Shown here piece after piece: positions 1 through 64,000 of a stretch of 64,000 nucleotides of DNA; the first letter of the stretch is position 1, and each line of letters begins with the position of its first letter. A program made the translations under genes and the position numbers. Origin of the DNA: Aceticella autotrophica. Lineage in GTDB: Bacteria > Bacillota > Thermoanaerobacteria > Thermoanaerobacterales > Thermoanaerobacteraceae. Below the pieces are notes generated by a model. The model saw only the letters and a program-made list of their open reading frames with translations, had not been told where the DNA came from and did not search any database. The DNA is taken from contig NZ_CP060096.1 of assembly GCF_017357865.1 (NCBI RefSeq), forward strand, positions 2,095,001 to 2,159,000, in the 5' to 3' direction.

Positions 1-27
1 GTACCTCCTAAAAATTTTAATAAACTA

Positions 28-56
28 ATTATATTACACCAATTACATTATGTGAA
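28..56 (-). promoter_or_regulatory. sigma-A promoter for a gene left of the window
   Basis: Reading the minus strand there is TTCACA, a 17-bp spacer and a perfect TATAAT, followed by a GGAGG Shine-Dalgarno at positions 3-7. The promoter lies downstream of lysS and fires leftwards into a gene whose start codon is just outside the window. In many Clostridia ctsR follows lysS, but nothing visible here proves that. Confidence 0.6.
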
Positions 57-120
57 GTCTCTTGCATAAATTTTAAGATTCTATGCGGGGCTTTCCACTG
101 TATTGACAACAGCTTTATCA

Positions 121-1623
121 TTAATCCTCGGCTTCACTTTGTTCAATCCTCGGTTTCATAGTCGGGAAAAGTATGACATCCCTTATGGAATAGGCATCTG
201 TCATAAACATTATTAATCTATCTATTCCTATGCCAAGCCCTCCTGTCGGCGGTAAGCCTACTTCTAACGCATTTATAAAATCTTCATCCATCATATGCGC
301 CTCTTCATCTCCGGCTTCTCTCTGCTTAAGCTGTTCTATAAACCTTTCTTTCTGGTCTATAGGGTCATTAAGCTCTGAAAAGGCATTGGCTACTTCCCTG
401 CCGTAAATAAATGCTTCAAATCTTGATGTCAGTGCAGGATTATCATGCTTTCTCTTAGCAAGGGGCGATATTTCAACAGGATAATCTATTACAAATGTCG
501 GCTGAAGAAGATGGCTTTCAACAAGCTCATCAAATACCAGTGCAATGATATCACCTTTTTTCATCCCTTCCCTTACCTCAAGGTGCTGCTTTTTAGCTAT
601 TTCTACAGCTTCTTCATCAGTATTGACTTTATCAAAATCAATATTAAGATATTCTTTTATGGCATCAATCATTGAAAGCCTTCTCCATGGTGGTGTAAGG
701 TCTATTTCCGTTCCCTGATAGATTATTTTTGTATTGCCGTTGACCTTCTCCACCACATATGCGAATAAATTTTCCGTCAATTCCATCATGCCATAATAAT
801 CGGTATATGCCTCGTATACTTCCAAAAGGGTAAATTCAGGATTATGCCTTATATCCATCCCTTCATTTCTAAATACCCTTCCCATCTCATACACTTTCTC
901 TAATCCGCCAACTATAAGTCTTTTCAAGTGCAATTCAAGTGCTATCCTTAAATACATATCTATATCAAGTGCATTATGATGTGTAATGAAAGGTCTTGCA
1001 GCAGCACCTCCTGCCACCGTATGAAGCATTGGTGTTTCAACCTCTATAAACCCTTTATTGTCAAGAAATTCTCTAATAGCTTTTATTATTGCAGTTCTCT
1101 TTAAAAAGATTTCTTTAACATCAGGATTAATTATTAAATCTGTATATCTCTGCCTATATCTTAAATCAGGGTCTTTAAGACCATGCCACTTCTCTGGAAG
1201 TATCTGCAGGGATTTCGACAAAAGCTTGAAATCCTGCACCCTTAATGTTATTTCACCTGTCTTCGACTTGAATACCTCACCGGTAACCCCTATAATATCA
1301 CCTATATCAAGCAGCTTAAATATTTCATAATTTTTATTTCCTACAATATCAAGTTTAAAATAAAGCTGAATCCTGCCCTCCCTATCCTGCAAATCTGCAA
1401 ATGAAGCTTTGCCATGCCCTCTTTTAGACATAATCCGCCCTGCTATCGTAACAACCTTTCCTTCAAATTGTTCATACATTTTCTTAATATCAAATGTATT
1501 ATTTGTTCTCTCAAATCTATCTATTCCATATGGTTCTACCCCGAGCTCTCTCAACTCATTTAGTTTATTTCTTCTAATCTGCAAAAGTTCATTAATGTTT
1601 TCTGTGTCCTTCGTATTTGACAT
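121..1623 (-). CDS. lysS: lysyl-tRNA synthetase, class II
   Basis: Charges tRNA-Lys with lysine in the cytoplasm. The 500-residue protein has an N-terminal OB-fold anticodon-binding domain (around [19 protein letters not shown]) and a class II catalytic core with motif 2 ([15 protein letters not shown]) and motif 3 ([12 protein letters not shown]) near the C terminus. Length is normal for the family. I chose the ATG at 1623 because GGAGG sits 6 nt upstream; the longer reading frame from 1656 would run into greA. It lies 16 bp behind greA and is probably co-transcribed with it, a common pairing in Firmicutes. Confidence 0.96.
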
Positions 1624-1639
1624 ATTATTCCTCCAAATT

Positions 1640-2113
1640 TTATTTTCGTATTTCAAGTATCTTTAACTTAATAATACCGACAGGTACTTCAACTGTCACA
1701 ACATCACCAACTTTTTTGCCCAACAGTGCTTTCCCTATTGGAGATTCATCAGATATCTTGTAGTTCATAGGGTCTGCTTCGGTTGATCCTACAATTGCAT
1801 ATTCAACCTCTTCTTTAGAATCCTCATCATAGACCTTCACCCTGCATCCAATATTAACAGCATCAATCATAATATCTTCTTCATCAATAACTTTCGCATT
1901 TCTAAGCATTGCTTCAATTGTTGCTATTCTTCCTTCTACAAATGCCTGCTCATTTTTTGCTTCATCATATTCTGAGTTTTCACTTAAGTCTCCAAAGGCG
2001 CGGGCTTGTTTTATTTTTTCTGTAATTTCCGGTCTTTTTACAACTTTTAAATACTCCAGTTCTTCTTCTAATTTTTTCAATCCCTCATATGTTAATATTA
2101 CAGGTTTAACCAT
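1640..2113 (-). CDS. greA: transcription elongation factor GreA
   Basis: GreA enters the RNA polymerase secondary channel and stimulates cleavage of backtracked RNA. The 157 residues are the family's usual length: an N-terminal antiparallel coiled coil (about 1-75) with the acidic tip sequence [16 protein letters not shown], then a C-terminal FKBP-like domain with [14 protein letters not shown]. The ATG follows an AAAGGAGA ribosome site. It is first in a greA-lysS unit. The region upstream holds a long hairpin and then the insertion sequence, so the IS now separates greA from the gene at 4050-5144. Confidence 0.96.
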
Positions 2114-2176
2114 AGTACAATCTCCTTTATTAATAAATTTATTTTTTTCTATCTCGTTTTAAGCGCTTATATGCTA

Positions 2177-2220
2177 ATATAATACACAAGCACTGCAGTA
2201 GCAGTGCTTGTGTATTATAT
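2177..2220. terminator. 20-bp perfect hairpin between greA and the IS
   Basis: A perfect inverted repeat with 20-bp arms (2177-2196 and 2201-2220) around the 4-nt loop AGTA. There is no long U-tract on the minus strand and only a short T-run on the plus strand, so it may be a bidirectional terminator or an mRNA-stabilising hairpin rather than a textbook intrinsic terminator. Confidence 0.5.
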
Positions 2221-2261
2221 TTTATGAGAGATATTATAAAACAGTTTACAAATAAAGTCAA

Positions 2262-2278
2262 GATTAAATTGTGCTGTT
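2262..2278. repeat. left target-site duplication of IS copy 1
   Basis: GATTAAATTGTGCTGTT directly abuts the left IS end and recurs exactly at 4048-4064. The next base is T on both sides, so the duplication could be counted as 17 or 18 bp. Confidence 0.85.
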
Positions 2279-2353
2279 TGTAATTATTCTGTGATAATGT
2301 CATATTGAATTTATTCTGATAAAATGTCATGTATGAGAGAGGAGATATTCAAT

Positions 2354-3691
2354 ATGACTCAAAAAGAAATAAGTCGTCTTAGAGTTATCAATCAGACTAT
2401 TGATAAAATTATAACCGTAAGAGAAGCTGCTGAGCTTCTGGGCCTCAGTGAACGCCAAGTAATAAGGTTAAAAGGAGGGGTTTTAAAAGATGGTCCTGCG
2501 TTCATAATTCATAAAAATAGAGGTAGGAAGCCTAAGCATGCTCTCTCGGATGAAATCGGAACCAAAATTGTTGAGTTAAAACAAACAAAGTACCAAGAGG
2601 CTAATTTCATGCATTTTTCTGAGTTACTGGAAGAACATGAAAATATTAATGTGAGTTATTCTACAATATATAGGATATTGACTAAAGAGGGTATTAAAAG
2701 CCCTAAAAAACATCGTAAGCGTAAATCTCATCATCGAAGAAAGAGAAAGCCTCAAAAGGGAATGCTGGTTCAGATTGATGCTTCTCCACATGAATGGATC
2801 ATAGGAGATAAATCATTTACTCTACATGGAGCTATAGATGACGCTACCGGTGAAATTCTTGCACTTTTTTTTGCTCCTAACGAGTGTATGGAAGGATATT
2901 TCGAAGTCATAAGACAAATCGTTAACAACCATGGTATCCCTATCAGTATATATTCTGACCGTCACACTATCTTTGTCTCTCCTAACAGCGGTAAACTATC
3001 TATAGAAGAACAATTAGAGGGAAAGACAGTTAATTTTACTCAGTTTGAAAGAGCTATGGGAGAGCTTGGAATCAACGTTATTAAGGCTAATTCTCCACAA
3101 GCTAAAGGCCGCATTGAAAAGCTATGGGATACGCTTCAAAGCAGGCTTCCTGTTGAGTTTAAGATTCATGGAATTGATACTATGAAAGCTGCTAATGCAT
3201 TTTTATCGCAATTTATTGTCGCTTACAATGAAAAGTTTGGTGTCGAACCTGAAAATCCTGAACATGCTTTTAGAACGCTTGATTCTAATATTAACCTTGA
3301 TTATATCTTATGCGTAAAGGAAGAGCGTACTATCATTGAAGGGTCTGTTTTTTCTTACAAGGGTAAGTATTATCAACTTATCAAGAATGGTAAAAAGGCT
3401 CCAGCTATGCCCAAAGCTAAACTTACTGTCTTAAGTAGTTCTAAAATAGGCGTAAAAGCTTTCTATGCTGATGTTATATATGATACTTTGCTTCTTGATG
3501 AACGTCCAAAAAAAGAATCTTTAAAGTTATCTAAAGAGAAAACTGTGAAACAAACTATAGTAAAGCCAAGTGCCGATCACCCATGGCGGCATGCACAAAA
3601 GAAGAAGCCCAATTACGCGTATGAAGAAACCGATCGTGAGATCGTTGAAATGCTTAATCAGCTTTTCAATTCTACGCGTGCATGGGCATAG
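2354..3691 (+). CDS. DDE transposase of the IS1202-like element, copy 1
   Basis: Catalyses cut-and-insert of the flanking IS. About 445 residues: an N-terminal HTH (VREAAELLGLSERQVIRL), a second HTH-like region, a basic stretch (KKHRKRKSHHRRKRK), then an rve/integrase-like core with the triad Asp in LVQIDAS, Asp in IYSDRH and Glu in GRIEKLWD. I prefer the ATG at 2354, preceded by GAGGAG; an in-frame ATG at 2324 would add ten residues reaching into the inner terminal repeat. The protein is residue-for-residue the same as that of the second copy, which implies recent movement. Nothing in the gene looks broken. Confidence 0.88.
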   Translation: MTQKEISRLRVINQTIDKIITVREAAELLGLSERQVIRLKGGVLKDGPAFIIHKNRGRKPKHALSDEIGTKIVELKQTKYQEANFMHFSELLEEHENINVSYSTIYRILTKEGIKSPKKHRKRKSHHRRKRKPQKGMLVQIDASPHEWIIGDKSFTLHGAIDDATGEILALFFAPNECMEGYFEVIRQIVNNHGIPISIYSDRHTIFVSPNSGKLSIEEQLEGKTVNFTQFERAMGELGINVIKANSPQAKGRIEKLWDTLQSRLPVEFKIHGIDTMKAANAFLSQFIVAYNEKFGVEPENPEHAFRTLDSNINLDYILCVKEERTIIEGSVFSYKGKYYQLIKNGKKAPAMPKAKLTVLSSSKIGVKAFYADVIYDTLLLDERPKKESLKLSKEKTVKQTIVKPSADHPWRHAQKKKPNYAYEETDREIVEMLNQLFNSTRAWA

Positions 3692-3783
3692 AAAAATATT
3701 GTCATATATTATGATACTCGCTTTGATGGTATTTATCAAGGCTTAATTTCCTATGCCTTTTTTAAGGTTTCTCTTTTAAAGAG

Positions 3784-3845
3784 ATGTATAGAATAAATTG
3801 CATGTTTTTATGTCTTTAGATTACAAGACATAATATTCTATACAT
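3784..3845. repeat. nested hairpin in the IS non-coding tail
   Basis: The 356-bp segment between the transposase stop and the right IS end contains no gene. It holds a 12-bp perfect outer stem (3784-3795 with 3834-3845) stacked directly on a 9-bp inner stem (3808-3816 with 3825-3833), with an 8-nt loop and a one-sided 12-nt bulge. The same structure is at 24943-25004 in copy 2. It could be a transposase terminator or a structural DNA/RNA element. Confidence 0.6.
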
Positions 3846-4047
3846 AGTATATCTACAATTAACGCGTGCTTTGAAAGGCTCTTCGACAATTTTATATTAT
3901 TATCAATTCAAAATCTTTTGCTACAATTTTACTTCGTTTTAAGAAAAATTTGTTACCATCACTGAAACATAAAAGCATATTTAAACATGACATTTTCACT
4001 GAATAAATTTGCTCTTTTTTAGGTGACATTTTCACAGACTATTGACA

Positions 4048-4064
4048 GATTAAATTGTGCTGTT
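4048..4064. repeat. right target-site duplication of IS copy 1
   Basis: Exact repeat of 2262-2278. It contains the TAA stop codon of the neighbouring minus-strand gene (4050-4052), so the insertion left that reading frame intact. Confidence 0.85.
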
Positions 4065-5144
4065 TTTATGTTGTTTCAATCTTTTTTCTGCATTTTTTTT
4101 GATGCTGTTTATCTGTTCCATCGTAACCGCTCTTTCAAAACTTCTAAAACCTCCAAGCTTAAAACCATGTTTTTTTGCAAGTTTTGATATTTCATCTACC
4201 TGTTCAACAGTCAAATCTCTTCCAAGTGAATAATTTTCAATTCTTCCTTCCATAGCAAGTATCATTGTTTCCGCCATACATGCATAGCTGGTTTTTGGCG
4301 GGAAACCAAAATTAAAATGAAAATCTACATCACCGGGCACTTCAACAACTCCGCCTTCGATTACAAATACATCATCCCTTAAATTTACGATTTCTTTTGA
4401 TATGTCCCTTGGTCTTGCAACATCACATACAACAGCACCTGGTTTTAGATATTCCGGTTTTATTACAGTATCAACCGCACTTGTTACAGTAACTACAATA
4501 TCAGCATTTTTTAAAGCATCAGCAACATTTGAAGTTGTATGTACAGCAATACCGGTTTTTAATAAAAGATATTCCCTGAACTCATCAAGTCTTTCTTTGT
4601 TTCGTGCAACAAGGGTCATATATTTTGCTTCCCTCGAAAGTATCTCGGCACATACCTTACCTATGGAACCTGTCGCACCAATTACAACAATTTCTGAGTC
4701 CCTGATATCCTTACCCATTAATTCGGCTGCTTTCTTAGTACCTTCAATAGCAGTAGCAATTGTATAACTATTTCCTGATGTTACCGCTATATTTAAGTTT
4801 TTGGCAATGGTTATTCCGGCATCCCCCACAACAGATGTTAAGGCGCCAAGCCCAACTATATCCGCCCCAAGCTTTTCTGCCATTTTACCTGCTTTTATAA
4901 TTTTCTTTATGACGTAATCTTCCGGCAAACTTATCATCTGACTCGATATTAAAGGTACTGCCACAAACCACCCCTTTGTCTCTGAATACCTGCTTTTAAC
5001 ACCGGTTATTTCAGACACCTTTTGAGGCGGAAGCATTTTCACAAATCCTTCAACAAATTTTCTGGGCAATTTGTTCATTATTTTATATTTGCGACTAACA
5101 TCTTCATACTCTATCGGATGTATTATAAAAGCAAATTTATGCAC
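4050..5144 (-). CDS. acyl-ACP reductase (AAR)-like NAD(P)-dependent reductase
   Basis: A 364-residue protein resembling cyanobacterial long-chain acyl-ACP reductase along most of its length. The Rossmann motif GATGSIG is at residues 156-162, and a cysteine in SYACMAE at residue 289 lines up with the acyl-enzyme cysteine of AAR (ACFAE); the following EGRIENYSLGR...HGF segment also matches. Databases often label such clostridial proteins shikimate/quinate dehydrogenase, which the motifs do not support. A GTG at 5144 with GGGAGG upstream is the best start; the ATG at 5180 would overlap the preceding gene. It is last in a three-gene unit with 5161-6081 and the HTH gene. The IS ends 2 bp beyond its stop. 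The substrate is unproven; a thioester-to-aldehyde reduction is my inference. Confidence 0.72.
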   Translation of the reverse strand: MHKFAFIIHPIEYEDVSRKYKIMNKLPRKFVEGFVKMLPPQKVSEITGVKSRYSETKGWFVAVPLISSQMISLPEDYVIKKIIKAGKMAEKLGADIVGLGALTSVVGDAGITIAKNLNIAVTSGNSYTIATAIEGTKKAAELMGKDIRDSEIVVIGATGSIGKVCAEILSREAKYMTLVARNKERLDEFREYLLLKTGIAVHTTSNVADALKNADIVVTVTSAVDTVIKPEYLKPGAVVCDVARPRDISKEIVNLRDDVFVIEGGVVEVPGDVDFHFNFGFPPKTSYACMAETMILAMEGRIENYSLGRDLTVEQVDEISKLAKKHGFKLGGFRSFERAVTMEQINSIKKNAEKRLKQHKNSTI

Positions 5145-5160
5145 ATTAAAACCTCCCGCC

Positions 5161-6081
5161 TTAAGATATTGTAACTTCATTTAAGTATTCAACCCTCGGC
5201 TCAAAACCAATTTTATCAAGAAGTAAATTATAATCCTCTGGTTTCATCTCATCTTGTTTTTTCCCTGCAAGTGAAATAAGAACAGCCTCCATAACATTTG
5301 TTCCAAAAGACCTGCCATTTAAATTAGGAGTCGTTGTGATTAAAAGTTTAACACCCCGTTCCTTCATCATTTTAACATCTTCTTTTGTCACGGTATTTGT
5401 CAGAATTATCTTGCCTTGCATGTTTTCAGGCATGTATTTTTTTATAAAAAGATAATCGCCTGCAATTATATCTGCATTATTATAATATTTTGCATACTTG
5501 CTGCTGTTTATTGTCAATTGTTTATCACCCGTTGGATAAAGCATCTTAAAAGGTAATCTAACTATAATTGGCGCCGCAATGGCTGCAAGACTATATAAAA
5601 ATTTAAGGGAATGGATTGGAAATGGTATACCCAGTGCAAATATCAAATCCCCCATCGTAAGGTCTGCGCCATATTCACTAAATGCCTGCGTCATCCCAAA
5701 CCTGTCCATCGCACTAACTATTAAAACTTTTTTATTTCTCAAATCTATAATTCCTTTGTCCTGTATGTATTTTACAACCTTTCTCTCAAGGGTATTTTTA
5801 AGCCCCGAGCCATCAACAATAGGTGTTACTTTTGCAGCATTTTTAAGGGGAATAGCATCTTTTATGACATACCTCTTATTACCTGCAAATAAATAAAGGT
5901 CTATGCCCCCCATACCAAATGCATCAACTTTTCCGTCTAATTCTTTTATAAGCTTTTTTGCCGCATTTACATCTCCATCTGTACCAATGCGTTCTATAAT
6001 AAATTTTTCTCCAAGTATCTCAACCTCAACTTTATTATTTCTGGTAGATGAACCGATACTAACACTAACAATCCTTTTCAA
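5161..6081 (-). CDS. conserved protein partnered with the AAR-like reductase
   Basis: 306 residues, no recognised catalytic motif that I can name. The N-terminal half contains a glycine-rich DAFGMGGIDLYL stretch; a hydrophobic section around residues 168-200 (LIFALGIPFPIHSLKFLYSLAAIAAPIIV) could be membrane-embedded. Homologues are commonly auto-annotated as quinate 5-dehydrogenase, which I regard as weakly founded. The start is TTG at 6081 with a strong AAGGAGGT seven bases upstream. It is tightly spaced between the HTH gene (5 bp) and the reductase (16 bp from its stop to the GTG), so it very probably works in the same process. Confidence 0.6.
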   Translation of the reverse strand: MKRIVSVSIGSSTRNNKVEVEILGEKFIIERIGTDGDVNAAKKLIKELDGKVDAFGMGGIDLYLFAGNKRYVIKDAIPLKNAAKVTPIVDGSGLKNTLERKVVKYIQDKGIIDLRNKKVLIVSAMDRFGMTQAFSEYGADLTMGDLIFALGIPFPIHSLKFLYSLAAIAAPIIVRLPFKMLYPTGDKQLTINSSKYAKYYNNADIIAGDYLFIKKYMPENMQGKIILTNTVTKEDVKMMKERGVKLLITTTPNLNGRSFGTNVMEAVLISLAGKKQDEMKPEDYNLLLDKIGFEPRVEYLNEVTIS

Positions 6082-6086
6082 CGATT

Positions 6087-6611
6087 TTACCTCCTTAATT
6101 TATTTAGAACCTCTGTTATTATCTCCGGCTTTACATAGACATCTTCTGTTAGGGGTGAATGACCTATATTTATGCAAATAATATCCCTGTCGAATATAGC
6201 TTCAATCAACTGTGTCCTCTTGTCAGAACCAATAAATATCACAGTATCATATGACTGTATTTTTGCTATAAGGTCCACAACCGTATTGAATAATTCTACA
6301 CCGGACATTTTTTCCGCAATACCCAGCCTTTCTTTTTGAGACAGCAAAAGAATAAAATCAACCCCCCATTCTTTTATCGATTTTTCGATTTCATCCTTGT
6401 TTTTTATCGGAAAACCAACAACAGCTATATTCCCTCCTTTTCTTACCTCGCCTATATTTTCAAGCCTTGATATAAAACTTCTGTCAACTTTAAACTTTTC
6501 TGCGGTATTTTGCTGGGAAAAGCCGTTTTTTCTCATTTCTATCATTTTATCTATCGTATTATGCAATTTCTCCATATTAATAGTTTTATCACCAATTTTT
6601 ACGAATTTCAT
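6087..6611 (-). CDS. HTH (XRE-like) transcriptional regulator
   Basis: 174 residues. A helix-turn-helix lies near residues 30-53 (GFSQQNTAEKFKVDRSFISRLENI); the remainder is an alpha/beta domain (GNIAVVGFPI, DTVIFIGSDKR) that may sense a ligand. I chose the ATG at 6611 because GGGGGGAG precedes it; the longer frame from 6689 would extend across the likely promoter. First gene of the three-gene unit with the AAR-like reductase, so it probably autoregulates that unit. A perfect palindrome lies in its leader (6624-6633). Confidence 0.75.
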   Translation of the reverse strand: MKFVKIGDKTINMEKLHNTIDKMIEMRKNGFSQQNTAEKFKVDRSFISRLENIGEVRKGGNIAVVGFPIKNKDEIEKSIKEWGVDFILLLSQKERLGIAEKMSGVELFNTVVDLIAKIQSYDTVIFIGSDKRTQLIEAIFDRDIICINIGHSPLTEDVYVKPEIITEVLNKLRR

Positions 6612-6623
6612 CTTGCTCCCCCC

Positions 6624-6633
6624 TTGTGCACAA
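6624..6633. promoter_or_regulatory. candidate operator TTGTGCACAA
   Basis: A perfect 10-bp palindrome in the leader of the HTH gene, between the -10 box and the ribosome-binding site. Its position suits a repressor site for the adjacent regulator, but this is inference from one short site. Confidence 0.3.
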
Positions 6634-6654
6634 AATGTGTTCATGACATATATA

Positions 6655-6683
6655 ATTTTACTACCATCTACTGTATATTTCAA
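6655..6683 (-). promoter_or_regulatory. sigma-A promoter of the HTH / AAR-like unit
   Basis: Minus strand: TTGAAA, 17-bp spacer, TAAAAT, about 45 bp upstream of the ATG at 6611. Confidence 0.6.
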
Positions 6684-6755
6684 TAGCAATTACATCATTT
6701 AGTGAAATTTTCATATATGATAATATCTTCATTATCAAAAAAACCCTATTTTACA

Positions 6756-7928
6756 TTACTTCATTTTTATTGGTTCTGATGTTAATCCAACCCGCTTAAT
6801 TTTTGCCTTTACGCTGATATTTATCTTAACCTCAGGATAAATATCCTCCCATCTATCCTTTAATTTTTCCCAATCTGCGGGATCCTTTTTGTGTATCCTA
6901 TCACCAAAACCTACAACATCAACCTTATATTTCTTCTGAACTGTATTAAGCCCTCTTTGAACTTTTTCCTTAAGCTTTTCCTCTTGAAGCTTCTGAAGTT
7001 TAAGAATCATTTTAGGATCTGAGAGATTGTATTTTACCTCCTGTTCTACTAAATTTGATTCAACATATATCTCTACATTAAATGATACATTTTCTTCATT
7101 TATAATTGGAGTAATTTTTGCATCAGTCTTTGTAACCAAAAATGATATATGGGTTTTTTCTCCTTCAGGTCCTTTATCAAGAACAAAGGTTGAACGCTTT
7201 ATCTTATTTAACACCAGCATAATACCTTTTATTTCATCTTCATTGAGGATTCCTATCATTTTATCCTTTTTAAATACCGCAGCACCTACACATCTCACCT
7301 GACTGGGTTTACCATTCTCTTTAATTATTTCAAGTCTGCAAACCATAGGCTGCTTTTTTTCTGCTTCAAGTGCTTCAATAAAATCGTTTATATCAGACAC
7401 ATATGCACATGAGGTGTTTGTCTGGTTTTGTATCATACCAACAACTTCCTTATATGGATATTTTTCAAGTCCTTTTGGTATTTTCATAAGGTCGTCAAGG
7501 CTGCCACCGGAAACAACAATCAAATATGATGTCCTTCTAAGCTCAGGATTTCTTGTAATAAAATCCAGCGCACCATATATGCCGCTTTTTGCATATTTTT
7601 CGCTTAAAAAAATTATCTCATTCTGCTGTAAAAATAATTTTCTCGACAGTTCGGTATTGAAATTTGCATATGCCTTTGCAAAATCAACACCTTTAGAATC
7701 ATAAACCTCATATGGCTTACCGGCAGCACCTCCGCCTCCTCCTCCGATTCCTCCTGCTCCCGCAAGGACACTGGGCTTTAAAACCTGTATAGTTAGCTTA
7801 ACCATCCCATTATTTGTCTTATCTATACCAATCCCCTGAACAAATCCCAGTTCATTTATCTCTCTTTTATCCCAACATCCGGTTACTAACATTAATATTA
7901 TTATTAATAATATTAATAACCTTTTCAT
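6756..7928 (-). CDS. Ger(x)C family spore germination lipoprotein
   Basis: C subunit of a nutrient germinant receptor in the inner spore membrane. 390 residues, starting with a lipoprotein signal whose lipobox ends LVTGC (lipidated Cys18), followed by the family's typical WDKREINELGFVQGIGID opening. An odd glycine run (AGAGGIGGGGGGAAGK, about residues 56-71) sits in a loop near the N terminus. ATG preceded by AAGGAGG. It lies 31 bp downstream of the A-subunit gene. The permease-like B subunit, usual in such operons, is not present beside them. Confidence 0.9.
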   Translation of the reverse strand: MKRLLILLIIILMLVTGCWDKREINELGFVQGIGIDKTNNGMVKLTIQVLKPSVLAGAGGIGGGGGGAAGKPYEVYDSKGVDFAKAYANFNTELSRKLFLQQNEIIFLSEKYAKSGIYGALDFITRNPELRRTSYLIVVSGGSLDDLMKIPKGLEKYPYKEVVGMIQNQTNTSCAYVSDINDFIEALEAEKKQPMVCRLEIIKENGKPSQVRCVGAAVFKKDKMIGILNEDEIKGIMLVLNKIKRSTFVLDKGPEGEKTHISFLVTKTDAKITPIINEENVSFNVEIYVESNLVEQEVKYNLSDPKMILKLQKLQEEKLKEKVQRGLNTVQKKYKVDVVGFGDRIHKKDPADWEKLKDRWEDIYPEVKINISVKAKIKRVGLTSEPIKMK

Positions 7929-7959
7929 AAGAATTCCTCCTTATTAAAACGATGGATTA

Positions 7960-9480
7960 TCATCTTTTCCTTCTCTGTTTCACTACATTCTTATCTGCAA
8001 TGGAAAACGGGCGTAACGCCTTCCACCACCATGGCGCCCTTACAAATACGTCCTTCAATTCCTCTGATCTGCCTGGCGCTATAGGTGACATATACGGTAC
8101 TCCAAAGGATTCAAGGGATACCATATGCACAAGTATAACCATAAGTACCATAATAATACCAAAAAAGCCAAGGGTACCTGCCGCAAAAAGCATTATAAAT
8201 CTTAATATCCTGAAGGTAATTGCTAAATTAAATGCAGGTATGGAAAAAGAGGCAATACCTGCCATTGCAACGACAATAACCATAGAAGCAGAAACAAGCC
8301 CTGCCTGCACAGCTGCCTGCCCAATAACAAGTGCACCAACTATACTTACAGCCTGACCCATCTGCATTGGAAGTCTTACACTTGCTTCCCTAAGCATTTC
8401 AAAGAAAAATTCCAGAAACATTACCTCTAAAAGCCCAGGAAACGGTACATTCTCCCTTTGTGAAGCACAGGAGATTATAAGGGGAGCCGGCAACATTTCC
8501 TGATGATATGTTGTAACAGCAATATAAATTGACGGCAAGAGCAATGCGATAAACATGGATATCATCCTTAAAACCCTTAAAAAAGAGGATATCGGATATC
8601 TTTCGTAATAATCTTCAGATGCCTGTAAAAACTGAATGAAAACTGTCGGTACCAGCAATGCATACGGTGAGCCATCTGACATTACAGCAACTCTTCCTTC
8701 AAGTATTTCCGCCGCAACCTTATCCGGTCTTAATGTATGTTCAATCTGTGGAAATGGGGAAAAAGGATTGTCTTCAATAAATTCCTCAAGATATCCGGTG
8801 TCCATTACAGCATCAATATCGATTTTATTCAGCCTCTTTCTGACCTCTTTAATAACCTTATCTTCAGCGATATCCTTTATGTATGCAATCACTACATCCG
8901 TTTTCGTATACTTGCCGATTTTCATGCTTTCAATTATAAAATTAGGATTTTTAATCCTTCTTCTTAGCATAGAGGTATTTACCCGGAGGGTTTCAACAAA
9001 ACCCTCCTTCGGACCTCTTATCGTAGATTCTGATGTCGGCTCGCTTATGCTTCTTTCGGGCCAACCTTTTGTGCTTATAATTATTCCCTTATCCACCCCA
9101 TCGATAATAAGTGCGGTATTACCCTCTAAGATGCCATCGACAATTTCTCCTATTTTGCTTTTCTCAGATACATCAGCTGCCATAATAAAGTGGTCCCTTA
9201 TTGTCTCATATACCTGCTTTTTAGTGAAAATCTTTCCCTCAATTTTTCTTGTCTCTGCCATAATCGGCTCTAAGATATCTTTATTTACGACATCTTTATC
9301 TACCATCCCATCTAAATTTAGTAAAAACCCTCTTGTTTTTTTACTTCCTATGGTTAATTCCCTGAAATTTATATCGCTGTTTTCTTTTAGCAGCATCTTT
9401 AATATATTAATATTTTTATCGATTTCATCGTACAAAGGCATTTCTTTATAATGTTCCTGCAAATCCTTCGGTTCTGCCAT
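7960..9480 (-). CDS. GerA/GerKA family spore germination protein (A subunit)
   Basis: A subunit of a germinant receptor. 506 residues: a soluble N-terminal half (about 1-290, including the family-typical ISEPTSESTIRGPKEGF and RTDxVIAYI-like stretches) and a C-terminal membrane part with several hydrophobic helices, e.g. FIALLLPSIYIAV and LRFIMLFAAGTLGFFGIIMVLMVIL. It ends in a basic tail. ATG preceded by GGAGG. It forms a two-gene unit with the C subunit. Expression would be expected in the forespore under sigma-G, but I could not identify a convincing sigma-G site. Confidence 0.93.
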   Translation of the reverse strand: MAEPKDLQEHYKEMPLYDEIDKNINILKMLLKENSDINFRELTIGSKKTRGFLLNLDGMVDKDVVNKDILEPIMAETRKIEGKIFTKKQVYETIRDHFIMAADVSEKSKIGEIVDGILEGNTALIIDGVDKGIIISTKGWPERSISEPTSESTIRGPKEGFVETLRVNTSMLRRRIKNPNFIIESMKIGKYTKTDVVIAYIKDIAEDKVIKEVRKRLNKIDIDAVMDTGYLEEFIEDNPFSPFPQIEHTLRPDKVAAEILEGRVAVMSDGSPYALLVPTVFIQFLQASEDYYERYPISSFLRVLRMISMFIALLLPSIYIAVTTYHQEMLPAPLIISCASQRENVPFPGLLEVMFLEFFFEMLREASVRLPMQMGQAVSIVGALVIGQAAVQAGLVSASMVIVVAMAGIASFSIPAFNLAITFRILRFIMLFAAGTLGFFGIIMVLMVILVHMVSLESFGVPYMSPIAPGRSEELKDVFVRAPWWWKALRPFSIADKNVVKQRRKR

Positions 9481-9559
9481 GCTATTACCTCCATCTTACA
9501 AAACCTTCTGCATTTATTATTTCTGTTATATTGCAAAAATATTATAAGGTTTTTTAAAA

Positions 9560-9592
9560 ATAAAAAAAGCTGGATATAATCAGAATATCCAA
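9560..9592 (-). terminator. intrinsic terminator after coaX
   Basis: Minus-strand hairpin TGGATAT / ATATCCA with a 7-nt loop followed by GC and a run of seven T. Confidence 0.8.
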
Positions 9593-9626
9593 CAATAAAA
9601 ACAAGTTTTTAAATTCTTTCAGCATA

Positions 9627-10400
9627 TTAATCCTTTTCTATATTTCTTTCATATATAATCCTAAGCCCTTCCAATGTAAGCATATTATTTACCACATTTA
9701 TTTCCTTGGACTCCTGAGAAATCAATCCTGCCAGCCCCCCTGTTGCAACAACAAAGGCTTTTTTTGAATATTCTTCTTTCATTTTCGTAACAATATAATC
9801 TACCATACCTACATGTCCATAAATTATACCTGCCTGCATACTTGATACCGTATTTTTGCAGATTACATTCTTAGGCTTGATTAATTCTATCTTTGGAAGT
9901 TTTGCAGTTCTTTGAAACAAAGCATCTGCTGAAATAATAAAACCCGGTGCAATAGCACCTCCAAGATATTCACAATTTTTTGACACCATGCAAAAGGTTG
10001 TAGCTGTTCCAAAATCGATTATTATAACGGGACCTCCGTATAATTCATACGCAGCAACCGCATTTACTATCCTGTCTGCTCCTACCTCTTTCGGATTATC
10101 ATATTTTATATTTATGCCTGTCTTTACTCCTGGTCCTACTATCAACGGATTTACATTGCAGTATTTTATCATCATTGATTCAAGTGTATGCATTATTGGC
10201 GGAACAACAGAGGATATAATCGCAGCATCTATATCCTTTAAATTTATATGATTATACTCAAAGAGCTGATTTATAAGGATGCCATATTCATCAGAGGTCT
10301 TTGTTTTATCTGTTGCTATTCTAAATGAATTCAGAAGCCTCTTACCATCATATACCCCAAGAACTATATTTGTATTTCCAACATCATAAACAAGTAACAT
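9627..10400 (-). CDS. coaX: type III pantothenate kinase
   Basis: Phosphorylates pantothenate in the first step of coenzyme A synthesis. Hallmarks of the ASKHA-fold type III enzyme are visible: DVGNTN at the N terminus, [16 protein letters not shown], and DFGTATTF. The start at 10400 gives [11 protein letters not shown] and 257 residues, the usual size; a frame open to 10451 would read into the hairpin at 10436-10468. An AAAGGA lies rather far upstream, so an ATG at 10412 is an alternative. Its neighbour upstream is an ECF S-component, which together suggests a pantothenate uptake and activation unit. CoA supply is relevant to acetogenesis. Confidence 0.93.
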
Positions 10401-10435
10401 GCCAACTTTCATTCCTTTCTGGTCAATACTACCTG

Positions 10436-10468
10436 ATAAATAAGCAGGCAAAAAGCCTGCTTATTTAT
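10436..10468 (-). terminator. 14-bp perfect hairpin between the ECF gene and coaX
   Basis: Arms 10436-10449 and 10455-10468 match perfectly around five A. It overlaps the stop codon of the upstream gene. The U-tract is weak on the minus strand, so partial read-through into coaX is likely. Confidence 0.55.
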
Positions 10469-10965
10469 AATATGTTCATCTTTTTTACGGACCTTACAAC
10501 AATAGTTGTAAGGATTACTGCCACTATTATTTCGAAAATACCATTTTTAACTGCCACCCCTATTGCTACAGCCAAGGATAAATATCCATGTAATACTGCA
10601 AGCCCTAAAACCCCTATTGTATTTGTAAGAGTACCTGCTGCTGCCGCAATACCGCTATTTTTGGTGTATTTATATGCATAATAGGATACTATACCAATCA
10701 TTACCCTTGGAATAATCGCAATCACTGGATCGGCAAAAAGCGGTGTATTTTGCCTTATAAAACTTGATATACCAAAAATCAAACCAATAAATACACCCAC
10801 ATATGGACCTTCAAGGATTGCTCCAATTATTGTAGGTATATGCATTGTTGTTGCATTTGCAATGCCAAGTGGTATATAACCAAGTGGTGTAACTGAAAGC
10901 ACAATAGATATTGCAGAAAGCATACCTGCTACTGTCATCTGCCTTACTGATACTTTAGCTGGCAA
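10465..10965 (-). CDS. ECF transporter S component, probably pantothenate
   Basis: Substrate-binding membrane subunit of an energy-coupling factor importer. 166 residues, nearly all hydrophobic, with about five or six transmembrane segments and a family-like MTVAGMLSAISIVLSVTPLGYIPLG opening. The start is a TTG at 10965 with GGAGGTG seven bases upstream; the frame remains open to 10980, but that would begin within the ribosome site. Being directly upstream of coaX points to pantothenate (PanT-like) as the substrate; this is context inference. The shared ECF energising module is not in the window. Confidence 0.75.
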   Translation of the reverse strand: MPAKVSVRQMTVAGMLSAISIVLSVTPLGYIPLGIANATTMHIPTIIGAILEGPYVGVFIGLIFGISSFIRQNTPLFADPVIAIIPRVMIGIVSYYAYKYTKNSGIAAAAGTLTNTIGVLGLAVLHGYLSLAVAIGVAVKNGIFEIIVAVILTTIVVRSVKKMNIL

Positions 10966-11056
10966 TTTCTTCACCTCCAATCTAGTTCCATAATAAGGAT
11001 ACCAGTCGAACCCATGCCATTAATTTTAGTCCAGTTCAATAGATACTGGCACAATA

Positions 11057-11085
11057 ATTTTAGCAGATTTAATTAATGGTTTCAA
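11057..11085 (-). promoter_or_regulatory. sigma-A promoter of the ECF gene-coaX unit
   Basis: Minus strand: TTGAAA, 17-bp spacer, TAAAAT. It leaves a leader of roughly 85 nt containing one CCAGT and two ACTGG segments that could form alternative stems. Confidence 0.6.
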
Positions 11086-11119
11086 TATTTTATATCACAT
11101 TTACTTACGGTTATTGTTT

Positions 11120-11473
11120 TTATTTTATTGTGACTAAGGCATCCCCTGTATTTACAGATGTGCCTTTTGATACATTGATTGAAGCAATTATTCCATCAAA
11201 GGATGCTGCTATTTCATTTTCCATTTTCATCGCTTCAAGTATTAATAATACATCCCCTTTTTTAACAGGTTGCCCCTCCTTGACTTTTATATCAAGAATT
11301 GTACCCGGCATTGGAGCAGGTATTGTCTTCACACCTATCGGAAGATCCACCGGTTTTGATGATGGTGAAGGCTTACTTTTAGGTTCCGATACATCAGATG
11401 TTACATCTTCTCTTATTTCCTCAACCTCAACTTTGTATAATTTACCATTAACAGTTATATTAAACTTCTTCAT
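11120..11473 (-). CDS. biotin carboxyl carrier subunit
   Basis: Carries carboxybiotin for the carboxyltransferase encoded two genes upstream. 117 residues: a short N-terminal segment, a Pro/Ser-rich linker (SEPKSKPSPSSKPVD) and a biotinyl domain with the EAMKMEN acceptor lysine. This is the layout of the gamma subunit of sodium-pumping methylmalonyl-CoA or oxaloacetate decarboxylases, and of some acyl-CoA carboxylases. Last gene of the mmdA-like unit. No membrane beta subunit is nearby, so which enzyme it belongs to is open. Confidence 0.87.
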   Translation of the reverse strand: MKKFNITVNGKLYKVEVEEIREDVTSDVSEPKSKPSPSSKPVDLPIGVKTIPAPMPGTILDIKVKEGQPVKKGDVLLILEAMKMENEIAASFDGIIASINVSKGTSVNTGDALVTIK

Positions 11474-11490
11474 AAATTATAACTTACCCC

Positions 11491-11679
11491 CTATAGTCTT
11501 GAATTCATTTGTTCTTGAACACCTATCCTTCGCCAGACAGGCGATGTTTGAGGTATCCTGACAATTGATTTTACCTTGAATTTCCCTATATCATCGCCAA
11601 TTGTTGCCGCAACCGCCGCCGATATAACAGCAATTAATTCTTCATCATAACCTTCCGTTATATTTGTTAAATCTTTCAT
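11491..11679 (-). CDS. small OadG/MmdD-related subunit of a biotin-dependent decarboxylase
   Basis: 62 residues. The C-terminal PVWRRIGVQEQMNSR motif is characteristic of the small accessory subunits (delta/epsilon type) of sodium-pumping acyl-CoA decarboxylases, where it helps assemble the complex. Unlike OadG it has no clear N-terminal membrane helix. It sits 11 bp after the carboxyltransferase gene and 17 bp before the biotin carrier gene. The start ATG follows AAGGGG. Confidence 0.7.
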   Translation of the reverse strand: MKDLTNITEGYDEELIAVISAAVAATIGDDIGKFKVKSIVRIPQTSPVWRRIGVQEQMNSRL

Positions 11680-11690
11680 ATTTACACCCC

Positions 11691-13241
11691 TTATACCGGA
11701 ATATTTCCATGTTTTTTTGAAGGTCTCGTCTCACGTTTGCCCTCTAACATATCAAATACCGATACAAGCCTTGGACGTGTTTCAGATGGTATTATTACAT
11801 CATCTACATAACCTCTTGCTGCTGCTCTGTAAGGATTTGCAAAACTGTCTCTATACTCTTGGATTTTCTTTTGTCTTGTTTCAGCCGGATTCTCCGATGC
11901 TTTTATTTCATTCTTAAATACAATGTTTGCAGCACCTTCCGGACCCATGACAGCTATCTCAGCAGTAGGCCAAGCAAATACTATATCAGCCCCCAGGTCT
12001 TTGCTGCACATTGCAAGATACGCACCTCCATATGCCTTTCTTACTATCAGTGTTACTTTGGGAACAGTAGCTTCTGAATATGAATAGAGCATTTTTGCGC
12101 CATGTCTTATTATTCCGCCATATTCCTGATTTGTCCCCGGCAAAAATCCCGGTACATCAACTATGTTTAATAACGGTATATTGAAAGCATCACAAAACCT
12201 TATAAATCTTGCCGCTTTATCCGATGCATTTATGTCAAGACAGCCTGCTAAAACCTTAGGCTGATTTGCAATAATTCCAATGGTCTTGCCATTGAGCCTT
12301 GCAAAAGCCGTTATAATGTTTTGTGCATATAAGGACTGTGATTCAAAAAATTCGCCTTTATCCACTATCTCCGCAATTATTTCTTTCATATCATAAGGCT
12401 TATTGGGGTTATCCGGTATTACATCAATAAGCTTTTGCGATAATCTATTTACAGCATCTCCTGTTTCATATTGAGGTATGTCTTCAAGATTATTTGAAGG
12501 CAGATAACTCAATAAAATTTTTACCATATTAAGACATTCTTCGTCATCTGCCGCCCTGAAATGCGCAACACCACTTATCTGATTGTGCGTCATTGAACCA
12601 CCAAGTTGTTCTATTGATACATCCTCACCTGTTACTGTTTTTATAACCTGCGGACCCGTTATAAACATCTGTCCAGTTTTGTCAACAATAAAGATAAAAT
12701 CTGTAAGGGCAGGTGAGTATACTGCGCCACCTGCACATGGACCCATTATAACTGATATCTGCGGTATTACTCCAGATGCCAATGTATTTCTGTAAAATAT
12801 ATTTCCGTAACCTGACAGGGAATCAACACCCTCCTGTATTCTAGCTCCACCGGAGTCATTAATCCCTATGATCGGCACACCCATTTTTAACGCCATATCC
12901 ATTATGTTTGTAATTTTTTTAGCATGATACTCCCCAAGTGAGCCCCCAAGTACTGTAAAATCTTGCGAGTATACACAGACAGGTCTTCCTTCAATCGTAC
13001 CATATCCCGTAACAACACCTTCACCGGGGGTTTTCTGATTTTCCATACCAAAATCGAAACACCTGTGTTCGACATATGTATCAATTTCTACAAAACTATC
13101 TTGGTCTAAAAGCCGATCTATCCTTTCCCTTGCTGTCAACTTGCCTTTTTCATGCTGTACTGCAATTCTTTTTTCTCCACCGCCTTTTAATATCATATTT
13201 CTTTTATTTTGAAGTTCTTCTATCTTTTCCTTTATACTCAT
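11691..13241 (-). CDS. mmdA: acyl-CoA carboxyltransferase (methylmalonyl-CoA decarboxylase alpha / propionyl-CoA carboxylase beta type)
   Basis: Transfers a carboxyl group between an acyl-CoA (methylmalonyl- or propionyl-CoA) and biotin. 516 residues with two crotonase-like halves; [17 protein letters not shown] and the Gly-rich [15 protein letters not shown] stretch form the N-half acyl-CoA oxyanion region, and [26 protein letters not shown] the C-half. The ATG at 13241 with AAAGGAGA upstream gives the family-typical [11 protein letters not shown] start. Followed by the small subunit and the biotin carrier. The absence of the membrane beta subunit leaves direction and sodium coupling undetermined. 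Confidence 0.9.
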
Positions 13242-13267
13242 ATTTCCTATCTCTCCTTTGTCTATAT

Positions 13268-14680
13268 TCACGGTGTCATTATGCAATTTAACATTTCTTT
13301 ATTTGGTACTGCAACATTAAGATAAATATTTATAATCGTACCTTTTCCTTTTTTGCTTAATATCTTTAAACTTCCATTATAGGTTTCTAATATACGTTTG
13401 CAAATAGGTAGTCCAAGACCAGTACCTTCCTTTTTTGTTGTATAAAAAGGCATCATTATTCTTTTTAAATTTTCTCTTTCTATACCGTAACCATCATCTG
13501 CTATCTTTATAATTACCTTATTGGTAACCGGATTGAATTTTGTTGCTAATATAATTGTACCATTTTTATTGATTGCCTGAAAGGCATTTTGAAAAATATT
13601 TAGCAAAATCTGTTTTAAGTGATTTGGGTCAATATTAACAGCCGGTGTGTCATTGTATCTTTTTATTATTTCTATATTCCTATGTGACGCCTCAGCCTCT
13701 ATTACGGTCATGTATTCTTCTATTACATCTTTTAAAAGGATTTTATTGCTGCTATCCTCTTTCTTTACTATGCTTAGATAATCTTTTGTCAATTCGATTA
13801 TCCTGTCAACCTCAGAATTTATTGATTCAAAATAAATCTGATCATCCTTATATTTCATCTGCAATATTTTAATAAAACCTTTTATAGGCGTAAGGGAATT
13901 TTTTATCTCATGTATCATGGATGCTGTTAACTCCCCCATGATATTATATTTTTCCGTCTGTTCCATTATCCTGTCCATCTTAACCTTTTGAGTTACATCC
14001 TTTATTATAATACTACAAGAAGAACCGTCAAATATATTGCCTTTTTCAATGGATAAAAATTTCTCATCATTACTATTTATTGCATAAAATACCTTTCTAT
14101 CTTTGATCATTATATCTTCAACAGAAATATCATGATTCAGCCTCTTTAATATATCATTTATTTTTTTGCCAACAGCTTCAATGTAATTTACTTTCAACAA
14201 GCTGCAAGCCGACTCATTTAAATATTCTATATTAAAATCCCGGTCTATAATTACTATCCCAATATCCAGGAGTTCTATCATCTGAAAGCGGTTTTTAAAA
14301 AAACTATAGCAGGATTTCCTATAATCTTCTGTTGGTTTTAAAAAGCCAATCATGCCTATCTTCTCATTCTGACTATTATTTATATAATTACATGTCATAT
14401 TAAAGTAAAACTTTATACCATATTTTGATTTTAATCCGATTTTATATAAATTACCGCCTTCTTTAATCTCACTATAATGTAGTACATCTCTTAAAAACTT
14501 ATTGAAATTTCCATTCGTATCGCTTTCTGCATACCCTAAAAAATTTATTAGCTTTTTATTAAGAAATATGGTTACTCCATTAGGATTTTTAAGTATAAAA
14601 AATTCATTTAGGGAATCCAGTATTTCATATAACCAATTTAACTTCTGGTCTTTGTCTGTTTCGAATTTTATATCACACAT
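13268..14680 (-). CDS. PAS-domain sensor histidine kinase, sporulation-kinase type
   Basis: 470 residues: two PAS-like sensing regions (about 10-120 and 130-230), a HisKA domain with the phospho-acceptor His in [15 protein letters not shown], and an HATPase_c domain ([31 protein letters not shown]). No transmembrane segment, so cytoplasmic. No response regulator is adjacent; orphan kinases of this architecture in clostridia commonly feed phosphate to Spo0A, which is my inference here. ATG preceded by AAAGGGG. It ends 26 bp before the mmdA start and may be transcribed into it. Confidence 0.88.
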
Positions 14681-14774
14681 GAAAATTCCCCTTTCCCTTT
14701 CTAAATAAAAAATTATATCAATATTAATATAACTTAGACATATTTCTTTAATATCCTTCTTTTTACATGGAAAT

Positions 14775-14822
14775 TTTTTAAAAAAATAGTGTATAAAATC
14801 TTAAACCATTTTATACACTATT
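14775..14822 (-). terminator. intrinsic terminator after ftsH
   Basis: 15-bp perfect stem (14785-14799 with 14808-14822), 8-nt loop and a long T-run on the minus strand. Confidence 0.9.
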
Positions 14823-14827
14823 TATTA

Positions 14828-16654
14828 CTAAGATAGTTCTCCACCTTCTAAATTTTCACCGGAAAAATATTTTTCAAATTCTTCTGCATTAAGCTTTTCT
14901 TTTTCTATTAATGCCTGCGCAACCCTGTGAAGATTCTCCATATTTTCCTTAAGAAGTGTTTCTGCTTTTTTATAACATTCTTCTATAATATTTTTCATCT
15001 CTTTGTCAATATCATATGCAACTTCCTCACTGTAATTTCTTGTCCTCCCTAAGTCACGTCCTATAAAAATCTCATCATTATCAGTGCCAAATGTCATTGG
15101 TCCAAGTTTCTCACTCATACCATATTCAGTAACCATCTTTCTCGCTATACTTGTTGCTCTTTCAATATCATTTTGCGCCCCTGTGCTTATATCGTTTAAT
15201 ACGAGGCTTTCCGCTACACGCCCCCCCAGAAGATGAACTATTTCATCCATCATTTCTGATTTAGACATATAGTATTTATCCTCTTCGGGCAGAAGCATAG
15301 TATATCCACCGGCTCTTCCCCTTGGGATGATTGTTACTTCATGAACAGGGGGAGTATTTGGAAGAAGTTTTGCGACAACTGCATGACCCGCTTCATGATA
15401 TGCCACAAGTTTCTTATCTCTTTCAGACATTACCCTGCTTCTTTTTTCAGGTCCTGCAATTACCCTTGTAATTGCTTCTTCCAGTTCAATCATTGTAATC
15501 TGCCTCAATCCTTTTCTTGCGGAGAGGAGGGCAGCCTCATTCATAAGATTTTCTATATCAGCACCTGTAAATCCAGGTGTTCGCCTTGCCAGAACCTTCA
15601 GTGAAACCTCTTTTGCAAGGGGTTTATTCTTTGAATGAACCTTCAATATTTCCTCTCTTCCTTTTATATCAGGAACTCCAACAGTAACATGCCTGTCAAA
15701 CCTTCCCGGTCTTAGAAGGGCTGGGTCAAGAATATCAGGTCTGTTTGTTGCTGCAATTACAATTATACCTTCATTGGCACCAAAACCATCCATCTCAACA
15801 AGAAGCTGATTTAGGGTCTGTTCTCTTTCATCATGTCCTCCGCCTAAACCTGCACCTCTATGGCGACCGACAGCATCAATTTCATCAATAAATATGATGG
15901 ATGGTGCATTTTTCTTCGCCTGCTCAAATAAATCTCTCACTCTTGAAGCACCCACACCAACAAACATTTCAACAAAATCTGAACCGCTTATGCTAAAGAA
16001 GGGAACACCCGCTTCACCAGCTACCGCCTTTGCTAATAGAGTCTTACCTGTACCGGGTGGTCCGATAAGCAATACCCCCTTGGGAATTCGAGCGCCCAAA
16101 TCTAAAAATTTCTTAGGATACTTCAAAAATTCAACAATTTCCTGTAATTCTTCTTTTTCCTCATCAGCACCTGCCACATCATTAAAAGTGATTTTTCTTT
16201 TTTCATCTGTTACCAATTTAGCTCTGCTTTTGCCAAAGGACATAACCCTGTTTCCACCTCCGCCCTGCGCCTGCTGCATAAATACATACCATAAAATTAC
16301 AAAGAAACCTATCATAATTAATGTTGGAAGTATCTGCAGCCACCACGGCGGTGTGGCCGGAGGGTCACTTTTTAAGTCAACCTTTCCCGAAACAACATAT
16401 GGCTGAATATACTGCATAAATGCTGAAACATCAGGAATCCTGCCGCTAAACTCGGTTCCATCCTTAAAAGCACCTGTATAATCATTCCCTGCAAGGGTTA
16501 TCCGAGAAATATTTCCATTGTTTACCTCTTTATACAATTCAGTAACTGTAAGTACTTTGGGTTGTTTTATATCATTATTATAAAGGCGCGCCGTTGCATA
16601 TATTGCAACAAATATCAGCATCAAAATTACTATGCTGCGTATCGTTTTATTCAA
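14828..16654 (-). CDS. ftsH: ATP-dependent zinc metalloprotease FtsH
   Basis: Membrane-anchored AAA+ protease for quality control. 608 residues: a transmembrane helix near the N terminus, an extracytoplasmic segment, a second helix ([19 protein letters not shown]), the AAA domain with Walker A GPPGTGKT, Walker [13 protein letters not shown] and second region of homology [12 protein letters not shown], and the zinc site HEAGH. The start is a TTG at 16654 preceded by GGGAGG; the frame is open to 16702 but has no ribosome site there. Third gene of a tilS-hpt-ftsH unit, the arrangement classic in Firmicutes. Confidence 0.96.
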
Positions 16655-16724
16655 GTATGGTCCTCCCTTCAAAGGTCTTTTTTCATAAATTAATAATATC
16701 ATATGAATTATAAAAAACCAAATT

Positions 16725-17270
16725 TTAATTATATAATTCCGGTTTTAATACTCCTATATAAGGTAAATTCCTGTATTTCTCATCAAAATCAAGACCATAA
16801 CCCACAACAAATCTGTCAGGTATTTTAAAACCGCTGTAGTCCACTTTGACGTGAGTCTCCCTCCTTTCCGGTTTATCCAGTATTGTACATATCTTGAGGC
16901 TGTTGGGTTTCCTCCCTAAAAGGGTCCTTCTAAGATATGATAATGTTAAACCACTGTCTATTATGTCTTCAACAATAAGTACATCCTTTTTCTCAATACT
17001 CATATCAAGGTCCTTTATGATTTTTACAATGCCGGAAGAACATGTAGAACATCCATAACTTGATACCGCCATAAAATCAATTGACAAAGGAAGGTCAATG
17101 GCTCGTGAGAGGTCCGACATAAAGGTTGCTGCACCTTTTAATATGCATATAAGCATCAAATTTTTACCTTCATAATCTTTTGTTATAATTCTACCCATTT
17201 CAGCTACCTTTTCTTTTAGCTGTTCCTCTGTAATTAAAATTTCTTCAATATCTTTTGAAAGATTCGACAT
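16725..17270 (-). CDS. hpt: hypoxanthine phosphoribosyltransferase
   Basis: Salvages hypoxanthine/guanine with PRPP to IMP/GMP. 181 residues with the PRPP-binding loop [14 protein letters not shown]. The flexible loop reads [11 protein letters not shown], with two cysteines where many homologues have Ser and Lys/Arg; the meaning is unknown. Located 7 bp after tilS and before ftsH, the conserved order in Firmicutes. Confidence 0.95.
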
Positions 17271-17277
17271 AAGACTT

Positions 17278-18672
17278 TTACCTCCCTAAGTTCGGTTCCT
17301 TTTTGATGTACTTTATAACCAAAATTTTTTTTGTATCGTCATCTATTTTGTAAGTATCGCTCATCCTATAGCCTACAACCCATAAAACCACATTACCAAT
17401 AGCAAGTATGGGTACATTGTCCCTCATTTCTTTAGGCACTTTTTCATCAATAAAGAATTCCTTTAATTTTTTTGTACCCTTCATATTTAGAGGGTGTATT
17501 ATATCACCTGTCTTCCTCTGCCTTATATTTATGCTGCCATTGATTTTATCAAAATCAAACATCTTGCAAAACTTGCCCATATCAATCTTTTTTATATCTT
17601 TTGTATCAATAATATATGTTTTAAAGACCCCAATATCTGAAACCTCTGTATTACCTGGTATTTTCAGCTTAACACAGTATTCATTCTTCTTATCTTCTTT
17701 GTGTTTTCTAAATATAAGGTTATTATAGCTTTTTATTACTTCAATTCCAAAAGGCAAATCAATTCTTGCGGATGTTTGTTTCCTTAGAAGTGATAATATA
17801 TCCTCTATATGGATATATTCAAGCCCATCAAAATCTCCCTTTAATTTTTTATAAGCTATTCTAAGGAGTCTTTTTTTTACAGCATCATGCTGTTTAATTA
17901 AGCCGTCAATCCTAAGCCTTATTTCCTCATCACAATGTATTGCTATTTCATCAAATACTTTTTCAGAATGAAGGTCTAAATATTCATTATCCTCCATGAT
18001 TATTCTTGATGTCCTATATAAATTTTCAACAATATCAACACCGAAAGTATCTTCGATAAAGGGTATCAATCTTAGTCTGACTTTATTTCTATTATATTTA
18101 TCTTCATAGTTTGTTCTGTCAACAACAAATTTTAACCCTTTTTCCCGCAGATAATCTTCAATTTGTTTCCTGCTTATTTCAATTAACGGTCTTATTATAT
18201 TTCCATTTACAGGTTTTATGCCGGCAAGCCCTGTTGTCCCTGTACCCCGAAGGATATTTAATAACACGGTTTCAGCGGCATCATTTTTGTTATGGGCTAC
18301 CGCTATTTTATCTGCATTAACCTTTTTCAATATCTCATTAAATGCATTATATCTTTTTTCACGTCCCGCCTGTTCTTCAGAATATTTCATTTCAACAGCG
18401 TATTTTTTAACATCTGTTTTAAACAAAAAAAATGGGATATCCATCCCGCGGCACATATTTTCTACAAACTCAGCATCCTTTTCCGCTTCTTTTCCTCTTA
18501 ACATATGGTTTATATGAACAACATAAAGTTTTATTTTGTAAATATCTTTTAATTCGTATAAAATATTTAAAAGACAAATTGAATCAGGTCCTCCAGATAC
18601 CCCTACAACAATGGTATCATTTTTTTGAATCATATCATATTTTTTTATCGTGTTTAAAACCTTTTTAACCAT
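17278..18672 (-). CDS. tilS: tRNA(Ile)-lysidine synthetase
   Basis: Modifies C34 of the CAU-anticodon tRNA-Ile to lysidine so that it reads AUA. 464 residues with the PP-loop VSGGPDSICLL near the N terminus, the N-type ATPase domain, and a C-terminal TilS domain ending in GYRMSDTYKI. First gene of tilS-hpt-ftsH, with a clear promoter upstream. Confidence 0.95.
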   Translation of the reverse strand: MVKKVLNTIKKYDMIQKNDTIVVGVSGGPDSICLLNILYELKDIYKIKLYVVHINHMLRGKEAEKDAEFVENMCRGMDIPFFLFKTDVKKYAVEMKYSEEQAGREKRYNAFNEILKKVNADKIAVAHNKNDAAETVLLNILRGTGTTGLAGIKPVNGNIIRPLIEISRKQIEDYLREKGLKFVVDRTNYEDKYNRNKVRLRLIPFIEDTFGVDIVENLYRTSRIIMEDNEYLDLHSEKVFDEIAIHCDEEIRLRIDGLIKQHDAVKKRLLRIAYKKLKGDFDGLEYIHIEDILSLLRKQTSARIDLPFGIEVIKSYNNLIFRKHKEDKKNEYCVKLKIPGNTEVSDIGVFKTYIIDTKDIKKIDMGKFCKMFDFDKINGSINIRQRKTGDIIHPLNMKGTKKLKEFFIDEKVPKEMRDNVPILAIGNVVLWVVGYRMSDTYKIDDDTKKILVIKYIKKEPNLGR

Positions 18673-18742
18673 TTCAATCTCCTAAAACAATGTTGTTTTT
18701 GATGGTATCTTTCTATGTTTTCCCGTACTATATTTATAAATT

Positions 18743-18771
18743 ATTATACATTATAGCATCTTCTAAATCAA
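18743..18771 (-). promoter_or_regulatory. sigma-A promoter of tilS-hpt-ftsH
   Basis: Minus strand: TTGATT, 17-bp spacer, TATAAT, about 70 bp before the tilS ATG. Confidence 0.65.
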
Positions 18772-18811
18772 ATATTTTCACTACAAATTTATAATAATCT
18801 ATTTTTTTGAA

Positions 18812-18862
18812 TTATAAAAATCCCTCCGCAGCTTTATTATTTTACATACTTGTGGAAGGATT
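18812..18862 (-). terminator. probable terminator after spoIIE
   Basis: Stem AATCCTTCC / GGAGGGATT (18854-18862 with 18819-18827; one G-U pair), 26-nt loop, followed by TTTT on the minus strand. The large loop makes it less certain. Confidence 0.5.
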
Positions 18863-18874
18863 ATATATATTATT

Positions 18875-21226
18875 TTATTTAAGTTTTTTCCATATTTTTA
18901 TAACCAGTACCGTCATATCATCTTTTGGTGTATTATTACATAACTCTAAGCATTTTTTTATGATAATCTCAGCAATATCCTGTGGATTTCTTGATTCTAT
19001 CCCTTTTATAAATTTTGAGATGGCAGTTTCCTTATCGCCTTCAAAACAATCAAGTACACCATCTGTCGCAAGTATTACAAAATCACCATCTTTTAATTTT
19101 CTTTCATGTATATCTGCCTCTACATCTTCAAGTATACCTATTGGAAGCGAACTTGATTCTATGATATCTACATTATCGCTACTCTTTATAAATGTTGCAG
19201 AAGCCCCTATCTTAATAAATTCTGCATTTCCCGTAAACAAATCAATAAATGTTATATCAACCGTTGAAAACATCTCTTCGGCAGACCTTAAGGCAAGTAT
19301 TGAATTTAACGTCTGAATTATAAGATTCTTGTTAAATCCCGCCTCTATAAACCGTTCTAATAAAGATATTGTCGTACCACTTTCAGAGGCAGCCCTGTAG
19401 CCGAATCCCATTCCATCACTCAACGCAGCCATGTATTTTCCGCCCTCAAGCTCAATAAACGAATACGCATCACCTGATACCTTATTTGCATCCTTATTGA
19501 CCTTGCTTATTCCTGTTGATACCTGATAAGATTCCGCTTTTGTAAGATTTAATGTACATCTTCCTTTTGAATCTATAGAACAAATGACATCCTTCCTTTC
19601 ATATCTTTCCCCCATTATTTCGGATATTGCCGGTATTATCTTCCTTTCACATTCCTTAGCAGCATAGCAGGCTTTTTTATATATTTTTATATTTATATTT
19701 CCATCACCGATGTCATATACTATTACATCTTCAACAGCTATATTCAATTTGTCGAGCTCCACCATTATATGCTGTTCGAGGTCATCTTTAAATGTAATAT
19801 TCATGCTTATGTCTTCAGCCATATTCGATATGGCTTCGGATATACCCTTTAGCTGGTTTGATACTATACCCCTTGCATCTTTTAATCTTTCCCTCCACTG
19901 CATATCAATTTTATATATCTGAAGATTATGTTTGGTACAATTTAATAATTCCGGGAATCTAACACATCTTTTGTACAGCTTATTACTTTCAATATTTCCA
20001 GAACTTTCAAGACATTCTACTATTTCGAACATGCTTTTATATGTAAAATAAAATTCCTTGTCCCAGCATATCCTATACCTTTCACAATTTGTACATATTT
20101 TATTGGCAATTTCCTCAAATAAATAAGATACATCTTTATGTGCAATTATCTTCTCATTTGACTTTTTAAAACTTTTACCCAATTCATCAAAAACCTGTGA
20201 GTACTCTATTAATTTATCTGTAACAACTTCCTTCAGCTTTTCATTATATTTTCTTTCACTTAAATTTTTATTGCCTTTTATGAGATATGACAATTTATTC
20301 ATGTAATCTGCCGGTACAACAAGAAATACAGCTGATGCAAATATGATGTCATATGGATTTATAAGCATTTGTGTCGAAGCATTTACATAAAATGTCATAA
20401 TCACAAAAGCTATTATAAAGCCTATTGTAATTCCCAGCCTATTAAGCTTTTTCATACTTCCAGACAATAAACCTGCAAATCCATAAAGTCCTACAGCTGA
20501 TGGGGCTTGAAAAAGTGACAAACTTCCAATCAAACCTATCGTGGTACCTACACTTGTACCTACTCCAATACCCCCAAGGTACGAACTTAAAAGAATTACA
20601 AAAATACCCATTGTACTACTTAAATTGATTTTCCATATTTTTATATTGTTTAATCCCAATATTGTAATCCCAATCATAATGCACAGGGATATCAATTCTT
20701 CGTTTGAAATTACCCTTCTGTTTGTACTGTTTAAAAGCGATATAGCTTGGTTAAATATAAACACCAGCAACATTGCAGTTATGGATTCATAAAAGGTCAT
20801 CATTATATCAAAAAATAAAAAGCCATATATACTGCTGTATAAAAGCCCTGCTAAAAATAATGCAGCAAATGTTATTAAAGCAACTTTAAATACATCCTTT
20901 TGTTTTACTTTAAAAATTGCTTCAAGAAAGAGTATCAATATAAATACCCCCAAATATTTAAAGCTGTTTACATTGTTTAAAGATAAAATACCCAAATATA
21001 TACCAAGTCCTGCTATAAAATACCTCCTTCTAAACATGATAAGCACAGCAAAATATGCAACACCAAATGGCAGAAGATTTTCAAATATCTCCGCTCTGCC
21101 GATTATAAAACCAAGTATGGTAAAAACAAATACGTTTAGAATAAATCTTAGATTATCTTTCTGTGTATTAATATTTTCTTCCTTCTTTCCAATCCTCTTA
21201 TATGGAAGAACATCTGAATTATACAT
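18875..21226 (-). CDS. spoIIE: stage II sporulation protein E
   Basis: Membrane phosphatase that dephosphorylates SpoIIAA to activate sigma-F in the forespore, and acts at the polar septum. 783 residues: an N-terminal region with roughly ten hydrophobic segments (to about residue 310), a central oligomerisation region containing CTNCERYRICW, and a C-terminal PP2C domain with KVSGDAYSF, ALSDGMGFG, DGVLD and KDDMTVLVIKI metal-binding motifs. ATG preceded by GGTGG. Monocistronic, with a promoter of Spo0A-dependent appearance. Confidence 0.95.
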   Translation of the reverse strand: MYNSDVLPYKRIGKKEENINTQKDNLRFILNVFVFTILGFIIGRAEIFENLLPFGVAYFAVLIMFRRRYFIAGLGIYLGILSLNNVNSFKYLGVFILILFLEAIFKVKQKDVFKVALITFAALFLAGLLYSSIYGFLFFDIMMTFYESITAMLLVFIFNQAISLLNSTNRRVISNEELISLCIMIGITILGLNNIKIWKINLSSTMGIFVILLSSYLGGIGVGTSVGTTIGLIGSLSLFQAPSAVGLYGFAGLLSGSMKKLNRLGITIGFIIAFVIMTFYVNASTQMLINPYDIIFASAVFLVVPADYMNKLSYLIKGNKNLSERKYNEKLKEVVTDKLIEYSQVFDELGKSFKKSNEKIIAHKDVSYLFEEIANKICTNCERYRICWDKEFYFTYKSMFEIVECLESSGNIESNKLYKRCVRFPELLNCTKHNLQIYKIDMQWRERLKDARGIVSNQLKGISEAISNMAEDISMNITFKDDLEQHIMVELDKLNIAVEDVIVYDIGDGNINIKIYKKACYAAKECERKIIPAISEIMGERYERKDVICSIDSKGRCTLNLTKAESYQVSTGISKVNKDANKVSGDAYSFIELEGGKYMAALSDGMGFGYRAASESGTTISLLERFIEAGFNKNLIIQTLNSILALRSAEEMFSTVDITFIDLFTGNAEFIKIGASATFIKSSDNVDIIESSSLPIGILEDVEADIHERKLKDGDFVILATDGVLDCFEGDKETAISKFIKGIESRNPQDIAEIIIKKCLELCNNTPKDDMTVLVIKIWKKLK

Positions 21227-21252
21227 TTATTTCCACCACCGTTTTTTATTTT

Positions 21253-21285
21253 ATTGTATCATGCAAATTTAGTATTATTTGTTAA
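21253..21285 (-). promoter_or_regulatory. spoIIE promoter with 21-bp spacer
   Basis: Minus strand: TTAACA, 21-bp spacer, TACAAT. The over-long spacing matches what is known for Spo0A-activated sigma-A promoters such as B. subtilis spoIIE and spoIIG. A partial 0A-box (TGTCATA against TGTCGAA) is at 21312-21318. Confidence 0.45.
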
Positions 21286-21334
21286 AAATTGGTGGTAGCA
21301 AAAAATTTTTTTATGACACATTTTTCTTAAATAT

Positions 21335-21367
21335 AAAAAAAAGCTACAATCCACTGCAGCTTTTTTT
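21335..21367. terminator. intrinsic terminator after tRNA-Glu
   Basis: GCTGCA / TGTAGC stem extended by A- and T-runs on both sides; works in either direction by appearance. Confidence 0.8.
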
Positions 21368-21386
21368 GCAAAATCAATATATTAAA

Positions 21387-21461
21387 TGGTGACCCCGACG
21401 GGATTCGAACCCATGTTACCGCCGTGAAAGGGCGATGTCTTAACCACTTGACCACGGGGCC
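21387..21461 (-). tRNA. tRNA-Glu (anticodon TTC)
   Basis: 75 nt including an encoded CCA. Acceptor GGCCCCG pairs with CGGGGTC, the anticodon loop is CTTTCAC, and the T arm carries TTCGAAT. Confidence 0.97.
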
Positions 21462-21474
21462 GGTTGACAATCAT

Positions 21475-21502
21475 ATTTTATCATATTTTGTAGAAATGTC
21501 AA
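21475..21502 (-). promoter_or_regulatory. promoter of tRNA-Glu
   Basis: Minus strand: consensus TTGACA, 16-bp spacer, TAAAAT, just upstream of the tRNA. Confidence 0.75.
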
Positions 21503-21573
21503 TAAAAATTTTTCTATTTATTTGATACCGATTATACAGTACATCTCGTTATTATCTGCCGTTTTTCATTCGC

Positions 21574-22326
21574 TTATAACGGAACAACCACGGGTATATC
21601 ATGAAATTTTTCTACAGCAATGGGAATCCCATAAACAGATGCTATATTTTTTGATGTCATGATTTCCATCCCTCCACAGGCAAAAATTGTCTTATCTTTT
21701 AAAAGCAGAAATTTGTTAGAAAACCTTAATGACAGATTAAGGTCATGCATTATAACAATTGCAGCAATATTTTCCTCTTCTACTGTCTGTTTCAGTATCC
21801 TCAGCACCTCCATTTGATTTTTTAAATCCAGGTTGCTTGTCGGTTCGTCCAACAAAAGTACCTGCGGTTCCTGCGCCAATGCTCTTGCTATAACAACCTT
21901 TTGCAGTTCCCCACCGCTTAATTCATCTAAATATCGCAGTGCAAATTGCTGTAGGTTTAATTTTTCTAAAACCCTGTTTACTATATCCATATCCTTCTTT
22001 GTAACATCCCATTTGATATGGGGTTTTCTTCCAAGAAGAACGGCATCAAATACCGTAAAACGAGCATTTTCATATCTTTGTGCGACATATCCCATCTTTT
22101 GTGCTACTTCCCTGCGGCTTAATTTTGCAATATCTCTTTTTTCAATGTATGCTGTGCCTTTTTGCGGCTTTAAAATCCTGTTGATGCATTTTAAAAGTGT
22201 AGACTTTCCCGCACCATTATTCCCTAAAACAGACAGCAGTTCTCCCCTTTTGAGACTGAAACTTACATCTTTTAATGTGGGTACGCTTATATATCTGAAT
22301 TCTATTCCATCTACTTCTAATATCAT
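21574..22326 (-). CDS. FecE-type ABC transporter ATP-binding protein
   Basis: ATPase of a metal-chelate or corrinoid importer. 250 residues with Walker A GNNGAGKST, signature LSGGELQ, Walker B VLLLDEPTSNLD and the switch His in MHDLNLS. It overlaps the permease gene by 4 bp, so the two are translationally coupled. Substrate class (iron-siderophore, haem, cobalamin or oxyanion) cannot be told from the ATPase. Last of a three-gene fecBCD-like operon. Confidence 0.92.
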   Translation of the reverse strand: MILEVDGIEFRYISVPTLKDVSFSLKRGELLSVLGNNGAGKSTLLKCINRILKPQKGTAYIEKRDIAKLSRREVAQKMGYVAQRYENARFTVFDAVLLGRKPHIKWDVTKKDMDIVNRVLEKLNLQQFALRYLDELSGGELQKVVIARALAQEPQVLLLDEPTSNLDLKNQMEVLRILKQTVEEENIAAIVIMHDLNLSLRFSNKFLLLKDKTIFACGGMEIMTSKNIASVYGIPIAVEKFHDIPVVVPL

Positions 22327-23393
22327 CTGTTAAGCCTCCTTGAAAGGAGATATAAAAAGAGCGGTGCTCCAAAAAGGGAAGTTATAGCTCCTACCGGAAG
22401 CACTATCGGAGCAATAACCGTTCTTCCTATGGTGTCAGAACCTAAAAGCAGCAGTCCTCCAATAACTCCTGAAGCAGGGATTAAAAAGCGATGGTCTCCT
22501 CCAATCAGCCTTCTCATTATATGAGGACCTGCTAATCCGATAAAACCAATTATGCCTAAGAAAGAAACAGTTACCGCACTTATTAAGGATGCTATAAACA
22601 TACCTATTAATCTTATTCTTTCTACATCTACACCAAGTCCTTTTGCGGTTTCTTCGCCGCTGTTTAAGGCGTTATAATTCCATCTGTTAAACATGAAATA
22701 AACAAATCCGGCTAAAATGATTATAGTCATGATAAGTAAGTCCCGCCAGGACGCCCTTCCGATATCCCCAAATGTCCAGAATACCACAGAAGCAACCTTC
22801 ACATCATCTGCAAAATACTGCAGAAGCATAGTAGCAGCCGAAAACAAGGAGCTTAGAGCAACACCTGTCAATATCATGGCTTCAGGAGTTACCCTGAAAA
22901 TTGAAGACAGCATAAGGATAACTATCGTTGATGACATTGCTCCTAAAAATGCAAATATAACAACCATATACGGATTATTGATGATTATTGACTCAGATGC
23001 ACTGTTTCGTGCACTGCCTGCTCCAAATGCAATGATAGCCATCGCCGCTCCAAATGCCGCACCTTGTGAAATACCTATTGTAAAAGGGGAGGCAAGAGGA
23101 TTTCTAAGAATGCTCTGCATTACACAGCCGGCTATTGAAAGACCAACTCCCGCTACAATCGCAGATAAAATCCTCGGCAATCTTATATTCCATACAATAA
23201 TACTCAGCCTGTTATCACTTCTATTTAATAAGGTCGTCAATACCTCCTTTAAGGTGGTACCGGCAGAACCGGCATTTATTGCATATACTGACAAAACTAA
23301 AACAAAAAGTGCACACAATAAAATTATAAAAATTTTTCTTCCGGTATATTTCTGATAACTGCTTGGAATGTTTTCCATCGCTTGCTGTTTCAC
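22323..23393 (-). CDS. FecCD family ABC transporter permease
   Basis: Membrane channel of the importer. 356 residues with about nine to ten transmembrane helices and family motifs: LPRILSAIVAGVGLSIAGCVMQSILRNPLASPFTIGIS near the N terminus and FLGIIGFIGLAGPHIMRRLIGGDHRFLIP before the last helices. It is one gene, presumably acting as a homodimer. Located between the binding-protein gene (37 bp) and the ATPase gene (4-bp overlap). Confidence 0.93.
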   Translation of the reverse strand: MKQQAMENIPSSYQKYTGRKIFIILLCALFVLVLSVYAINAGSAGTTLKEVLTTLLNRSDNRLSIIVWNIRLPRILSAIVAGVGLSIAGCVMQSILRNPLASPFTIGISQGAAFGAAMAIIAFGAGSARNSASESIIINNPYMVVIFAFLGAMSSTIVILMLSSIFRVTPEAMILTGVALSSLFSAATMLLQYFADDVKVASVVFWTFGDIGRASWRDLLIMTIIILAGFVYFMFNRWNYNALNSGEETAKGLGVDVERIRLIGMFIASLISAVTVSFLGIIGFIGLAGPHIMRRLIGGDHRFLIPASGVIGGLLLLGSDTIGRTVIAPIVLPVGAITSLFGAPLFLYLLSRRLNR

Positions 23394-23430
23394 CTTTTTA
23401 TCCCCTTACCTGAGTTTATATTAAACCTTT

Positions 23431-24555
23431 CTATGAACCTAAGGTTATTTGTTTAAACCCGCCGTATAATTCAACCATCTTGTCATATAAAGGTTTCCCA
23501 TAGAAAAATTTGTATACTTCATCCGCCTTTTTAGCAGGGTCAATATCCTTAAACTGCTCCGGATATAAAACCTTACCTGCGTAATATGAATCAGCGATTG
23601 CCGTATCTATATTTGTTGTATAATTATTATACGGCAACAATCCATAAACATGCCCATCTTTTACCGCCTTTAAGGATTGATAAAACTTCGGGTCTTTTTG
23701 ATAATCCTGTTTAACTAATGGTAAACCACCCTCATCGATAAAAATAACGTCAGGATTCCATGACAGCAATTTTTCCCTGTCAATCATGACACTACCCTTT
23801 TGTCCGGTTTCGTCCACCACATTTTTAGCGTTTATATTTTTAAATGGAGGATAGTTCCCCTGTGTGCTTTCTATCCCATGCATTCCTTTCATACCAAGTG
23901 CTCCAACATATACCGTTGGTTTCTTATCGTTTGGAATCCCCTTTGTCCTGTCATTTAAATCCTTCTGGCAGTTTTTTATATAATCCACCACCTCATGTGC
24001 CCTTGTCTCTTCTCCTGTTATCTTCCCTATAAGATTAATTGATTTATATACATCCTCATCAAATGTTGCAAGTTTGCCATAACTTATAACAACAACAGGA
24101 ATACCTGTCTTTGTCTGAAGGTCATCTGCTTTTGCTTTATCTGCATATGCCGCAAAAATAACATCTGGTTTTACCTCTACAAGTTTTTCCGGATCAGGTG
24201 CAGAATCAGGACCACCTTGTCCGATTACCGGCAGCTTTGATAATTCATCTCTATACGCCATATTGTATGTCCTGCCGTCTGCAGGTTTTATGTCAATATT
24301 TTCAACACCGGCTAATTTTTTAACCCCGTCAACATAAGTAATAAGCCTTAAAGCACCGGGCCATATCCCTACAACCTTGTTAGCAGGAACAGTGACTTCA
24401 ACCTGACGCCCCACTAAATCAGTAACTGTAATCTTTTGTGCCTTTGTTTCCTGTTTCTGCTGAACAGGAGCTTTAGAGCTGCATGCTGTAGTAATGATAA
24501 CGATTGAAAGCAGTGCAGCAAAGAAGACTCTTAATTTTAATGATATGTTTTTCAT
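23431..24555 (-). CDS. periplasmic-binding-type lipoprotein of a FecBCD importer
   Basis: 374 residues; lipoprotein signal with ITTAC lipobox (Cys25), then a class III TroA-like binding fold beginning VTDLVGRQVEVTVP and GVENIDIKPADGR. The segment GALGMKGMHGIESTQGNYPPF may be ligand-contacting, but I cannot read the ligand: iron chelate, corrinoid and molybdate/tungstate (MolA-type) are all possible. First gene of its operon. Its upstream region was shared, before the IS landed, with the divergent NifH-like gene, so both may belong to one metal-cofactor system. No cobalamin riboswitch is visible in the 185 bp before the IS. Confidence 0.88.
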   Translation of the reverse strand: MKNISLKLRVFFAALLSIVIITTACSSKAPVQQKQETKAQKITVTDLVGRQVEVTVPANKVVGIWPGALRLITYVDGVKKLAGVENIDIKPADGRTYNMAYRDELSKLPVIGQGGPDSAPDPEKLVEVKPDVIFAAYADKAKADDLQTKTGIPVVVISYGKLATFDEDVYKSINLIGKITGEETRAHEVVDYIKNCQKDLNDRTKGIPNDKKPTVYVGALGMKGMHGIESTQGNYPPFKNINAKNVVDETGQKGSVMIDREKLLSWNPDVIFIDEGGLPLVKQDYQKDPKFYQSLKAVKDGHVYGLLPYNNYTTNIDTAIADSYYAGKVLYPEQFKDIDPAKKADEVYKFFYGKPLYDKMVELYGGFKQITLGS

Positions 24556-24582
24556 ATGATCCCTCCGTAAAATATGTTTTTA

Positions 24583-24609
24583 GATAACATTTATTCTTTT
24601 TGTGTTATC
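24583..24609. promoter_or_regulatory. inverted repeat in the fecB-like leader
   Basis: GATAACA and TGTTATC, perfect 7-bp arms 13 bp apart, just downstream of the -10 box. It may be an operator for a metal-responsive repressor or a leader hairpin. Confidence 0.35.
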
Positions 24610-24618
24610 CCTTTAAAT

Positions 24619-24647
24619 ATAATAACATATGACATAAACAAAAACAA
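24619..24647 (-). promoter_or_regulatory. sigma-A promoter of the FecBCD-type operon
   Basis: Minus strand: TTGTTT, 17-bp spacer, TATTAT. It survives intact between the IS and the operon. Confidence 0.55.
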
Positions 24648-24722
24648 CATTTTTTTAGATTTGGGACATAATCAAAAGTGGTATATCAAGACATTATCAT
24701 AAATCAATCAGTGTGGGGTAAA

Positions 24723-24740
24723 AAAATAAAATTTTTGTTG
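24723..24740. repeat. left target-site duplication of IS copy 2
   Basis: AAAATAAAATTTTTGTTG, exactly repeated at 26510-26527. Confidence 0.85.
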
Positions 24741-26509
24741 TGTCAATAGTCTGTGAAAATGTCACCTAAAAAAGAGCAAATTTATTCAGTGAAAATGTCA
24801 TGTTTAAATATGCTTTTATGTTTCAGTGATGGTAACAAATTTTTCTTAAAACGAAGTAAAATTGTAGCAAAAGATTTTGAATTGATAATAATATAAAATT
24901 GTCGAAGAGCCTTTCAAAGCACGCGTTAATTGTAGATATACTATGTATAGAATATTATGTCTTGTAATCTAAAGACATAAAAACATGCAATTTATTCTAT
25001 ACATCTCTTTAAAAGAGAAACCTTAAAAAAGGCATAGGAAATTAAGCCTTGATAAATACCATCAAAGCGAGTATCATAATATATGACAATATTTTTCTAT
25101 GCCCATGCACGCGTAGAATTGAAAAGCTGATTAAGCATTTCAACGATCTCACGATCGGTTTCTTCATACGCGTAATTGGGCTTCTTCTTTTGTGCATGCC
25201 GCCATGGGTGATCGGCACTTGGCTTTACTATAGTTTGTTTCACAGTTTTCTCTTTAGATAACTTTAAAGATTCTTTTTTTGGACGTTCATCAAGAAGCAA
25301 AGTATCATATATAACATCAGCATAGAAAGCTTTTACGCCTATTTTAGAACTACTTAAGACAGTAAGTTTAGCTTTGGGCATAGCTGGAGCCTTTTTACCA
25401 TTCTTGATAAGTTGATAATACTTACCCTTGTAAGAAAAAACAGACCCTTCAATGATAGTACGCTCTTCCTTTACGCATAAGATATAATCAAGGTTAATAT
25501 TAGAATCAAGCGTTCTAAAAGCATGTTCAGGATTTTCAGGTTCGACACCAAACTTTTCATTGTAAGCGACAATAAATTGCGATAAAAATGCATTAGCAGC
25601 TTTCATAGTATCAATTCCATGAATCTTAAACTCAACAGGAAGCCTGCTTTGAAGCGTATCCCATAGCTTTTCAATGCGGCCTTTAGCTTGTGGAGAATTA
25701 GCCTTAATAACGTTGATTCCAAGCTCTCCCATAGCTCTTTCAAACTGAGTAAAATTAACTGTCTTTCCCTCTAATTGTTCTTCTATAGATAGTTTACCGC
25801 TATTAGGAGAGACAAAGATAGTGTGACGGTCAGAATATATACTGATAGGGATACCATGGTTGTTAACGATTTGTCTTATGACTTCGAAATATCCTTCCAT
25901 ACACTCGTTAGGAGCAAAAAAAAGTGCAAGAATTTCACCGGTAGCGTCATCTATAGCTCCATGTAGAGTAAATGATTTATCTCCTATGATCCATTCATGT
26001 GGAGAAGCATCAATCTGAACCAGCATTCCCTTTTGAGGCTTTCTCTTTCTTCGATGATGAGATTTACGCTTACGATGTTTTTTAGGGCTTTTAATACCCT
26101 CTTTAGTCAATATCCTATATATTGTAGAATAACTCACATTAATATTTTCATGTTCTTCCAGTAACTCAGAAAAATGCATGAAATTAGCCTCTTGGTACTT
26201 TGTTTGTTTTAACTCAACAATTTTGGTTCCGATTTCATCCGAGAGAGCATGCTTAGGCTTCCTACCTCTATTTTTATGAATTATGAACGCAGGACCATCT
26301 TTTAAAACCCCTCCTTTTAACCTTATTACTTGGCGTTCACTGAGGCCCAGAAGCTCAGCAGCTTCTCTTACGGTTATAATTTTATCAATAGTCTGATTGA
26401 TAACTCTAAGACGACTTATTTCTTTTTGAGTCATATTGAATATCTCCTCTCTCATACATGACATTTTATCAGAATAAATTCAATATGACATTATCACAGA
26501 ATAATTACA
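24741..26509 (-). mobile_element. complete IS1202-like insertion sequence, copy 2 (inverted)
   Basis: Same 1,769-bp length, terminal repeats, transposase and non-coding tail as 2279-4047, in opposite orientation. It has its own 18-bp target duplication, different from that of copy 1, so the copies are independent insertions and not the ends of a composite transposon. It lies between the divergent fecB-like and nifH-like promoters, stopping directly before the -35 box of the latter. The two inverted copies could invert the roughly 20.7 kb between them by recombination. The tail 24741-25096 carries no gene. Confidence 0.9.
25097..26434 (-). CDS. DDE transposase of the IS1202-like element, copy 2
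   Basis: About 445 residues, the same amino-acid sequence as the transposase at 2354-3691: HTH near the N terminus, basic middle section, rve-type core with Asp (QIDAS), Asp (YSDRH) and Glu (RIEKLW). The ATG at 26434 with GAGGAG upstream is preferred over an in-frame ATG at 26464. Intact and presumably active. Confidence 0.88.
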   Translation of the reverse strand: MTQKEISRLRVINQTIDKIITVREAAELLGLSERQVIRLKGGVLKDGPAFIIHKNRGRKPKHALSDEIGTKIVELKQTKYQEANFMHFSELLEEHENINVSYSTIYRILTKEGIKSPKKHRKRKSHHRRKRKPQKGMLVQIDASPHEWIIGDKSFTLHGAIDDATGEILALFFAPNECMEGYFEVIRQIVNNHGIPISIYSDRHTIFVSPNSGKLSIEEQLEGKTVNFTQFERAMGELGINVIKANSPQAKGRIEKLWDTLQSRLPVEFKIHGIDTMKAANAFLSQFIVAYNEKFGVEPENPEHAFRTLDSNINLDYILCVKEERTIIEGSVFSYKGKYYQLIKNGKKAPAMPKAKLTVLSSSKIGVKAFYADVIYDTLLLDERPKKESLKLSKEKTVKQTIVKPSADHPWRHAQKKKPNYAYEETDREIVEMLNQLFNSTRAWA

Positions 26510-26527
26510 AAAATAAAATTTTTGTTG
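26510..26527. repeat. right target-site duplication of IS copy 2
   Basis: Exact repeat of 24723-24740; it touches the -35 box of the promoter at 26528. Confidence 0.85.
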
Positions 26528-26556
26528 TTGACTTTTATGAAAATATATAATATACT
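26528..26556 (+). promoter_or_regulatory. sigma-A promoter of the NifH-like gene
   Basis: Plus strand: TTGACT, 17-bp spacer, TATACT. Transcription would begin near 26563, giving a leader of about 225 nt before the ATG at 26788. Confidence 0.65.
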
Positions 26557-26609
26557 TTTCTCACAGTTTATTTTAACAATAAAATAGTAAGTAATTTAAT
26601 TAAGATAGC

Positions 26610-26643
26610 AAAGGTGCTTTTCGTTTCGGAAAGCATCTTTTTT
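26610..26643 (+). terminator. intrinsic terminator in the NifH-like leader (possible attenuator)
   Basis: 11-bp stem (26610-26620 with 26630-26640, one G-U pair), 9-nt loop, then TTTTTT. It lies between promoter and gene, which makes it a candidate attenuator rather than the end of another transcript: no gene precedes it. Confidence 0.75.
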
Positions 26644-26645
26644 AT

Positions 26646-26698
26646 TAAATAAGTAAAGGCGCTTATCAGGATATTAGATAAGCGCCTTTACTTATTTA
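26646..26698. repeat. 22-bp perfect hairpin before the NifH-like gene
   Basis: Arms 26646-26667 and 26677-26698 pair without mismatch around a 9-nt loop. Directly downstream is AAGGAGGTGATG, a strong ribosome-site-like sequence followed by a five-codon frame. Together with the terminator it occupies the otherwise gene-free stretch from 26510 to 26787. Confidence 0.7.
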
Positions 26699-26772
26699 TA
26701 AGGAGGTGATGAGGAAAGGGATATAAAGATTTATCCAAAAAATTGATAAATAACAAATTATAACAAATATGA

Positions 26773-27570
<798 letters not shown>

Positions 27571-27915
27571 CTACGATGTGGTTATTGCGTGACACAGACT
27601 GTATTTATGACAGGCAGTCCTTCTGTTAATGCAGTAGGAAGCACCATCTATAACATTTTATGTCGTATATGGTGAGGCTTCACATAAACCCTTTCCCTCC
27701 CCCCTCTCTCAATCCTTGATTTCCGTAGTGCCCATCTTTTTCCATGGAATAAAGTCTTACTAATAAAGTCATTCCAGACTTAAACCTTATCCCTTTACTC
27801 TTATCTCCTTTTCCCCCGACTTTTTTATTTCTATTGCCTCCTGTTTAGAGTGAATATATTAGGGGGAGAGCGAGAATATTAGGGAAAAACAAATACAACA
27901 TATATATCTCGTTCT
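27571..27915. other. 345-bp gene-free stretch after the NifH-like gene
   Basis: I see no gene. It contains an imperfect hairpin at 27638-27682 (GAAGC and CCAT pairing with ATGG and GCTTC, with an inner ACAT/ATGT stem), a markedly pyrimidine-rich block on the plus strand around 27690-27840, and two related motifs GAATATATTAGGG and GAATATTAGGG near 27852-27885. A clear intrinsic terminator for either the NifH-like gene or glmS was not found. Confidence 0.5.
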
Positions 27916-29742
27916 TTATTCTACAGTAACGCTTTTAGCAAGATTACGTGGTTTATCTACATCACAGCCCTTATCGACTGCCATATAATATGCAAGAAGC
28001 TGAAGCGGCACTACTGCCATAATAGGCGCTATTTCTTCTAATGTTTCCGGTAAATAGATTACTTTTCCAACAACACCTTCAAGCTGTGTATTACCCTCCA
28101 TTACAAATGCCAATACATAACCACCTCTTGTCGTTACTTCTCTTATATTGCTGAGCATTTTTTCAAACAGGTTCTCCTGTGTAGCTATTGCTATTGTCAG
28201 TGTTCCATCTTCTATCAATGCTAAGGTGCCATGCTTTAATTCTCCTGCCGCATATGCCTCTGAATGTATATATGAAATCTCCTTCAGCTTAAGAGAACCT
28301 TCCATTGCAACAGCATAATCAAGCCCCCTGCCGAGATAAAAAACATCCCTTGTATTATAATGTTCTGATGCAAATTTTTGTATTTCATCTTTATTATCAA
28401 GGAAATTCTGTATTTTCTCAGGCAGGGCTTTTAATCCTTCACAGATTTCAGCTGCATATTCTCTTGTAATGGTACCCTTCTTTAATGCAAGATCCAGTGC
28501 TATGAGATATATGGCAACAAGCTGTGTTGTATATGCTTTTGTTGATGCAACAGCTATCTCGGGACCAGCCCATGTATATATAACATCATCTGCCTCCCTT
28601 GAAACAGTGCTCCCAACTACATTTGTTATAGCAATAACCCTTGAGGCATGGCTTTTCGCTTCTTTTAGCGCTGCAATTGTATCTGCCGTTTCTCCTGACT
28701 GGCTGATAACAATAGTTAGTGTCCTTTCATTTATTATAGGGTTTCTATACCTGAATTCTGATGCAATATCAACCTCAACCGGTATTCTTGCAAATTTCTC
28801 TATAGTATATTTGCCGACAATACCTGCGTGATATGCTGTGCCACATGCTACTATAAATATTTTATCAATATTTGCAAGCTGTTCTTTTGTTATTTTTAAA
28901 TCGTCTAAGACTATATCACATCCATCGACAATCCTACCTCTAAAGGTATCTTTTATAGCCTTTGGCTGTTCATGTATTTCCTTTAGCATGAAATGCTCAT
29001 ATCCACCTTTTTCAGCGGCTTCAACATCCCATTTTACTTTATACACTGATTTTTTTATTTCTCTCCCAAATATATCAATAATCTTAACGCTATCTTTTTT
29101 AATTATGGCTATTTCCTTATCATCAAGAAAATAAACATCTCTTGTATGCTTCAATATTGCCGGGACATCGGAAGCTATAAAATTTTCGCCTTTACCAAGT
29201 CCCACTATAAGAGGTGCGTCTTTTTTTGCTGCGATAATCATATCAGGACAATCTTTTGAAAGAACACCCAGTGCATATGAGCCTTCTATCCTGTCTAATA
29301 CCTTTTCTACCGTTTCTACTATATCCCCTTTGTAATAATATTCCATCAAATTCGCAATAACCTCAGTATCCGTTTCTGATTTGAATTTATAACCTTCCTG
29401 GACAAGCAATTTTTTTAATGGCTGATAGTTTTCTATTATACCGTTATGGACAACAGCTATAATACCGGACTGTGATAAATGAGGATGCGAATTGTTATCT
29501 GATGGCTCCCCATGTGTTGCCCACCTTGTATGACCAATACCTACCGAACCAATAAGGTCATCTTTTTTTATTGCTTCCTCTAATACACTTATTCTTCCTT
29601 TAGATTTCTTTATTTCTATATTACCGTCCCTCAGAACTGCTATACCTGCTGAATCATAGCCCCTGTACTCAAGTTTTTTTAAACCTTCCAACAATATTGG
29701 CGTCGCCTGTTCATCGCCAATATATCCAACAATTCCGCACAT
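27916..29742 (-). CDS. glmS: glutamine--fructose-6-phosphate aminotransferase
   Basis: Makes glucosamine-6-phosphate for cell wall synthesis. 608 residues: N-terminal glutaminase with the catalytic Cys immediately after Met (MCGIVGYIG), then two SIS domains (SQSGETADT; GRGLDYAVAMEGSLKLKEISY) and the C-terminal PRNLAKSVTVE. Preceded by a glmS ribozyme and, further upstream, by glmM; GAGAGGAG precedes the ATG. Expression should fall when glucosamine-6-phosphate accumulates and triggers ribozyme cleavage. Confidence 0.97.
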   Translation of the reverse strand: MCGIVGYIGDEQATPILLEGLKKLEYRGYDSAGIAVLRDGNIEIKKSKGRISVLEEAIKKDDLIGSVGIGHTRWATHGEPSDNNSHPHLSQSGIIAVVHNGIIENYQPLKKLLVQEGYKFKSETDTEVIANLMEYYYKGDIVETVEKVLDRIEGSYALGVLSKDCPDMIIAAKKDAPLIVGLGKGENFIASDVPAILKHTRDVYFLDDKEIAIIKKDSVKIIDIFGREIKKSVYKVKWDVEAAEKGGYEHFMLKEIHEQPKAIKDTFRGRIVDGCDIVLDDLKITKEQLANIDKIFIVACGTAYHAGIVGKYTIEKFARIPVEVDIASEFRYRNPIINERTLTIVISQSGETADTIAALKEAKSHASRVIAITNVVGSTVSREADDVIYTWAGPEIAVASTKAYTTQLVAIYLIALDLALKKGTITREYAAEICEGLKALPEKIQNFLDNKDEIQKFASEHYNTRDVFYLGRGLDYAVAMEGSLKLKEISYIHSEAYAAGELKHGTLALIEDGTLTIAIATQENLFEKMLSNIREVTTRGGYVLAFVMEGNTQLEGVVGKVIYLPETLEEIAPIMAVVPLQLLAYYMAVDKGCDVDKPRNLAKSVTVE

Positions 29743-29769
29743 ATTAAGTCTCCTCTCAAAAATTAGTGT

Positions 29770-29912
29770 TTTTCTGCCCGAACCGCTCTATGTCATGGTC
29801 GCCCATGGTTTTACCGGTTCTTTTCGGTCGCAGCAAACCGCAGGGTATCCGCCGAAATCTCGATAAACCCTGTCCTCGTCAACTTAAGGAACACCTTAAG
29901 TCCAGGCGCTTT
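29770..29912 (-). ncRNA. glmS ribozyme (glucosamine-6-phosphate-activated)
   Basis: The minus strand between glmM and glmS matches the conserved ribozyme core in order: AGCGCCTGGACTTAA at the 5' end, TTAAGTTGACGAGGACAGGG, TTTATCGAGA, TCGGCGGATACCCTGCGG, GGTAAAACC and the closing CATAGAGCGGTTCGGGCAG. By homology the cleavage site is between A29910 and G29909. It lies about 30 nt before the glmS start, its normal place in Firmicutes. Confidence 0.96.
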
Positions 29913-29981
29913 TATTCATTTGTCATTGTCATTACACATTCCCCCTTTCGATAGAAACATATCTCCTTTCTTTATTACACA

Positions 29982-31325
29982 CTAATTTAGTTTCTTTTCA
30001 ATAAGGGCAGCAAGTTCTTTTGCCATTGCTTTTATTTTACTATGGTCTTTGCCTTCTACCATAACCCGAACGAGTGGTTCCGTACCGGAAGGTCTTATTA
30101 AAACACGTCCTTCTCCCTTCATGCAGTTTTTTAGTTTTTCTATTTCCCTGTTTATATCTTCGTCTCTCATATATTCAAATTTTAATTCATTTTTAACCTT
30201 AGCATTTACTAAAACCTGTGGATATGAAACCATACAGGAGGATATCTCAGAAAGAGGCTTTCCGCTTTCTTTTAAAAGTTTTGCTACTTTAAGCGCTGTT
30301 ATTTCTCCATCTCCTGTTGTATTATGTTCAGAAAATATTATATGCCCTGATTGTTCTCCACCAATAGAATAATCACCTTTAATCATTTCTTCTATCACAT
30401 ACCTGTCGCCAACCTTTGTTTTAACAATATTTATTTCATGTTGCTTAAGTGCTATATCAAGTCCTATATTGCTCATAACCGTTACAACAACAGTATTATT
30501 TTTCAACTTTCCATGGGTTTTAAGATATATTCCACATATCACCATGATGTGATCTCCATCCACGATATTTCCTTTCTCATCAACTGCAATCAGCCTGTCT
30601 GCATCTCCGTCAAATGCAAGACCTAAATCAGCACCGTTTTTCAAAACCAATTCTTGTAATTTTTCAGGGTGTGTAGAACCACAATCTACATTGATCTTCT
30701 CTCCAAGGGGTTCTGCTGCATACAATATAACATCCGCTCCAAGCTCCTTAAAGAGGATAGGAGCTGTTGTGCTGCTGGCACCATATGCACAATCAAGGAC
30801 TATTTTTAATCCCTTTAAATCACCCTCAATTGTAGACTTCAAAAATTCAATATAGTCCCTTTGAGCTTCTGCACATTCTCTGCGTACTCCTATACCTGTA
30901 CCTGTTGGTACCGGCAGCTCTATTTTTTCTTTCATTATCTTTTCTATTTTATTCTCAACTTCATCAGGAAGTTTATATCCATTTTTATCAAAAAACTTAA
31001 TTCCATTATATTCAACAGGATTGTGAGATGCTGATATAACAACCCCCGCATTTGCGCTATACAGCCTCGTAAGATACGCAACAGCAGGCGTTGGAATAAT
31101 ACCAACACTTATAACTTCCGCCCCCACTGATGTTAATCCTGCTGTTAATGCACATTCAAGCATATCACCAGATATACGGCTGTCTCTCCCGATTATAATC
31201 TTAGGTCTGTGTGTTCCTTCTGTCAATACAAATGCACCAGCTCTGCCAATTTCAAATGCCAATTGAGGTGTAAGCTCACTGTTTGCGATTCCTCTGACAC
31301 CATCAGTACCAAATAATCTTGCCAT
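29982..31325 (-). CDS. glmM: phosphoglucosamine mutase
   Basis: Interconverts glucosamine-6-P and glucosamine-1-P. 447 residues beginning [15 protein letters not shown], with the phosphoserine loop [12 protein letters not shown], the metal loop DGDADR and the sugar/phosphate-binding loops GEQSGHI and [16 protein letters not shown] lies eight bases before the ATG. Upstream of the ribozyme and glmS, probably co-transcribed. In many Firmicutes glmM follows cdaA-cdaR; here it is about 6 kb away. Confidence 0.96.
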
Positions 31326-31456
31326 TCTCTAACTCCTCTCGTAAAACATTCGATATTATAATATCACATCAACAAAAATTATGCAATTTACGATAAATTT
31401 TAAGCTGTATAAAAAAACCTCTTTTCTTTTTATAAAAAATAATATATACTATTATA

Positions 31457-31470
31457 CGAACATAAGTTTT
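31457..31470 (+). promoter_or_regulatory. LexA-type SOS box before dinB
   Basis: CGAACATAAGTTTT fits the Gram-positive LexA consensus (CGAAC-4-GTTYG) at all but two positions and lies 30 bp before the dinB start. Confidence 0.55.
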
Positions 31471-31499
31471 AAGAATATACGTTTCTATGGGGTGAAAAT

Positions 31500-32741
31500 A
31501 TGCGAAATATACTGCATGTCGATATGAATGCTTTTTACGCCTCTTGTGAACAGGCAAAAAATAAGAATTTAAAAGGGAAGCCTGTGCTTGTAGCAGGTGA
31601 CCCCTGTAAACGTCATGGCATTGTCCTTACTGCTTCATATGAAGCAAGGAAATTTGGCATAAAAACAGGAATGCCAAATTGGCAGGCTAAGGCTTTATGC
31701 CCAGATGCCGTTTTTCTAAAACCTGATTTTGACTGCTATACTCAATTTTCCATAAATATGATAAATATTTTAAAGGAGTTTTCTCCCTTAGTTGAACAAT
31801 TCTCTATTGACGAAGCATGGGTAGATATCACAGGATGTGAAAAGCTTTTTGGAAATCCTCTGGAAATTGCTGATAAAATACAGAAAAAAATAAAGAATAA
31901 TCTTGATTTGCCATGTTCTATAGGCATATCTGAAAATAAGCTTGTAGCAAAGATGGCATCTGAATTGAAGAAGCCTATGGGCATCACATATCTCCCTCTG
32001 TCAGATATAAAGGATGTCCTATGGCCTCTTGATGTACATGAACTTATATGGATAGGCAGCGCAAGGGAAAGAAAGTTAAAAAGCCTTGGTATATATACAA
32101 TCGGAAATCTTGCCAATACTCCTTTGAGTTTTCTTATAGAGCTTTTTGGAAAATGTGGAAGAGATATATATTATTTTGCCAATGGAATTGATTTAAGCCC
32201 TGTCAGACCATATGCAACAGATGCAAAATCCTTCGGCAATACAATCACCCTTCCTGATGATTATACGGATACTGAAGATATAAAACGGGCTCTTCTTTGC
32301 CTTTCAGAAATGGTAGGCAATCGAATGAGAAAACATAATTTTATGGGTAAAACAATAAACCTCATAGTTAAAGATTCAAATTTTAAAACCATAACACGCT
32401 CATGTTCAATCAATTATACTGTCCTTACAGAAGATATATTTGAAACCTCTCTAAGACTTTTTATGGAAAATTATCCTTCTGGTTTTAAAATTCGCATGCT
32501 GGGTGTCAGCATATCAAATCTTGTTAAAATAGATAAAGAAGCTCAAATCTGTTTTTTCCAAGACTTAAGATATGAAAAACTTAAAAAATTAAACACCGTT
32601 GTTGATAAAATCCGGGAGAAATACGGTTTTGATATTATATCCCGCGGTTTGACCTTGACCGGTGAAATTATAAAAAAAACTTCACCCCTTTCAAGTATGA
32701 AAAATTTTGACCCAAGAGTACACAGCTACTTTAAGATTTAA
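31500..32741 (+). CDS. dinB: DNA polymerase IV (Y family)
   Basis: Error-prone translesion polymerase. 413 residues with the Y-family catalytic motifs HVDMNAFYASCEQ and FSIDEAWVDITGCEKLFG, an HhH thumb region and a little-finger domain. Gene has GGGGTG before the ATG and a LexA-type site upstream, suggesting induction by DNA damage. One of few plus-strand genes here, convergent with the patatin-like gene. Confidence 0.95.
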   Translation: MRNILHVDMNAFYASCEQAKNKNLKGKPVLVAGDPCKRHGIVLTASYEARKFGIKTGMPNWQAKALCPDAVFLKPDFDCYTQFSINMINILKEFSPLVEQFSIDEAWVDITGCEKLFGNPLEIADKIQKKIKNNLDLPCSIGISENKLVAKMASELKKPMGITYLPLSDIKDVLWPLDVHELIWIGSARERKLKSLGIYTIGNLANTPLSFLIELFGKCGRDIYYFANGIDLSPVRPYATDAKSFGNTITLPDDYTDTEDIKRALLCLSEMVGNRMRKHNFMGKTINLIVKDSNFKTITRSCSINYTVLTEDIFETSLRLFMENYPSGFKIRMLGVSISNLVKIDKEAQICFFQDLRYEKLKKLNTVVDKIREKYGFDIISRGLTLTGEIIKKTSPLSSMKNFDPRVHSYFKI

Positions 32742-32751
32742 CACCCCCCGT

Positions 32752-32781
32752 AGAGAGAATATTTAAGAAGATATTCTCTCT
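32752..32781. terminator. hairpin between convergent dinB and patatin-like gene
   Basis: 11-bp perfect stem AGAGAGAATAT / ATATTCTCTCT with an 8-nt loop. It overlaps the last codons of the patatin-like gene. No U-tract, so efficiency is uncertain. Confidence 0.45.
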
Positions 32782-33662
32782 GCTATCACTTCTGCTTTAT
32801 CAACCGCTGATATAAAACCTCTTTTAATACACTCACCAGCAAGGTTAAATTTATACCACTTTATATCTTTGATATCAGGTTTAATAATTATTATATCATT
32901 GTTATCGCAATTGCTGTAAAAATATTCTTTGGTAGTATCTAATTCAACAAGTTGCAGCGACCTGTAAGTGTATTTAAAAACGTCAGGAATAGTATTTCTT
33001 ATTTTTCTGTAGATATTGCCATGCCTTTCTTTTCCAATATACCTACTTTTTTCAAAGAAATTTTTCATGCCATCAACGGATTTTTTTATATTTATAAATG
33101 AAGTTATACTATCAATTTCTGAACTTACATCAACCGCTATCACTATATCTGACCCTATTGCCTTTGCTACATTTACAGGCAAAAAATTAATTATAGAACC
33201 ATCTGCAAGGATGTATTTATTACGTTTTACAGGCACAAAAATACCCGGTATAGATATACTTGCCCTAACAGCCTTTGCAACAGAGCCTTCTTTAATTACT
33301 ATCTCCCGTCCTGTGATGATATCTGTTGCAGTAACAACAAGGGGAATTTTAAGGTCTTTAAAAGTTTTTCCATCTATCAATTCATCGAAATATCTTTCAA
33401 GTATTTTTCCTGATATAAGCCCCTTTCTCGGAAAATTGAAATCAAGTAGCTGTAAAAATTTCAAATGACTCATGTTCGAAGCTGTCTTTTCTATCTCTTC
33501 AATGGGCATTTCTGCCGCATAGCATGCACCGATGATACTTCCCATACTGGAGCCTACAATAAAATTCACCGGTATATTATATTTTTCGATTACCTTCAAC
33601 ACCCCTATATGTGCATATCCTCTCGCACCTCCGCCGCCAAGAGCAAGCCCGACTTTCTTCAT
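32763..33662 (-). CDS. patatin-like phospholipase (RssA type)
   Basis: Serine acyl hydrolase of the patatin family. 299 residues with the oxyanion glycine loop GGGGARGYAHIG, nucleophile motif GSSMGS and catalytic Asp in LADGSIINFLP. No signal peptide, so cytosolic. Natural lipid substrate unknown. Start ATG preceded by AAGGAAGG. It follows the oxidoreductase operon at a 151-bp distance. Confidence 0.88.
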   Translation of the reverse strand: MKKVGLALGGGGARGYAHIGVLKVIEKYNIPVNFIVGSSMGSIIGACYAAEMPIEEIEKTASNMSHLKFLQLLDFNFPRKGLISGKILERYFDELIDGKTFKDLKIPLVVTATDIITGREIVIKEGSVAKAVRASISIPGIFVPVKRNKYILADGSIINFLPVNVAKAIGSDIVIAVDVSSEIDSITSFINIKKSVDGMKNFFEKSRYIGKERHGNIYRKIRNTIPDVFKYTYRSLQLVELDTTKEYFYSNCDNNDIIIIKPDIKDIKWYKFNLAGECIKRGFISAVDKAEVIAERISS

Positions 33663-33813
33663 ATTTTTTATCCTTCCTTTGTTTTTACTCTATCCATAAC
33701 TATATTCTTCATTTCATTAACTTTTTCAAGGGTATAAAACCATTCCTTGTCTTCACATGATTTATTTAATTGATATTTTGCATTATAAAACTACAAATAT
33801 ACATAATATGTCG

Positions 33814-34362
33814 TTATAAAGGCTGTTTCTTTACAATATCAGCACCTCTTGTAAGTGCCTGTTCATTTATTGAAATAAGGTGTTCCTTAGTAGACCCTAA
33901 AACCTTCCTTAATGCTTCAAGCAGGGATTCTCTTTTAATAAGATTCGTTCTATCAATGAGTGCACCAAGTATTACCATGTTTGCTACTTTTACATTTCCC
34001 AGTTCATTTGCTATGTCATTTGCCGGTATCTCATATACTTCAATGTCTGTTCTCTGAGGTTTTTCACCGGCTATTGAACTATTTATGAATAATTTGCCTC
34101 CCGGTATTAAATTATTTTCAAACTTTTCTAAAGAAGGCCTATTCATAGCAACAACAATTGTTGCTTCTGTTATGATTGGTGAACTGATAGGTTCATCAGA
34201 AATTGTAATATGGCAGTTGGCTGTTCCTCCACGCATTTCAGGACCATAAGAAGGAAGCCATAATACATTCTTGCCCTCCATCATACCGGCATATGCCAAA
34301 AGCTGCCCCATTGACATAACACCCTGTCCTCCAAATCCCGCAAATATCATCTTTTCTTCCAT
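33814..34362 (-). CDS. 2-oxoacid:ferredoxin oxidoreductase gamma subunit
   Basis: 182 residues with the family signature GFGGQGVMSMGQLLAYAGM and the conserved LPSYGPEMRGGTANCHI. It joins the alpha, beta and delta subunits in the oxidative decarboxylation of a 2-oxoacid to acyl-CoA with reduction of ferredoxin, or the reverse. I chose the ATG at 34362, preceded by GGAGAT; the frame is open to 34386. Last gene of the four-subunit set. Confidence 0.9.
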   Translation of the reverse strand: MEEKMIFAGFGGQGVMSMGQLLAYAGMMEGKNVLWLPSYGPEMRGGTANCHITISDEPISSPIITEATIVVAMNRPSLEKFENNLIPGGKLFINSSIAGEKPQRTDIEVYEIPANDIANELGNVKVANMVILGALIDRTNLIKRESLLEALRKVLGSTKEHLISINEQALTRGADIVKKQPL

Positions 34363-34392
34363 TTTATCATCTCCATAATTATCCACATGAAT

Positions 34393-35142
34393 TTATTTTA
34401 AACCCTCAAGGGTATTTTTATATATTCCAAGAGGATAGAAAGGCTCCATATGCTCTTTTACCCATTTTAAAGCCTCAATGGGAGACAACCCCCAGTTTGT
34501 CGGACAGCTTGAAAGTACCTCGATAAGTGAAAAGCCTTTTTTCTTTATCTGTGCCGTAAAAGCATTTTTTATAGCTTCTTTAGCTTTTTTCACATGCATT
34601 ACATCATATACAGCAACCCTTTCAATATATGCGCCTCCATCCAATGTGGAAAGCATCTCGCATATCCTTATTGGATAACCGTTTTTATCCGGTGTTCTAC
34701 CATAAGGTGTTGTCAATGTCTCTTGACCTATTAATGAGGTTGGAGCCATCTGCCCACCTGTCATTCCATATATTGCATTATTTACAAAGATCACCGTAAT
34801 ATTTTCACCCCTTACCGCGGCATGAACTATCTCAGTCGTACCTATTGCCGCAAGGTCTCCATCTCCTTGATATGTAAAAACAATACTCTCAGGATGTACC
34901 CTTTTTATACCTGTTGCAACTGCCGGTGCCCTTCCGTGCGATGCCTCCTGCATATCACAGTTGAAATATTCATATGCAAATACTCCACAGCCAACAGGTG
35001 CAACACCTATTGCCATATCAAGCAGGTTTAGTTCTTCCAAAGCTTCTGCCGCAAGCCGGTGAATAATACCATGTGTACAGCCGGGGCAATAGTGAAAAGG
35101 TACATCTGTCAGCCCCTTTGTTCTTTTAAATACAATTGTCAT
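34393..35142 (-). CDS. 2-oxoacid:ferredoxin oxidoreductase beta (TPP) subunit
   Basis: 249 residues binding thiamine diphosphate: GDGDLAAIGTTEIVHA followed by VIFVNNAIYGMTGGQMAPTS, the standard TPP fold signature. Cysteine CPGCTHG near the N terminus belongs to the family's Fe-S environment. Its ATG overlaps the alpha stop codon by one base (TAATG), so the pair is translationally coupled. Confidence 0.92.
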   Translation of the reverse strand: MTIVFKRTKGLTDVPFHYCPGCTHGIIHRLAAEALEELNLLDMAIGVAPVGCGVFAYEYFNCDMQEASHGRAPAVATGIKRVHPESIVFTYQGDGDLAAIGTTEIVHAAVRGENITVIFVNNAIYGMTGGQMAPTSLIGQETLTTPYGRTPDKNGYPIRICEMLSTLDGGAYIERVAVYDVMHVKKAKEAIKNAFTAQIKKKGFSLIEVLSSCPTNWGLSPIEALKWVKEHMEPFYPLGIYKNTLEGLK

Positions 35143-36209
35143 TAAAGTACACCCCCTAAAATATTTTTAACCTCATTTAATATGGCTTCTACTTCAGGCA
35201 CCATTCCGCCTGTCCTCCCATAAAAATACACCGGTTTCCTGCCATTAACCGACAGTCTCACATCCTCTACCATTTGTCCCATACTCATCTCAAGGACTAA
35301 ATATGCCGATGTTTTATTTGCTGTTTTATTAAATGGCTCCTGTGGAAAAGGCCACAATGAAATTGGTCTTATAAGCCCTATCTTTATTTTATGTTTTTTA
35401 GCTTTTTCAATAACATCTTTTGCAATACGTGCTATTGTACCATATGCTACAAGTATTACATCTGCATTTTTACAATCTTTCATTTCATATCTTATTTCAT
35501 TTTCCTGAGCTTCTTTATATTTTTTGAATATATCAAAATTATGTTTTTCAAGTAACTGCGGGTCAAGTTCCAATGAAGTAATAATATTCTTTTTGCCCCT
35601 TTTGCCTTTTCCTGTTGTTGCCCATGTTTTCTTAGGTAAAATCTCATCTGTTTTTTTAATACTTTCAAAATCAACAGGTTCCATCATTTGACCTATCATT
35701 CCATCTCCAAGGATCATAACAGGATTCCTATACTTATCAGCTATATTAAAAGCTTCCGCTGTAAGTTCTGCCATCTCCTGTATTGTTGACGGTGCCAAAA
35801 CAATCAATTTATAATCGCCATGCCCGCCTCCCTTTGTAGCTTGAAAATAATCCGACTGTGATGGCTGTATACCTCCTAAGCCGGGACCTCCTCTCATAAT
35901 GTTTGCTATTACACAGGGAATTTCTGCACCAGCTATATATGAAATGCCTTCCTGCATAAGGCTTATTCCGGGACTGCTGGAAGTTATAAGGACTCTCCCG
36001 CCTGCTCCCCCAGCACCATATACCATATTTATTGCAGATACTTCACTCTCAGCTTGCAAGAATACCCCGCCAACCTGCGGCATTCTTCTTGCCATATATG
36101 CTGTTATTTCATTTTGGGGTGTAATAGGATATCCGAAATAATACCTGCATCCCGCTTGTATAGCAGCTTCTGCCAATGCTTCATTGCCTTTCATTAATAC
36201 CTTTGCCAT
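35142..36209 (-). CDS. vorB: 2-oxoacid:ferredoxin oxidoreductase alpha subunit, VorB type
   Basis: 355 residues. GYPITPQNEITAYMARRMP near the N terminus and SSSPGISLMQEGISYIAGAEIPCVI are typical of the 3-methyl-2-oxobutanoate (branched-chain 2-oxoacid) oxidoreductase alpha subunit, as opposed to the GYPITPST seen in 2-oxoglutarate enzymes; substrate assignment from this alone is moderate. ATG at 36209 is preceded by GGAGGGG. Second gene of delta-alpha-beta-gamma. Confidence 0.87.
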   Translation of the reverse strand: MAKVLMKGNEALAEAAIQAGCRYYFGYPITPQNEITAYMARRMPQVGGVFLQAESEVSAINMVYGAGGAGGRVLITSSSPGISLMQEGISYIAGAEIPCVIANIMRGGPGLGGIQPSQSDYFQATKGGGHGDYKLIVLAPSTIQEMAELTAEAFNIADKYRNPVMILGDGMIGQMMEPVDFESIKKTDEILPKKTWATTGKGKRGKKNIITSLELDPQLLEKHNFDIFKKYKEAQENEIRYEMKDCKNADVILVAYGTIARIAKDVIEKAKKHKIKIGLIRPISLWPFPQEPFNKTANKTSAYLVLEMSMGQMVEDVRLSVNGRKPVYFYGRTGGMVPEVEAILNEVKNILGGVL

Positions 36210-36222
36210 CTTCAACCCCTCC

Positions 36223-36435
36223 TCACTTTTTGATTGTTATCACAATATCGGGACACATCATTGCACAAGACCCACAGCCGGTACATAAAACCATATTTTC
36301 AGACCTTATTGTAGCAGGATGGTATCCTTTTGAATTTAGCTTATTCAAATCCATTTCAATTATATGTACTGGACATGCTGCCCTGCACAGCTCACATCCT
36401 TTGCACAAATCTTCATTGAAAATTACCTCTTTCAT
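36223..36435 (-). CDS. 2-oxoacid:ferredoxin oxidoreductase delta subunit (2[4Fe-4S] ferredoxin)
   Basis: 70 residues with two Cys-rich motifs, CKGCELCRAACP and CTGCGSCAMMCP, each binding one [4Fe-4S] cluster. It relays electrons between the TPP site and soluble ferredoxin. First of the four oxidoreductase subunit genes, 15 bp after the P-loop ATPase gene. Confidence 0.92.
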   Translation of the reverse strand: MKEVIFNEDLCKGCELCRAACPVHIIEMDLNKLNSKGYHPATIRSENMVLCTGCGSCAMMCPDIVITIKK

Positions 36436-36450
36436 GAAAAAACCCTCCTT

Positions 36451-37122
36451 TCAGATATTCCATGGTGTTTTCATATGCAATTCTATAGGTAATACCAAAT
36501 AACTTAGATCAGGAACCTCTGATGCTAATTCCTTTTTTACTGCAGCCATCTTTATAGGTATACCAGTTTTTTGGCTTACTTCTTTGACAACTTTATGCCC
36601 TTTTAACACATCCTGAACTGTAGTTTCATTTAAAAGATGTGTATTATTGACAAGGTGCGTTATCTTCACCCTTGCCGCTGTCTCAACAAGATTTATATAT
36701 TCTATAACAGAATCTGCGTCCTTTGTAAAAGGTCTATTTACATTTACAACAAATAATATATCTGCATTTTGATCTTTCACTATATTATGGTACTGTCCAA
36801 ATGCCACAGCACCCGCATCATCACCTCCTACATCAATTACCGCATATTTTTCTTTATTCTTCAGTGCTCCATAAATATTCCTTGAAAGAGCTGGTACATC
36901 CGCATTCATATATTTCTCCTCTGTCCCCGTTACCTTTATCCCCCATGTTTCCATAAGCTCTTTTCTGACTTCCCTTGAACGAAAATACGGATTTACTATG
37001 TCAAGGTCAACAATCTCCACATTTTTGCCGTATTTCTTGATATATTTAGCATAATTTATTGCAATTTCAGTTTTACCTGTGCCATAATGCCCAAGTATAA
37101 CAGTAAGCCTATTAAAATCCAT
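36451..37122 (-). CDS. P-loop ATPase of unknown function beside the oxidoreductase
   Basis: 223 residues in a SIMIBI-like P-loop fold: Walker A GHYGTGKTE, switch-like DLDIVNPYFRSREVR and the glycine-rich IDVGGDDAGAVAFGQY. Reminiscent of MinD/ArsA-type ATPases and metal-cluster maturation factors, but I do not recognise a named family. It is 15 bp upstream of the ferredoxin subunit gene and follows cdaR by 36 bp, so it probably belongs to the oxidoreductase operon and may support its maturation (inference). Confidence 0.7.
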   Translation of the reverse strand: MDFNRLTVILGHYGTGKTEIAINYAKYIKKYGKNVEIVDLDIVNPYFRSREVRKELMETWGIKVTGTEEKYMNADVPALSRNIYGALKNKEKYAVIDVGGDDAGAVAFGQYHNIVKDQNADILFVVNVNRPFTKDADSVIEYINLVETAARVKITHLVNNTHLLNETTVQDVLKGHKVVKEVSQKTGIPIKMAAVKKELASEVPDLSYLVLPIELHMKTPWNI

Positions 37123-37158
37123 TATTTGCCTCCTATGATCTTGCCTTCACCTATTTAA

Positions 37159-38349
37159 TTATGGTATAGTTACATTTGCTTTATCAGGATTTATTTTTAT
37201 TATTTTAAGATTTAAAGTTGTGGTAACATTAATATTTACATTTTGTTTGCCTGAACCAAAATTAGAAACATCTACGTATGCATTAAAACTATCCGGTCCT
37301 GCCGAATTAACAACACTTTCAACACCAGACACCGTAACAGTCACAGTTTGATTGCTAAGCTGAGGATTTCTATTTTGATTATCCTTAACCTGTATATTAT
37401 TTATTACGATATCCTTCGTAATAACTTTTTGTATATCAATAAAAACTTTAGCCGTTGAATCATTTTTTACTAATTTTGCTCCCTCAGGAAGGTCATACGG
37501 TATATCTTGAGTTATCTTATGATTTAAACCTGTTATATCAATTTGTTTTGTATTAATACTCTTAATATTATCTAAAATACTATCAGAACCAGTAATATAT
37601 ACATACTCCGGCATCACATTTACTGAAGCTATGTCGTATCCATCCTGTACTTTACCAATAATTTTAGCATTGACCGGTACTTTTACTGTTTTATTAACTT
37701 TAATATTTATATTTACAAACTTGGGGTCTATATTAATTCCTTTTACTTCTTTATTATCCTTATCAAGTGCAATTACAGGAACTGATATATTCATATCTTT
37801 ATTTTTATTAGATACATTTACCTGCGCAACAACATTTTTTACCAAATTGATTTTGCTTTTTGGTCCACTTATCGATACTTTTTCAGGTTTTGATACCGCC
37901 GGCATCATTGCATATCCTTCGGCAATATTTCCGCTTATTTCAATATTTACAGGCATTTCTATTTGTGCAATATAGTCCACATTAACCTTGATTTCAGACG
38001 GACTTATAGAAACAAGTGCTATATTATTCGGAAGCCCATTAATATCTATCGGTATAACATTTATGCCCTTAGAGGTAACCCTGCTTAAATCTGCCTGTGC
38101 TGTAATATCAGTCGATTTCAACTTTAATATGTCATTACGTCTTCCCCTGAGTCTTAATGTTACATAATAATTTTTTTCATCAACAATTGTAAGACCTTTT
38201 TTCTCCAGTGTATTTATATTTACAATTTTTACAGGAATATTTGTCATTTCATATGGAATTTCGGGATTCTCATCCCCCATTACATATAACCATAATAGAA
38301 AGGCAAGAATTACCGAGAAGATTTTAACAGTTATATCTTTAGTCAGCAT
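37159..38349 (-). CDS. cdaR: CdaR (YbbR-domain) regulator of c-di-AMP synthase
   Basis: 396 residues: an N-terminal transmembrane helix (FSVILAFLLWLYVMG) followed by about four extracytoplasmic YbbR repeats. It binds and modulates CdaA. Its start overlaps the cdaA end by 11 bp, so the two are coupled. Start ATG follows GGGGGAAT. Confidence 0.92.
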   Translation of the reverse strand: MLTKDITVKIFSVILAFLLWLYVMGDENPEIPYEMTNIPVKIVNINTLEKKGLTIVDEKNYYVTLRLRGRRNDILKLKSTDITAQADLSRVTSKGINVIPIDINGLPNNIALVSISPSEIKVNVDYIAQIEMPVNIEISGNIAEGYAMMPAVSKPEKVSISGPKSKINLVKNVVAQVNVSNKNKDMNISVPVIALDKDNKEVKGINIDPKFVNINIKVNKTVKVPVNAKIIGKVQDGYDIASVNVMPEYVYITGSDSILDNIKSINTKQIDITGLNHKITQDIPYDLPEGAKLVKNDSTAKVFIDIQKVITKDIVINNIQVKDNQNRNPQLSNQTVTVTVSGVESVVNSAGPDSFNAYVDVSNFGSGKQNVNINVTTTLNLKIIKINPDKANVTIP

Positions 38350-39172
38350 GTTTATTCCCCCATTTCAACCAACTCGCCGCTTTGTTTTCTTTTGCTTTAA
38401 ACATACTAATAAGTACTTCTCTAAGAGTTTTTATATCAAGATGTCTTGATATTCTGCCATTCTGTGCAAGTGATATAGTACCGGTTTCTTCTGATACTAT
38501 TATTGCTAAGGCGTCAGATACCTCAGTAACACCAATAGCAGCTCTATGCCTTGTTCCAAGTTCGGTACTTAAATTCTGACTGTCGGTTAAAGGTAAAAAA
38601 CATCCTGCCGCCATTATTCTATCGCCTCTTATAATAACTGCACCATCATGCAGTGGAGTATTAGGTATAAATGTGTTTATCAAAAGCTCACTTGATATCT
38701 TTGAATCCATAAATATTCCTGTTTCAATAAATTCATTAAGACCGGTTTTCCTTTCAATTACAATAAGTGCTCCAATTTTCGACCTTGAAAGAAATTGAAC
38801 AGCATCACATACTTCTCCTAATACCTCCTTTATATCCTTCATATCATCATTGATAATAAAAAAATTTTTTCTAAAAAACTCGCTCCTTCCTAAAGATTCA
38901 AGGGCTCGCCTTAATTCCGGTTGAAAAACAATTAAAAGTGCGATTACTCCAACGGTCATAGCATTCTTTAGTAAGTAATTAACAGTTCTTAATTGAAGCC
39001 ATTCACTAAGTTTTGTTACAACGATAAGCACCACAAGTCCTTTAAGAAGCTGCTCTGCTCTTGTTTTTCTTATTACTATAATAAATTTGTACATAACATA
39101 TGCTATAATTGCAATATCTACAATATCATTGATTCTTATGGTTTTTATAATATCAATAAGGTCATTAAACAA
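38339..39172 (-). CDS. cdaA: diadenylate cyclase CdaA
   Basis: Makes cyclic di-AMP, which controls potassium and osmolyte balance and wall homeostasis. 277 residues: three N-terminal transmembrane helices, then the DAC domain with the hallmark motifs LHDGAVII (DGA) and LGTRHRAAIG (RHR). The start is TTG at 39172 with GGGAGTG upstream. Transcribed from a clear promoter covered by a long palindrome. Followed by cdaR. Confidence 0.96.
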   Translation of the reverse strand: MFNDLIDIIKTIRINDIVDIAIIAYVMYKFIIVIRKTRAEQLLKGLVVLIVVTKLSEWLQLRTVNYLLKNAMTVGVIALLIVFQPELRRALESLGRSEFFRKNFFIINDDMKDIKEVLGEVCDAVQFLSRSKIGALIVIERKTGLNEFIETGIFMDSKISSELLINTFIPNTPLHDGAVIIRGDRIMAAGCFLPLTDSQNLSTELGTRHRAAIGVTEVSDALAIIVSEETGTISLAQNGRISRHLDIKTLREVLISMFKAKENKAASWLKWGNKHAD

Positions 39173-39222
39173 TAATATTCACTCCCTGAGGCATAATAAA
39201 TTTAAATAAATTAATGTTTATT

Positions 39223-39254
39223 TATAGTAATTATACAACAATATAATTACTATA
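39223..39254. promoter_or_regulatory. 13-bp palindrome covering the cdaA promoter
   Basis: Perfect 13-bp arms (39223-39235 and 39242-39254) separated by 6 bp. It contains the whole -10 box, the spacer and the edge of the -35 box, the position of a classical repressor operator. Confidence 0.55.
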
Positions 39255-39258
39255 ACAA
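39230..39258 (-). promoter_or_regulatory. sigma-A promoter of cdaA-cdaR
   Basis: Minus strand: TTGTTA, 17-bp spacer, perfect TATAAT, about 55 bp before the TTG start. Confidence 0.75.
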
Positions 39259-39307
39259 AAAATATTTTGCTGAATTTTGTGTTTGAAATTTTGAAATATT
39301 TATATAA

Positions 39308-39339
39308 ATAAAAAGTCATAGAAAAAACTATTCTATGAC
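39308..39339 (-). terminator. intrinsic terminator of the Usp-like gene
   Basis: Stem GTCATAGAA / TTCTATGAC (39315-39323 with 39331-39339) followed by TTTTT on the minus strand; it overlaps the last codons of the gene. Confidence 0.85.
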
Positions 39340-39741
39340 CTCTACCATTATATTGCTCTCTTCCACCTGTTTAATTAGTGGATTTATAACATCGCCATAC
39401 ATCAAAACTTCAAATGCTGACCTTAAAGATTTGCCAACAATAATTTCGGTGATTTCATTATCTCTTGCAAATTCAGCGAGGGTGTCCGAAATTTTTTTGC
39501 CTACCAAAATCGATACCCTTCCTCCCATCTTCTGTGCCATATCAAACAGCTCGATTAAAATCTTATGTTCTTTTAAATCATTATAAATATCGTTATTTTT
39601 ATTCACATATACAGCGCAAAATTCGCCATTTGTCTCTTTTGCCCTTTCAGCTCCTCTTTCAATAAGCCTACGGCAACTTTTCTGCGGAGTTATGCAAACC
39701 ATAATCCTGCTTTTCGCTCCGGGCTCATAACTTAAAACCAT
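39328..39741 (-). CDS. universal-stress-protein-like (KdpD-Usp type)
   Basis: 137 residues with a single UspA fold: MVCITPQKSCRRLIERGAERA at the first strand and helix, and ITEIIVGKSLRS before the last strands, resembling the Usp segment of KdpD sensor kinases. It stands alone with its own terminator. Ligand and role unknown. Being next to c-di-AMP synthesis is of interest because Usp domains of KdpD bind c-di-AMP in some Firmicutes, but that link is only suggestive here. Confidence 0.75.
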   Translation of the reverse strand: MVLSYEPGAKSRIMVCITPQKSCRRLIERGAERAKETNGEFCAVYVNKNNDIYNDLKEHKILIELFDMAQKMGGRVSILVGKKISDTLAEFARDNEITEIIVGKSLRSAFEVLMYGDVINPLIKQVEESNIMVEVIE

Positions 39742-39844
39742 ACCAAATCCCCTCTCAGGAAAAAATTTTTCCCTGTATATCTTAATTATATATTTTTTCT
39801 TATATAAGTCAATTTGTCTTACTGCATTTAATAAATATCATAAA

Positions 39845-40516
39845 TTATGAAATTTCATTAAAATATCTCATAAGTCCTTTATATATCGCCCATGCTATCT
39901 TGTATTGATATTTTTTATCATTTAATAATTTCTCCTCTTCAGGATTTGACATAAAGCCACATTCAACTATTACTGCCGGCATTTTAGCATTTCTTAATAT
40001 GTAAAATGTGCTTGTTTCCTTAGGCATTCGATCATTACTTTCATCAAGTGTATTTTTTAATTCTTTTTGCAGAATTTCTGCAAGGAATTTTCCTTTTTCA
40101 GAATTCTTATGATAAAACACCTGTGCTCCCTTATACTGCTCCTGCGGGAAACTATTCTGATGTATACTTATAAAAACTTCCCCATTGGCATTATTACCCT
40201 TCTTTACCCTGTTTTTAAGGTCTTGCATTAAATTGTCAGATAATGGATCTCCTTGCCTTGTCATTACAGCTACACCGCCGCTTTCCTCAATAAGTTCCTT
40301 TAACTTTGTTGCTATTTCAAGATTTAATTCATCTTCATTTTTACCATACTTACCGGGTTTACCCGGATCACCGCCGCCATGTCCGGCATCAATTATTATT
40401 ATTTTATTAGATATAGGAAGCTTATTAAAGATTTCAATTGATTTATTAAGGCAGCTATAAACCAGCGATGTACAAAAAAATAAAAATGCAATCAATATAT
40501 ACTTATTGACCTTCAT
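39845..40516 (-). CDS. cwlD: N-acetylmuramoyl-L-alanine amidase, CwlD-like
   Basis: Zinc amidase (Amidase_3) used to form muramic-delta-lactam in spore cortex. 223 residues: N-terminal hydrophobic signal or anchor (YILIAFLFFCTSLVY), then IDAGHGG (zinc His), NLEIA (zinc Glu), SIHQNS (zinc His) and VECGFMSN (catalytic Glu). Length matches CwlD rather than larger vegetative amidases. Divergent from the LysM gene. Confidence 0.87.
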   Translation of the reverse strand: MKVNKYILIAFLFFCTSLVYSCLNKSIEIFNKLPISNKIIIIDAGHGGGDPGKPGKYGKNEDELNLEIATKLKELIEESGGVAVMTRQGDPLSDNLMQDLKNRVKKGNNANGEVFISIHQNSFPQEQYKGAQVFYHKNSEKGKFLAEILQKELKNTLDESNDRMPKETSTFYILRNAKMPAVIVECGFMSNPEEEKLLNDKKYQYKIAWAIYKGLMRYFNEIS

Positions 40517-40630
40517 AATATAGAATCCCTTCCTTTTTCACTCTTAATATAAAATTTATTCAAATTAAAAATAACTATGTCACTTTCCTTTGTTTAAATC
40601 ATATTATGAATAAAGAAAGGAGGAAAAAAT

Positions 40631-41524
40631 ATGCTTACATTTGAATTCACATATGTTGTACAATCATGTGATACATTATTCTTAATTGCTAAAAAGTTCA
40701 ATACCTCTGTAGAAATTATAATGACAAGAAACAATATCATAAATCCATCCCTAATACACCCTGAACAAACGTTAATAATACCAGTTAAGGGAATATACTA
40801 TACAGTAAAACCTAGTGATACCATATATTTAATAGCAGAAAAATTCGGTGTCCCATATGAATCAATCATATATGTTAATAACCTTGTATTCCCTTACACA
40901 ATATATCCAGGTCAAATGCTGTTTATTCCAGGTACGGTAGAAGCAGCTCCACCTGTAACGCCGATTTGCCCTGTGCCTCCGGCTCCACCTGTACCGCCGA
41001 TTCCGCCGGTTCCACCGTCAACAACCTGTCCTTTTTATTATGTTGTCAGACCTGGTGATACTCTATGGGACATAGCAAAAAGATATGGGGTATCCTTAGA
41101 CGCTTTGATAAAGGCAAATTACATCGTTAATCCAAATTTGATTTATCCGGGACAGACAATCATTATCCCATGTCCCTCAGCACCACCAGTAGAATATCCC
41201 ACGCTTAAGTTGGGTGACACAGGACCCTTTGTAGTAAACCTACAATCAAGACTTAAATCCTTGGGATTTTATAAAGGGACGGTTGACGGTATCTTTGGAA
41301 CAAAGACAGAAGAAGCAGTTAAAGAGTATCAAAAAAGCAGAGGCTTAACAGCAACCGGTATCGTTGATAATAATACATGGAATGCATTATTGTTTAATAC
41401 TCCACCCATCACCATAGATATAAATACTGATGACACAAAATGCAATGAAACTATTGATATAACTGATAAAAAAGATGATATTTCAATAGAAGATAATAAC
41501 GAAGAAAAAAATAATCAGGGTTAA
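40631..41524 (+). CDS. LysM and peptidoglycan-binding domain protein
   Basis: 297 residues: three LysM repeats (about 6-50, 55-100, 136-182), a Pro-rich linker (CPVPPAPPVPPIPPVPP) between the second and third, a PG_binding_1 domain (about 191-255: LGDTGPFVVNLQSRLKSLGFY...DGIFGTKTEEAVKEYQK) and an acidic tail. It has no signal peptide, as is common for spore-coat or cortex-associated LysM proteins that are made in the mother cell; a spore role is inference from this and from cwlD next door. ATG follows AAAGGAGG. Confidence 0.85.
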   Translation: MLTFEFTYVVQSCDTLFLIAKKFNTSVEIIMTRNNIINPSLIHPEQTLIIPVKGIYYTVKPSDTIYLIAEKFGVPYESIIYVNNLVFPYTIYPGQMLFIPGTVEAAPPVTPICPVPPAPPVPPIPPVPPSTTCPFYYVVRPGDTLWDIAKRYGVSLDALIKANYIVNPNLIYPGQTIIIPCPSAPPVEYPTLKLGDTGPFVVNLQSRLKSLGFYKGTVDGIFGTKTEEAVKEYQKSRGLTATGIVDNNTWNALLFNTPPITIDINTDDTKCNETIDITDKKDDISIEDNNEEKNNQG

Positions 41525-41542
41525 ATCCCTGATTATTTTTTT
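41510..41542. terminator. bidirectional terminator between LysM gene and trxB
   Basis: 11-bp perfect stem (41510-41520 with 41527-41537), 6-nt loop, with T-runs on both strands. It serves both convergent genes. Confidence 0.9.
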
Positions 41543-42447
41543 AACGCTTCTATATATTTCCCAGCAATATAAGCCGCTATTGCACCATCACTCATTGCAG
41601 TCACAAGCTGCCTTAAGGATTTATGTCTTATATCACCTGCTGCAAAAACTCCCGGTATGTTTGTCCGCATATCATCGTCTGTAATAATATAACTATGTTC
41701 ATCCATATCAATTACGCCATTTAAAATTTCAATATTAGGAGCCGTTCCTATTGATATAAACATACCGTCAATTTTAATAGTAGTTTCTTCGCCTGTTTTA
41801 AGATTTTTAAGTTTCAAGCCTTCAACCTGATTGTCGCCTTCAATATCTTCAACAACGCTATCAAGAATAATTTCAATTTTTTCATTGGAAAAAGCCTTGT
41901 CTTGTTCAACTTTTGCAGCAGTGAGACTATTCCCTTTATAAATTATATATACCTTTTTAGCAAATTTAGTAAGATACTGTGCTTCTATTACAGCGGTATT
42001 ATCACCACCTATTACAGCAACATCCGCTTCTTTGTAAAAGGCAGCATCGCAAGTTGCACAAAATGATACACCTGAACCAATAAATTTTTTTTCTTTTTCA
42101 AGACCTAATTTTTTATTTGTTGTCCCCATCGCAAGTATAATTGCCTTAGCTTCGTATATATCATCCTCTGTCTGAACTTTTTTGACATCCCCTGTTATAT
42201 CAAGCCCAGCAACATCTTTATTAACAATTTGAAGCCCGTATTTTTTAGTCTGTGCCTCCATTTTTGATATGAGCTCAGGACCGCTTATATTATCATAACC
42301 CGGATAATTCTCAATCTTATGTGCATTAATTATCCTCCCACCAAGATACATTTTCTCTATCATCAAGGTATTAAGTTTCGAACGGCATGCATAAAGTCCA
42401 GCTGTGAGCCCTGCTGGTCCTCCTCCTAATATTATCAAGTCATACAT
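41533..42447 (-). CDS. trxB: thioredoxin reductase
   Basis: Flavoenzyme reducing thioredoxin. 304 residues with the FAD site GGGPAGLTAGLYACRS, redox pair CATC in SFCATCDAAF, second nucleotide-binding site (VAVIGGDNTAVIEAQYL) and the C-terminal FAD motif GVFAAGDIRHKSLRQ. The nucleotide motif GGDNTA differs slightly from the usual GGGDSA, and the donor (NADPH, or ferredoxin as in some clostridial enzymes) is not certain. Confidence 0.92.
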   Translation of the reverse strand: MYDLIILGGGPAGLTAGLYACRSKLNTLMIEKMYLGGRIINAHKIENYPGYDNISGPELISKMEAQTKKYGLQIVNKDVAGLDITGDVKKVQTEDDIYEAKAIILAMGTTNKKLGLEKEKKFIGSGVSFCATCDAAFYKEADVAVIGGDNTAVIEAQYLTKFAKKVYIIYKGNSLTAAKVEQDKAFSNEKIEIILDSVVEDIEGDNQVEGLKLKNLKTGEETTIKIDGMFISIGTAPNIEILNGVIDMDEHSYIITDDDMRTNIPGVFAAGDIRHKSLRQLVTAMSDGAIAAYIAGKYIEALKK

Positions 42448-42465
42448 TTAAACCAACTCCTTATA

Positions 42466-42501
42466 TAATAATGGAAGTAGTGAACACTACTTCCATTATT
42501 A
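42466..42501. terminator. 17-bp perfect hairpin after the coat genes
   Basis: Arms 42466-42482 and 42485-42501 pair perfectly around two bases. No marked U-tract. Probably ends the coat-gene transcript before trxB. Confidence 0.55.
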
Positions 42502-42522
42502 TATCACAATTTTTTATTTGTT

Positions 42523-42798
42523 TTACATTATGCCTACAGGTTGAATAAACTTATTTTTTGTTTCTTGTATATCCTGTGGCATTGCCGGTTTTACTGGATA
42601 CCATCCCCTTTGATTTATTGCATTCCAAACTGCTTTTTGGTCATCAAAAGTTTGATTCAGTACATTCACAAAATTACTTTTTATCCTGTCATTAGCAGAT
42701 TCAACTGCTGCATGTGATAATACTTCTATAGCAAGCTTGTAATTTCCAAGAACACCCATCATTAAATCTTTATCGGTTACACCTGCATTACGCTGCAT
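42523..42798 (-). CDS. CotF-like spore coat protein
   Basis: 91 residues of the spore coat CotF family: helical bundle sequence KDLMMGVLGNYKLAIEVLSHAAVESAN and the C-terminal NQRGWYPVKPA. Expected in the mother-cell coat layer. Follows a smaller helical protein gene by 12 bp; the pair is a common clostridial arrangement. Confidence 0.85.
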   Translation of the reverse strand: MQRNAGVTDKDLMMGVLGNYKLAIEVLSHAAVESANDRIKSNFVNVLNQTFDDQKAVWNAINQRGWYPVKPAMPQDIQETKNKFIQPVGIM

Positions 42799-42810
42799 AT
42801 ATATGCCTCC

Positions 42811-42996
42811 TTATTCTATATTTTTTAATAGTGAATTAAAATTGTTGCAGCATCTCTCAGAAAGATTTTGACAAAGCACCTTTAATTGCTGATCCTGTAA
42901 CCTTGTAGCACAATCCTTCAGGCATTTGCACATATGGTCTTCTAAGGAAAGAGCATCATCGATATATAACAATTCTTTACCTGTTATTTGCGGCAT
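42811..42996 (-). CDS. small helical protein paired with CotF-like gene
   Basis: 61 residues from the ATG at 42996, preceded by AAAGGAGG (the frame is open to 43023). Helical and Cys-rich (HMCKCLKDCATRL, ERCCNNF). It resembles the short partner that precedes CotF-type genes in clostridia; it is probably a coat component too. Confidence 0.7.
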   Translation of the reverse strand: MPQITGKELLYIDDALSLEDHMCKCLKDCATRLQDQQLKVLCQNLSERCCNNFNSLLKNIE

Positions 42997-43084
42997 TTTA
43001 ATTCCTCCTTTCATTAACTTCATTGTTAGTATTTACATACATAAAAAAAATATACGGCAATTAACCATATATTTAATGTAAAAT

Positions 43085-43399
43085 TTATTTGATATACCCT
43101 TTATTTCTTAATTTATTTATATGCTGCTCTAACTGTTCTTTAATATCTATATCATAGGATTCTTCAAGTACAAACATCATTGATACCGCCACCTGAGCAA
43201 CATCCAAGAGCTCTTCGGCAATTTTCTCCGTAATTTCTTTATCACTCATATTTACATTTTCACCATTTAATCCCCTGAATTTTCCTATGACCTGTGCCAG
43301 TTCACCGGCTTCTTCCATCAATTTCAGCGTAGTGGATTCAAGTGAAGGTGTAAGGTTGTTAAGACGGGGAAGACTTATTTCTTTATATTTCATATCCAT
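43085..43399 (-). CDS. MazG-like nucleotide pyrophosphohydrolase
   Basis: 104 residues, all-alpha NTP-PPase fold with metal-binding LMEEAGELAQVIG and EKIAEELLDVAQVAVSM. Likely hydrolyses non-canonical or excess dNTPs. It is 10 bp after the ThyX-like gene, a plausible dTTP/dUTP-pool pairing. Confidence 0.8.
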   Translation of the reverse strand: MDMKYKEISLPRLNNLTPSLESTTLKLMEEAGELAQVIGKFRGLNGENVNMSDKEITEKIAEELLDVAQVAVSMMFVLEESYDIDIKEQLEQHINKLRNKGYIK

Positions 43400-43409
43400 T
43401 TTTATCCCC

Positions 43410-44927
43410 CTAAGCCTGTTTTCTTCTTGCTAAAAATCTTGAAAATTCAGGACAAATTTCTTTTATTAAATCAAGCATTTTATATGCTGTATTTCTTATA
43501 TCCCATTGTGCTTCAGGTGTACAGCGTAAATTGGCAAAGTGGTCAAATGCCCATAAATCTGTATCCATAAGCACAAGCCTTTTATGTGCATTTGTCACTG
43601 CATATGGAGCTGCTTCAGGAATTTTCTCATTTAACTCTTCATAGAGTAATTCCGACGCTTTTATTGCATTTTCAAGTAAATCAACGCACCCTGCCTTTTC
43701 TATGCTAGGCGGCACTGTATATCCATTTTTAATTGTCGGTTCATAAACATTAAAGTTTATCGTTCTATGCCTTAAAAGCTGGTGCCAATTTGCCTCACTT
43801 ATACATAGCTGGAATTTGAATCTTATTGACCTGAAGGGTTCAATCAAATGGTCAAATTGATTTATATCTTCAAATGCCTTATTGATTATGTTGGATTTTT
43901 CTTCAATTGTTAACCTGCTTACTGTTTTTTCTATCGCTTCAATTGATTTGCCGGAATATGAAAATAATATGTGCATAATCAAAACATCTTCCATTTTAAT
44001 GCCGTTATCTCTTCCTGTATAATCAATCAGTATAACATCATCTTTTACATTATCCGTCTCCGTAATTAATCTACCTGCAATTTCCACAAGCCTGCTTTCA
44101 ACCTTTTTTTGATACTCTGAAGGTCTTACATGCCTCATCATACTTGGAGATATTTTCTCTGCCTCTTCAATAATTTTTTGTGCTATAGTGTTTGCCTCCT
44201 CCGTCTTATGTGCCAATAATTTCCTTAAAATATCCTGCAAATCAAGTGCATTAAGTGCTACTGCAAAACTCGTACGGGTTGATAATAGAAGGGCATATCT
44301 GGCATCCTCAAAAGCTATTTTGCTTATTCTGTCCTGATATTTTCTTTCACTTTCATTCTCTTCTTTTTCTACTGTATTTGATAAATATGTAACAAGTTTT
44401 TCTACTAATTGTTCGTACATGTCATAAGATATGTTCCATGTTTTTAAATATTTATCTTTTAAATCCGAATAGTTTTTCAGTTCATTAGGAATAATAACTT
44501 TATCTCTTGTGGGCTTTTGATATCTTTGACTCCATTCAATAAAGGAAGGTCTTTTATTGATTAATTCTATATATGCAGACAAATATCTCGAAATATCTTC
44601 AACACAAAGGTGCATAAGATGCTGTTCTGCTATTGAGGAATGCCCAAATTTTTCTACCCATTTTTCATGAAATAATTTTGCTTTATCTATAGCAGCTTCC
44701 ATAGAAGGTTTACCGGATGAAATAAATTCATTTATATCAAGGTCACCGTCTGTTAATGATTCTAATATATTAAGTCTCCAACTGGTATCTTTTCTGCTGA
44801 CCTTGGAATTTATTGGCGGAATAATAAATTCCGGCAATGAATGTATGAAATAAACCGGTCCATATATGTTAGTAACAAATCGTTTTAACAAATTTTCCTG
44901 CTCTTTTGTAAGCTTTGTCATCAGCAT
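43410..44927 (-). CDS. two-domain ThyX-like flavoprotein (FAD-dependent thymidylate synthase family)
   Basis: 505 residues holding two tandem ThyX-like halves. In the first, the ThyX signature RHRxxSxxxxSxR is partly kept: RHR is replaced by I123-N124-K125 but Ser128, Ser133 and Arg135 remain (RPSFIEWSQRYQ). In the second, R386-H387-R388 is kept but the two Ser and the Arg are lost (RHRTINFNVYEPT), and LRCTPEAQWDIR matches the ThyX C-terminal helix. Active sites of ordinary ThyX are built between subunits, so a fused pseudo-dimer is conceivable. Whether it makes dTMP is unknown. A MazG-like gene follows. Confidence 0.75.
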   Translation of the reverse strand: MLMTKLTKEQENLLKRFVTNIYGPVYFIHSLPEFIIPPINSKVSRKDTSWRLNILESLTDGDLDINEFISSGKPSMEAAIDKAKLFHEKWVEKFGHSSIAEQHLMHLCVEDISRYLSAYIELINKRPSFIEWSQRYQKPTRDKVIIPNELKNYSDLKDKYLKTWNISYDMYEQLVEKLVTYLSNTVEKEENESERKYQDRISKIAFEDARYALLLSTRTSFAVALNALDLQDILRKLLAHKTEEANTIAQKIIEEAEKISPSMMRHVRPSEYQKKVESRLVEIAGRLITETDNVKDDVILIDYTGRDNGIKMEDVLIMHILFSYSGKSIEAIEKTVSRLTIEEKSNIINKAFEDINQFDHLIEPFRSIRFKFQLCISEANWHQLLRHRTINFNVYEPTIKNGYTVPPSIEKAGCVDLLENAIKASELLYEELNEKIPEAAPYAVTNAHKRLVLMDTDLWAFDHFANLRCTPEAQWDIRNTAYKMLDLIKEICPEFSRFLARRKQA

Positions 44928-44982
44928 ATTTAATAACCCCTTTCTAATACTTTATCCTTATTTACAATATATTATAACATAA

Positions 44983-45019
44983 TAAAAATAGTTATCCCAT
45001 ATATGAGATAACTATTTTT
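44983..45019. terminator. intrinsic terminator after the tRNA-Tyr/tRNA-Lys pair
   Basis: 13-bp perfect stem AAAAATAGTTATC / GATAACTATTTTT with a 10-nt loop. Confidence 0.85.
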
Positions 45020-45030
45020 ATTCATTAAAA

Positions 45031-45106
45031 TGGTGACCCATCCGCGATTCGAACGCGGGACACCCTGCTTAAAAGGCAGGTGCTCTGCCTGCTGAGCTAA
45101 TGGGTC
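45031..45106 (-). tRNA. tRNA-Lys (anticodon TTT)
   Basis: 76 nt with encoded CCA; acceptor GACCCAT pairs with ATGGGTC, anticodon loop CTTTTAA, T loop TTCGAAT. Confidence 0.97.
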
Positions 45107-45112
45107 GTAATA

Positions 45113-45197
45113 TGGTGGAGGGAGATGGATTCGAACCATCGAAGGCTGTGCCAACAGATTTACAGTCTGCCCCCTTTAGCCCCTTGGGTATCCCTCC
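45113..45197 (-). tRNA. tRNA-Tyr (anticodon GTA)
   Basis: 85 nt class II tRNA with a long variable arm and encoded CCA; acceptor GGAGGGA pairs with TCCCTCC, anticodon loop CTGTAAA. Six bases before tRNA-Lys, same transcript. Confidence 0.97.
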
Positions 45198-45222
45198 CCT
45201 CACACTTATGAACGACTTTTAT

Positions 45223-45251
45223 ATTATATTATATTATAACTATCATGTCAA
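45223..45251 (-). promoter_or_regulatory. promoter of the tRNA-Tyr/tRNA-Lys pair
   Basis: Minus strand: consensus TTGACA, 17-bp spacer, consensus TATAAT. Confidence 0.85.
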
Positions 45252-45298
45252 GCTTAAAAGGTCATTTTATATTCAAAAAATTATATCAAAAAGATTTT

Positions 45299-46579
45299 TT
45301 AATATTCCTTCAATACTATTGTTTGCTCCCTGTCAGGTCCTACCGATATTATTGATGCATTTATCCCTATTAATTCTTCAATCCTTTTTATATATTTCTT
45401 AGCATTATTAGGCAATTCATCGAAACTTCTTGCGGTGCTTATTTCTTCATCCCAGCCATCCATCTCTTCATATACAGGCTCACATAATGCAAGGTCTTCC
45501 AGACTTGCAGGAAAGTTTTCAATGACTTTCCCTTCATATTTGTATCCTTTACATATCTTAATCTTTTCTAATCCTGTCAGTGTATCAAGTTTTGTCAATA
45601 CAAATCCCTTCATACCTGAAACCCTGACTGAAAAATTCAGTATTACTGTATCAAGCCAGCCACATCTTCTAGGTCTGCCTGTGGTAGTACCATATTCATT
45701 ACCACGCTCTCTTAAGAAATCTCCATTTTCATCATGTAATTCAGTTGGAAATGGTCCTTTACCAACCCTTGTTGTATATGCCTTTATAACGCCAATAACA
45801 TCATTAATCATTGTTGGTCCAATACCTGCACCTACTGTAACCCCACCTGCTATTGGATGTGAAGCCGTAACAAATGGATATGTGCCAAGGTCAATATCCA
45901 ACAAAGTACCTTGTGCCCCTTCAAATAAAATTTTTCTGCCGCTTTTTATCAAATTATATAAAAGTAATGTTGTATCTGTAACATATGGTCTCAAAATATC
46001 GGCATATCTTCTGTAGCTTTCATATATTTCATTGAAATCCATTGCATCAGTGCCATAAACCTCTTTAAATATTTTATTTTTCTTTTCAATATTCAATTTC
46101 AATTTTTCTTTCAATACATCTTTTTTTAGTAAGTCACATATTCTTATGCCTATTCTTTCTGATTTGTCCATATAACAGGGACCTATACCCCTTTTGGTAG
46201 TACCAATATCATTTTTCCCTTTTGCTGTTTCTTCAAGTTCATCAAGCCTTATATGATAAGGAAAAACGACATGTGCCCTATCACTTATCTTTAAATTATC
46301 TGTACATATTCCCTGTAATTTCAAAGTGTTTAATTCTTCTATGAGTGAAGCAGGGTCTACAACAACCCCGTTGCCTATTATGCATATTTTTTCAGGGTAT
46401 AATATTCCAGACGGAACTAAGTGGAGCTTATACTGTATACCTCCCTGCTTAACCGTATGACCGGCATTATTCCCTCCCTGATATCTTACGACTACTTCAG
46501 CCTTTTCAGCTAAATAATCCGTAACCTTTCCTTTACCTTCATCACCCCACTGTGAACCTACAATTACCAATGTTGACAT
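45299..46579 (-). CDS. purA: adenylosuccinate synthetase
   Basis: First committed step from IMP to AMP. 426 residues with [20 protein letters not shown] at the N terminus, [10 protein letters not shown], and the GTP-binding [12 protein letters not shown]. Usual length. It follows the FAD-dependent oxidoreductase gene by 15 bp and probably shares its promoter. Confidence 0.97.
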
Positions 46580-46594
46580 TATTATGCCCCTTTC

Positions 46595-47977
46595 TTATTT
46601 TATCCTGTTTAAAATTTCTCTTGCAACAACAACACCGGAAATTGATGCCTGAACAAGCCCTCTCGTTATTCCAGCACCATCCCCTGCTGCAAAAAGATTT
46701 TTTACCTGTGTTTCAAAATTATTTGTAAGTTTAACCCTTGATGAATAAAACTTAACCTCTACTCCATATAAAAGTGTATGTTTTGAAAAAACACCCGGTG
46801 ATACTTTATCAAGCGCCTGCAACATTTCAATTATTGACTGCAAAAATCTATATGGCAGTACAAGACTTAAATCCCCCGGTGTCGCATCTTTTAAAGTGGG
46901 TTCTACAAGACCTCTTTTTAACCTTTCAGGTGTCGACCTCCTGCCTGATAAAAAGTCCCCAAGCCTTTGCACTAATACTCCATCTCCCAGCATATTTGCA
47001 AGGGCAGCAATATATCTTCCATATGCAATCGGTTGGTTAAATGGCTCTGTAAATTCCTTACTTACAAGTAGCGCAAAATTTGTATTATCTGTTTTAATAT
47101 CTTTATAACTATGTCCATTAACTATTTTTAAGCCATTATTGTTTTCAACAACAACCTTGCCATATGGATTCATACAAAAAGTCCTCACCCTGTCGTCAAA
47201 TAATTTGGAATGATAAATAAATTTTGATTCATATATCTCCTTTGTAATATCTTCCATTACAACAGCCGGTATCTCAACCCTTACGCCTATGTCTACTGCA
47301 TTGTTTTTAGTTTCAAGTCCTATTCTATTAGCTTCCTCTTTAAACCATTCAGCACCTTCCCTGCCCGGTACAACAACTATATATTTTCCTGTATAGATTT
47401 TACCATCTTCTGTTTCAACACCATATGCCTTTTTATCCTTAACAAGTATTTTAGAAACAGTCGTTTTTGTCTTTATTTCAATCTTATCCCTTAAATAATC
47501 CTCTATATTTTTAATAATATCATAACACTTCTCTGTACCAAGATGCTTAATTGCCGCAGGAATCAATTTAAGGTCTGCGGCTGCAGCTCTTCTTTCTATT
47601 TCTCTAATCTTCTCTTTATCTGTTCCATGAACCTCTGTTGTAGCTCCAAATTTAACATATATATCATCCACATACCTTACAAACTCATTTAATTCCGACT
47701 TTTCAAGGTATTCATCGAGAACACCTCCAAAATCAGATGTCAATGTTAGTTTTCCGTCACTGAAAGCACCTGCTCCTCCAATACCGCATGTAATAGAACA
47801 GGGTTTGCAGTTTAAACATTTGGAACCGTATTTGCCTATGGGGCATAGCCTTTCACGTATATTTTTCCCTTTTTCAAGAAGCAATATCTTTAAACCGTCA
47901 ATTTCTTTAACAAGCTCAAGAGATGTAAATAATCCTGCAGGACCTCCCCCGATTATTATTACATCATATATTTTCAT
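46595..47977 (-). CDS. uncharacterised FAD-dependent dehydrogenase (COG2509-like)
   Basis: 460 residues with an N-terminal dinucleotide-binding motif IIIGGGPAGLFTSLELV, the family-typical CLNCKPCSITCGIGGAGAFSDGKL and a C-terminal GDGAGITRGLVQASISGVVVA. The Cys-rich stretch CPIGKYGSKCLNCKPCSITCG could bind a metal or cluster. Function is not established for the family. Start ATG at 47977 follows AAAGGAG. Widely found beside purA in clostridia. Confidence 0.82.
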   Translation of the reverse strand: MKIYDVIIIGGGPAGLFTSLELVKEIDGLKILLLEKGKNIRERLCPIGKYGSKCLNCKPCSITCGIGGAGAFSDGKLTLTSDFGGVLDEYLEKSELNEFVRYVDDIYVKFGATTEVHGTDKEKIREIERRAAAADLKLIPAAIKHLGTEKCYDIIKNIEDYLRDKIEIKTKTTVSKILVKDKKAYGVETEDGKIYTGKYIVVVPGREGAEWFKEEANRIGLETKNNAVDIGVRVEIPAVVMEDITKEIYESKFIYHSKLFDDRVRTFCMNPYGKVVVENNNGLKIVNGHSYKDIKTDNTNFALLVSKEFTEPFNQPIAYGRYIAALANMLGDGVLVQRLGDFLSGRRSTPERLKRGLVEPTLKDATPGDLSLVLPYRFLQSIIEMLQALDKVSPGVFSKHTLLYGVEVKFYSSRVKLTNNFETQVKNLFAAGDGAGITRGLVQASISGVVVAREILNRIK

Positions 47978-48021
47978 TAATAACACTCCTTTGGTTTAAT
48001 AAAAGCAAACACCCCTATTGT

Positions 48022-48050
48022 ATGATAACAAAAAACTAACATATTTTCAA
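48022..48050 (-). promoter_or_regulatory. sigma-A promoter of the flavoprotein-purA unit
   Basis: Minus strand: TTGAAA, 17-bp spacer, TATCAT, about 45 bp before the start codon. Confidence 0.55.
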
Positions 48051-48107
48051 GAAAAATTCGAATTATATTCTGTAAAATTAATTTAATGTTCGTGTTTTAA
48101 ATAAATT

Positions 48108-48140
48108 TTAAAAAAGAAAAAAGTATTCTTTTAAGAATAC
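48108..48140 (-). terminator. intrinsic terminator of the Wood-Ljungdahl operon
   Basis: Stem GTATTCTT / AAGAATAC (48123-48130 with 48133-48140) followed on the minus strand by TTTTTTCTTTTTT. It is the first strong terminator after fhs, so it defines the operon end. Confidence 0.85.
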
Positions 48141-48173
48141 CACAAGATTACTATGAATACTTAATCTTTTACC

Positions 48174-48806
48174 TTATTTATTGGAAAGTTCTTTTAATTT
48201 TGCAATGGCTATTTCTCCAACAAATGCCAAATCCTCTGCGGTAAAGTAAAATGAAATATTGCCATCAAAAAGAATTTGTGCAGATGGGGAAAATTCTTCA
48301 TCACCACTCCATATTGCAAAGACTAAATACACATTATCTATAAATTCAAACTTATAAGCAGCATCCCCCATATCAATTTTTTCTGCTCCAAGACTTTCTA
48401 AAGCTTCTTTAAACTTATCCAACTTATTGCCAAATGTCCTTGAAAGCCTAAAAATGCACCTGCCATAAAAATTATTGTAATAAACATTACCACCGGAGAC
48501 ATCCCTATATGTTATATATTTATTTGTTGCAGGAACTTTTTTGCTATTTATTAAATATCTCAAAATAAGTGTCTTTAAAGGATAATTATTTACTTCACTA
48601 TAATCCTGATTGAGAATTTCCCCGGATGGAAATTTAACAATGTATTTAGTTCCCATAAGTTTAACAACAAATTCATTACTATCGCTATTATATTTACATC
48701 CTGTTCTTTTATATATTTCTTCTGGATTACATTTTTTAAACAATTCTCTGTTGTACTCATATGGTATTTTATCTTTTCTTTTCTCATCAATTGCTGCTCT
48801 GTCCAT
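48174..48806 (-). CDS. DUF3786-like protein at the end of the acs operon
   Basis: 210 residues, soluble. It resembles the DUF3786 group (VVKLMGTKYIVKFPSGEI early, and SPSAQILFDGNISFYFTAEDLAFVGEIAI near the end), found in acetogens and other corrinoid-using anaerobes, sometimes fused to Fe-S domains. Function unknown. It is last in the operon, 31 bp after the His-rich gene. Its place suggests a role in corrinoid or metal handling for acetyl-CoA synthesis, which is inference. Confidence 0.65.
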   Translation of the reverse strand: MDRAAIDEKRKDKIPYEYNRELFKKCNPEEIYKRTGCKYNSDSNEFVVKLMGTKYIVKFPSGEILNQDYSEVNNYPLKTLILRYLINSKKVPATNKYITYRDVSGGNVYYNNFYGRCIFRLSRTFGNKLDKFKEALESLGAEKIDMGDAAYKFEFIDNVYLVFAIWSGDEEFSPSAQILFDGNISFYFTAEDLAFVGEIAIAKLKELSNK

Positions 48807-48837
48807 ATTCCCAATCCTTTCAGAGTTTCTCTATATA

Positions 48838-49167
48838 TTACATATGCTTCTTAGCTTCAATTAACATCTCATCAGCTTTTTTCATGTATTCAACTGCTTT
48901 TTCTATAAATTTAGAAGTTTCCATTTTATTCATGGCTTTTGATTTTTCAACCCACTCTATAAAGCTTTCTTCATGAGACTTATTATGGTCCACCCAATGC
49001 GCCAATAAAATATCCAGCGTTTTTTCGTCTTTACTGCAAGCAATTTCTTCTAAAGGTTCTCCATGTGTATGTTCGTGTGTGTGTTCATGAGTATGATTAT
49101 GAGTATGCCCGCATTCATGGTCATGGATATGTCCGTGGTCGTGGTCATGATTAAAATCATTATTCAT
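48838..49167 (-). CDS. histidine-rich metal-binding protein
   Basis: 109 residues. The first 40 are almost entirely His with Asp, Glu, Gly and Thr (HDHDHGHIHDHECGHTHNH and HTHEHTHEHTHG), a typical nickel/zinc storage or delivery tail; the rest is a helical domain (DILLAHWVDHNKSHEESFIEWVEKS). Start ATG at 49167, preceded by AGGAG, overlaps the cooT stop by 8 bp. Together with CooT it suggests nickel supply to CODH/ACS (inference). Confidence 0.78.
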   Translation of the reverse strand: MNNDFNHDHDHGHIHDHECGHTHNHTHEHTHEHTHGEPLEEIACSKDEKTLDILLAHWVDHNKSHEESFIEWVEKSKAMNKMETSKFIEKAVEYMKKADEMLIEAKKHM

Positions 49168-49363
49168 TTTTTTCACTCCTGTTTATTAATATTTTATTAT
49201 CAAGTAATTTTATCTCTTTGATCGTTCCTTTTATAAGCTTTTCTTCTCCGAATAAATCAGTCAAAAGTATTTCTTCTTCTCCTTTTGGTTTTACCTCAAT
49301 AACATAATCCATTATTTTTTCTTCACCATCCGGTGTAATTAAATAAGCATTTGCTTCACACAT
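49160..49363 (-). CDS. cooT: CooT family nickel-binding protein
   Basis: 67 residues starting MCEANAYLI; Cys2 is the nickel-ligand residue of CooT, the small dimeric nickel protein of the Rhodospirillum rubrum CO-oxidation system. Size and beta-rich pattern (IKEIKLLDNKILI) agree. AGGAGGT precedes the ATG. It lies between acsV and the His-rich gene, in keeping with nickel insertion into CODH or AcsB. Confidence 0.8.
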   Translation of the reverse strand: MCEANAYLITPDGEEKIMDYVIEVKPKGEEEILLTDLFGEEKLIKGTIKEIKLLDNKILINRSEKNE

Positions 49364-49383
49364 GATACCTTACCTCCTTTCTT

Positions 49384-51321
49384 TTACAACTTTTCAAACC
49401 GTTCCCTAACACTGGGAAACTTATTGATATCAGTATGAGGTAAAAAACAAGCTGATACAAACTCATCCATATAACCGGGCTCTAAACTAAGTTCTACATA
49501 TGTCATTTGATTTGCGATTTCCTCCAGTTTACGTCTTGCATCTTCACTCATCATAGTCAGATAACATCCCATCAATGAACTGTTTCCTATATAGGCAATC
49601 TTGCTTCTATCAATATCCGGAAGCATACCTATCATAATTGAATTTTCAATATTTAAGCTGTTGCCAATACCTCCGGCAATCAAGAGTTTATCTATATTAG
49701 TAAAATCCATTCCTAAACTGGTAAGCAATGTTGTTACACCAGAATATATAGCTGCTTTTGCTCTGATAAAATTATCTATATCTACTTCTGTAATGTAAAT
49801 ATCCTTTTCCAAATTATATTCTTCTTTAAATGCCAATACATATTCCCCAATCCCATTTTCATCAAAACGAACCCTGTCTGTATTTAAATCTTTGTTAAGC
49901 CTGCCTTTTCTATTAATTACACCTGTCAGCATCATCTCACATATCAAATCGATAATACCCGACCCACAGATTCCGATAGGGTTCCCTTCACCTATAATCT
50001 TTAATGTGGGCTTGTATGTCGTTTTATCTATTGTTACCTTTTCTATTGCACCATTTGTTGCTCTCATACCACAGCTAATCTCTCCGCCTTCAAAAGCAGG
50101 TCCTGCCGAACAAGCACAGGACATCATATAATCCTTGTTCCCAAATACAATCTCTCCGTTTGTTCCCAGATCGATAAACAGCACATTTTCATCTGATGTC
50201 CACAACCCTGATGCCAATACACCCGCTGTAATATCACCTCCAACATAGCTGGCAACCGATGGTGCAAGATATATAAAGGTTTCAGGATTTACTTCAATTC
50301 CCAGTTCAGATGCTTTAATAAAAGGTGCTTTTACAAAGGCAGGTATAAATGGCTCCATCCTTAAAAAGTTAGCGTAAACACCAAGAAAAAGATGTGACAT
50401 TGTCGTATTTCCTGCTGCAACAAGTGATACAACCTCGTCCCTGCTTACTTTTGCATCTTGATACATTTTATATAAAAGCGGGTTTATTGTTTCATTAATA
50501 ATAGCATGATTTAATTTTTCCATACCATTTATCTTAGTTGAATAAATAATCCTGTTAATTACATCTGCCCCATATTTCATCTGTGCATTACCTGATGAAG
50601 CTTCTGCAATCAGTTCCCCGCTGTATAAATCTACAAGGCAAGTAGAAACCGATGTAGTTCCTATATCTATTGCAACTCCAAAGAGCCTGCTGGTTTTATC
50701 CCCAATTTCCATATTAATAATAGTAGTTTTACCCATTCCGCGAGGTATATGTGTTATTGTAACTTTATAATCTGCTTCTCTTATTAATTGAGGAATCCTT
50801 CTTAATAAAGGTAGTCTGAAATATATTTGTGTATATCCAAGTGTTTTCCTGACATGTCTTTTTAGCCTCTCAACATCAGATATGTTATCATGTTTATTAG
50901 GTATACTTAATTCTATATAATCTTTCCTGACATATGTCACAAATTCCATTCCGTAATTAAGTACCTGATCCTTTGCCCTTTTAAGTATCTCTCTTTTTTT
51001 AGAACCAACAAGACTTTCAATTTTCATACCGTACATTGCAGAAGAAGATTCTTGAGGGATTCTTATAGTTATATCCTGAATCACCTTTGAACAGCATGCT
51101 AAAACGTAACCCTCCTCTATTTCCTCATCTGTAATAGCCTTGCTTGCTTTTGAATTATATACCTTACCTTCTAATACCTTTACTTTACACTTGCCGCAAG
51201 TGCCGTTTCCATTGCAAGGACTATCAATAAAAATTCCCGCTTTTCTTATTACTTCCAGTAGGGTTTCACCTTCTAATACATCTATTTCTTTTTCCATTGG
51301 CAGAAATCTTACTTTATACAC
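49384..51321 (-). CDS. acsV: corrinoid protein reductive activator AcsV (RACo type)
   Basis: Reduces inactive Co(II) corrinoid Fe-S protein to Co(I) with ATP. 645 residues: N-terminal [2Fe-2S] ferredoxin domain with Cys36, Cys42, Cys45 and Cys76/77 (SPCNGNGTCGKCKV..LACCSKV), a linker, then an ASKHA ATPase domain (AIDIGTTSVSTCLVDL, FIDLGTNGEIV, IGICGSGIIDLI, LIAGGIGNSL). Start is GTG at 51321 with AAGGAGG upstream. Two hairpins lie in the 159-bp gap before it, one touching the ribosome site. Confidence 0.92.
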   Translation of the reverse strand: MYKVRFLPMEKEIDVLEGETLLEVIRKAGIFIDSPCNGNGTCGKCKVKVLEGKVYNSKASKAITDEEIEEGYVLACCSKVIQDITIRIPQESSSAMYGMKIESLVGSKKREILKRAKDQVLNYGMEFVTYVRKDYIELSIPNKHDNISDVERLKRHVRKTLGYTQIYFRLPLLRRIPQLIREADYKVTITHIPRGMGKTTIINMEIGDKTSRLFGVAIDIGTTSVSTCLVDLYSGELIAEASSGNAQMKYGADVINRIIYSTKINGMEKLNHAIINETINPLLYKMYQDAKVSRDEVVSLVAAGNTTMSHLFLGVYANFLRMEPFIPAFVKAPFIKASELGIEVNPETFIYLAPSVASYVGGDITAGVLASGLWTSDENVLFIDLGTNGEIVFGNKDYMMSCACSAGPAFEGGEISCGMRATNGAIEKVTIDKTTYKPTLKIIGEGNPIGICGSGIIDLICEMMLTGVINRKGRLNKDLNTDRVRFDENGIGEYVLAFKEEYNLEKDIYITEVDIDNFIRAKAAIYSGVTTLLTSLGMDFTNIDKLLIAGGIGNSLNIENSIMIGMLPDIDRSKIAYIGNSSLMGCYLTMMSEDARRKLEEIANQMTYVELSLEPGYMDEFVSACFLPHTDINKFPSVRERFEKL

Positions 51322-51332
51322 TTTTCTACCTC

Positions 51333-51351
51333 CTTAAAAGCACCTTTTAAG
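51333..51351 (-). promoter_or_regulatory. hairpin abutting the acsV ribosome-binding site
   Basis: 8-bp perfect stem CTTAAAAG / CTTTTAAG with a 3-nt loop; its 3' arm runs into AAGGAGG, so it may limit acsV translation. Confidence 0.4.
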
Positions 51352-51403
51352 CTGATATTATTTTAACCTTTTATTAGATTTATTATTTGTTCTTATTATT
51401 TTT

Positions 51404-51448
51404 ATGCCAGTGAAACACTGCCCATCAAAGTAAGTGCTCCACTGGCAT
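51404..51448 (-). promoter_or_regulatory. structured spacer between acsB and acsV
   Basis: Perfect outer stem ATGCCAGTG / CACTGGCAT extended by a G-U-containing inner stem. No U-tract follows, so it is more likely an mRNA 3'-end stabiliser or processing site for acsB than a terminator. Confidence 0.55.
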
Positions 51449-51480
51449 ATTGTAATCAGAAAGCCTTTATATTAATAACT

Positions 51481-53607
51481 TTACATTAATGGATCCATTG
51501 TAAGTGCAGGATGTCCCTTTTCTTCCAAGAATGCAAGAACTCCTTCTGAATCTGTAGCTATTGTTTCATCGCAAATCATGTCTGTGAAATTATCTATACC
51601 GTTTACTTCTTTAATGGTTGCATTTAGCCTTTCAGCTACGAAGTCTTTTAAATCCTTAGGCATCCATACTATACGTACAGCACCACCTTCAGCTCTCATG
51701 AATTTCTTTGAAGATATGAAAAGACGTCCGTGTCCCATAAAGCCTGGTGTCTGTACACCACCACCGGTCATAGATGCAAGGTCTCCAAATGTCATACCGA
51801 GTGGGCAGACGCCGCTGTATTCCCTGTTAACAATGACAACACCGTTTGCTTCAGGCATAATGCCGCAGATACACTCGAAACAGCCGCAGGATGTCATTGG
51901 GTCTTGAAGCATACTGTATAATGTAACACTCTGAAGTGCTCCCTGTGAAAGTTTACTTACTGTTTCATTAACCTTCTCATAGATACCAAGATTTTCATCA
52001 ATTAACCCTTCCTTAGGCACCGGTTGACAAGGTCCCGTAGGATCCAACTCATATGTTGCCTTAGCATCTAACCAGCTTACTGCTCCGCAAAGTCCAAGTC
52101 TTTCAGGTGTAACAACGCAAACATGGGCAGGTGCAAAAGATTGGCAAAGAATACAAGAATAGAAGGTATCAACACTTTCATCGGTCATTGAGCTTATTCT
52201 GTCATCCCTCTCTTGATATCTTGGCAATGCATATTTTTCCATATATTCCTTACACTTTTCCTCATCTGTAAATATTGTAACCTGACATCTGTCAACAACC
52301 TTTGAAAACTCATCCATCATTTTTGCATATACCGCTTCACCTATATGGTTCAATCTAAAGCCCTTTTCATATGCATCCTTACTTATTCTGATCCATGCAA
52401 GATTCCTCTGTCCCACGTGCATTACACCTTCTATATAATTCAAGAAGTAGTGAAGCCTTCTTTCAAGTACAGGTTCGAAATCCGAATGCATATTCTTTCC
52501 TGCAACTTCAACTAAAAGTCCAAGAGGTAATCTTCCCGGCACCTCAGTAATTGTATCAATATCAGGACCTACTACCGTAATTTTGTGGTCCTCTACATTA
52601 GCAAGGTCTGTTGCCATAACCAATTCCCATGCATTCGTCTTGCCGCCGCCAAATTCAGCAAACATATCGCCTTTTCTTATTCTTTCACCCTCAAAAGCAG
52701 GCGCAAATGCAACAGGTATAGGAATTTCTGTAATCTTTATCTTTATATTTCTCGCTTCTAAAGAGGTTCTTACAAACTTATCATAATCCTTTTGAGTTAT
52801 TAATAGTGTAGGAACTTCCGGTACCGTTTGATCTGTTATTACTGGGAATCCAAGTGCAATTGCTCCGGCTCCCGCAGATACTACCAATTCGCTGAGAGGT
52901 CCGAAGGCATTTACAAATGCCGGCACCCTTTCCTTTGTGTACTTCAAAAGGTCACCAAGAGCCCCCGGTTTAATACCTCCAAAGATTAAAGCTGCCCTTA
53001 TAGCAACTGTTACAACATGGATAACAGATGTAACATCATATCCAAGAGGAACAACCCTAAGCTCAAGCCCCATTTTAATCTTTCCTTCTATCGCTTGGTC
53101 TATAACCTTTCCGACCAAAAAGGTCATCAAACCCTTTGACTGATAATCCTTTATAACCTTTGTTGCCGTTTCGGCATCAGGACACTCGCCTAACACAACA
53201 GCTACCCCGGGTATATCACCTGTTACAAGTGGTACACCAAGTGAACGAATTATTGCATCAGATACAAAGCCTGCACATGGAGCACTGTACGGTGTTTCCA
53301 TAGTAGCATATTTAACCGCCTCAATTATTTCAGCAGAAACAGCTGTTGCAAGTCCTGCATTTAATGCCTTGTCAAGTATTTCCTCTTCTACAATCAAACT
53401 TTTTACGATAGGTAAAACTTCTTCTAATTCTCCAAGGTTTGTTATCTTCTTTCCTGTCGCAGCATAAATAACAGGAAGGGAATAGGCTGTATCCGGAAAT
53501 GCAACCTTATGGTCTCTGCCCTTTTCCTCAACAGCCTTTTTGACAAGCCCTTCTGCTGCAGAAAGGGCTTGTTTTGAACCTGTAAATATTATTTGAAATA
53601 AACTCAT
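51481..53607 (-). CDS. acsB: acetyl-CoA synthase (CODH/ACS) catalytic subunit
   Basis: Joins methyl, CO and CoA to acetyl-CoA at the Ni-Ni-[4Fe-4S] A-cluster. 708 residues. The cubane ligands are Cys485, Cys488, Cys497 and Cys507, and the distal nickel site is Cys574-Gly575-Cys576. These spacings are the same as in the Moorella enzyme (506/509/518/528 and 595-597), a constant offset of 21 that fits a shorter N terminus. AAAAGGAGG precedes the ATG. It is 18 bp after acsE. The CODH partner gene acsA is not in the window. Confidence 0.97.
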   Translation of the reverse strand: MSLFQIIFTGSKQALSAAEGLVKKAVEEKGRDHKVAFPDTAYSLPVIYAATGKKITNLGELEEVLPIVKSLIVEEEILDKALNAGLATAVSAEIIEAVKYATMETPYSAPCAGFVSDAIIRSLGVPLVTGDIPGVAVVLGECPDAETATKVIKDYQSKGLMTFLVGKVIDQAIEGKIKMGLELRVVPLGYDVTSVIHVVTVAIRAALIFGGIKPGALGDLLKYTKERVPAFVNAFGPLSELVVSAGAGAIALGFPVITDQTVPEVPTLLITQKDYDKFVRTSLEARNIKIKITEIPIPVAFAPAFEGERIRKGDMFAEFGGGKTNAWELVMATDLANVEDHKITVVGPDIDTITEVPGRLPLGLLVEVAGKNMHSDFEPVLERRLHYFLNYIEGVMHVGQRNLAWIRISKDAYEKGFRLNHIGEAVYAKMMDEFSKVVDRCQVTIFTDEEKCKEYMEKYALPRYQERDDRISSMTDESVDTFYSCILCQSFAPAHVCVVTPERLGLCGAVSWLDAKATYELDPTGPCQPVPKEGLIDENLGIYEKVNETVSKLSQGALQSVTLYSMLQDPMTSCGCFECICGIMPEANGVVIVNREYSGVCPLGMTFGDLASMTGGGVQTPGFMGHGRLFISSKKFMRAEGGAVRIVWMPKDLKDFVAERLNATIKEVNGIDNFTDMICDETIATDSEGVLAFLEEKGHPALTMDPLM

Positions 53608-53625
53608 TTTAAATCCTCCTTTTTA

Positions 53626-54411
53626 TTATAAATCTAAATACGAATCTGCATATAATACAGCTCCGTTAATTACGTCGCATGTCTTAATTGTCTGCATAAG
53701 CCTTAAATCGCATGGGTTCATAATTGCCGAAGTCAAACCTTCTTCTATTGCCATTGCTGCAAATACTGAATCCATAATAGGTCTTATTTCTTTTGGAGCA
53801 CCATTTGATACGTTGCTTAATCCACATGTGGTTTTTAATCCCATCTCACTTATCATCCTGATGGTTTTTAAAACGCCTTTTTGTTTGTCCTGCATTCCTT
53901 TTATTACAAGAAATAATGGGTCAAATAACATATCTGTTGGTTCCAATCCTAATGACAAGCCTCTTTCAAGCATTTCAGTGCAGTATGCCATACTCTCATC
54001 GGTATCCTTTGGTATTCCTTCTTTTGCACATAATGCAATAACCATAGCATCATTTGCAGCCGCAAGGTCTATGTTTTCAATTCTTTCACCGGCATCTGCC
54101 GAATTTACAATCGGTTTGCCTTTTGACCTGTTGTAAACCTTGATTCCAGCTTCTATAGCCTTTCTATTTGTTGTATCAAGAGCTAATGGAACATTATCAA
54201 ATTCGCTCTGTAATAGCTGAACCCCCCATGTCATAAGCTCAACACCATTTTTTTCCGCTGGTCCGATATTTAAATCAAGATAATGTGCACCTGCATCCAA
54301 CTGTTCTTTTGCCCTCTTTAAAATTTGCTCAGGGTTTCTTTCTTCAAATGCCTTTCTTATTGCCGGTGATATACAGTGTATTCTTTCACCTATTATTAAG
54401 AATTTTTCCAT
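53626..54411 (-). CDS. acsE: methyl-THF:corrinoid Fe-S protein methyltransferase
   Basis: Transfers methyl from methyltetrahydrofolate to Co(I) of AcsCD. 261 residues forming a pterin-binding TIM barrel: LIIGERIHCISPAIRKA, HYLDLNIGP, LALDTTNRKAIEAG, KPIVNSADAGERIE and CGLSNVSNGAPKEIRP. Length matches Moorella AcsE. AAGGAGGT before the ATG. Separated from acsC by a 132-bp structured spacer. Confidence 0.96.
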   Translation of the reverse strand: MEKFLIIGERIHCISPAIRKAFEERNPEQILKRAKEQLDAGAHYLDLNIGPAEKNGVELMTWGVQLLQSEFDNVPLALDTTNRKAIEAGIKVYNRSKGKPIVNSADAGERIENIDLAAANDAMVIALCAKEGIPKDTDESMAYCTEMLERGLSLGLEPTDMLFDPLFLVIKGMQDKQKGVLKTIRMISEMGLKTTCGLSNVSNGAPKEIRPIMDSVFAAMAIEEGLTSAIMNPCDLRLMQTIKTCDVINGAVLYADSYLDL

Positions 54412-54455
54412 TATATTACCTCCTTATAAAATTTAGTTTAATATTTTTTATTTTG

Positions 54456-54512
54456 CATTCTGAGGTATATTGGAAGGAGCTCATTTTGAGCTTCTTCGCC
54501 ACCTGCAGAATG
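54456..54512 (-). promoter_or_regulatory. long imperfect hairpin between acsC and acsE
   Basis: CATTCTG..CAGAATG closes a stem that continues through AGG/CCT and GAAG-A-AGCTC / GAGCT-C-CTTC around an AAAAT loop. No U-tract. Probably an mRNA processing or stability element within the operon. Confidence 0.5.
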
Positions 54513-54543
54513 ATAAATAACACATCAAATAACAATTATATGA

Positions 54544-55893
54544 TTAACCTGCTAATTCCCTCAAGAATTTTGGAATTTCCATTGCTTCTAATGTTCCAAC
54601 GATTATCTCCCAATCCGGAAGGTTCTCCTGCAAGTCTCCTTTTAAAACAGCAACCTTTCCAGGTATTATCAGCTTTCTTGATTTTGTCTTATTTTCGATT
54701 CCGCTTTCCTTTATGAATTTAGCTATACTGGATGCGGTAAATTTACCGGCAGCCCATGCAGTCAGAACGGAATATCCACCTGCATCAGGTATTGCCATCC
54801 AAACAGGAACTCTTGACCTTTCAACTTCACCGGAAACGATAAAGTATGTTAAAGCAAAATCAACTGTACAAAGTACCGGTGAATTTTCATCTGCGTTATT
54901 TATTGGATATATATTTGGTTCAACCCTCATTGGTTTTTGAGGATCTGTGAATATATTCTGTCTTAAAGGATAAAGCGCCAATGCTCTTGCATAGTCTATA
55001 TCATTTAAGACTATGATTGAACCATATTTCATTGTAAATATTGTGCCTAATGCAACTTCCATATATTTTTCGCCTTTTGCAAGTTCATTTGCAAAGATTA
55101 CCGAAGGATAACCAAATGTTCTGTCATTTCCTGTAATATTAATCCTTCTTATTTGAATTGCATTTTCAAATACTTCTTTTATAGATGTGGCACCAGGATC
55201 TAAAATTAATTCCTTATGACCAAGTTTTTGCACTTCTTCAATTAAAGTATATAATTCTTCAAGATTTGCTGCTTTAAGCCCAAGAGGAATCTTTGTTCCT
55301 TTAACAAGTTCCACCATCTCTTTAAAGTTGTCCTTGTTTACTCCATATACAACAGGAACCTCGTCTTTAACCAGTTCCAATGCCTCTTTCATTACCTCCG
55401 GTTTTTCACATATAAGCATGTAAGCATTTTTTAAATCACTGTCTTTAACTTTATTAATAATAGAGATGAATTTATCCTTGTCGCTATCAAATTTTATTGC
55501 AACAATCTCTATTTTCATTTCTTCGCCTATTCTTACATAATTTACATTCTTTATATGAGCGATTTTTTCATCAATTTCTGCATCTGTCATAGAATCTGAA
55601 AGCAGGAGAGCAAATCTATTCCTATTTACAAATGTTTTTTCATGCCTGAATAAAACCGTTTCTCCTCCAAGCTTGTACTCAGCATCACCCTTGCCTATTG
55701 TTATTGTCTTCATTATCGGAGCTGTTGCTTCAGCAAGCTTATCCAAAGCCTCCTGAGAAATATACGGACATTTGCCTATTTCAGCACCACCTGCCGCTAC
55801 CTTCATAGCAAATGCTAAACAGGTTGGAAACCCGCACTCCTTACAATTTTTTTTCGGTAATAGCTTAAATATCTCTAATCCTGATAAAGCCAT
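54544..55893 (-). CDS. acsC: corrinoid/iron-sulfur protein large subunit
   Basis: Carries the methyl group to AcsB. 449 residues: N-terminal [4Fe-4S] domain with Cys17, Cys20, Cys25 and Cys42 (NCKECGFPTCLAF...GKC), as in known large subunits; a TIM-barrel middle domain and a C-terminal cobalamin-binding Rossmann-like domain (SGEVERSRVPVWMAIPDAGGYSVLTAWAAGKF). AAGGAGG before the ATG. Its partner acsD is 109 bp upstream across a repeat-bearing spacer. Confidence 0.96.
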   Translation of the reverse strand: MALSGLEIFKLLPKKNCKECGFPTCLAFAMKVAAGGAEIGKCPYISQEALDKLAEATAPIMKTITIGKGDAEYKLGGETVLFRHEKTFVNRNRFALLLSDSMTDAEIDEKIAHIKNVNYVRIGEEMKIEIVAIKFDSDKDKFISIINKVKDSDLKNAYMLICEKPEVMKEALELVKDEVPVVYGVNKDNFKEMVELVKGTKIPLGLKAANLEELYTLIEEVQKLGHKELILDPGATSIKEVFENAIQIRRINITGNDRTFGYPSVIFANELAKGEKYMEVALGTIFTMKYGSIIVLNDIDYARALALYPLRQNIFTDPQKPMRVEPNIYPINNADENSPVLCTVDFALTYFIVSGEVERSRVPVWMAIPDAGGYSVLTAWAAGKFTASSIAKFIKESGIENKTKSRKLIIPGKVAVLKGDLQENLPDWEIIVGTLEAMEIPKFLRELAG

Positions 55894-55924
55894 TTTAAAT
55901 CCTCCTTATTTAATTACATTTTTA

Positions 55925-55946
55925 ATATCTTTTTTGGTTTAAGCAG
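55925..55946. repeat. direct repeat copy A after acsD
   Basis: 22-bp exact direct repeat of 55989-56010, 64 bp apart. The bases between the copies are a T/A-rich run of TATCTATTT-like units, suggesting local duplication or slippage. Confidence 0.8.
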
Positions 55947-55988
55947 TAGATTTTTATCTTTTTATATTTATCTATTTATCTATTCTAT

Positions 55989-56010
55989 ATATCTTTTTTG
56001 GTTTAAGCAG
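55989..56010. repeat. direct repeat copy B covering the acsD stop
   Basis: Same 22 bp as 55925-55946; this copy contains the last codons and TAA of acsD. Confidence 0.8.
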
Positions 56011-56947
56011 ATAACTCATTTATAAGATTTTTTATAATTTTTACTGATGTCGGATGACGCAGAATAACCGCATCAGAACCTGAAACAAGAACACCAGATG
56101 CTGTCGATACCTCCATTGAAATCGCCCTGTCTTCTTGATTGCCCCATTCAGGCACATCACTTTCTGTTGATACTGTTTCCTTTATCTTATATGTTTCAAA
56201 TGAAACCGGTGTAATAATCGGCATCTGAAGCGTTTTATCATTTTGTCCGAGGGCTGCAAGCCTTATTCTATCCATTGTTGATATTACATACTCATATCCG
56301 TATCCAGCCGCCGCTGAGCCTACATTCATAACAATGCTTTCGTTCTGAATGCCCAATTGTGATAGCAAAATATTAAGCTGTTTTGCAAGGTTAATATCAA
56401 CTGAGGATTCAGCTCCAATCTTATGCTTATATGCCAATACACCTGCTGCTGCAACCGCTTTATAATTGTCCTCAACAGCTGACATTAACAGAATATTTTT
56501 CCCTTCTAATTCCTTTGCAACCGCCTCGAATAATTTTCCATCCTTTTCGTGGTTGCCTGTTCCTGCTACAACAAGCGGTAATGTTATTGCATCTGCAACC
56601 GCCTTTGCAATCTTTGCACATTCATCAACAGGTTTATCTAAGCCGTTTGGATCTGCTCCTACAAGCCTTAAACAAATAAAATCAGGTGCATATTTATCCT
56701 CAATAAATTTTGCCCATGCCGCAGGGTCAGATGCCACATCTTTATATAATTCTTTTAAGGTGTCAATCCAATCTTCAGGATAAATATCCTGTATCTCCAT
56801 ACCTACCTTTGGTGTGTTACCTGTATCACCGTCAAAACTACAAAATGGTAATACCTGTGCCCCACCTAATTTTATCGCCTTTTCACCTGTTCCTAATTCT
56901 ACTTCGCAAATCTTTCCTGGAAATTTTTGTACTGATTTTTTAAACAT
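56003..56947 (-). CDS. acsD: corrinoid/iron-sulfur protein small subunit
   Basis: Partner of AcsC that shields and positions the corrinoid. 314 residues forming a TIM barrel like that of CdhD: KIGGAQVLPFCSFDGDTGN-type opening (here KLGGAQVLPFCSFDGDTGNTPKVG) and LRLVGADPNG. GAGGAGG before the ATG. 18 bp after cooC. The stop codon is inside a 22-bp repeat that recurs downstream. Confidence 0.95.
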   Translation of the reverse strand: MFKKSVQKFPGKICEVELGTGEKAIKLGGAQVLPFCSFDGDTGNTPKVGMEIQDIYPEDWIDTLKELYKDVASDPAAWAKFIEDKYAPDFICLRLVGADPNGLDKPVDECAKIAKAVADAITLPLVVAGTGNHEKDGKLFEAVAKELEGKNILLMSAVEDNYKAVAAAGVLAYKHKIGAESSVDINLAKQLNILLSQLGIQNESIVMNVGSAAAGYGYEYVISTMDRIRLAALGQNDKTLQMPIITPVSFETYKIKETVSTESDVPEWGNQEDRAISMEVSTASGVLVSGSDAVILRHPTSVKIIKNLINELSA

Positions 56948-56965
56948 GTCTTAATACCTCCTCAA

Positions 56966-57739
56966 TTACTTTTTAAATTCTATTTTTGACAGTATATCTT
57001 TAAATGCTTTTTTATATATACTATCCTCGGGTAATTTAACCAATGGTATCGCATTTGAATCGTAATCATATATCATCGGATCCATCGGTAATACCCCTAA
57101 TAAATTCAGGTTTTGCTTTTCTATTTCTTCTTTTATACCCTCATTGATTTTCCCTTCTGGTGCTTTGTTCACTATCAAATATATTTTATTAACCCTGATC
57201 TTCAGCTCATCTGCTAAATCTCTTATGCGACCTACCGTTTGAATTCCTCTTCTGGAACAATCACTTATCAGAAATAATACATCAATATTATCAACTACCT
57301 TTCTGCTTAAATGTTCCATACCTGCCTCATTATCAATCACAAGGTATTTATAGTTGGCAGAAAGAGAATCTATTAATGCTTTTAAAATGTCATTTACATA
57401 ACAGTAACAACCAGGTCCTTGAGAACGACCCATAACCAATAGGTCATAATTATCACCCTCAGAAACCGCAGAATTAAGCCTATATTTAAAATAATCTGCT
57501 TTGCTCATTCCACCTGGATATTCATTACCTTTAAGCGCTTTATGAAGCACATCTTCTCTGATATCACCTATTGTCCCTTCAACTTCTATTCCTAATACTT
57601 CATTTAAATTGGCGTTGGCATCTGCATCAACTGCAAGGATCGGGCCTTCTCCCTTTTTAACTAAATAGTCAACTAATAATCCAGCAAAGGTTGTTTTGCC
57701 GGTGCCGCCTTTTCCTGCAACAGCGATTTTATATCCCAT
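56966..57739 (-). CDS. cooC: CooC/AcsF nickel-insertion ATPase
   Basis: MinD-type ATPase that matures CODH or ACS with nickel. 257 residues: P-loop GKGGTGKTT (9-17) and the nickel-binding CxC pair Cys111 and Cys113 (GPGCYCYVND). Location inside the acs part of the operon suggests it serves AcsB, i.e. AcsF. AAGGAGA before the ATG. Confidence 0.92.
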   Translation of the reverse strand: MGYKIAVAGKGGTGKTTFAGLLVDYLVKKGEGPILAVDADANANLNEVLGIEVEGTIGDIREDVLHKALKGNEYPGGMSKADYFKYRLNSAVSEGDNYDLLVMGRSQGPGCYCYVNDILKALIDSLSANYKYLVIDNEAGMEHLSRKVVDNIDVLFLISDCSRRGIQTVGRIRDLADELKIRVNKIYLIVNKAPEGKINEGIKEEIEKQNLNLLGVLPMDPMIYDYDSNAIPLVKLPEDSIYKKAFKDILSKIEFKK

Positions 57740-57783
57740 AGTATCTTCTCCTTATATTCATAAAGCTTAACATTAATAATATA

Positions 57784-59163
57784 TTATTTTATAGAATGAA
57801 CAGATCCGTTGTTTACATCATGCAGTGCTTCCATTATTGCCTCTGAAAGTGTCGGATGGGAATAAATCACATTCCCCATTTCCTGGCATGTCAAGCTTAG
57901 ATGTACTGCAAGGGTCAGTTCTGCCAGCAAATCTGTGGCATGTGCTCCAAATATCGAAGCACCAATAATCTTATCATCCTTATCAGCAATTACTTTTACA
58001 AAACCTTGAGTCTTACCAACTATTTCTGCCTTCGCTTGTTCTGCAAAATTAAATCTGCCAACTTTATATTTTATATTTTTATCTTTTAGCTGCTTCTCTG
58101 TAACGCCAACTGCTGCAATCTCAGGTAAAGTAAAGATGCACCTTGGAACTGCTTTATAATTCATTCTCTTGTCTTTATTGAACGCATTTTCTGCTGCAAC
58201 TATACCTTCCATTAATGCTACATTGGCAAGGGAAATGGTATTATTAACATCTCCAACGGCTAATATCCCTTCAATGTTTGTTTCTAACTTGTCATTGACA
58301 ACTATTTTTCCTCTTTCAATTGCAACTCCCAGTTCTTCAAGCCTTAGACCATCTATATAGGCTTTCCTGCCAACTGAAAGCAACATTAATTCTGACTTCA
58401 GCTTTTTGCCGCTTTCAAGATTTGTATATACCTTACCATCTTTAACTTCGACTGATTTTATTGAATCTCCCAAAATAAGCTGAACCTTATCCCTTTTTAA
58501 TACAGATTGAAGCTCATTAGCCAGTTCCTCATCCTCAAATGAAGAAATAAGACAATCATGCTTTTCTATGATTTTTACATCTGTTCCAAGCTTGCTAAGT
58601 AACTGCCCTATTTCACAGCCTATTGGTCCGCCTCCGGCAACAACCAAGGACTCAGGCAATTTTTTCAGACTGAGCACTTCATCACTAGTTATAACATGTT
58701 TGCCGTCATATGGAAACATAGGGGGTACAACAGGTACTGAACCTGTTGCAATTATTATTTTGTCGGCTTCTAATAATTTTTTTCTATCATCCTTCATTAT
58801 TACTTCTACTGTCTTTTTGCTTAAAAGCTTAGCAGTGCCTCTTATTATTTTAACCCCTCTTGTTTTTAAAATGCATTCAATTCTACTAACTAATTGTTTT
58901 AATATACTATCTTTTCTACTAACCATGTAATTGAAATCAAGCTTTATATCTCCCTCAATTTTAACACCAAATTTATCAGCTGTAAATACATTTTCCATTA
59001 TTTCCAATGGTGCAAGCAAGGCTTTTGAGGATATACTACCTGCATTAATGCAATTCCCCCCAATATTCCCTTTTTCAATTAAAGTAACCTCGGCACCAAG
59101 CATCGCTGCTTTTATTGCAGCTACATAACCAGCATAACCTCCGCCAATCACAATTAATTTCAT
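57784..59163 (-). CDS. lpdA: dihydrolipoamide-dehydrogenase-like flavoprotein lacking one redox Cys
   Basis: 459 residues of the pyridine nucleotide-disulfide oxidoreductase fold: FAD site IVIGGGYAGYVAAIKAA, NAD site VVAGGGPIGCEIGQLL, FAD motif GILAVGDVNN and C-terminal HPTLSE dimer/base motif. The active-site disulfide is incomplete: where Lpd has CxxxxC (GGxCxNxGCIPSK) this has Cys38 and Ser43 (GGNCINAGSISSK, codon AGT). It cannot form the usual disulfide. An lpdA gene at this place is known in acetogen operons without a settled function. Start ATG at 59163 follows AAGGAGG. Confidence 0.88.
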   Translation of the reverse strand: MKLIVIGGGYAGYVAAIKAAMLGAEVTLIEKGNIGGNCINAGSISSKALLAPLEIMENVFTADKFGVKIEGDIKLDFNYMVSRKDSILKQLVSRIECILKTRGVKIIRGTAKLLSKKTVEVIMKDDRKKLLEADKIIIATGSVPVVPPMFPYDGKHVITSDEVLSLKKLPESLVVAGGGPIGCEIGQLLSKLGTDVKIIEKHDCLISSFEDEELANELQSVLKRDKVQLILGDSIKSVEVKDGKVYTNLESGKKLKSELMLLSVGRKAYIDGLRLEELGVAIERGKIVVNDKLETNIEGILAVGDVNNTISLANVALMEGIVAAENAFNKDKRMNYKAVPRCIFTLPEIAAVGVTEKQLKDKNIKYKVGRFNFAEQAKAEIVGKTQGFVKVIADKDDKIIGASIFGAHATDLLAELTLAVHLSLTCQEMGNVIYSHPTLSEAIMEALHDVNNGSVHSIK

Positions 59164-59176
59164 AAAGCCCTCCTTA

Positions 59177-60052
59177 TTATAAGCCAGCTTCATCTAAAAT
59201 AGCAGGCACATTTTCTTCCGCACCAATTGCCATAATGTGGGCTCCATCACATAGTCCTTCTTCCCTTACGGCTTTTATAAATTCTCCGGCTATCTTTATT
59301 CCTTCCTTAACCTTATCCTCTGCTGCTTTTAATCTTTCAATCAATTCATCGGGAACAAATATCCCGGGTACATTATTATTCATATATTTTGCCATACCTG
59401 CTGACTTTAACGGCACTATTCCCACCATAAGTTTTGCATCAAGGTTCTTTGTCAATTCCCTGAAATTCCTTAAGGTTTCCATATCATATACCGCCTGTGT
59501 CTGGAAAAATCTTGCTCCAGCCTTTATCTTTTTCTTCATTTTTAATACCTGAAGCTCAACAGGATCATATCTTGGTGTAACACAAGCTCCTAAAAAATAC
59601 TTCGGTGTTCCTGCCAGTTCATTGCCTGACATGTCTTTACCTCCCATTAATGCAGATGCTGCCTGCAGTATTCCGACACTATCAAGGTCATAAACAGGCA
59701 TTGCACCCGGATGGTCTCCTACTGTTGTATGGTCACCTGTTAATGCCAACACATTTTCAATTCCAAATACTCCGGCAGATAGCAGCTCACCTTGAATTGC
59801 AATCCTGTTTCTATCCCTGCCGGTAATTTGAAGTACAGGCTCTAATCCCTGCTCCTGAAGAATCCTACATGTAGCAAGAGATGTTGCCTTAAGGGTTGCT
59901 GATTGAAAATCAGTTACATTTACACCATGAACCCTACCTTTTATTGCTTTTGCACATTCAATAAGATGTGTAAAATCAATACCTTTTGGCGGTGCCATTT
60001 CTGCAGTAACTGCAAATTCTCCTTTTTCAAACGCTTCTTTTAAAAGGCTCAT
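59177..60052 (-). CDS. metF: methylene-THF reductase large subunit
   Basis: Reduces methylene-THF to methyl-THF. 291 residues of the MetF TIM barrel: VTAEMAPPKGIDF, NVTDFQS, VLALTGDHTTVGDHPGA and RFFQTQAVYDMETLRNF. It acts with MetV, encoded directly upstream (31 bp). The electron donor in acetogens varies; no RnfC2-like or hydrogenase partner gene is adjacent. Confidence 0.95.
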   Translation of the reverse strand: MSLLKEAFEKGEFAVTAEMAPPKGIDFTHLIECAKAIKGRVHGVNVTDFQSATLKATSLATCRILQEQGLEPVLQITGRDRNRIAIQGELLSAGVFGIENVLALTGDHTTVGDHPGAMPVYDLDSVGILQAASALMGGKDMSGNELAGTPKYFLGACVTPRYDPVELQVLKMKKKIKAGARFFQTQAVYDMETLRNFRELTKNLDAKLMVGIVPLKSAGMAKYMNNNVPGIFVPDELIERLKAAEDKVKEGIKIAGEFIKAVREEGLCDGAHIMAIGAEENVPAILDEAGL

Positions 60053-60083
60053 TATTATTATCCCCCTTTGTCTTATTGCTTAT

Positions 60084-60755
60084 TTAGAGTGTGCATTTAT
60101 TGCATACATCTTTTAAATCTATTCTATTTGGGTGTACATTTATTGCGTAGTTTCTCGGTTCTCTGATAACTTCAAGATTATCAAGTTTATTTAGCTTCTT
60201 TAATTTTTCATAAATTTGTATCCATGCACAATCATGCTCTGGTTTAACCTCACATTTACCATCCTTCGTAGCACCGCCGCATGGTCCATTTAATAATCCC
60301 TTGGAGCATTTTGTAACAGGGCATATACCACCGGTCCATCCAAGCTGACAATTACCACATGCTAAACAAACTTCCTCATACTGTCCTACCCTTTCAACCT
60401 CGCCGATAAACATGGTGTTATTACCGGGATATGCAGGTATATCTGTGAGCTTTGCTATTGTCTGTGTGCCATCGCCACATGCAAGGGAAATTACTGCATC
60501 TGCTTCTGACAGCTCTTGCTTTAAACCCTTTAAATCTTTTCTAACCTGCATATAGTTGCAAGCGGGATCAAGTATTTTATAACCCAAAACCTGTTTTCCG
60601 TTTTCTTCAAGTTTCTTTTTCATCTCAAGGACTTCAGGTTCCCCACCAACCCTACATACAGTAGCGCAAAGTGAGCATCCTAAAATAACCACTTTTTTAG
60701 CATCTTTAAGATATTCAAGTATTTCTTCAAAAGGCTTTTTCTCTGAAATAACCAT
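60084..60755 (-). CDS. metV: methylene-THF reductase Fe-S/zinc subunit
   Basis: Small subunit of the MetFV type reductase. 223 residues with many Cys: CSLCATVCRVGG near the N terminus and CLACGNCQLGWTGGICPVTKCSKGLLNGPCGG in the C-terminal domain, which match the MTHFR C-terminal (MTHFR_C) family binding [4Fe-4S] clusters or zinc. GGAGGT before the ATG. Confidence 0.92.
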   Translation of the reverse strand: MVISEKKPFEEILEYLKDAKKVVILGCSLCATVCRVGGEPEVLEMKKKLEENGKQVLGYKILDPACNYMQVRKDLKGLKQELSEADAVISLACGDGTQTIAKLTDIPAYPGNNTMFIGEVERVGQYEEVCLACGNCQLGWTGGICPVTKCSKGLLNGPCGGATKDGKCEVKPEHDCAWIQIYEKLKKLNKLDNLEVIREPRNYAINVHPNRIDLKDVCNKCTL

Positions 60756-60786
60756 AACTCATTCCACCTCCATAATTAAATTAAAA

Positions 60787-61641
60787 TCATAAATTGTTTT
60801 GCATCTTACATGCTGCGACAACATGTTTAGCTAAAATCGAAGTTGTGACAGACCCGACTCCTGCCGGGACCGGCGTTATCATTGAAGCTTTGCCGACACA
60901 TGCTTCTGTATCTACATCGCCACATAAATTGCCCTGTTCATCAACATTAATTCCAACATCGATAACAACCGCTCCTTCTTTTACATAATCGGCTGTTACC
61001 ATTTTAGCTTTACCAACGCCAACAACTAATATATCAGCCTTTGATGTAACTTCAGGCATATTCTTAGTCCTTGAATGGCAAATTGTTACTGTGGCGTTTT
61101 CATTTAGCAATAACATTGATACCGGCTTGCCAACAACCATTGACCTTCCAATTACTGCTGCATTAGCGCCTTTCATATTCACATTGTAGTGTTTTAATAT
61201 TTCAATTACAGCTGTTGGTGTACATGGAGCAAAACCTGTTTTATCTCCTTCCATAAGCTTGGCAACATTTATAGGGCTAAAACAATCTACATCCTTTTCT
61301 GCAGCAATAACATATTTTATTACTTCTTCATCTAATTGTTTTGGAAATGGTCTGAATATCAAAATACCATTTACCGTTTTGTCCTGATTGATTTTTTTAA
61401 GCTCCTCGATAAAAGCATCTTGAGCAATATCCTCAGGATATTCTTTTACTTCTGTTTCTATTCCGATAGAAGAACATCTTTTAAGAGCACCTTTTTCATA
61501 AGCAATATCGCTTCCTTTTGCCCCTACTCTGACTATTGCAAGCTTCGGGGTTATGCCCTTGCCTTTAAGGTCATTAACTTCTGCTGTCAAAACTTCGGAA
61601 ATTGCATCTGCAACTGGCTTACCTTTTATAATCTCACCCAT
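60787..61641 (-). CDS. folD: bifunctional methylene-THF dehydrogenase/cyclohydrolase
   Basis: Interconverts methenyl-, methylene- and formyl-THF. 284 residues with the catalytic Lys region (AYEKGALKRCSSIG), GRSMVVGKPVSMLLL and the C-terminal PVPAGVGSVTTSILA, a variant of the usual PVPGGVGPMT. A separate cyclohydrolase (fchA) is encoded upstream, so FolD may mainly be the dehydrogenase here. Confidence 0.95.
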   Translation of the reverse strand: MGEIIKGKPVADAISEVLTAEVNDLKGKGITPKLAIVRVGAKGSDIAYEKGALKRCSSIGIETEVKEYPEDIAQDAFIEELKKINQDKTVNGILIFRPFPKQLDEEVIKYVIAAEKDVDCFSPINVAKLMEGDKTGFAPCTPTAVIEILKHYNVNMKGANAAVIGRSMVVGKPVSMLLLNENATVTICHSRTKNMPEVTSKADILVVGVGKAKMVTADYVKEGAVVIDVGINVDEQGNLCGDVDTEACVGKASMITPVPAGVGSVTTSILAKHVVAACKMQNNL

Positions 61642-61734
61642 AACAATATCCCCTTTATATAATTATTATATGGAAAAAATAAATTTAAGTTTTTGAAAAG
61701 AATTGTGTCTCCAATCCATTTTATATATTTGCCA

Positions 61735-62367
61735 TCATTTTGTCAATATTTTTACAACCTTATCATATACTTCATCTGCAATTTTTGTTCCATTCTCCAC
61801 AAGAGGTTCGACTTCCGATTTAACCTTTTCAATATAAGCTGTATCTTTTATAGAATTAATATTGATAATAACATTTAGATGTGCCCCTATTATTGCAGCT
61901 CTAAGGCACTGAACGCCAACACCTACATCACTAATTGCAAGTTTGGAACATTTGTCAACCAAATCCTCATGTAGTTTAATCGCTTCATAAGATGCCTTTA
62001 CAATGGCAACGGGTACCGAACATGCTTGTTTAAGAGCTTTTTCAAGGGTTTCTTCCTTAATCTTTTTGTCTTCCTCAGTAGCTGTACTCATCCCATATGC
62101 CTTGGAAAGCGGTAAGAAATTCTCTGCATCATCATCAATCATTTTTAGAAGTTCTTTTTCAAGAACCCCGGCTCTCTTAAGTATATCTTTTACGTGAGGT
62201 TCATACTCAGCATATTTTTTTTTGCCTATCGTAAGATTGCATACCATACTGCCAAGTGCTGTTCCAATTGCTCCTACTAATGCCGCTGCTCCTCCTCCAC
62301 CGGGAACCGCTGCCTTTGATGCCAATACCTCAACAAATCCTGTGCATGTTTTTTCTGCTAACGACAT
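61735..62367 (-). CDS. fchA: methenyl-THF cyclohydrolase (formimidoyl-THF cyclodeaminase family)
   Basis: 210 residues, all-alpha FTCD_C family: AVPGGGGAAALVGAIGTALGSMVCNLTIGKKKY near the N terminus, the hallmark. In acetogen operons this converts formyl-THF to methenyl-THF. AAGGAGG before the ATG; 87 bp after fhs. Confidence 0.93.
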   Translation of the reverse strand: MSLAEKTCTGFVEVLASKAAVPGGGGAAALVGAIGTALGSMVCNLTIGKKKYAEYEPHVKDILKRAGVLEKELLKMIDDDAENFLPLSKAYGMSTATEEDKKIKEETLEKALKQACSVPVAIVKASYEAIKLHEDLVDKCSKLAISDVGVGVQCLRAAIIGAHLNVIININSIKDTAYIEKVKSEVEPLVENGTKIADEVYDKVVKILTK

Positions 62368-62454
62368 AGCAGCCCCTCCTTATTAAATATTGAAAATTTG
62401 TATTCTGGCTGGAAATTATCAATCTCCAGCCAAATACATTTTTTCATATCCTCC

Positions 62455-64000
62455 TTAGAACAACCCGCTGATTCTGCCTGTTTCATCAACATCTATCTTC
62501 TCAGCGGCAGGTACCTTCGGCAAGCCCGGCATTGTCATTATTTCTCCTGTCAATGCTACCAGGAATCCTGCTCCTGCTGATACCTTGATGTTTCTTATTG
62601 TAATCTTGAATCCTTCCGGACGACCTAACAGCTTTGGATCATCACTTAATGAATACTGTGTCTTTGCCATGCATATAGGTAATTTCCCAAATCCAAGGTC
62701 TTCTAACTGCTTTATCTGTTTGTCTGCTACTGCTGTGTATAATACTCCATCTGCTCCGTATACCTTTGTTGCTATTGCATTTATCTTGTCTTTTATAGAC
62801 ATCTCAACATCATAGGAGAATTTGAAATCATTTTTGCCTTCATCGATTAATCTCAATACTTCTTTCGCCAGCTCTATACCGCCTTCTCCTCCTTTTGCCC
62901 AAACCTCTGAAAGTGCTACATTCGCTCCCAGTTTCTTGCATTCATCTTCTACAAGCTTAAGCTCTGCTTCTGTATCCAGCGGGAATCTGTTTATTGCTAC
63001 TACCGCAGGTATTCCAAATACCTTTGTTATGTTTTCGATATGTTTTAACAGGTTTGGCAAGCCTTTCTTCAGGGCTTCTAAATTCTCTTCTCCTGTCTTG
63101 TCTTTCGGTACTCCTCCATGATATTTGAGAGCTCTTACGGTTGCTACTATGACTACTGCATCTGGTTTCAATCCTGCCATCCTGCACTTTATGTCTATGA
63201 ATTTTTCTGCTCCAAGGTCTGCTCCAAATCCTGCCTCTGTAACTACGTAATCGGCAAGTTTTAATGCCATCTTCGTTGCAAGTATGCTGTTGCATCCATG
63301 AGCTATATTGGCAAATGGTCCTCCATGTATAAATGCCGGTGTATGTTCAAGTGTCTGTACAAGATTCGGCTTTAATGCATCTTTCAAGAGTGCTGTCATG
63401 GCTCCTTGTGCATTTAAATCTCCTGCTGTTACTGGTTTATCGTCATAGGTATATCCTACTATTATTCTGGAAAGTCTTTCTTTTAAATCTTTTAGGTCGT
63501 TTGCAAGGCAGAAAGCAGCCATGACTTCTGATGCAACGGTTATATCGTAGCCGTCTTCCCTTGGTGTGCCGTTGGCTTTGCCTCCAAGTCCGTCTACTAT
63601 AAACCTGAGCTGTCTGTCATTCATGTCAACGCATCTTCTCCATGTTATTCTCCTTGGGTCAATACACAGTTTGTTTCCCTGATATATATGGTTGTCAAGC
63701 ATTGCTGCCAAAAGATTGTTTGCTGCTCCAATTGCATGAAAATCTCCGGTAAAATGCAGGTTTATATCCTCCATGGGAACTACCTGTGCATATCCGCCTC
63801 CCGCAGCACCTCCTTTTACTCCAAATACAGGTCCTAATGATGGTTCTCTTAATGCTATCATTGTTTTTTTGCCAATCTTTGATAGTGCATCACCCAGTCC
63901 TACAGTCGTTGTTGTTTTACCTTCACCGGCAGGTGTAGGTGTTATGGCTGTGGTAAGTATGAGCTTGCCATTGGGTTTGTCTGCTGATTTCCTTAACAGG
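62455..64000 (-). CDS. fhs: formate--tetrahydrofolate ligase, 5' end outside the window
   Basis: ATP-dependent activation of formate, first step of the methyl branch. The frame is open from 62455 to the right edge: about 514 of roughly 556 residues are seen, so the N terminus is missing. P-loop [14 protein letters not shown] is near the right edge, followed by [27 protein letters not shown], and [23 protein letters not shown] near the C terminus. First visible gene of the Wood-Ljungdahl run. Confidence 0.96.

Follow-up and report, generated by a model that had tools for sequence, protein, structure and literature searches.

Most of the Wood-Ljungdahl clusters of acetogens carry the genes lpdA and gcvH. 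The LpdA of the Clostridium ljungdahlii cluster carries out NADH-dependent lipoamide reduction, parted from MetFV on purification and gave it no electrons (PMC8515935). One hypothesis ties LpdA-GcvH to the reduction of methylene-THF, and the idea of a bifurcation by GcvH-LpdA-MTHFR was rated unlikely by its own authors (PMC8760232). C. autoethanogenum produces LpdA and GcvH abundantly, and there is no consensus on their role (PMC9040625), which leaves the ancestral role of LpdA uncertain. Strains of this species with delta-lpdA and delta-gcvH-acsV exist (PMC12723745), so losing LpdA function can be tolerated, at least in the conditions of that study. In the mechanism described for a relative in the family, electrons pass from NAD(P)H to FAD and then to the flavin-side cysteine, while attack on the disulfide substrate falls to the N-terminal cysteine (PMC10910545).

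Proteins similar to dihydrolipoyl dehydrogenases (LPDs) that have no working disulfide, as predicted here for the LpdA of Aceticella, have been described. Yeast Irc15p is reduced by NADH and is active on ferricyanide, DCPIP and menadione, but inactive on lipoamide, and similar observations have been reported for LpdA (Rv3303c) of Mycobacterium tuberculosis (PMC6296175). However, Irc15p originated as an additional copy and has neither cysteine, whereas in Aceticella one cysteine is kept and the protein is the operon's own orthologue. The LPD-like SthA/UdhA resembles the Aceticella protein in that it retains the N-terminal cysteine but has a hydroxyl residue in place of the flavin-side one (CXXXXT), which shows that CxxxxT with the first cysteine retained is a stable natural state (PMC9460512). 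SthA differs in having YXXXXE, i.e., the His of the His-Glu pair is absent, where Aceticella has HXXXXE. Hopkins and Williams reportedly described, in 1995, the laboratory mutant C49S of Escherichia coli Lpd, in which the flavin-side cysteine is replaced. It carries the same single replacement as Aceticella, but it is engineered and lacks the changes in the surrounding loop.

The lpdA gene of Aceticella and its redox loop

Aceticella autotrophica 3443-3Ac is, according to its genome paper, the first obligately autotrophic acetogen; where that paper names the lpdA product (PdhD, dihydrolipoamide dehydrogenase), the cysteine is not mentioned (PMC10213532). The order of the cluster is fhs-fchA-folD-metV-metF-lpdA-cooC-acsD-acsC-acsE-acsB-acsV, and the features discussed below are collected in Table 1, with coordinates of the window (the whole stretch of 64,000 nucleotides that was analyzed) unless a contig is given. 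The lpdA gene begins 13 bases downstream of metF and has a good Shine-Dalgarno sequence (aaggagggctttATG), while the plus strand of the same interval is riddled with stops. The frame is clean, which rules out a frame artefact as the source of Ser43.

Table 1. Position of lpdA, its motifs and the related genes and intervals
Feature	Position	Strand	Description
lpdA	57784..59163	minus	459 aa open frame with ATG start and stop; orthologue of the acetogen-operon dihydrolipoyl dehydrogenase, CxxxxS
metF	59177..60052	minus	upstream neighbor of lpdA; homologues adjoin lpdA in most clusters
cooC	56966..57739	minus	downstream neighbor of lpdA
FAD motif	59128..59145	minus	residues 7-12, GGGYAG; usual GAGPGG
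Redox loop	59020..59061	minus	residues 35-48, GGNCINAGSISSKA; 4/11 family-invariant positions altered
Codon 38	59050..59052	minus	TGC, Cys38; N-terminal, substrate-side thiol, retained
Codon 43	59035..59037	minus	AGT, Ser43; replaces the flavin-side Cys of the family CxxxxC
Pyridine-nucleotide motif	58618..58635	minus	residues 177-182, GGGPIG, followed by Glu200
Codon 314	58222..58224	minus	Asn replaces an LPD-invariant His (LAH)
HPTLSE	57841..57858	minus	residues 436-441; His-Glu pair H436, E441 retained
acsB-acsV (RACo) gap	51322..51480	minus	159 bases without gcvH
lipA, gcvH, lplA-like group	L028:11243-13615 (G000)		adjoins acsA and cooC, apart from the cluster lpdA

Genomes were searched with MetF and LpdA for methyl-branch and Wood-Ljungdahl clusters, and the flanks of the matches were then read; Aceticella was represented by one genome in this comparison set. 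Aceticella lpdA sits between metF and cooC in the fhs-acs cluster, and the order of the Acetoanaerobium noterae cluster is the same apart from folD. In a tree from which the redox loop was excluded, Aceticella LpdA groups with those of A. noterae and of a second, methyl-branch type of cluster (support 100/99). It passes the dihydrolipoyl dehydrogenase profile TIGR01350 with 473.1 bits (cut-off, 408.8); of the family traits, CxxxxC is absent (C38/S43) and HPxxxE is present. In length, domains and the neighbors metF and cooC, the Aceticella protein matches the acetogen-cluster LpdAs (e.g., of C. ljungdahlii and A. noterae), and the tree places it as their orthologue. It differs in having CxxxxS, no local gcvH and fast evolution, whereas the relatives examined here retain CxxxxC and mostly have a gcvH in their clusters. 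Judged by its sequence, Aceticella LpdA is a true orthologue that changed, and no intruder from another family. The genome also contains a second, intact LPD (G000 517559-518923, GGTCLNRGCIPTK) with CxxxxC, which scores higher with the LPD model than LpdA does (554 versus 473 bits).

The preliminary description of this gene had read Cys38 and Ser43 from the codons TGC and AGT, and the minus-strand codons confirm it. We found CxxxxC in every other LPD examined, i.e., 16 cluster orthologues, 14 paralogues, that of A. noterae and 4 from an order whose LPDs lie outside Wood-Ljungdahl clusters (L150-L153). In this comparison A. noterae LpdA represents clusters of the Clostridiales/Peptostreptococcales type, with the C. 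ljungdahlii and C. difficile sequences outside it. Since all 16 cluster orthologues and A. noterae keep both cysteines, the idea of Ser43 as an adaptation conserved across acetogen operons is refuted, and the Cys38/Ser43 observation itself stands. A search with the LpdA protein returned only two distant LPDs from genome contigs and none from viral contigs.

The changes extend beyond this codon. The redox loop reads GGNCINAGSISSKALL in Aceticella versus GGTCLNRGCIPTKALL in its relatives, and 8 of the 58 alignment columns that are the same in all 26 other LPDs differ (L39I, C43S, P45S, T46S, G94R, L98I, H314N and G377A). They are concentrated in the redox loop, with 4/11 invariant columns altered there versus 4/47 elsewhere, a modest difference (Fisher p = 0.035). 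Three nearly invariant residues (P10Y, T37N and V180P) are replaced as well. Both GxGxxG motifs, Glu200 (which usually signals a preference for NAD(H)), GD (304-305) and HPTLSE are retained. The claim in the preliminary description that every other fold motif is intact thus holds in part: it is true of these motifs but not of the 8 LPD-invariant and 3 nearly invariant residues just listed. A replacement disulfide with another cysteine of LpdA was considered and rejected: C97, C204 and C426 have no counterpart in the relatives, and C183 and C342 are common in normal LPDs. An AlphaFold2 model built from three input sequences was of poor quality, with a mean pLDDT of 59 and values below 50 in the redox loop.

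This LpdA has also evolved fast. In a leave-one-out comparison, it departs from 29 of the 116 columns (25%) that are invariant in the other orthologues, while the next worst protein departs from 10 of 97. In Tajima relative-rate tests that compared Aceticella with A. noterae, LpdA was the faster one in Aceticella with each of the three outgroups used, at 79/48 (p = 0.006), 80/42 (p = 0.0006) and 90/53 (p = 0.002); p values are per test, and the one with the G216 outgroup is still <0.05 after multiplication by 13. The same tests covered 12 cluster proteins (folD, absent from the A. noterae cluster, was left out), and none of the 11 other testable ones was significantly faster in Aceticella. Aceticella LpdA matches the consensus in 74% of residues where columns are invariant but in only 28% where they are variable, compared with 92% and 28% in A. 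noterae. Conservation is thus still graded by site, which indicates that selection on Aceticella LpdA has weakened or moved, but not vanished.

Lipoyl genes and composition of the cluster

The clusters of A. noterae, of the T. kivui-like genome and of others have gcvH directly behind acsB. Aceticella carries a gcvH whose product has the lipoyl lysine (VESAKVASD) ca. 8 kb upstream of fhs, grouped with lipA and an lplA-like gene. The GcvH is 67% identical to that of the T. kivui-like genome versus 54% to that of A. noterae, unlike the acs genes, and so has a different origin from LpdA. According to the account in the genome paper, the Wood-Ljungdahl cluster was acquired horizontally and acsA was inherited (PMC10213532), and the identities of GcvH and the acs genes fit this scenario. 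No glycine cleavage P protein (GcvP) was found above the Pfam cut-off in the Aceticella genome, and hence LpdA cannot serve a normal glycine cleavage system. Elsewhere in the genome (L029:8929-9780; G000 2208928-2209779) a GcvH domain with a lysine in its lipoyl motif (ESGKAVFE) is joined to a DGC-domain protein, and two further DGC-domain proteins come next; a similar set is present in the T. kivui-like genome (L034).

The fchA/folD region (60787-62367) is nearer to methylotrophy-type clusters (69 and 68%); Aceticella fchA is 55% identical to that of A. noterae, and fchA and folD are 52 and 60% identical to those of the T. kivui-like genome. The Aceticella cluster thus looks mosaic. A swap of the methyl branch, including lpdA, from a cluster of the methylotrophy type would fit fchA and folD, but lpdA is equally near to A. 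noterae (p-AU 0.198). A second type of cluster (L059, L061 and L057) combines corrinoid methyltransferase genes with fhs-fchA-folD-metV-metF-lpdA-gcvH and has no acs genes; in L056 and L060, lpdA is absent, yet gcvH is still found after metF. Both Aceticella (window 48838-49176) and A. noterae (L104:22621-22977) have a small His-rich protein at about the same place after acsV, possibly a nickel-binding helper of CODH/ACS.

Possible roles of the altered LpdA

We consider it probable, with some reserve, that Aceticella LpdA is an orthologue that has lost lipoamide chemistry, likely still binds FAD and NADH (diaphorase-like) and is under weakened or shifted selection. That the protein would not run lipoamide chemistry without Cys43 had already been proposed, and the missing flavin-side cysteine supports it. 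NADH would still reduce the FAD directly, and electrons would leave LpdA only from the flavin, since the disulfide that would relay them to lipoyl-GcvH is missing; they would go straight to a small or protein acceptor, as in a diaphorase. The gene is retained in a strongly selected operon, and selection on lpdA itself would be weaker or altered, likely because its cognate GcvH left the cluster, GcvP is absent and the intact LPD can serve the remaining lipoyl-GcvH. We infer in this way the loss of lipoamide activity, the continued reduction of FAD by NADH, the relaxed selection as its reason and the takeover by the paralogue. P10Y, V180P and G377A could also impair the binding of FAD or NADH.

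The acceleration in LpdA could also mean a new function. LpdA might have been repurposed by adaptive fast evolution for a new dedicated acceptor, be it a Wood-Ljungdahl protein, a quinone-like compound or another carrier, which we regard as unlikely but as the most serious alternative. The intact frame and ribosome site within a Wood-Ljungdahl operon, the conservation graded by site and the confinement of the fast evolution to LpdA are all compatible with it. However, one genome cannot show a conserved new motif, and there is no new partner gene beside lpdA. MetFV, suggested as a partner in the preliminary description, is unsupported in this role because relatives with both cysteines have the same neighborhood and the C. 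ljungdahlii homologue, which separates from MetFV, failed to couple with it and supplied it no electrons (PMC8515935). The more specific proposal, that LpdA is now a disulfide-free NADH-flavin carrier with a dedicated Wood-Ljungdahl acceptor, appears somewhat less likely again; if true, such a carrier could serve acetogenesis without lipoamide.

There is little to recommend the reading of lpdA as a dying gene whose product is already without FAD or activity and which survives only because of where it lies in the operon. The alteration of 25% of the invariant orthologue positions, including the FAD/NAD motif residues P10Y and V180P, speaks for it; but the frame is full length, both GxGxxG glycine sets, Glu200 and HPTLSE are retained, and conservation is still graded by site. 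Equally improbable is an SthA-like NAD(P) transhydrogenase, in which the FAD would shuttle hydride between NADH and NADP with no disulfide involved. It is true that the E. coli K-12 sthA sequence, which was included in the comparison, has C-x4-T at the same place (see also PMC9460512) and that Ser is close to Thr, but the CXXXXT of the soluble transhydrogenase is not matched by the CXXXXS of Aceticella, and these enzymes carry YXXXXE (PMC9460512) where Aceticella LpdA has the HXXXXE of HPTLSE. Moreover, the score with NF003585 (347.9 bits) is below the cut-off of 465, Glu200 at the ribose site points to NAD(H) only, and the protein falls inside LpdA in the tree.

Slimmer still is the chance that Cys38 works alone, through a sulfenic acid or mixed disulfide, in the manner of CoA-disulfide reductases, NADH oxidases or NADH peroxidases; the first two were the models named in the preliminary description. 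One active-site cysteine is indeed left, together with the His-Glu pair. However, NADH oxidase and CoA-disulfide reductase-type enzymes require their single cysteine at the flavin, and such chemistry is unlikely here because the flavin-side cysteine is the one that was lost. Cys38 is the substrate-side residue by alignment (cysteine roles from PMC10910545), and with the CoA-disulfide reductase model NF007123 the protein scores 95.8 bits, a long way short of the cut-off (458). Finally, a sequencing or assembly error at codon 43 is hardly credible: a change from TGT to AGT takes one base, but the genome, one contig of 2,267,618 bp, is a finished hybrid assembly (PMC10213532), and the adjoining loop residues are also unlike those of the relatives, which makes a single-base error a poor explanation.

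Aceticella offers a natural experiment: its cluster LpdA is very probably, judging from its residues, unable to do lipoamide chemistry, yet the organism is an obligate acetogen. The case also shows how a family model can put a name to an enzyme that has lost a catalytic residue although its gene is intact. If our reading is true, acetogenesis in Aceticella needs no lipoamide turnover by the cluster LpdA.
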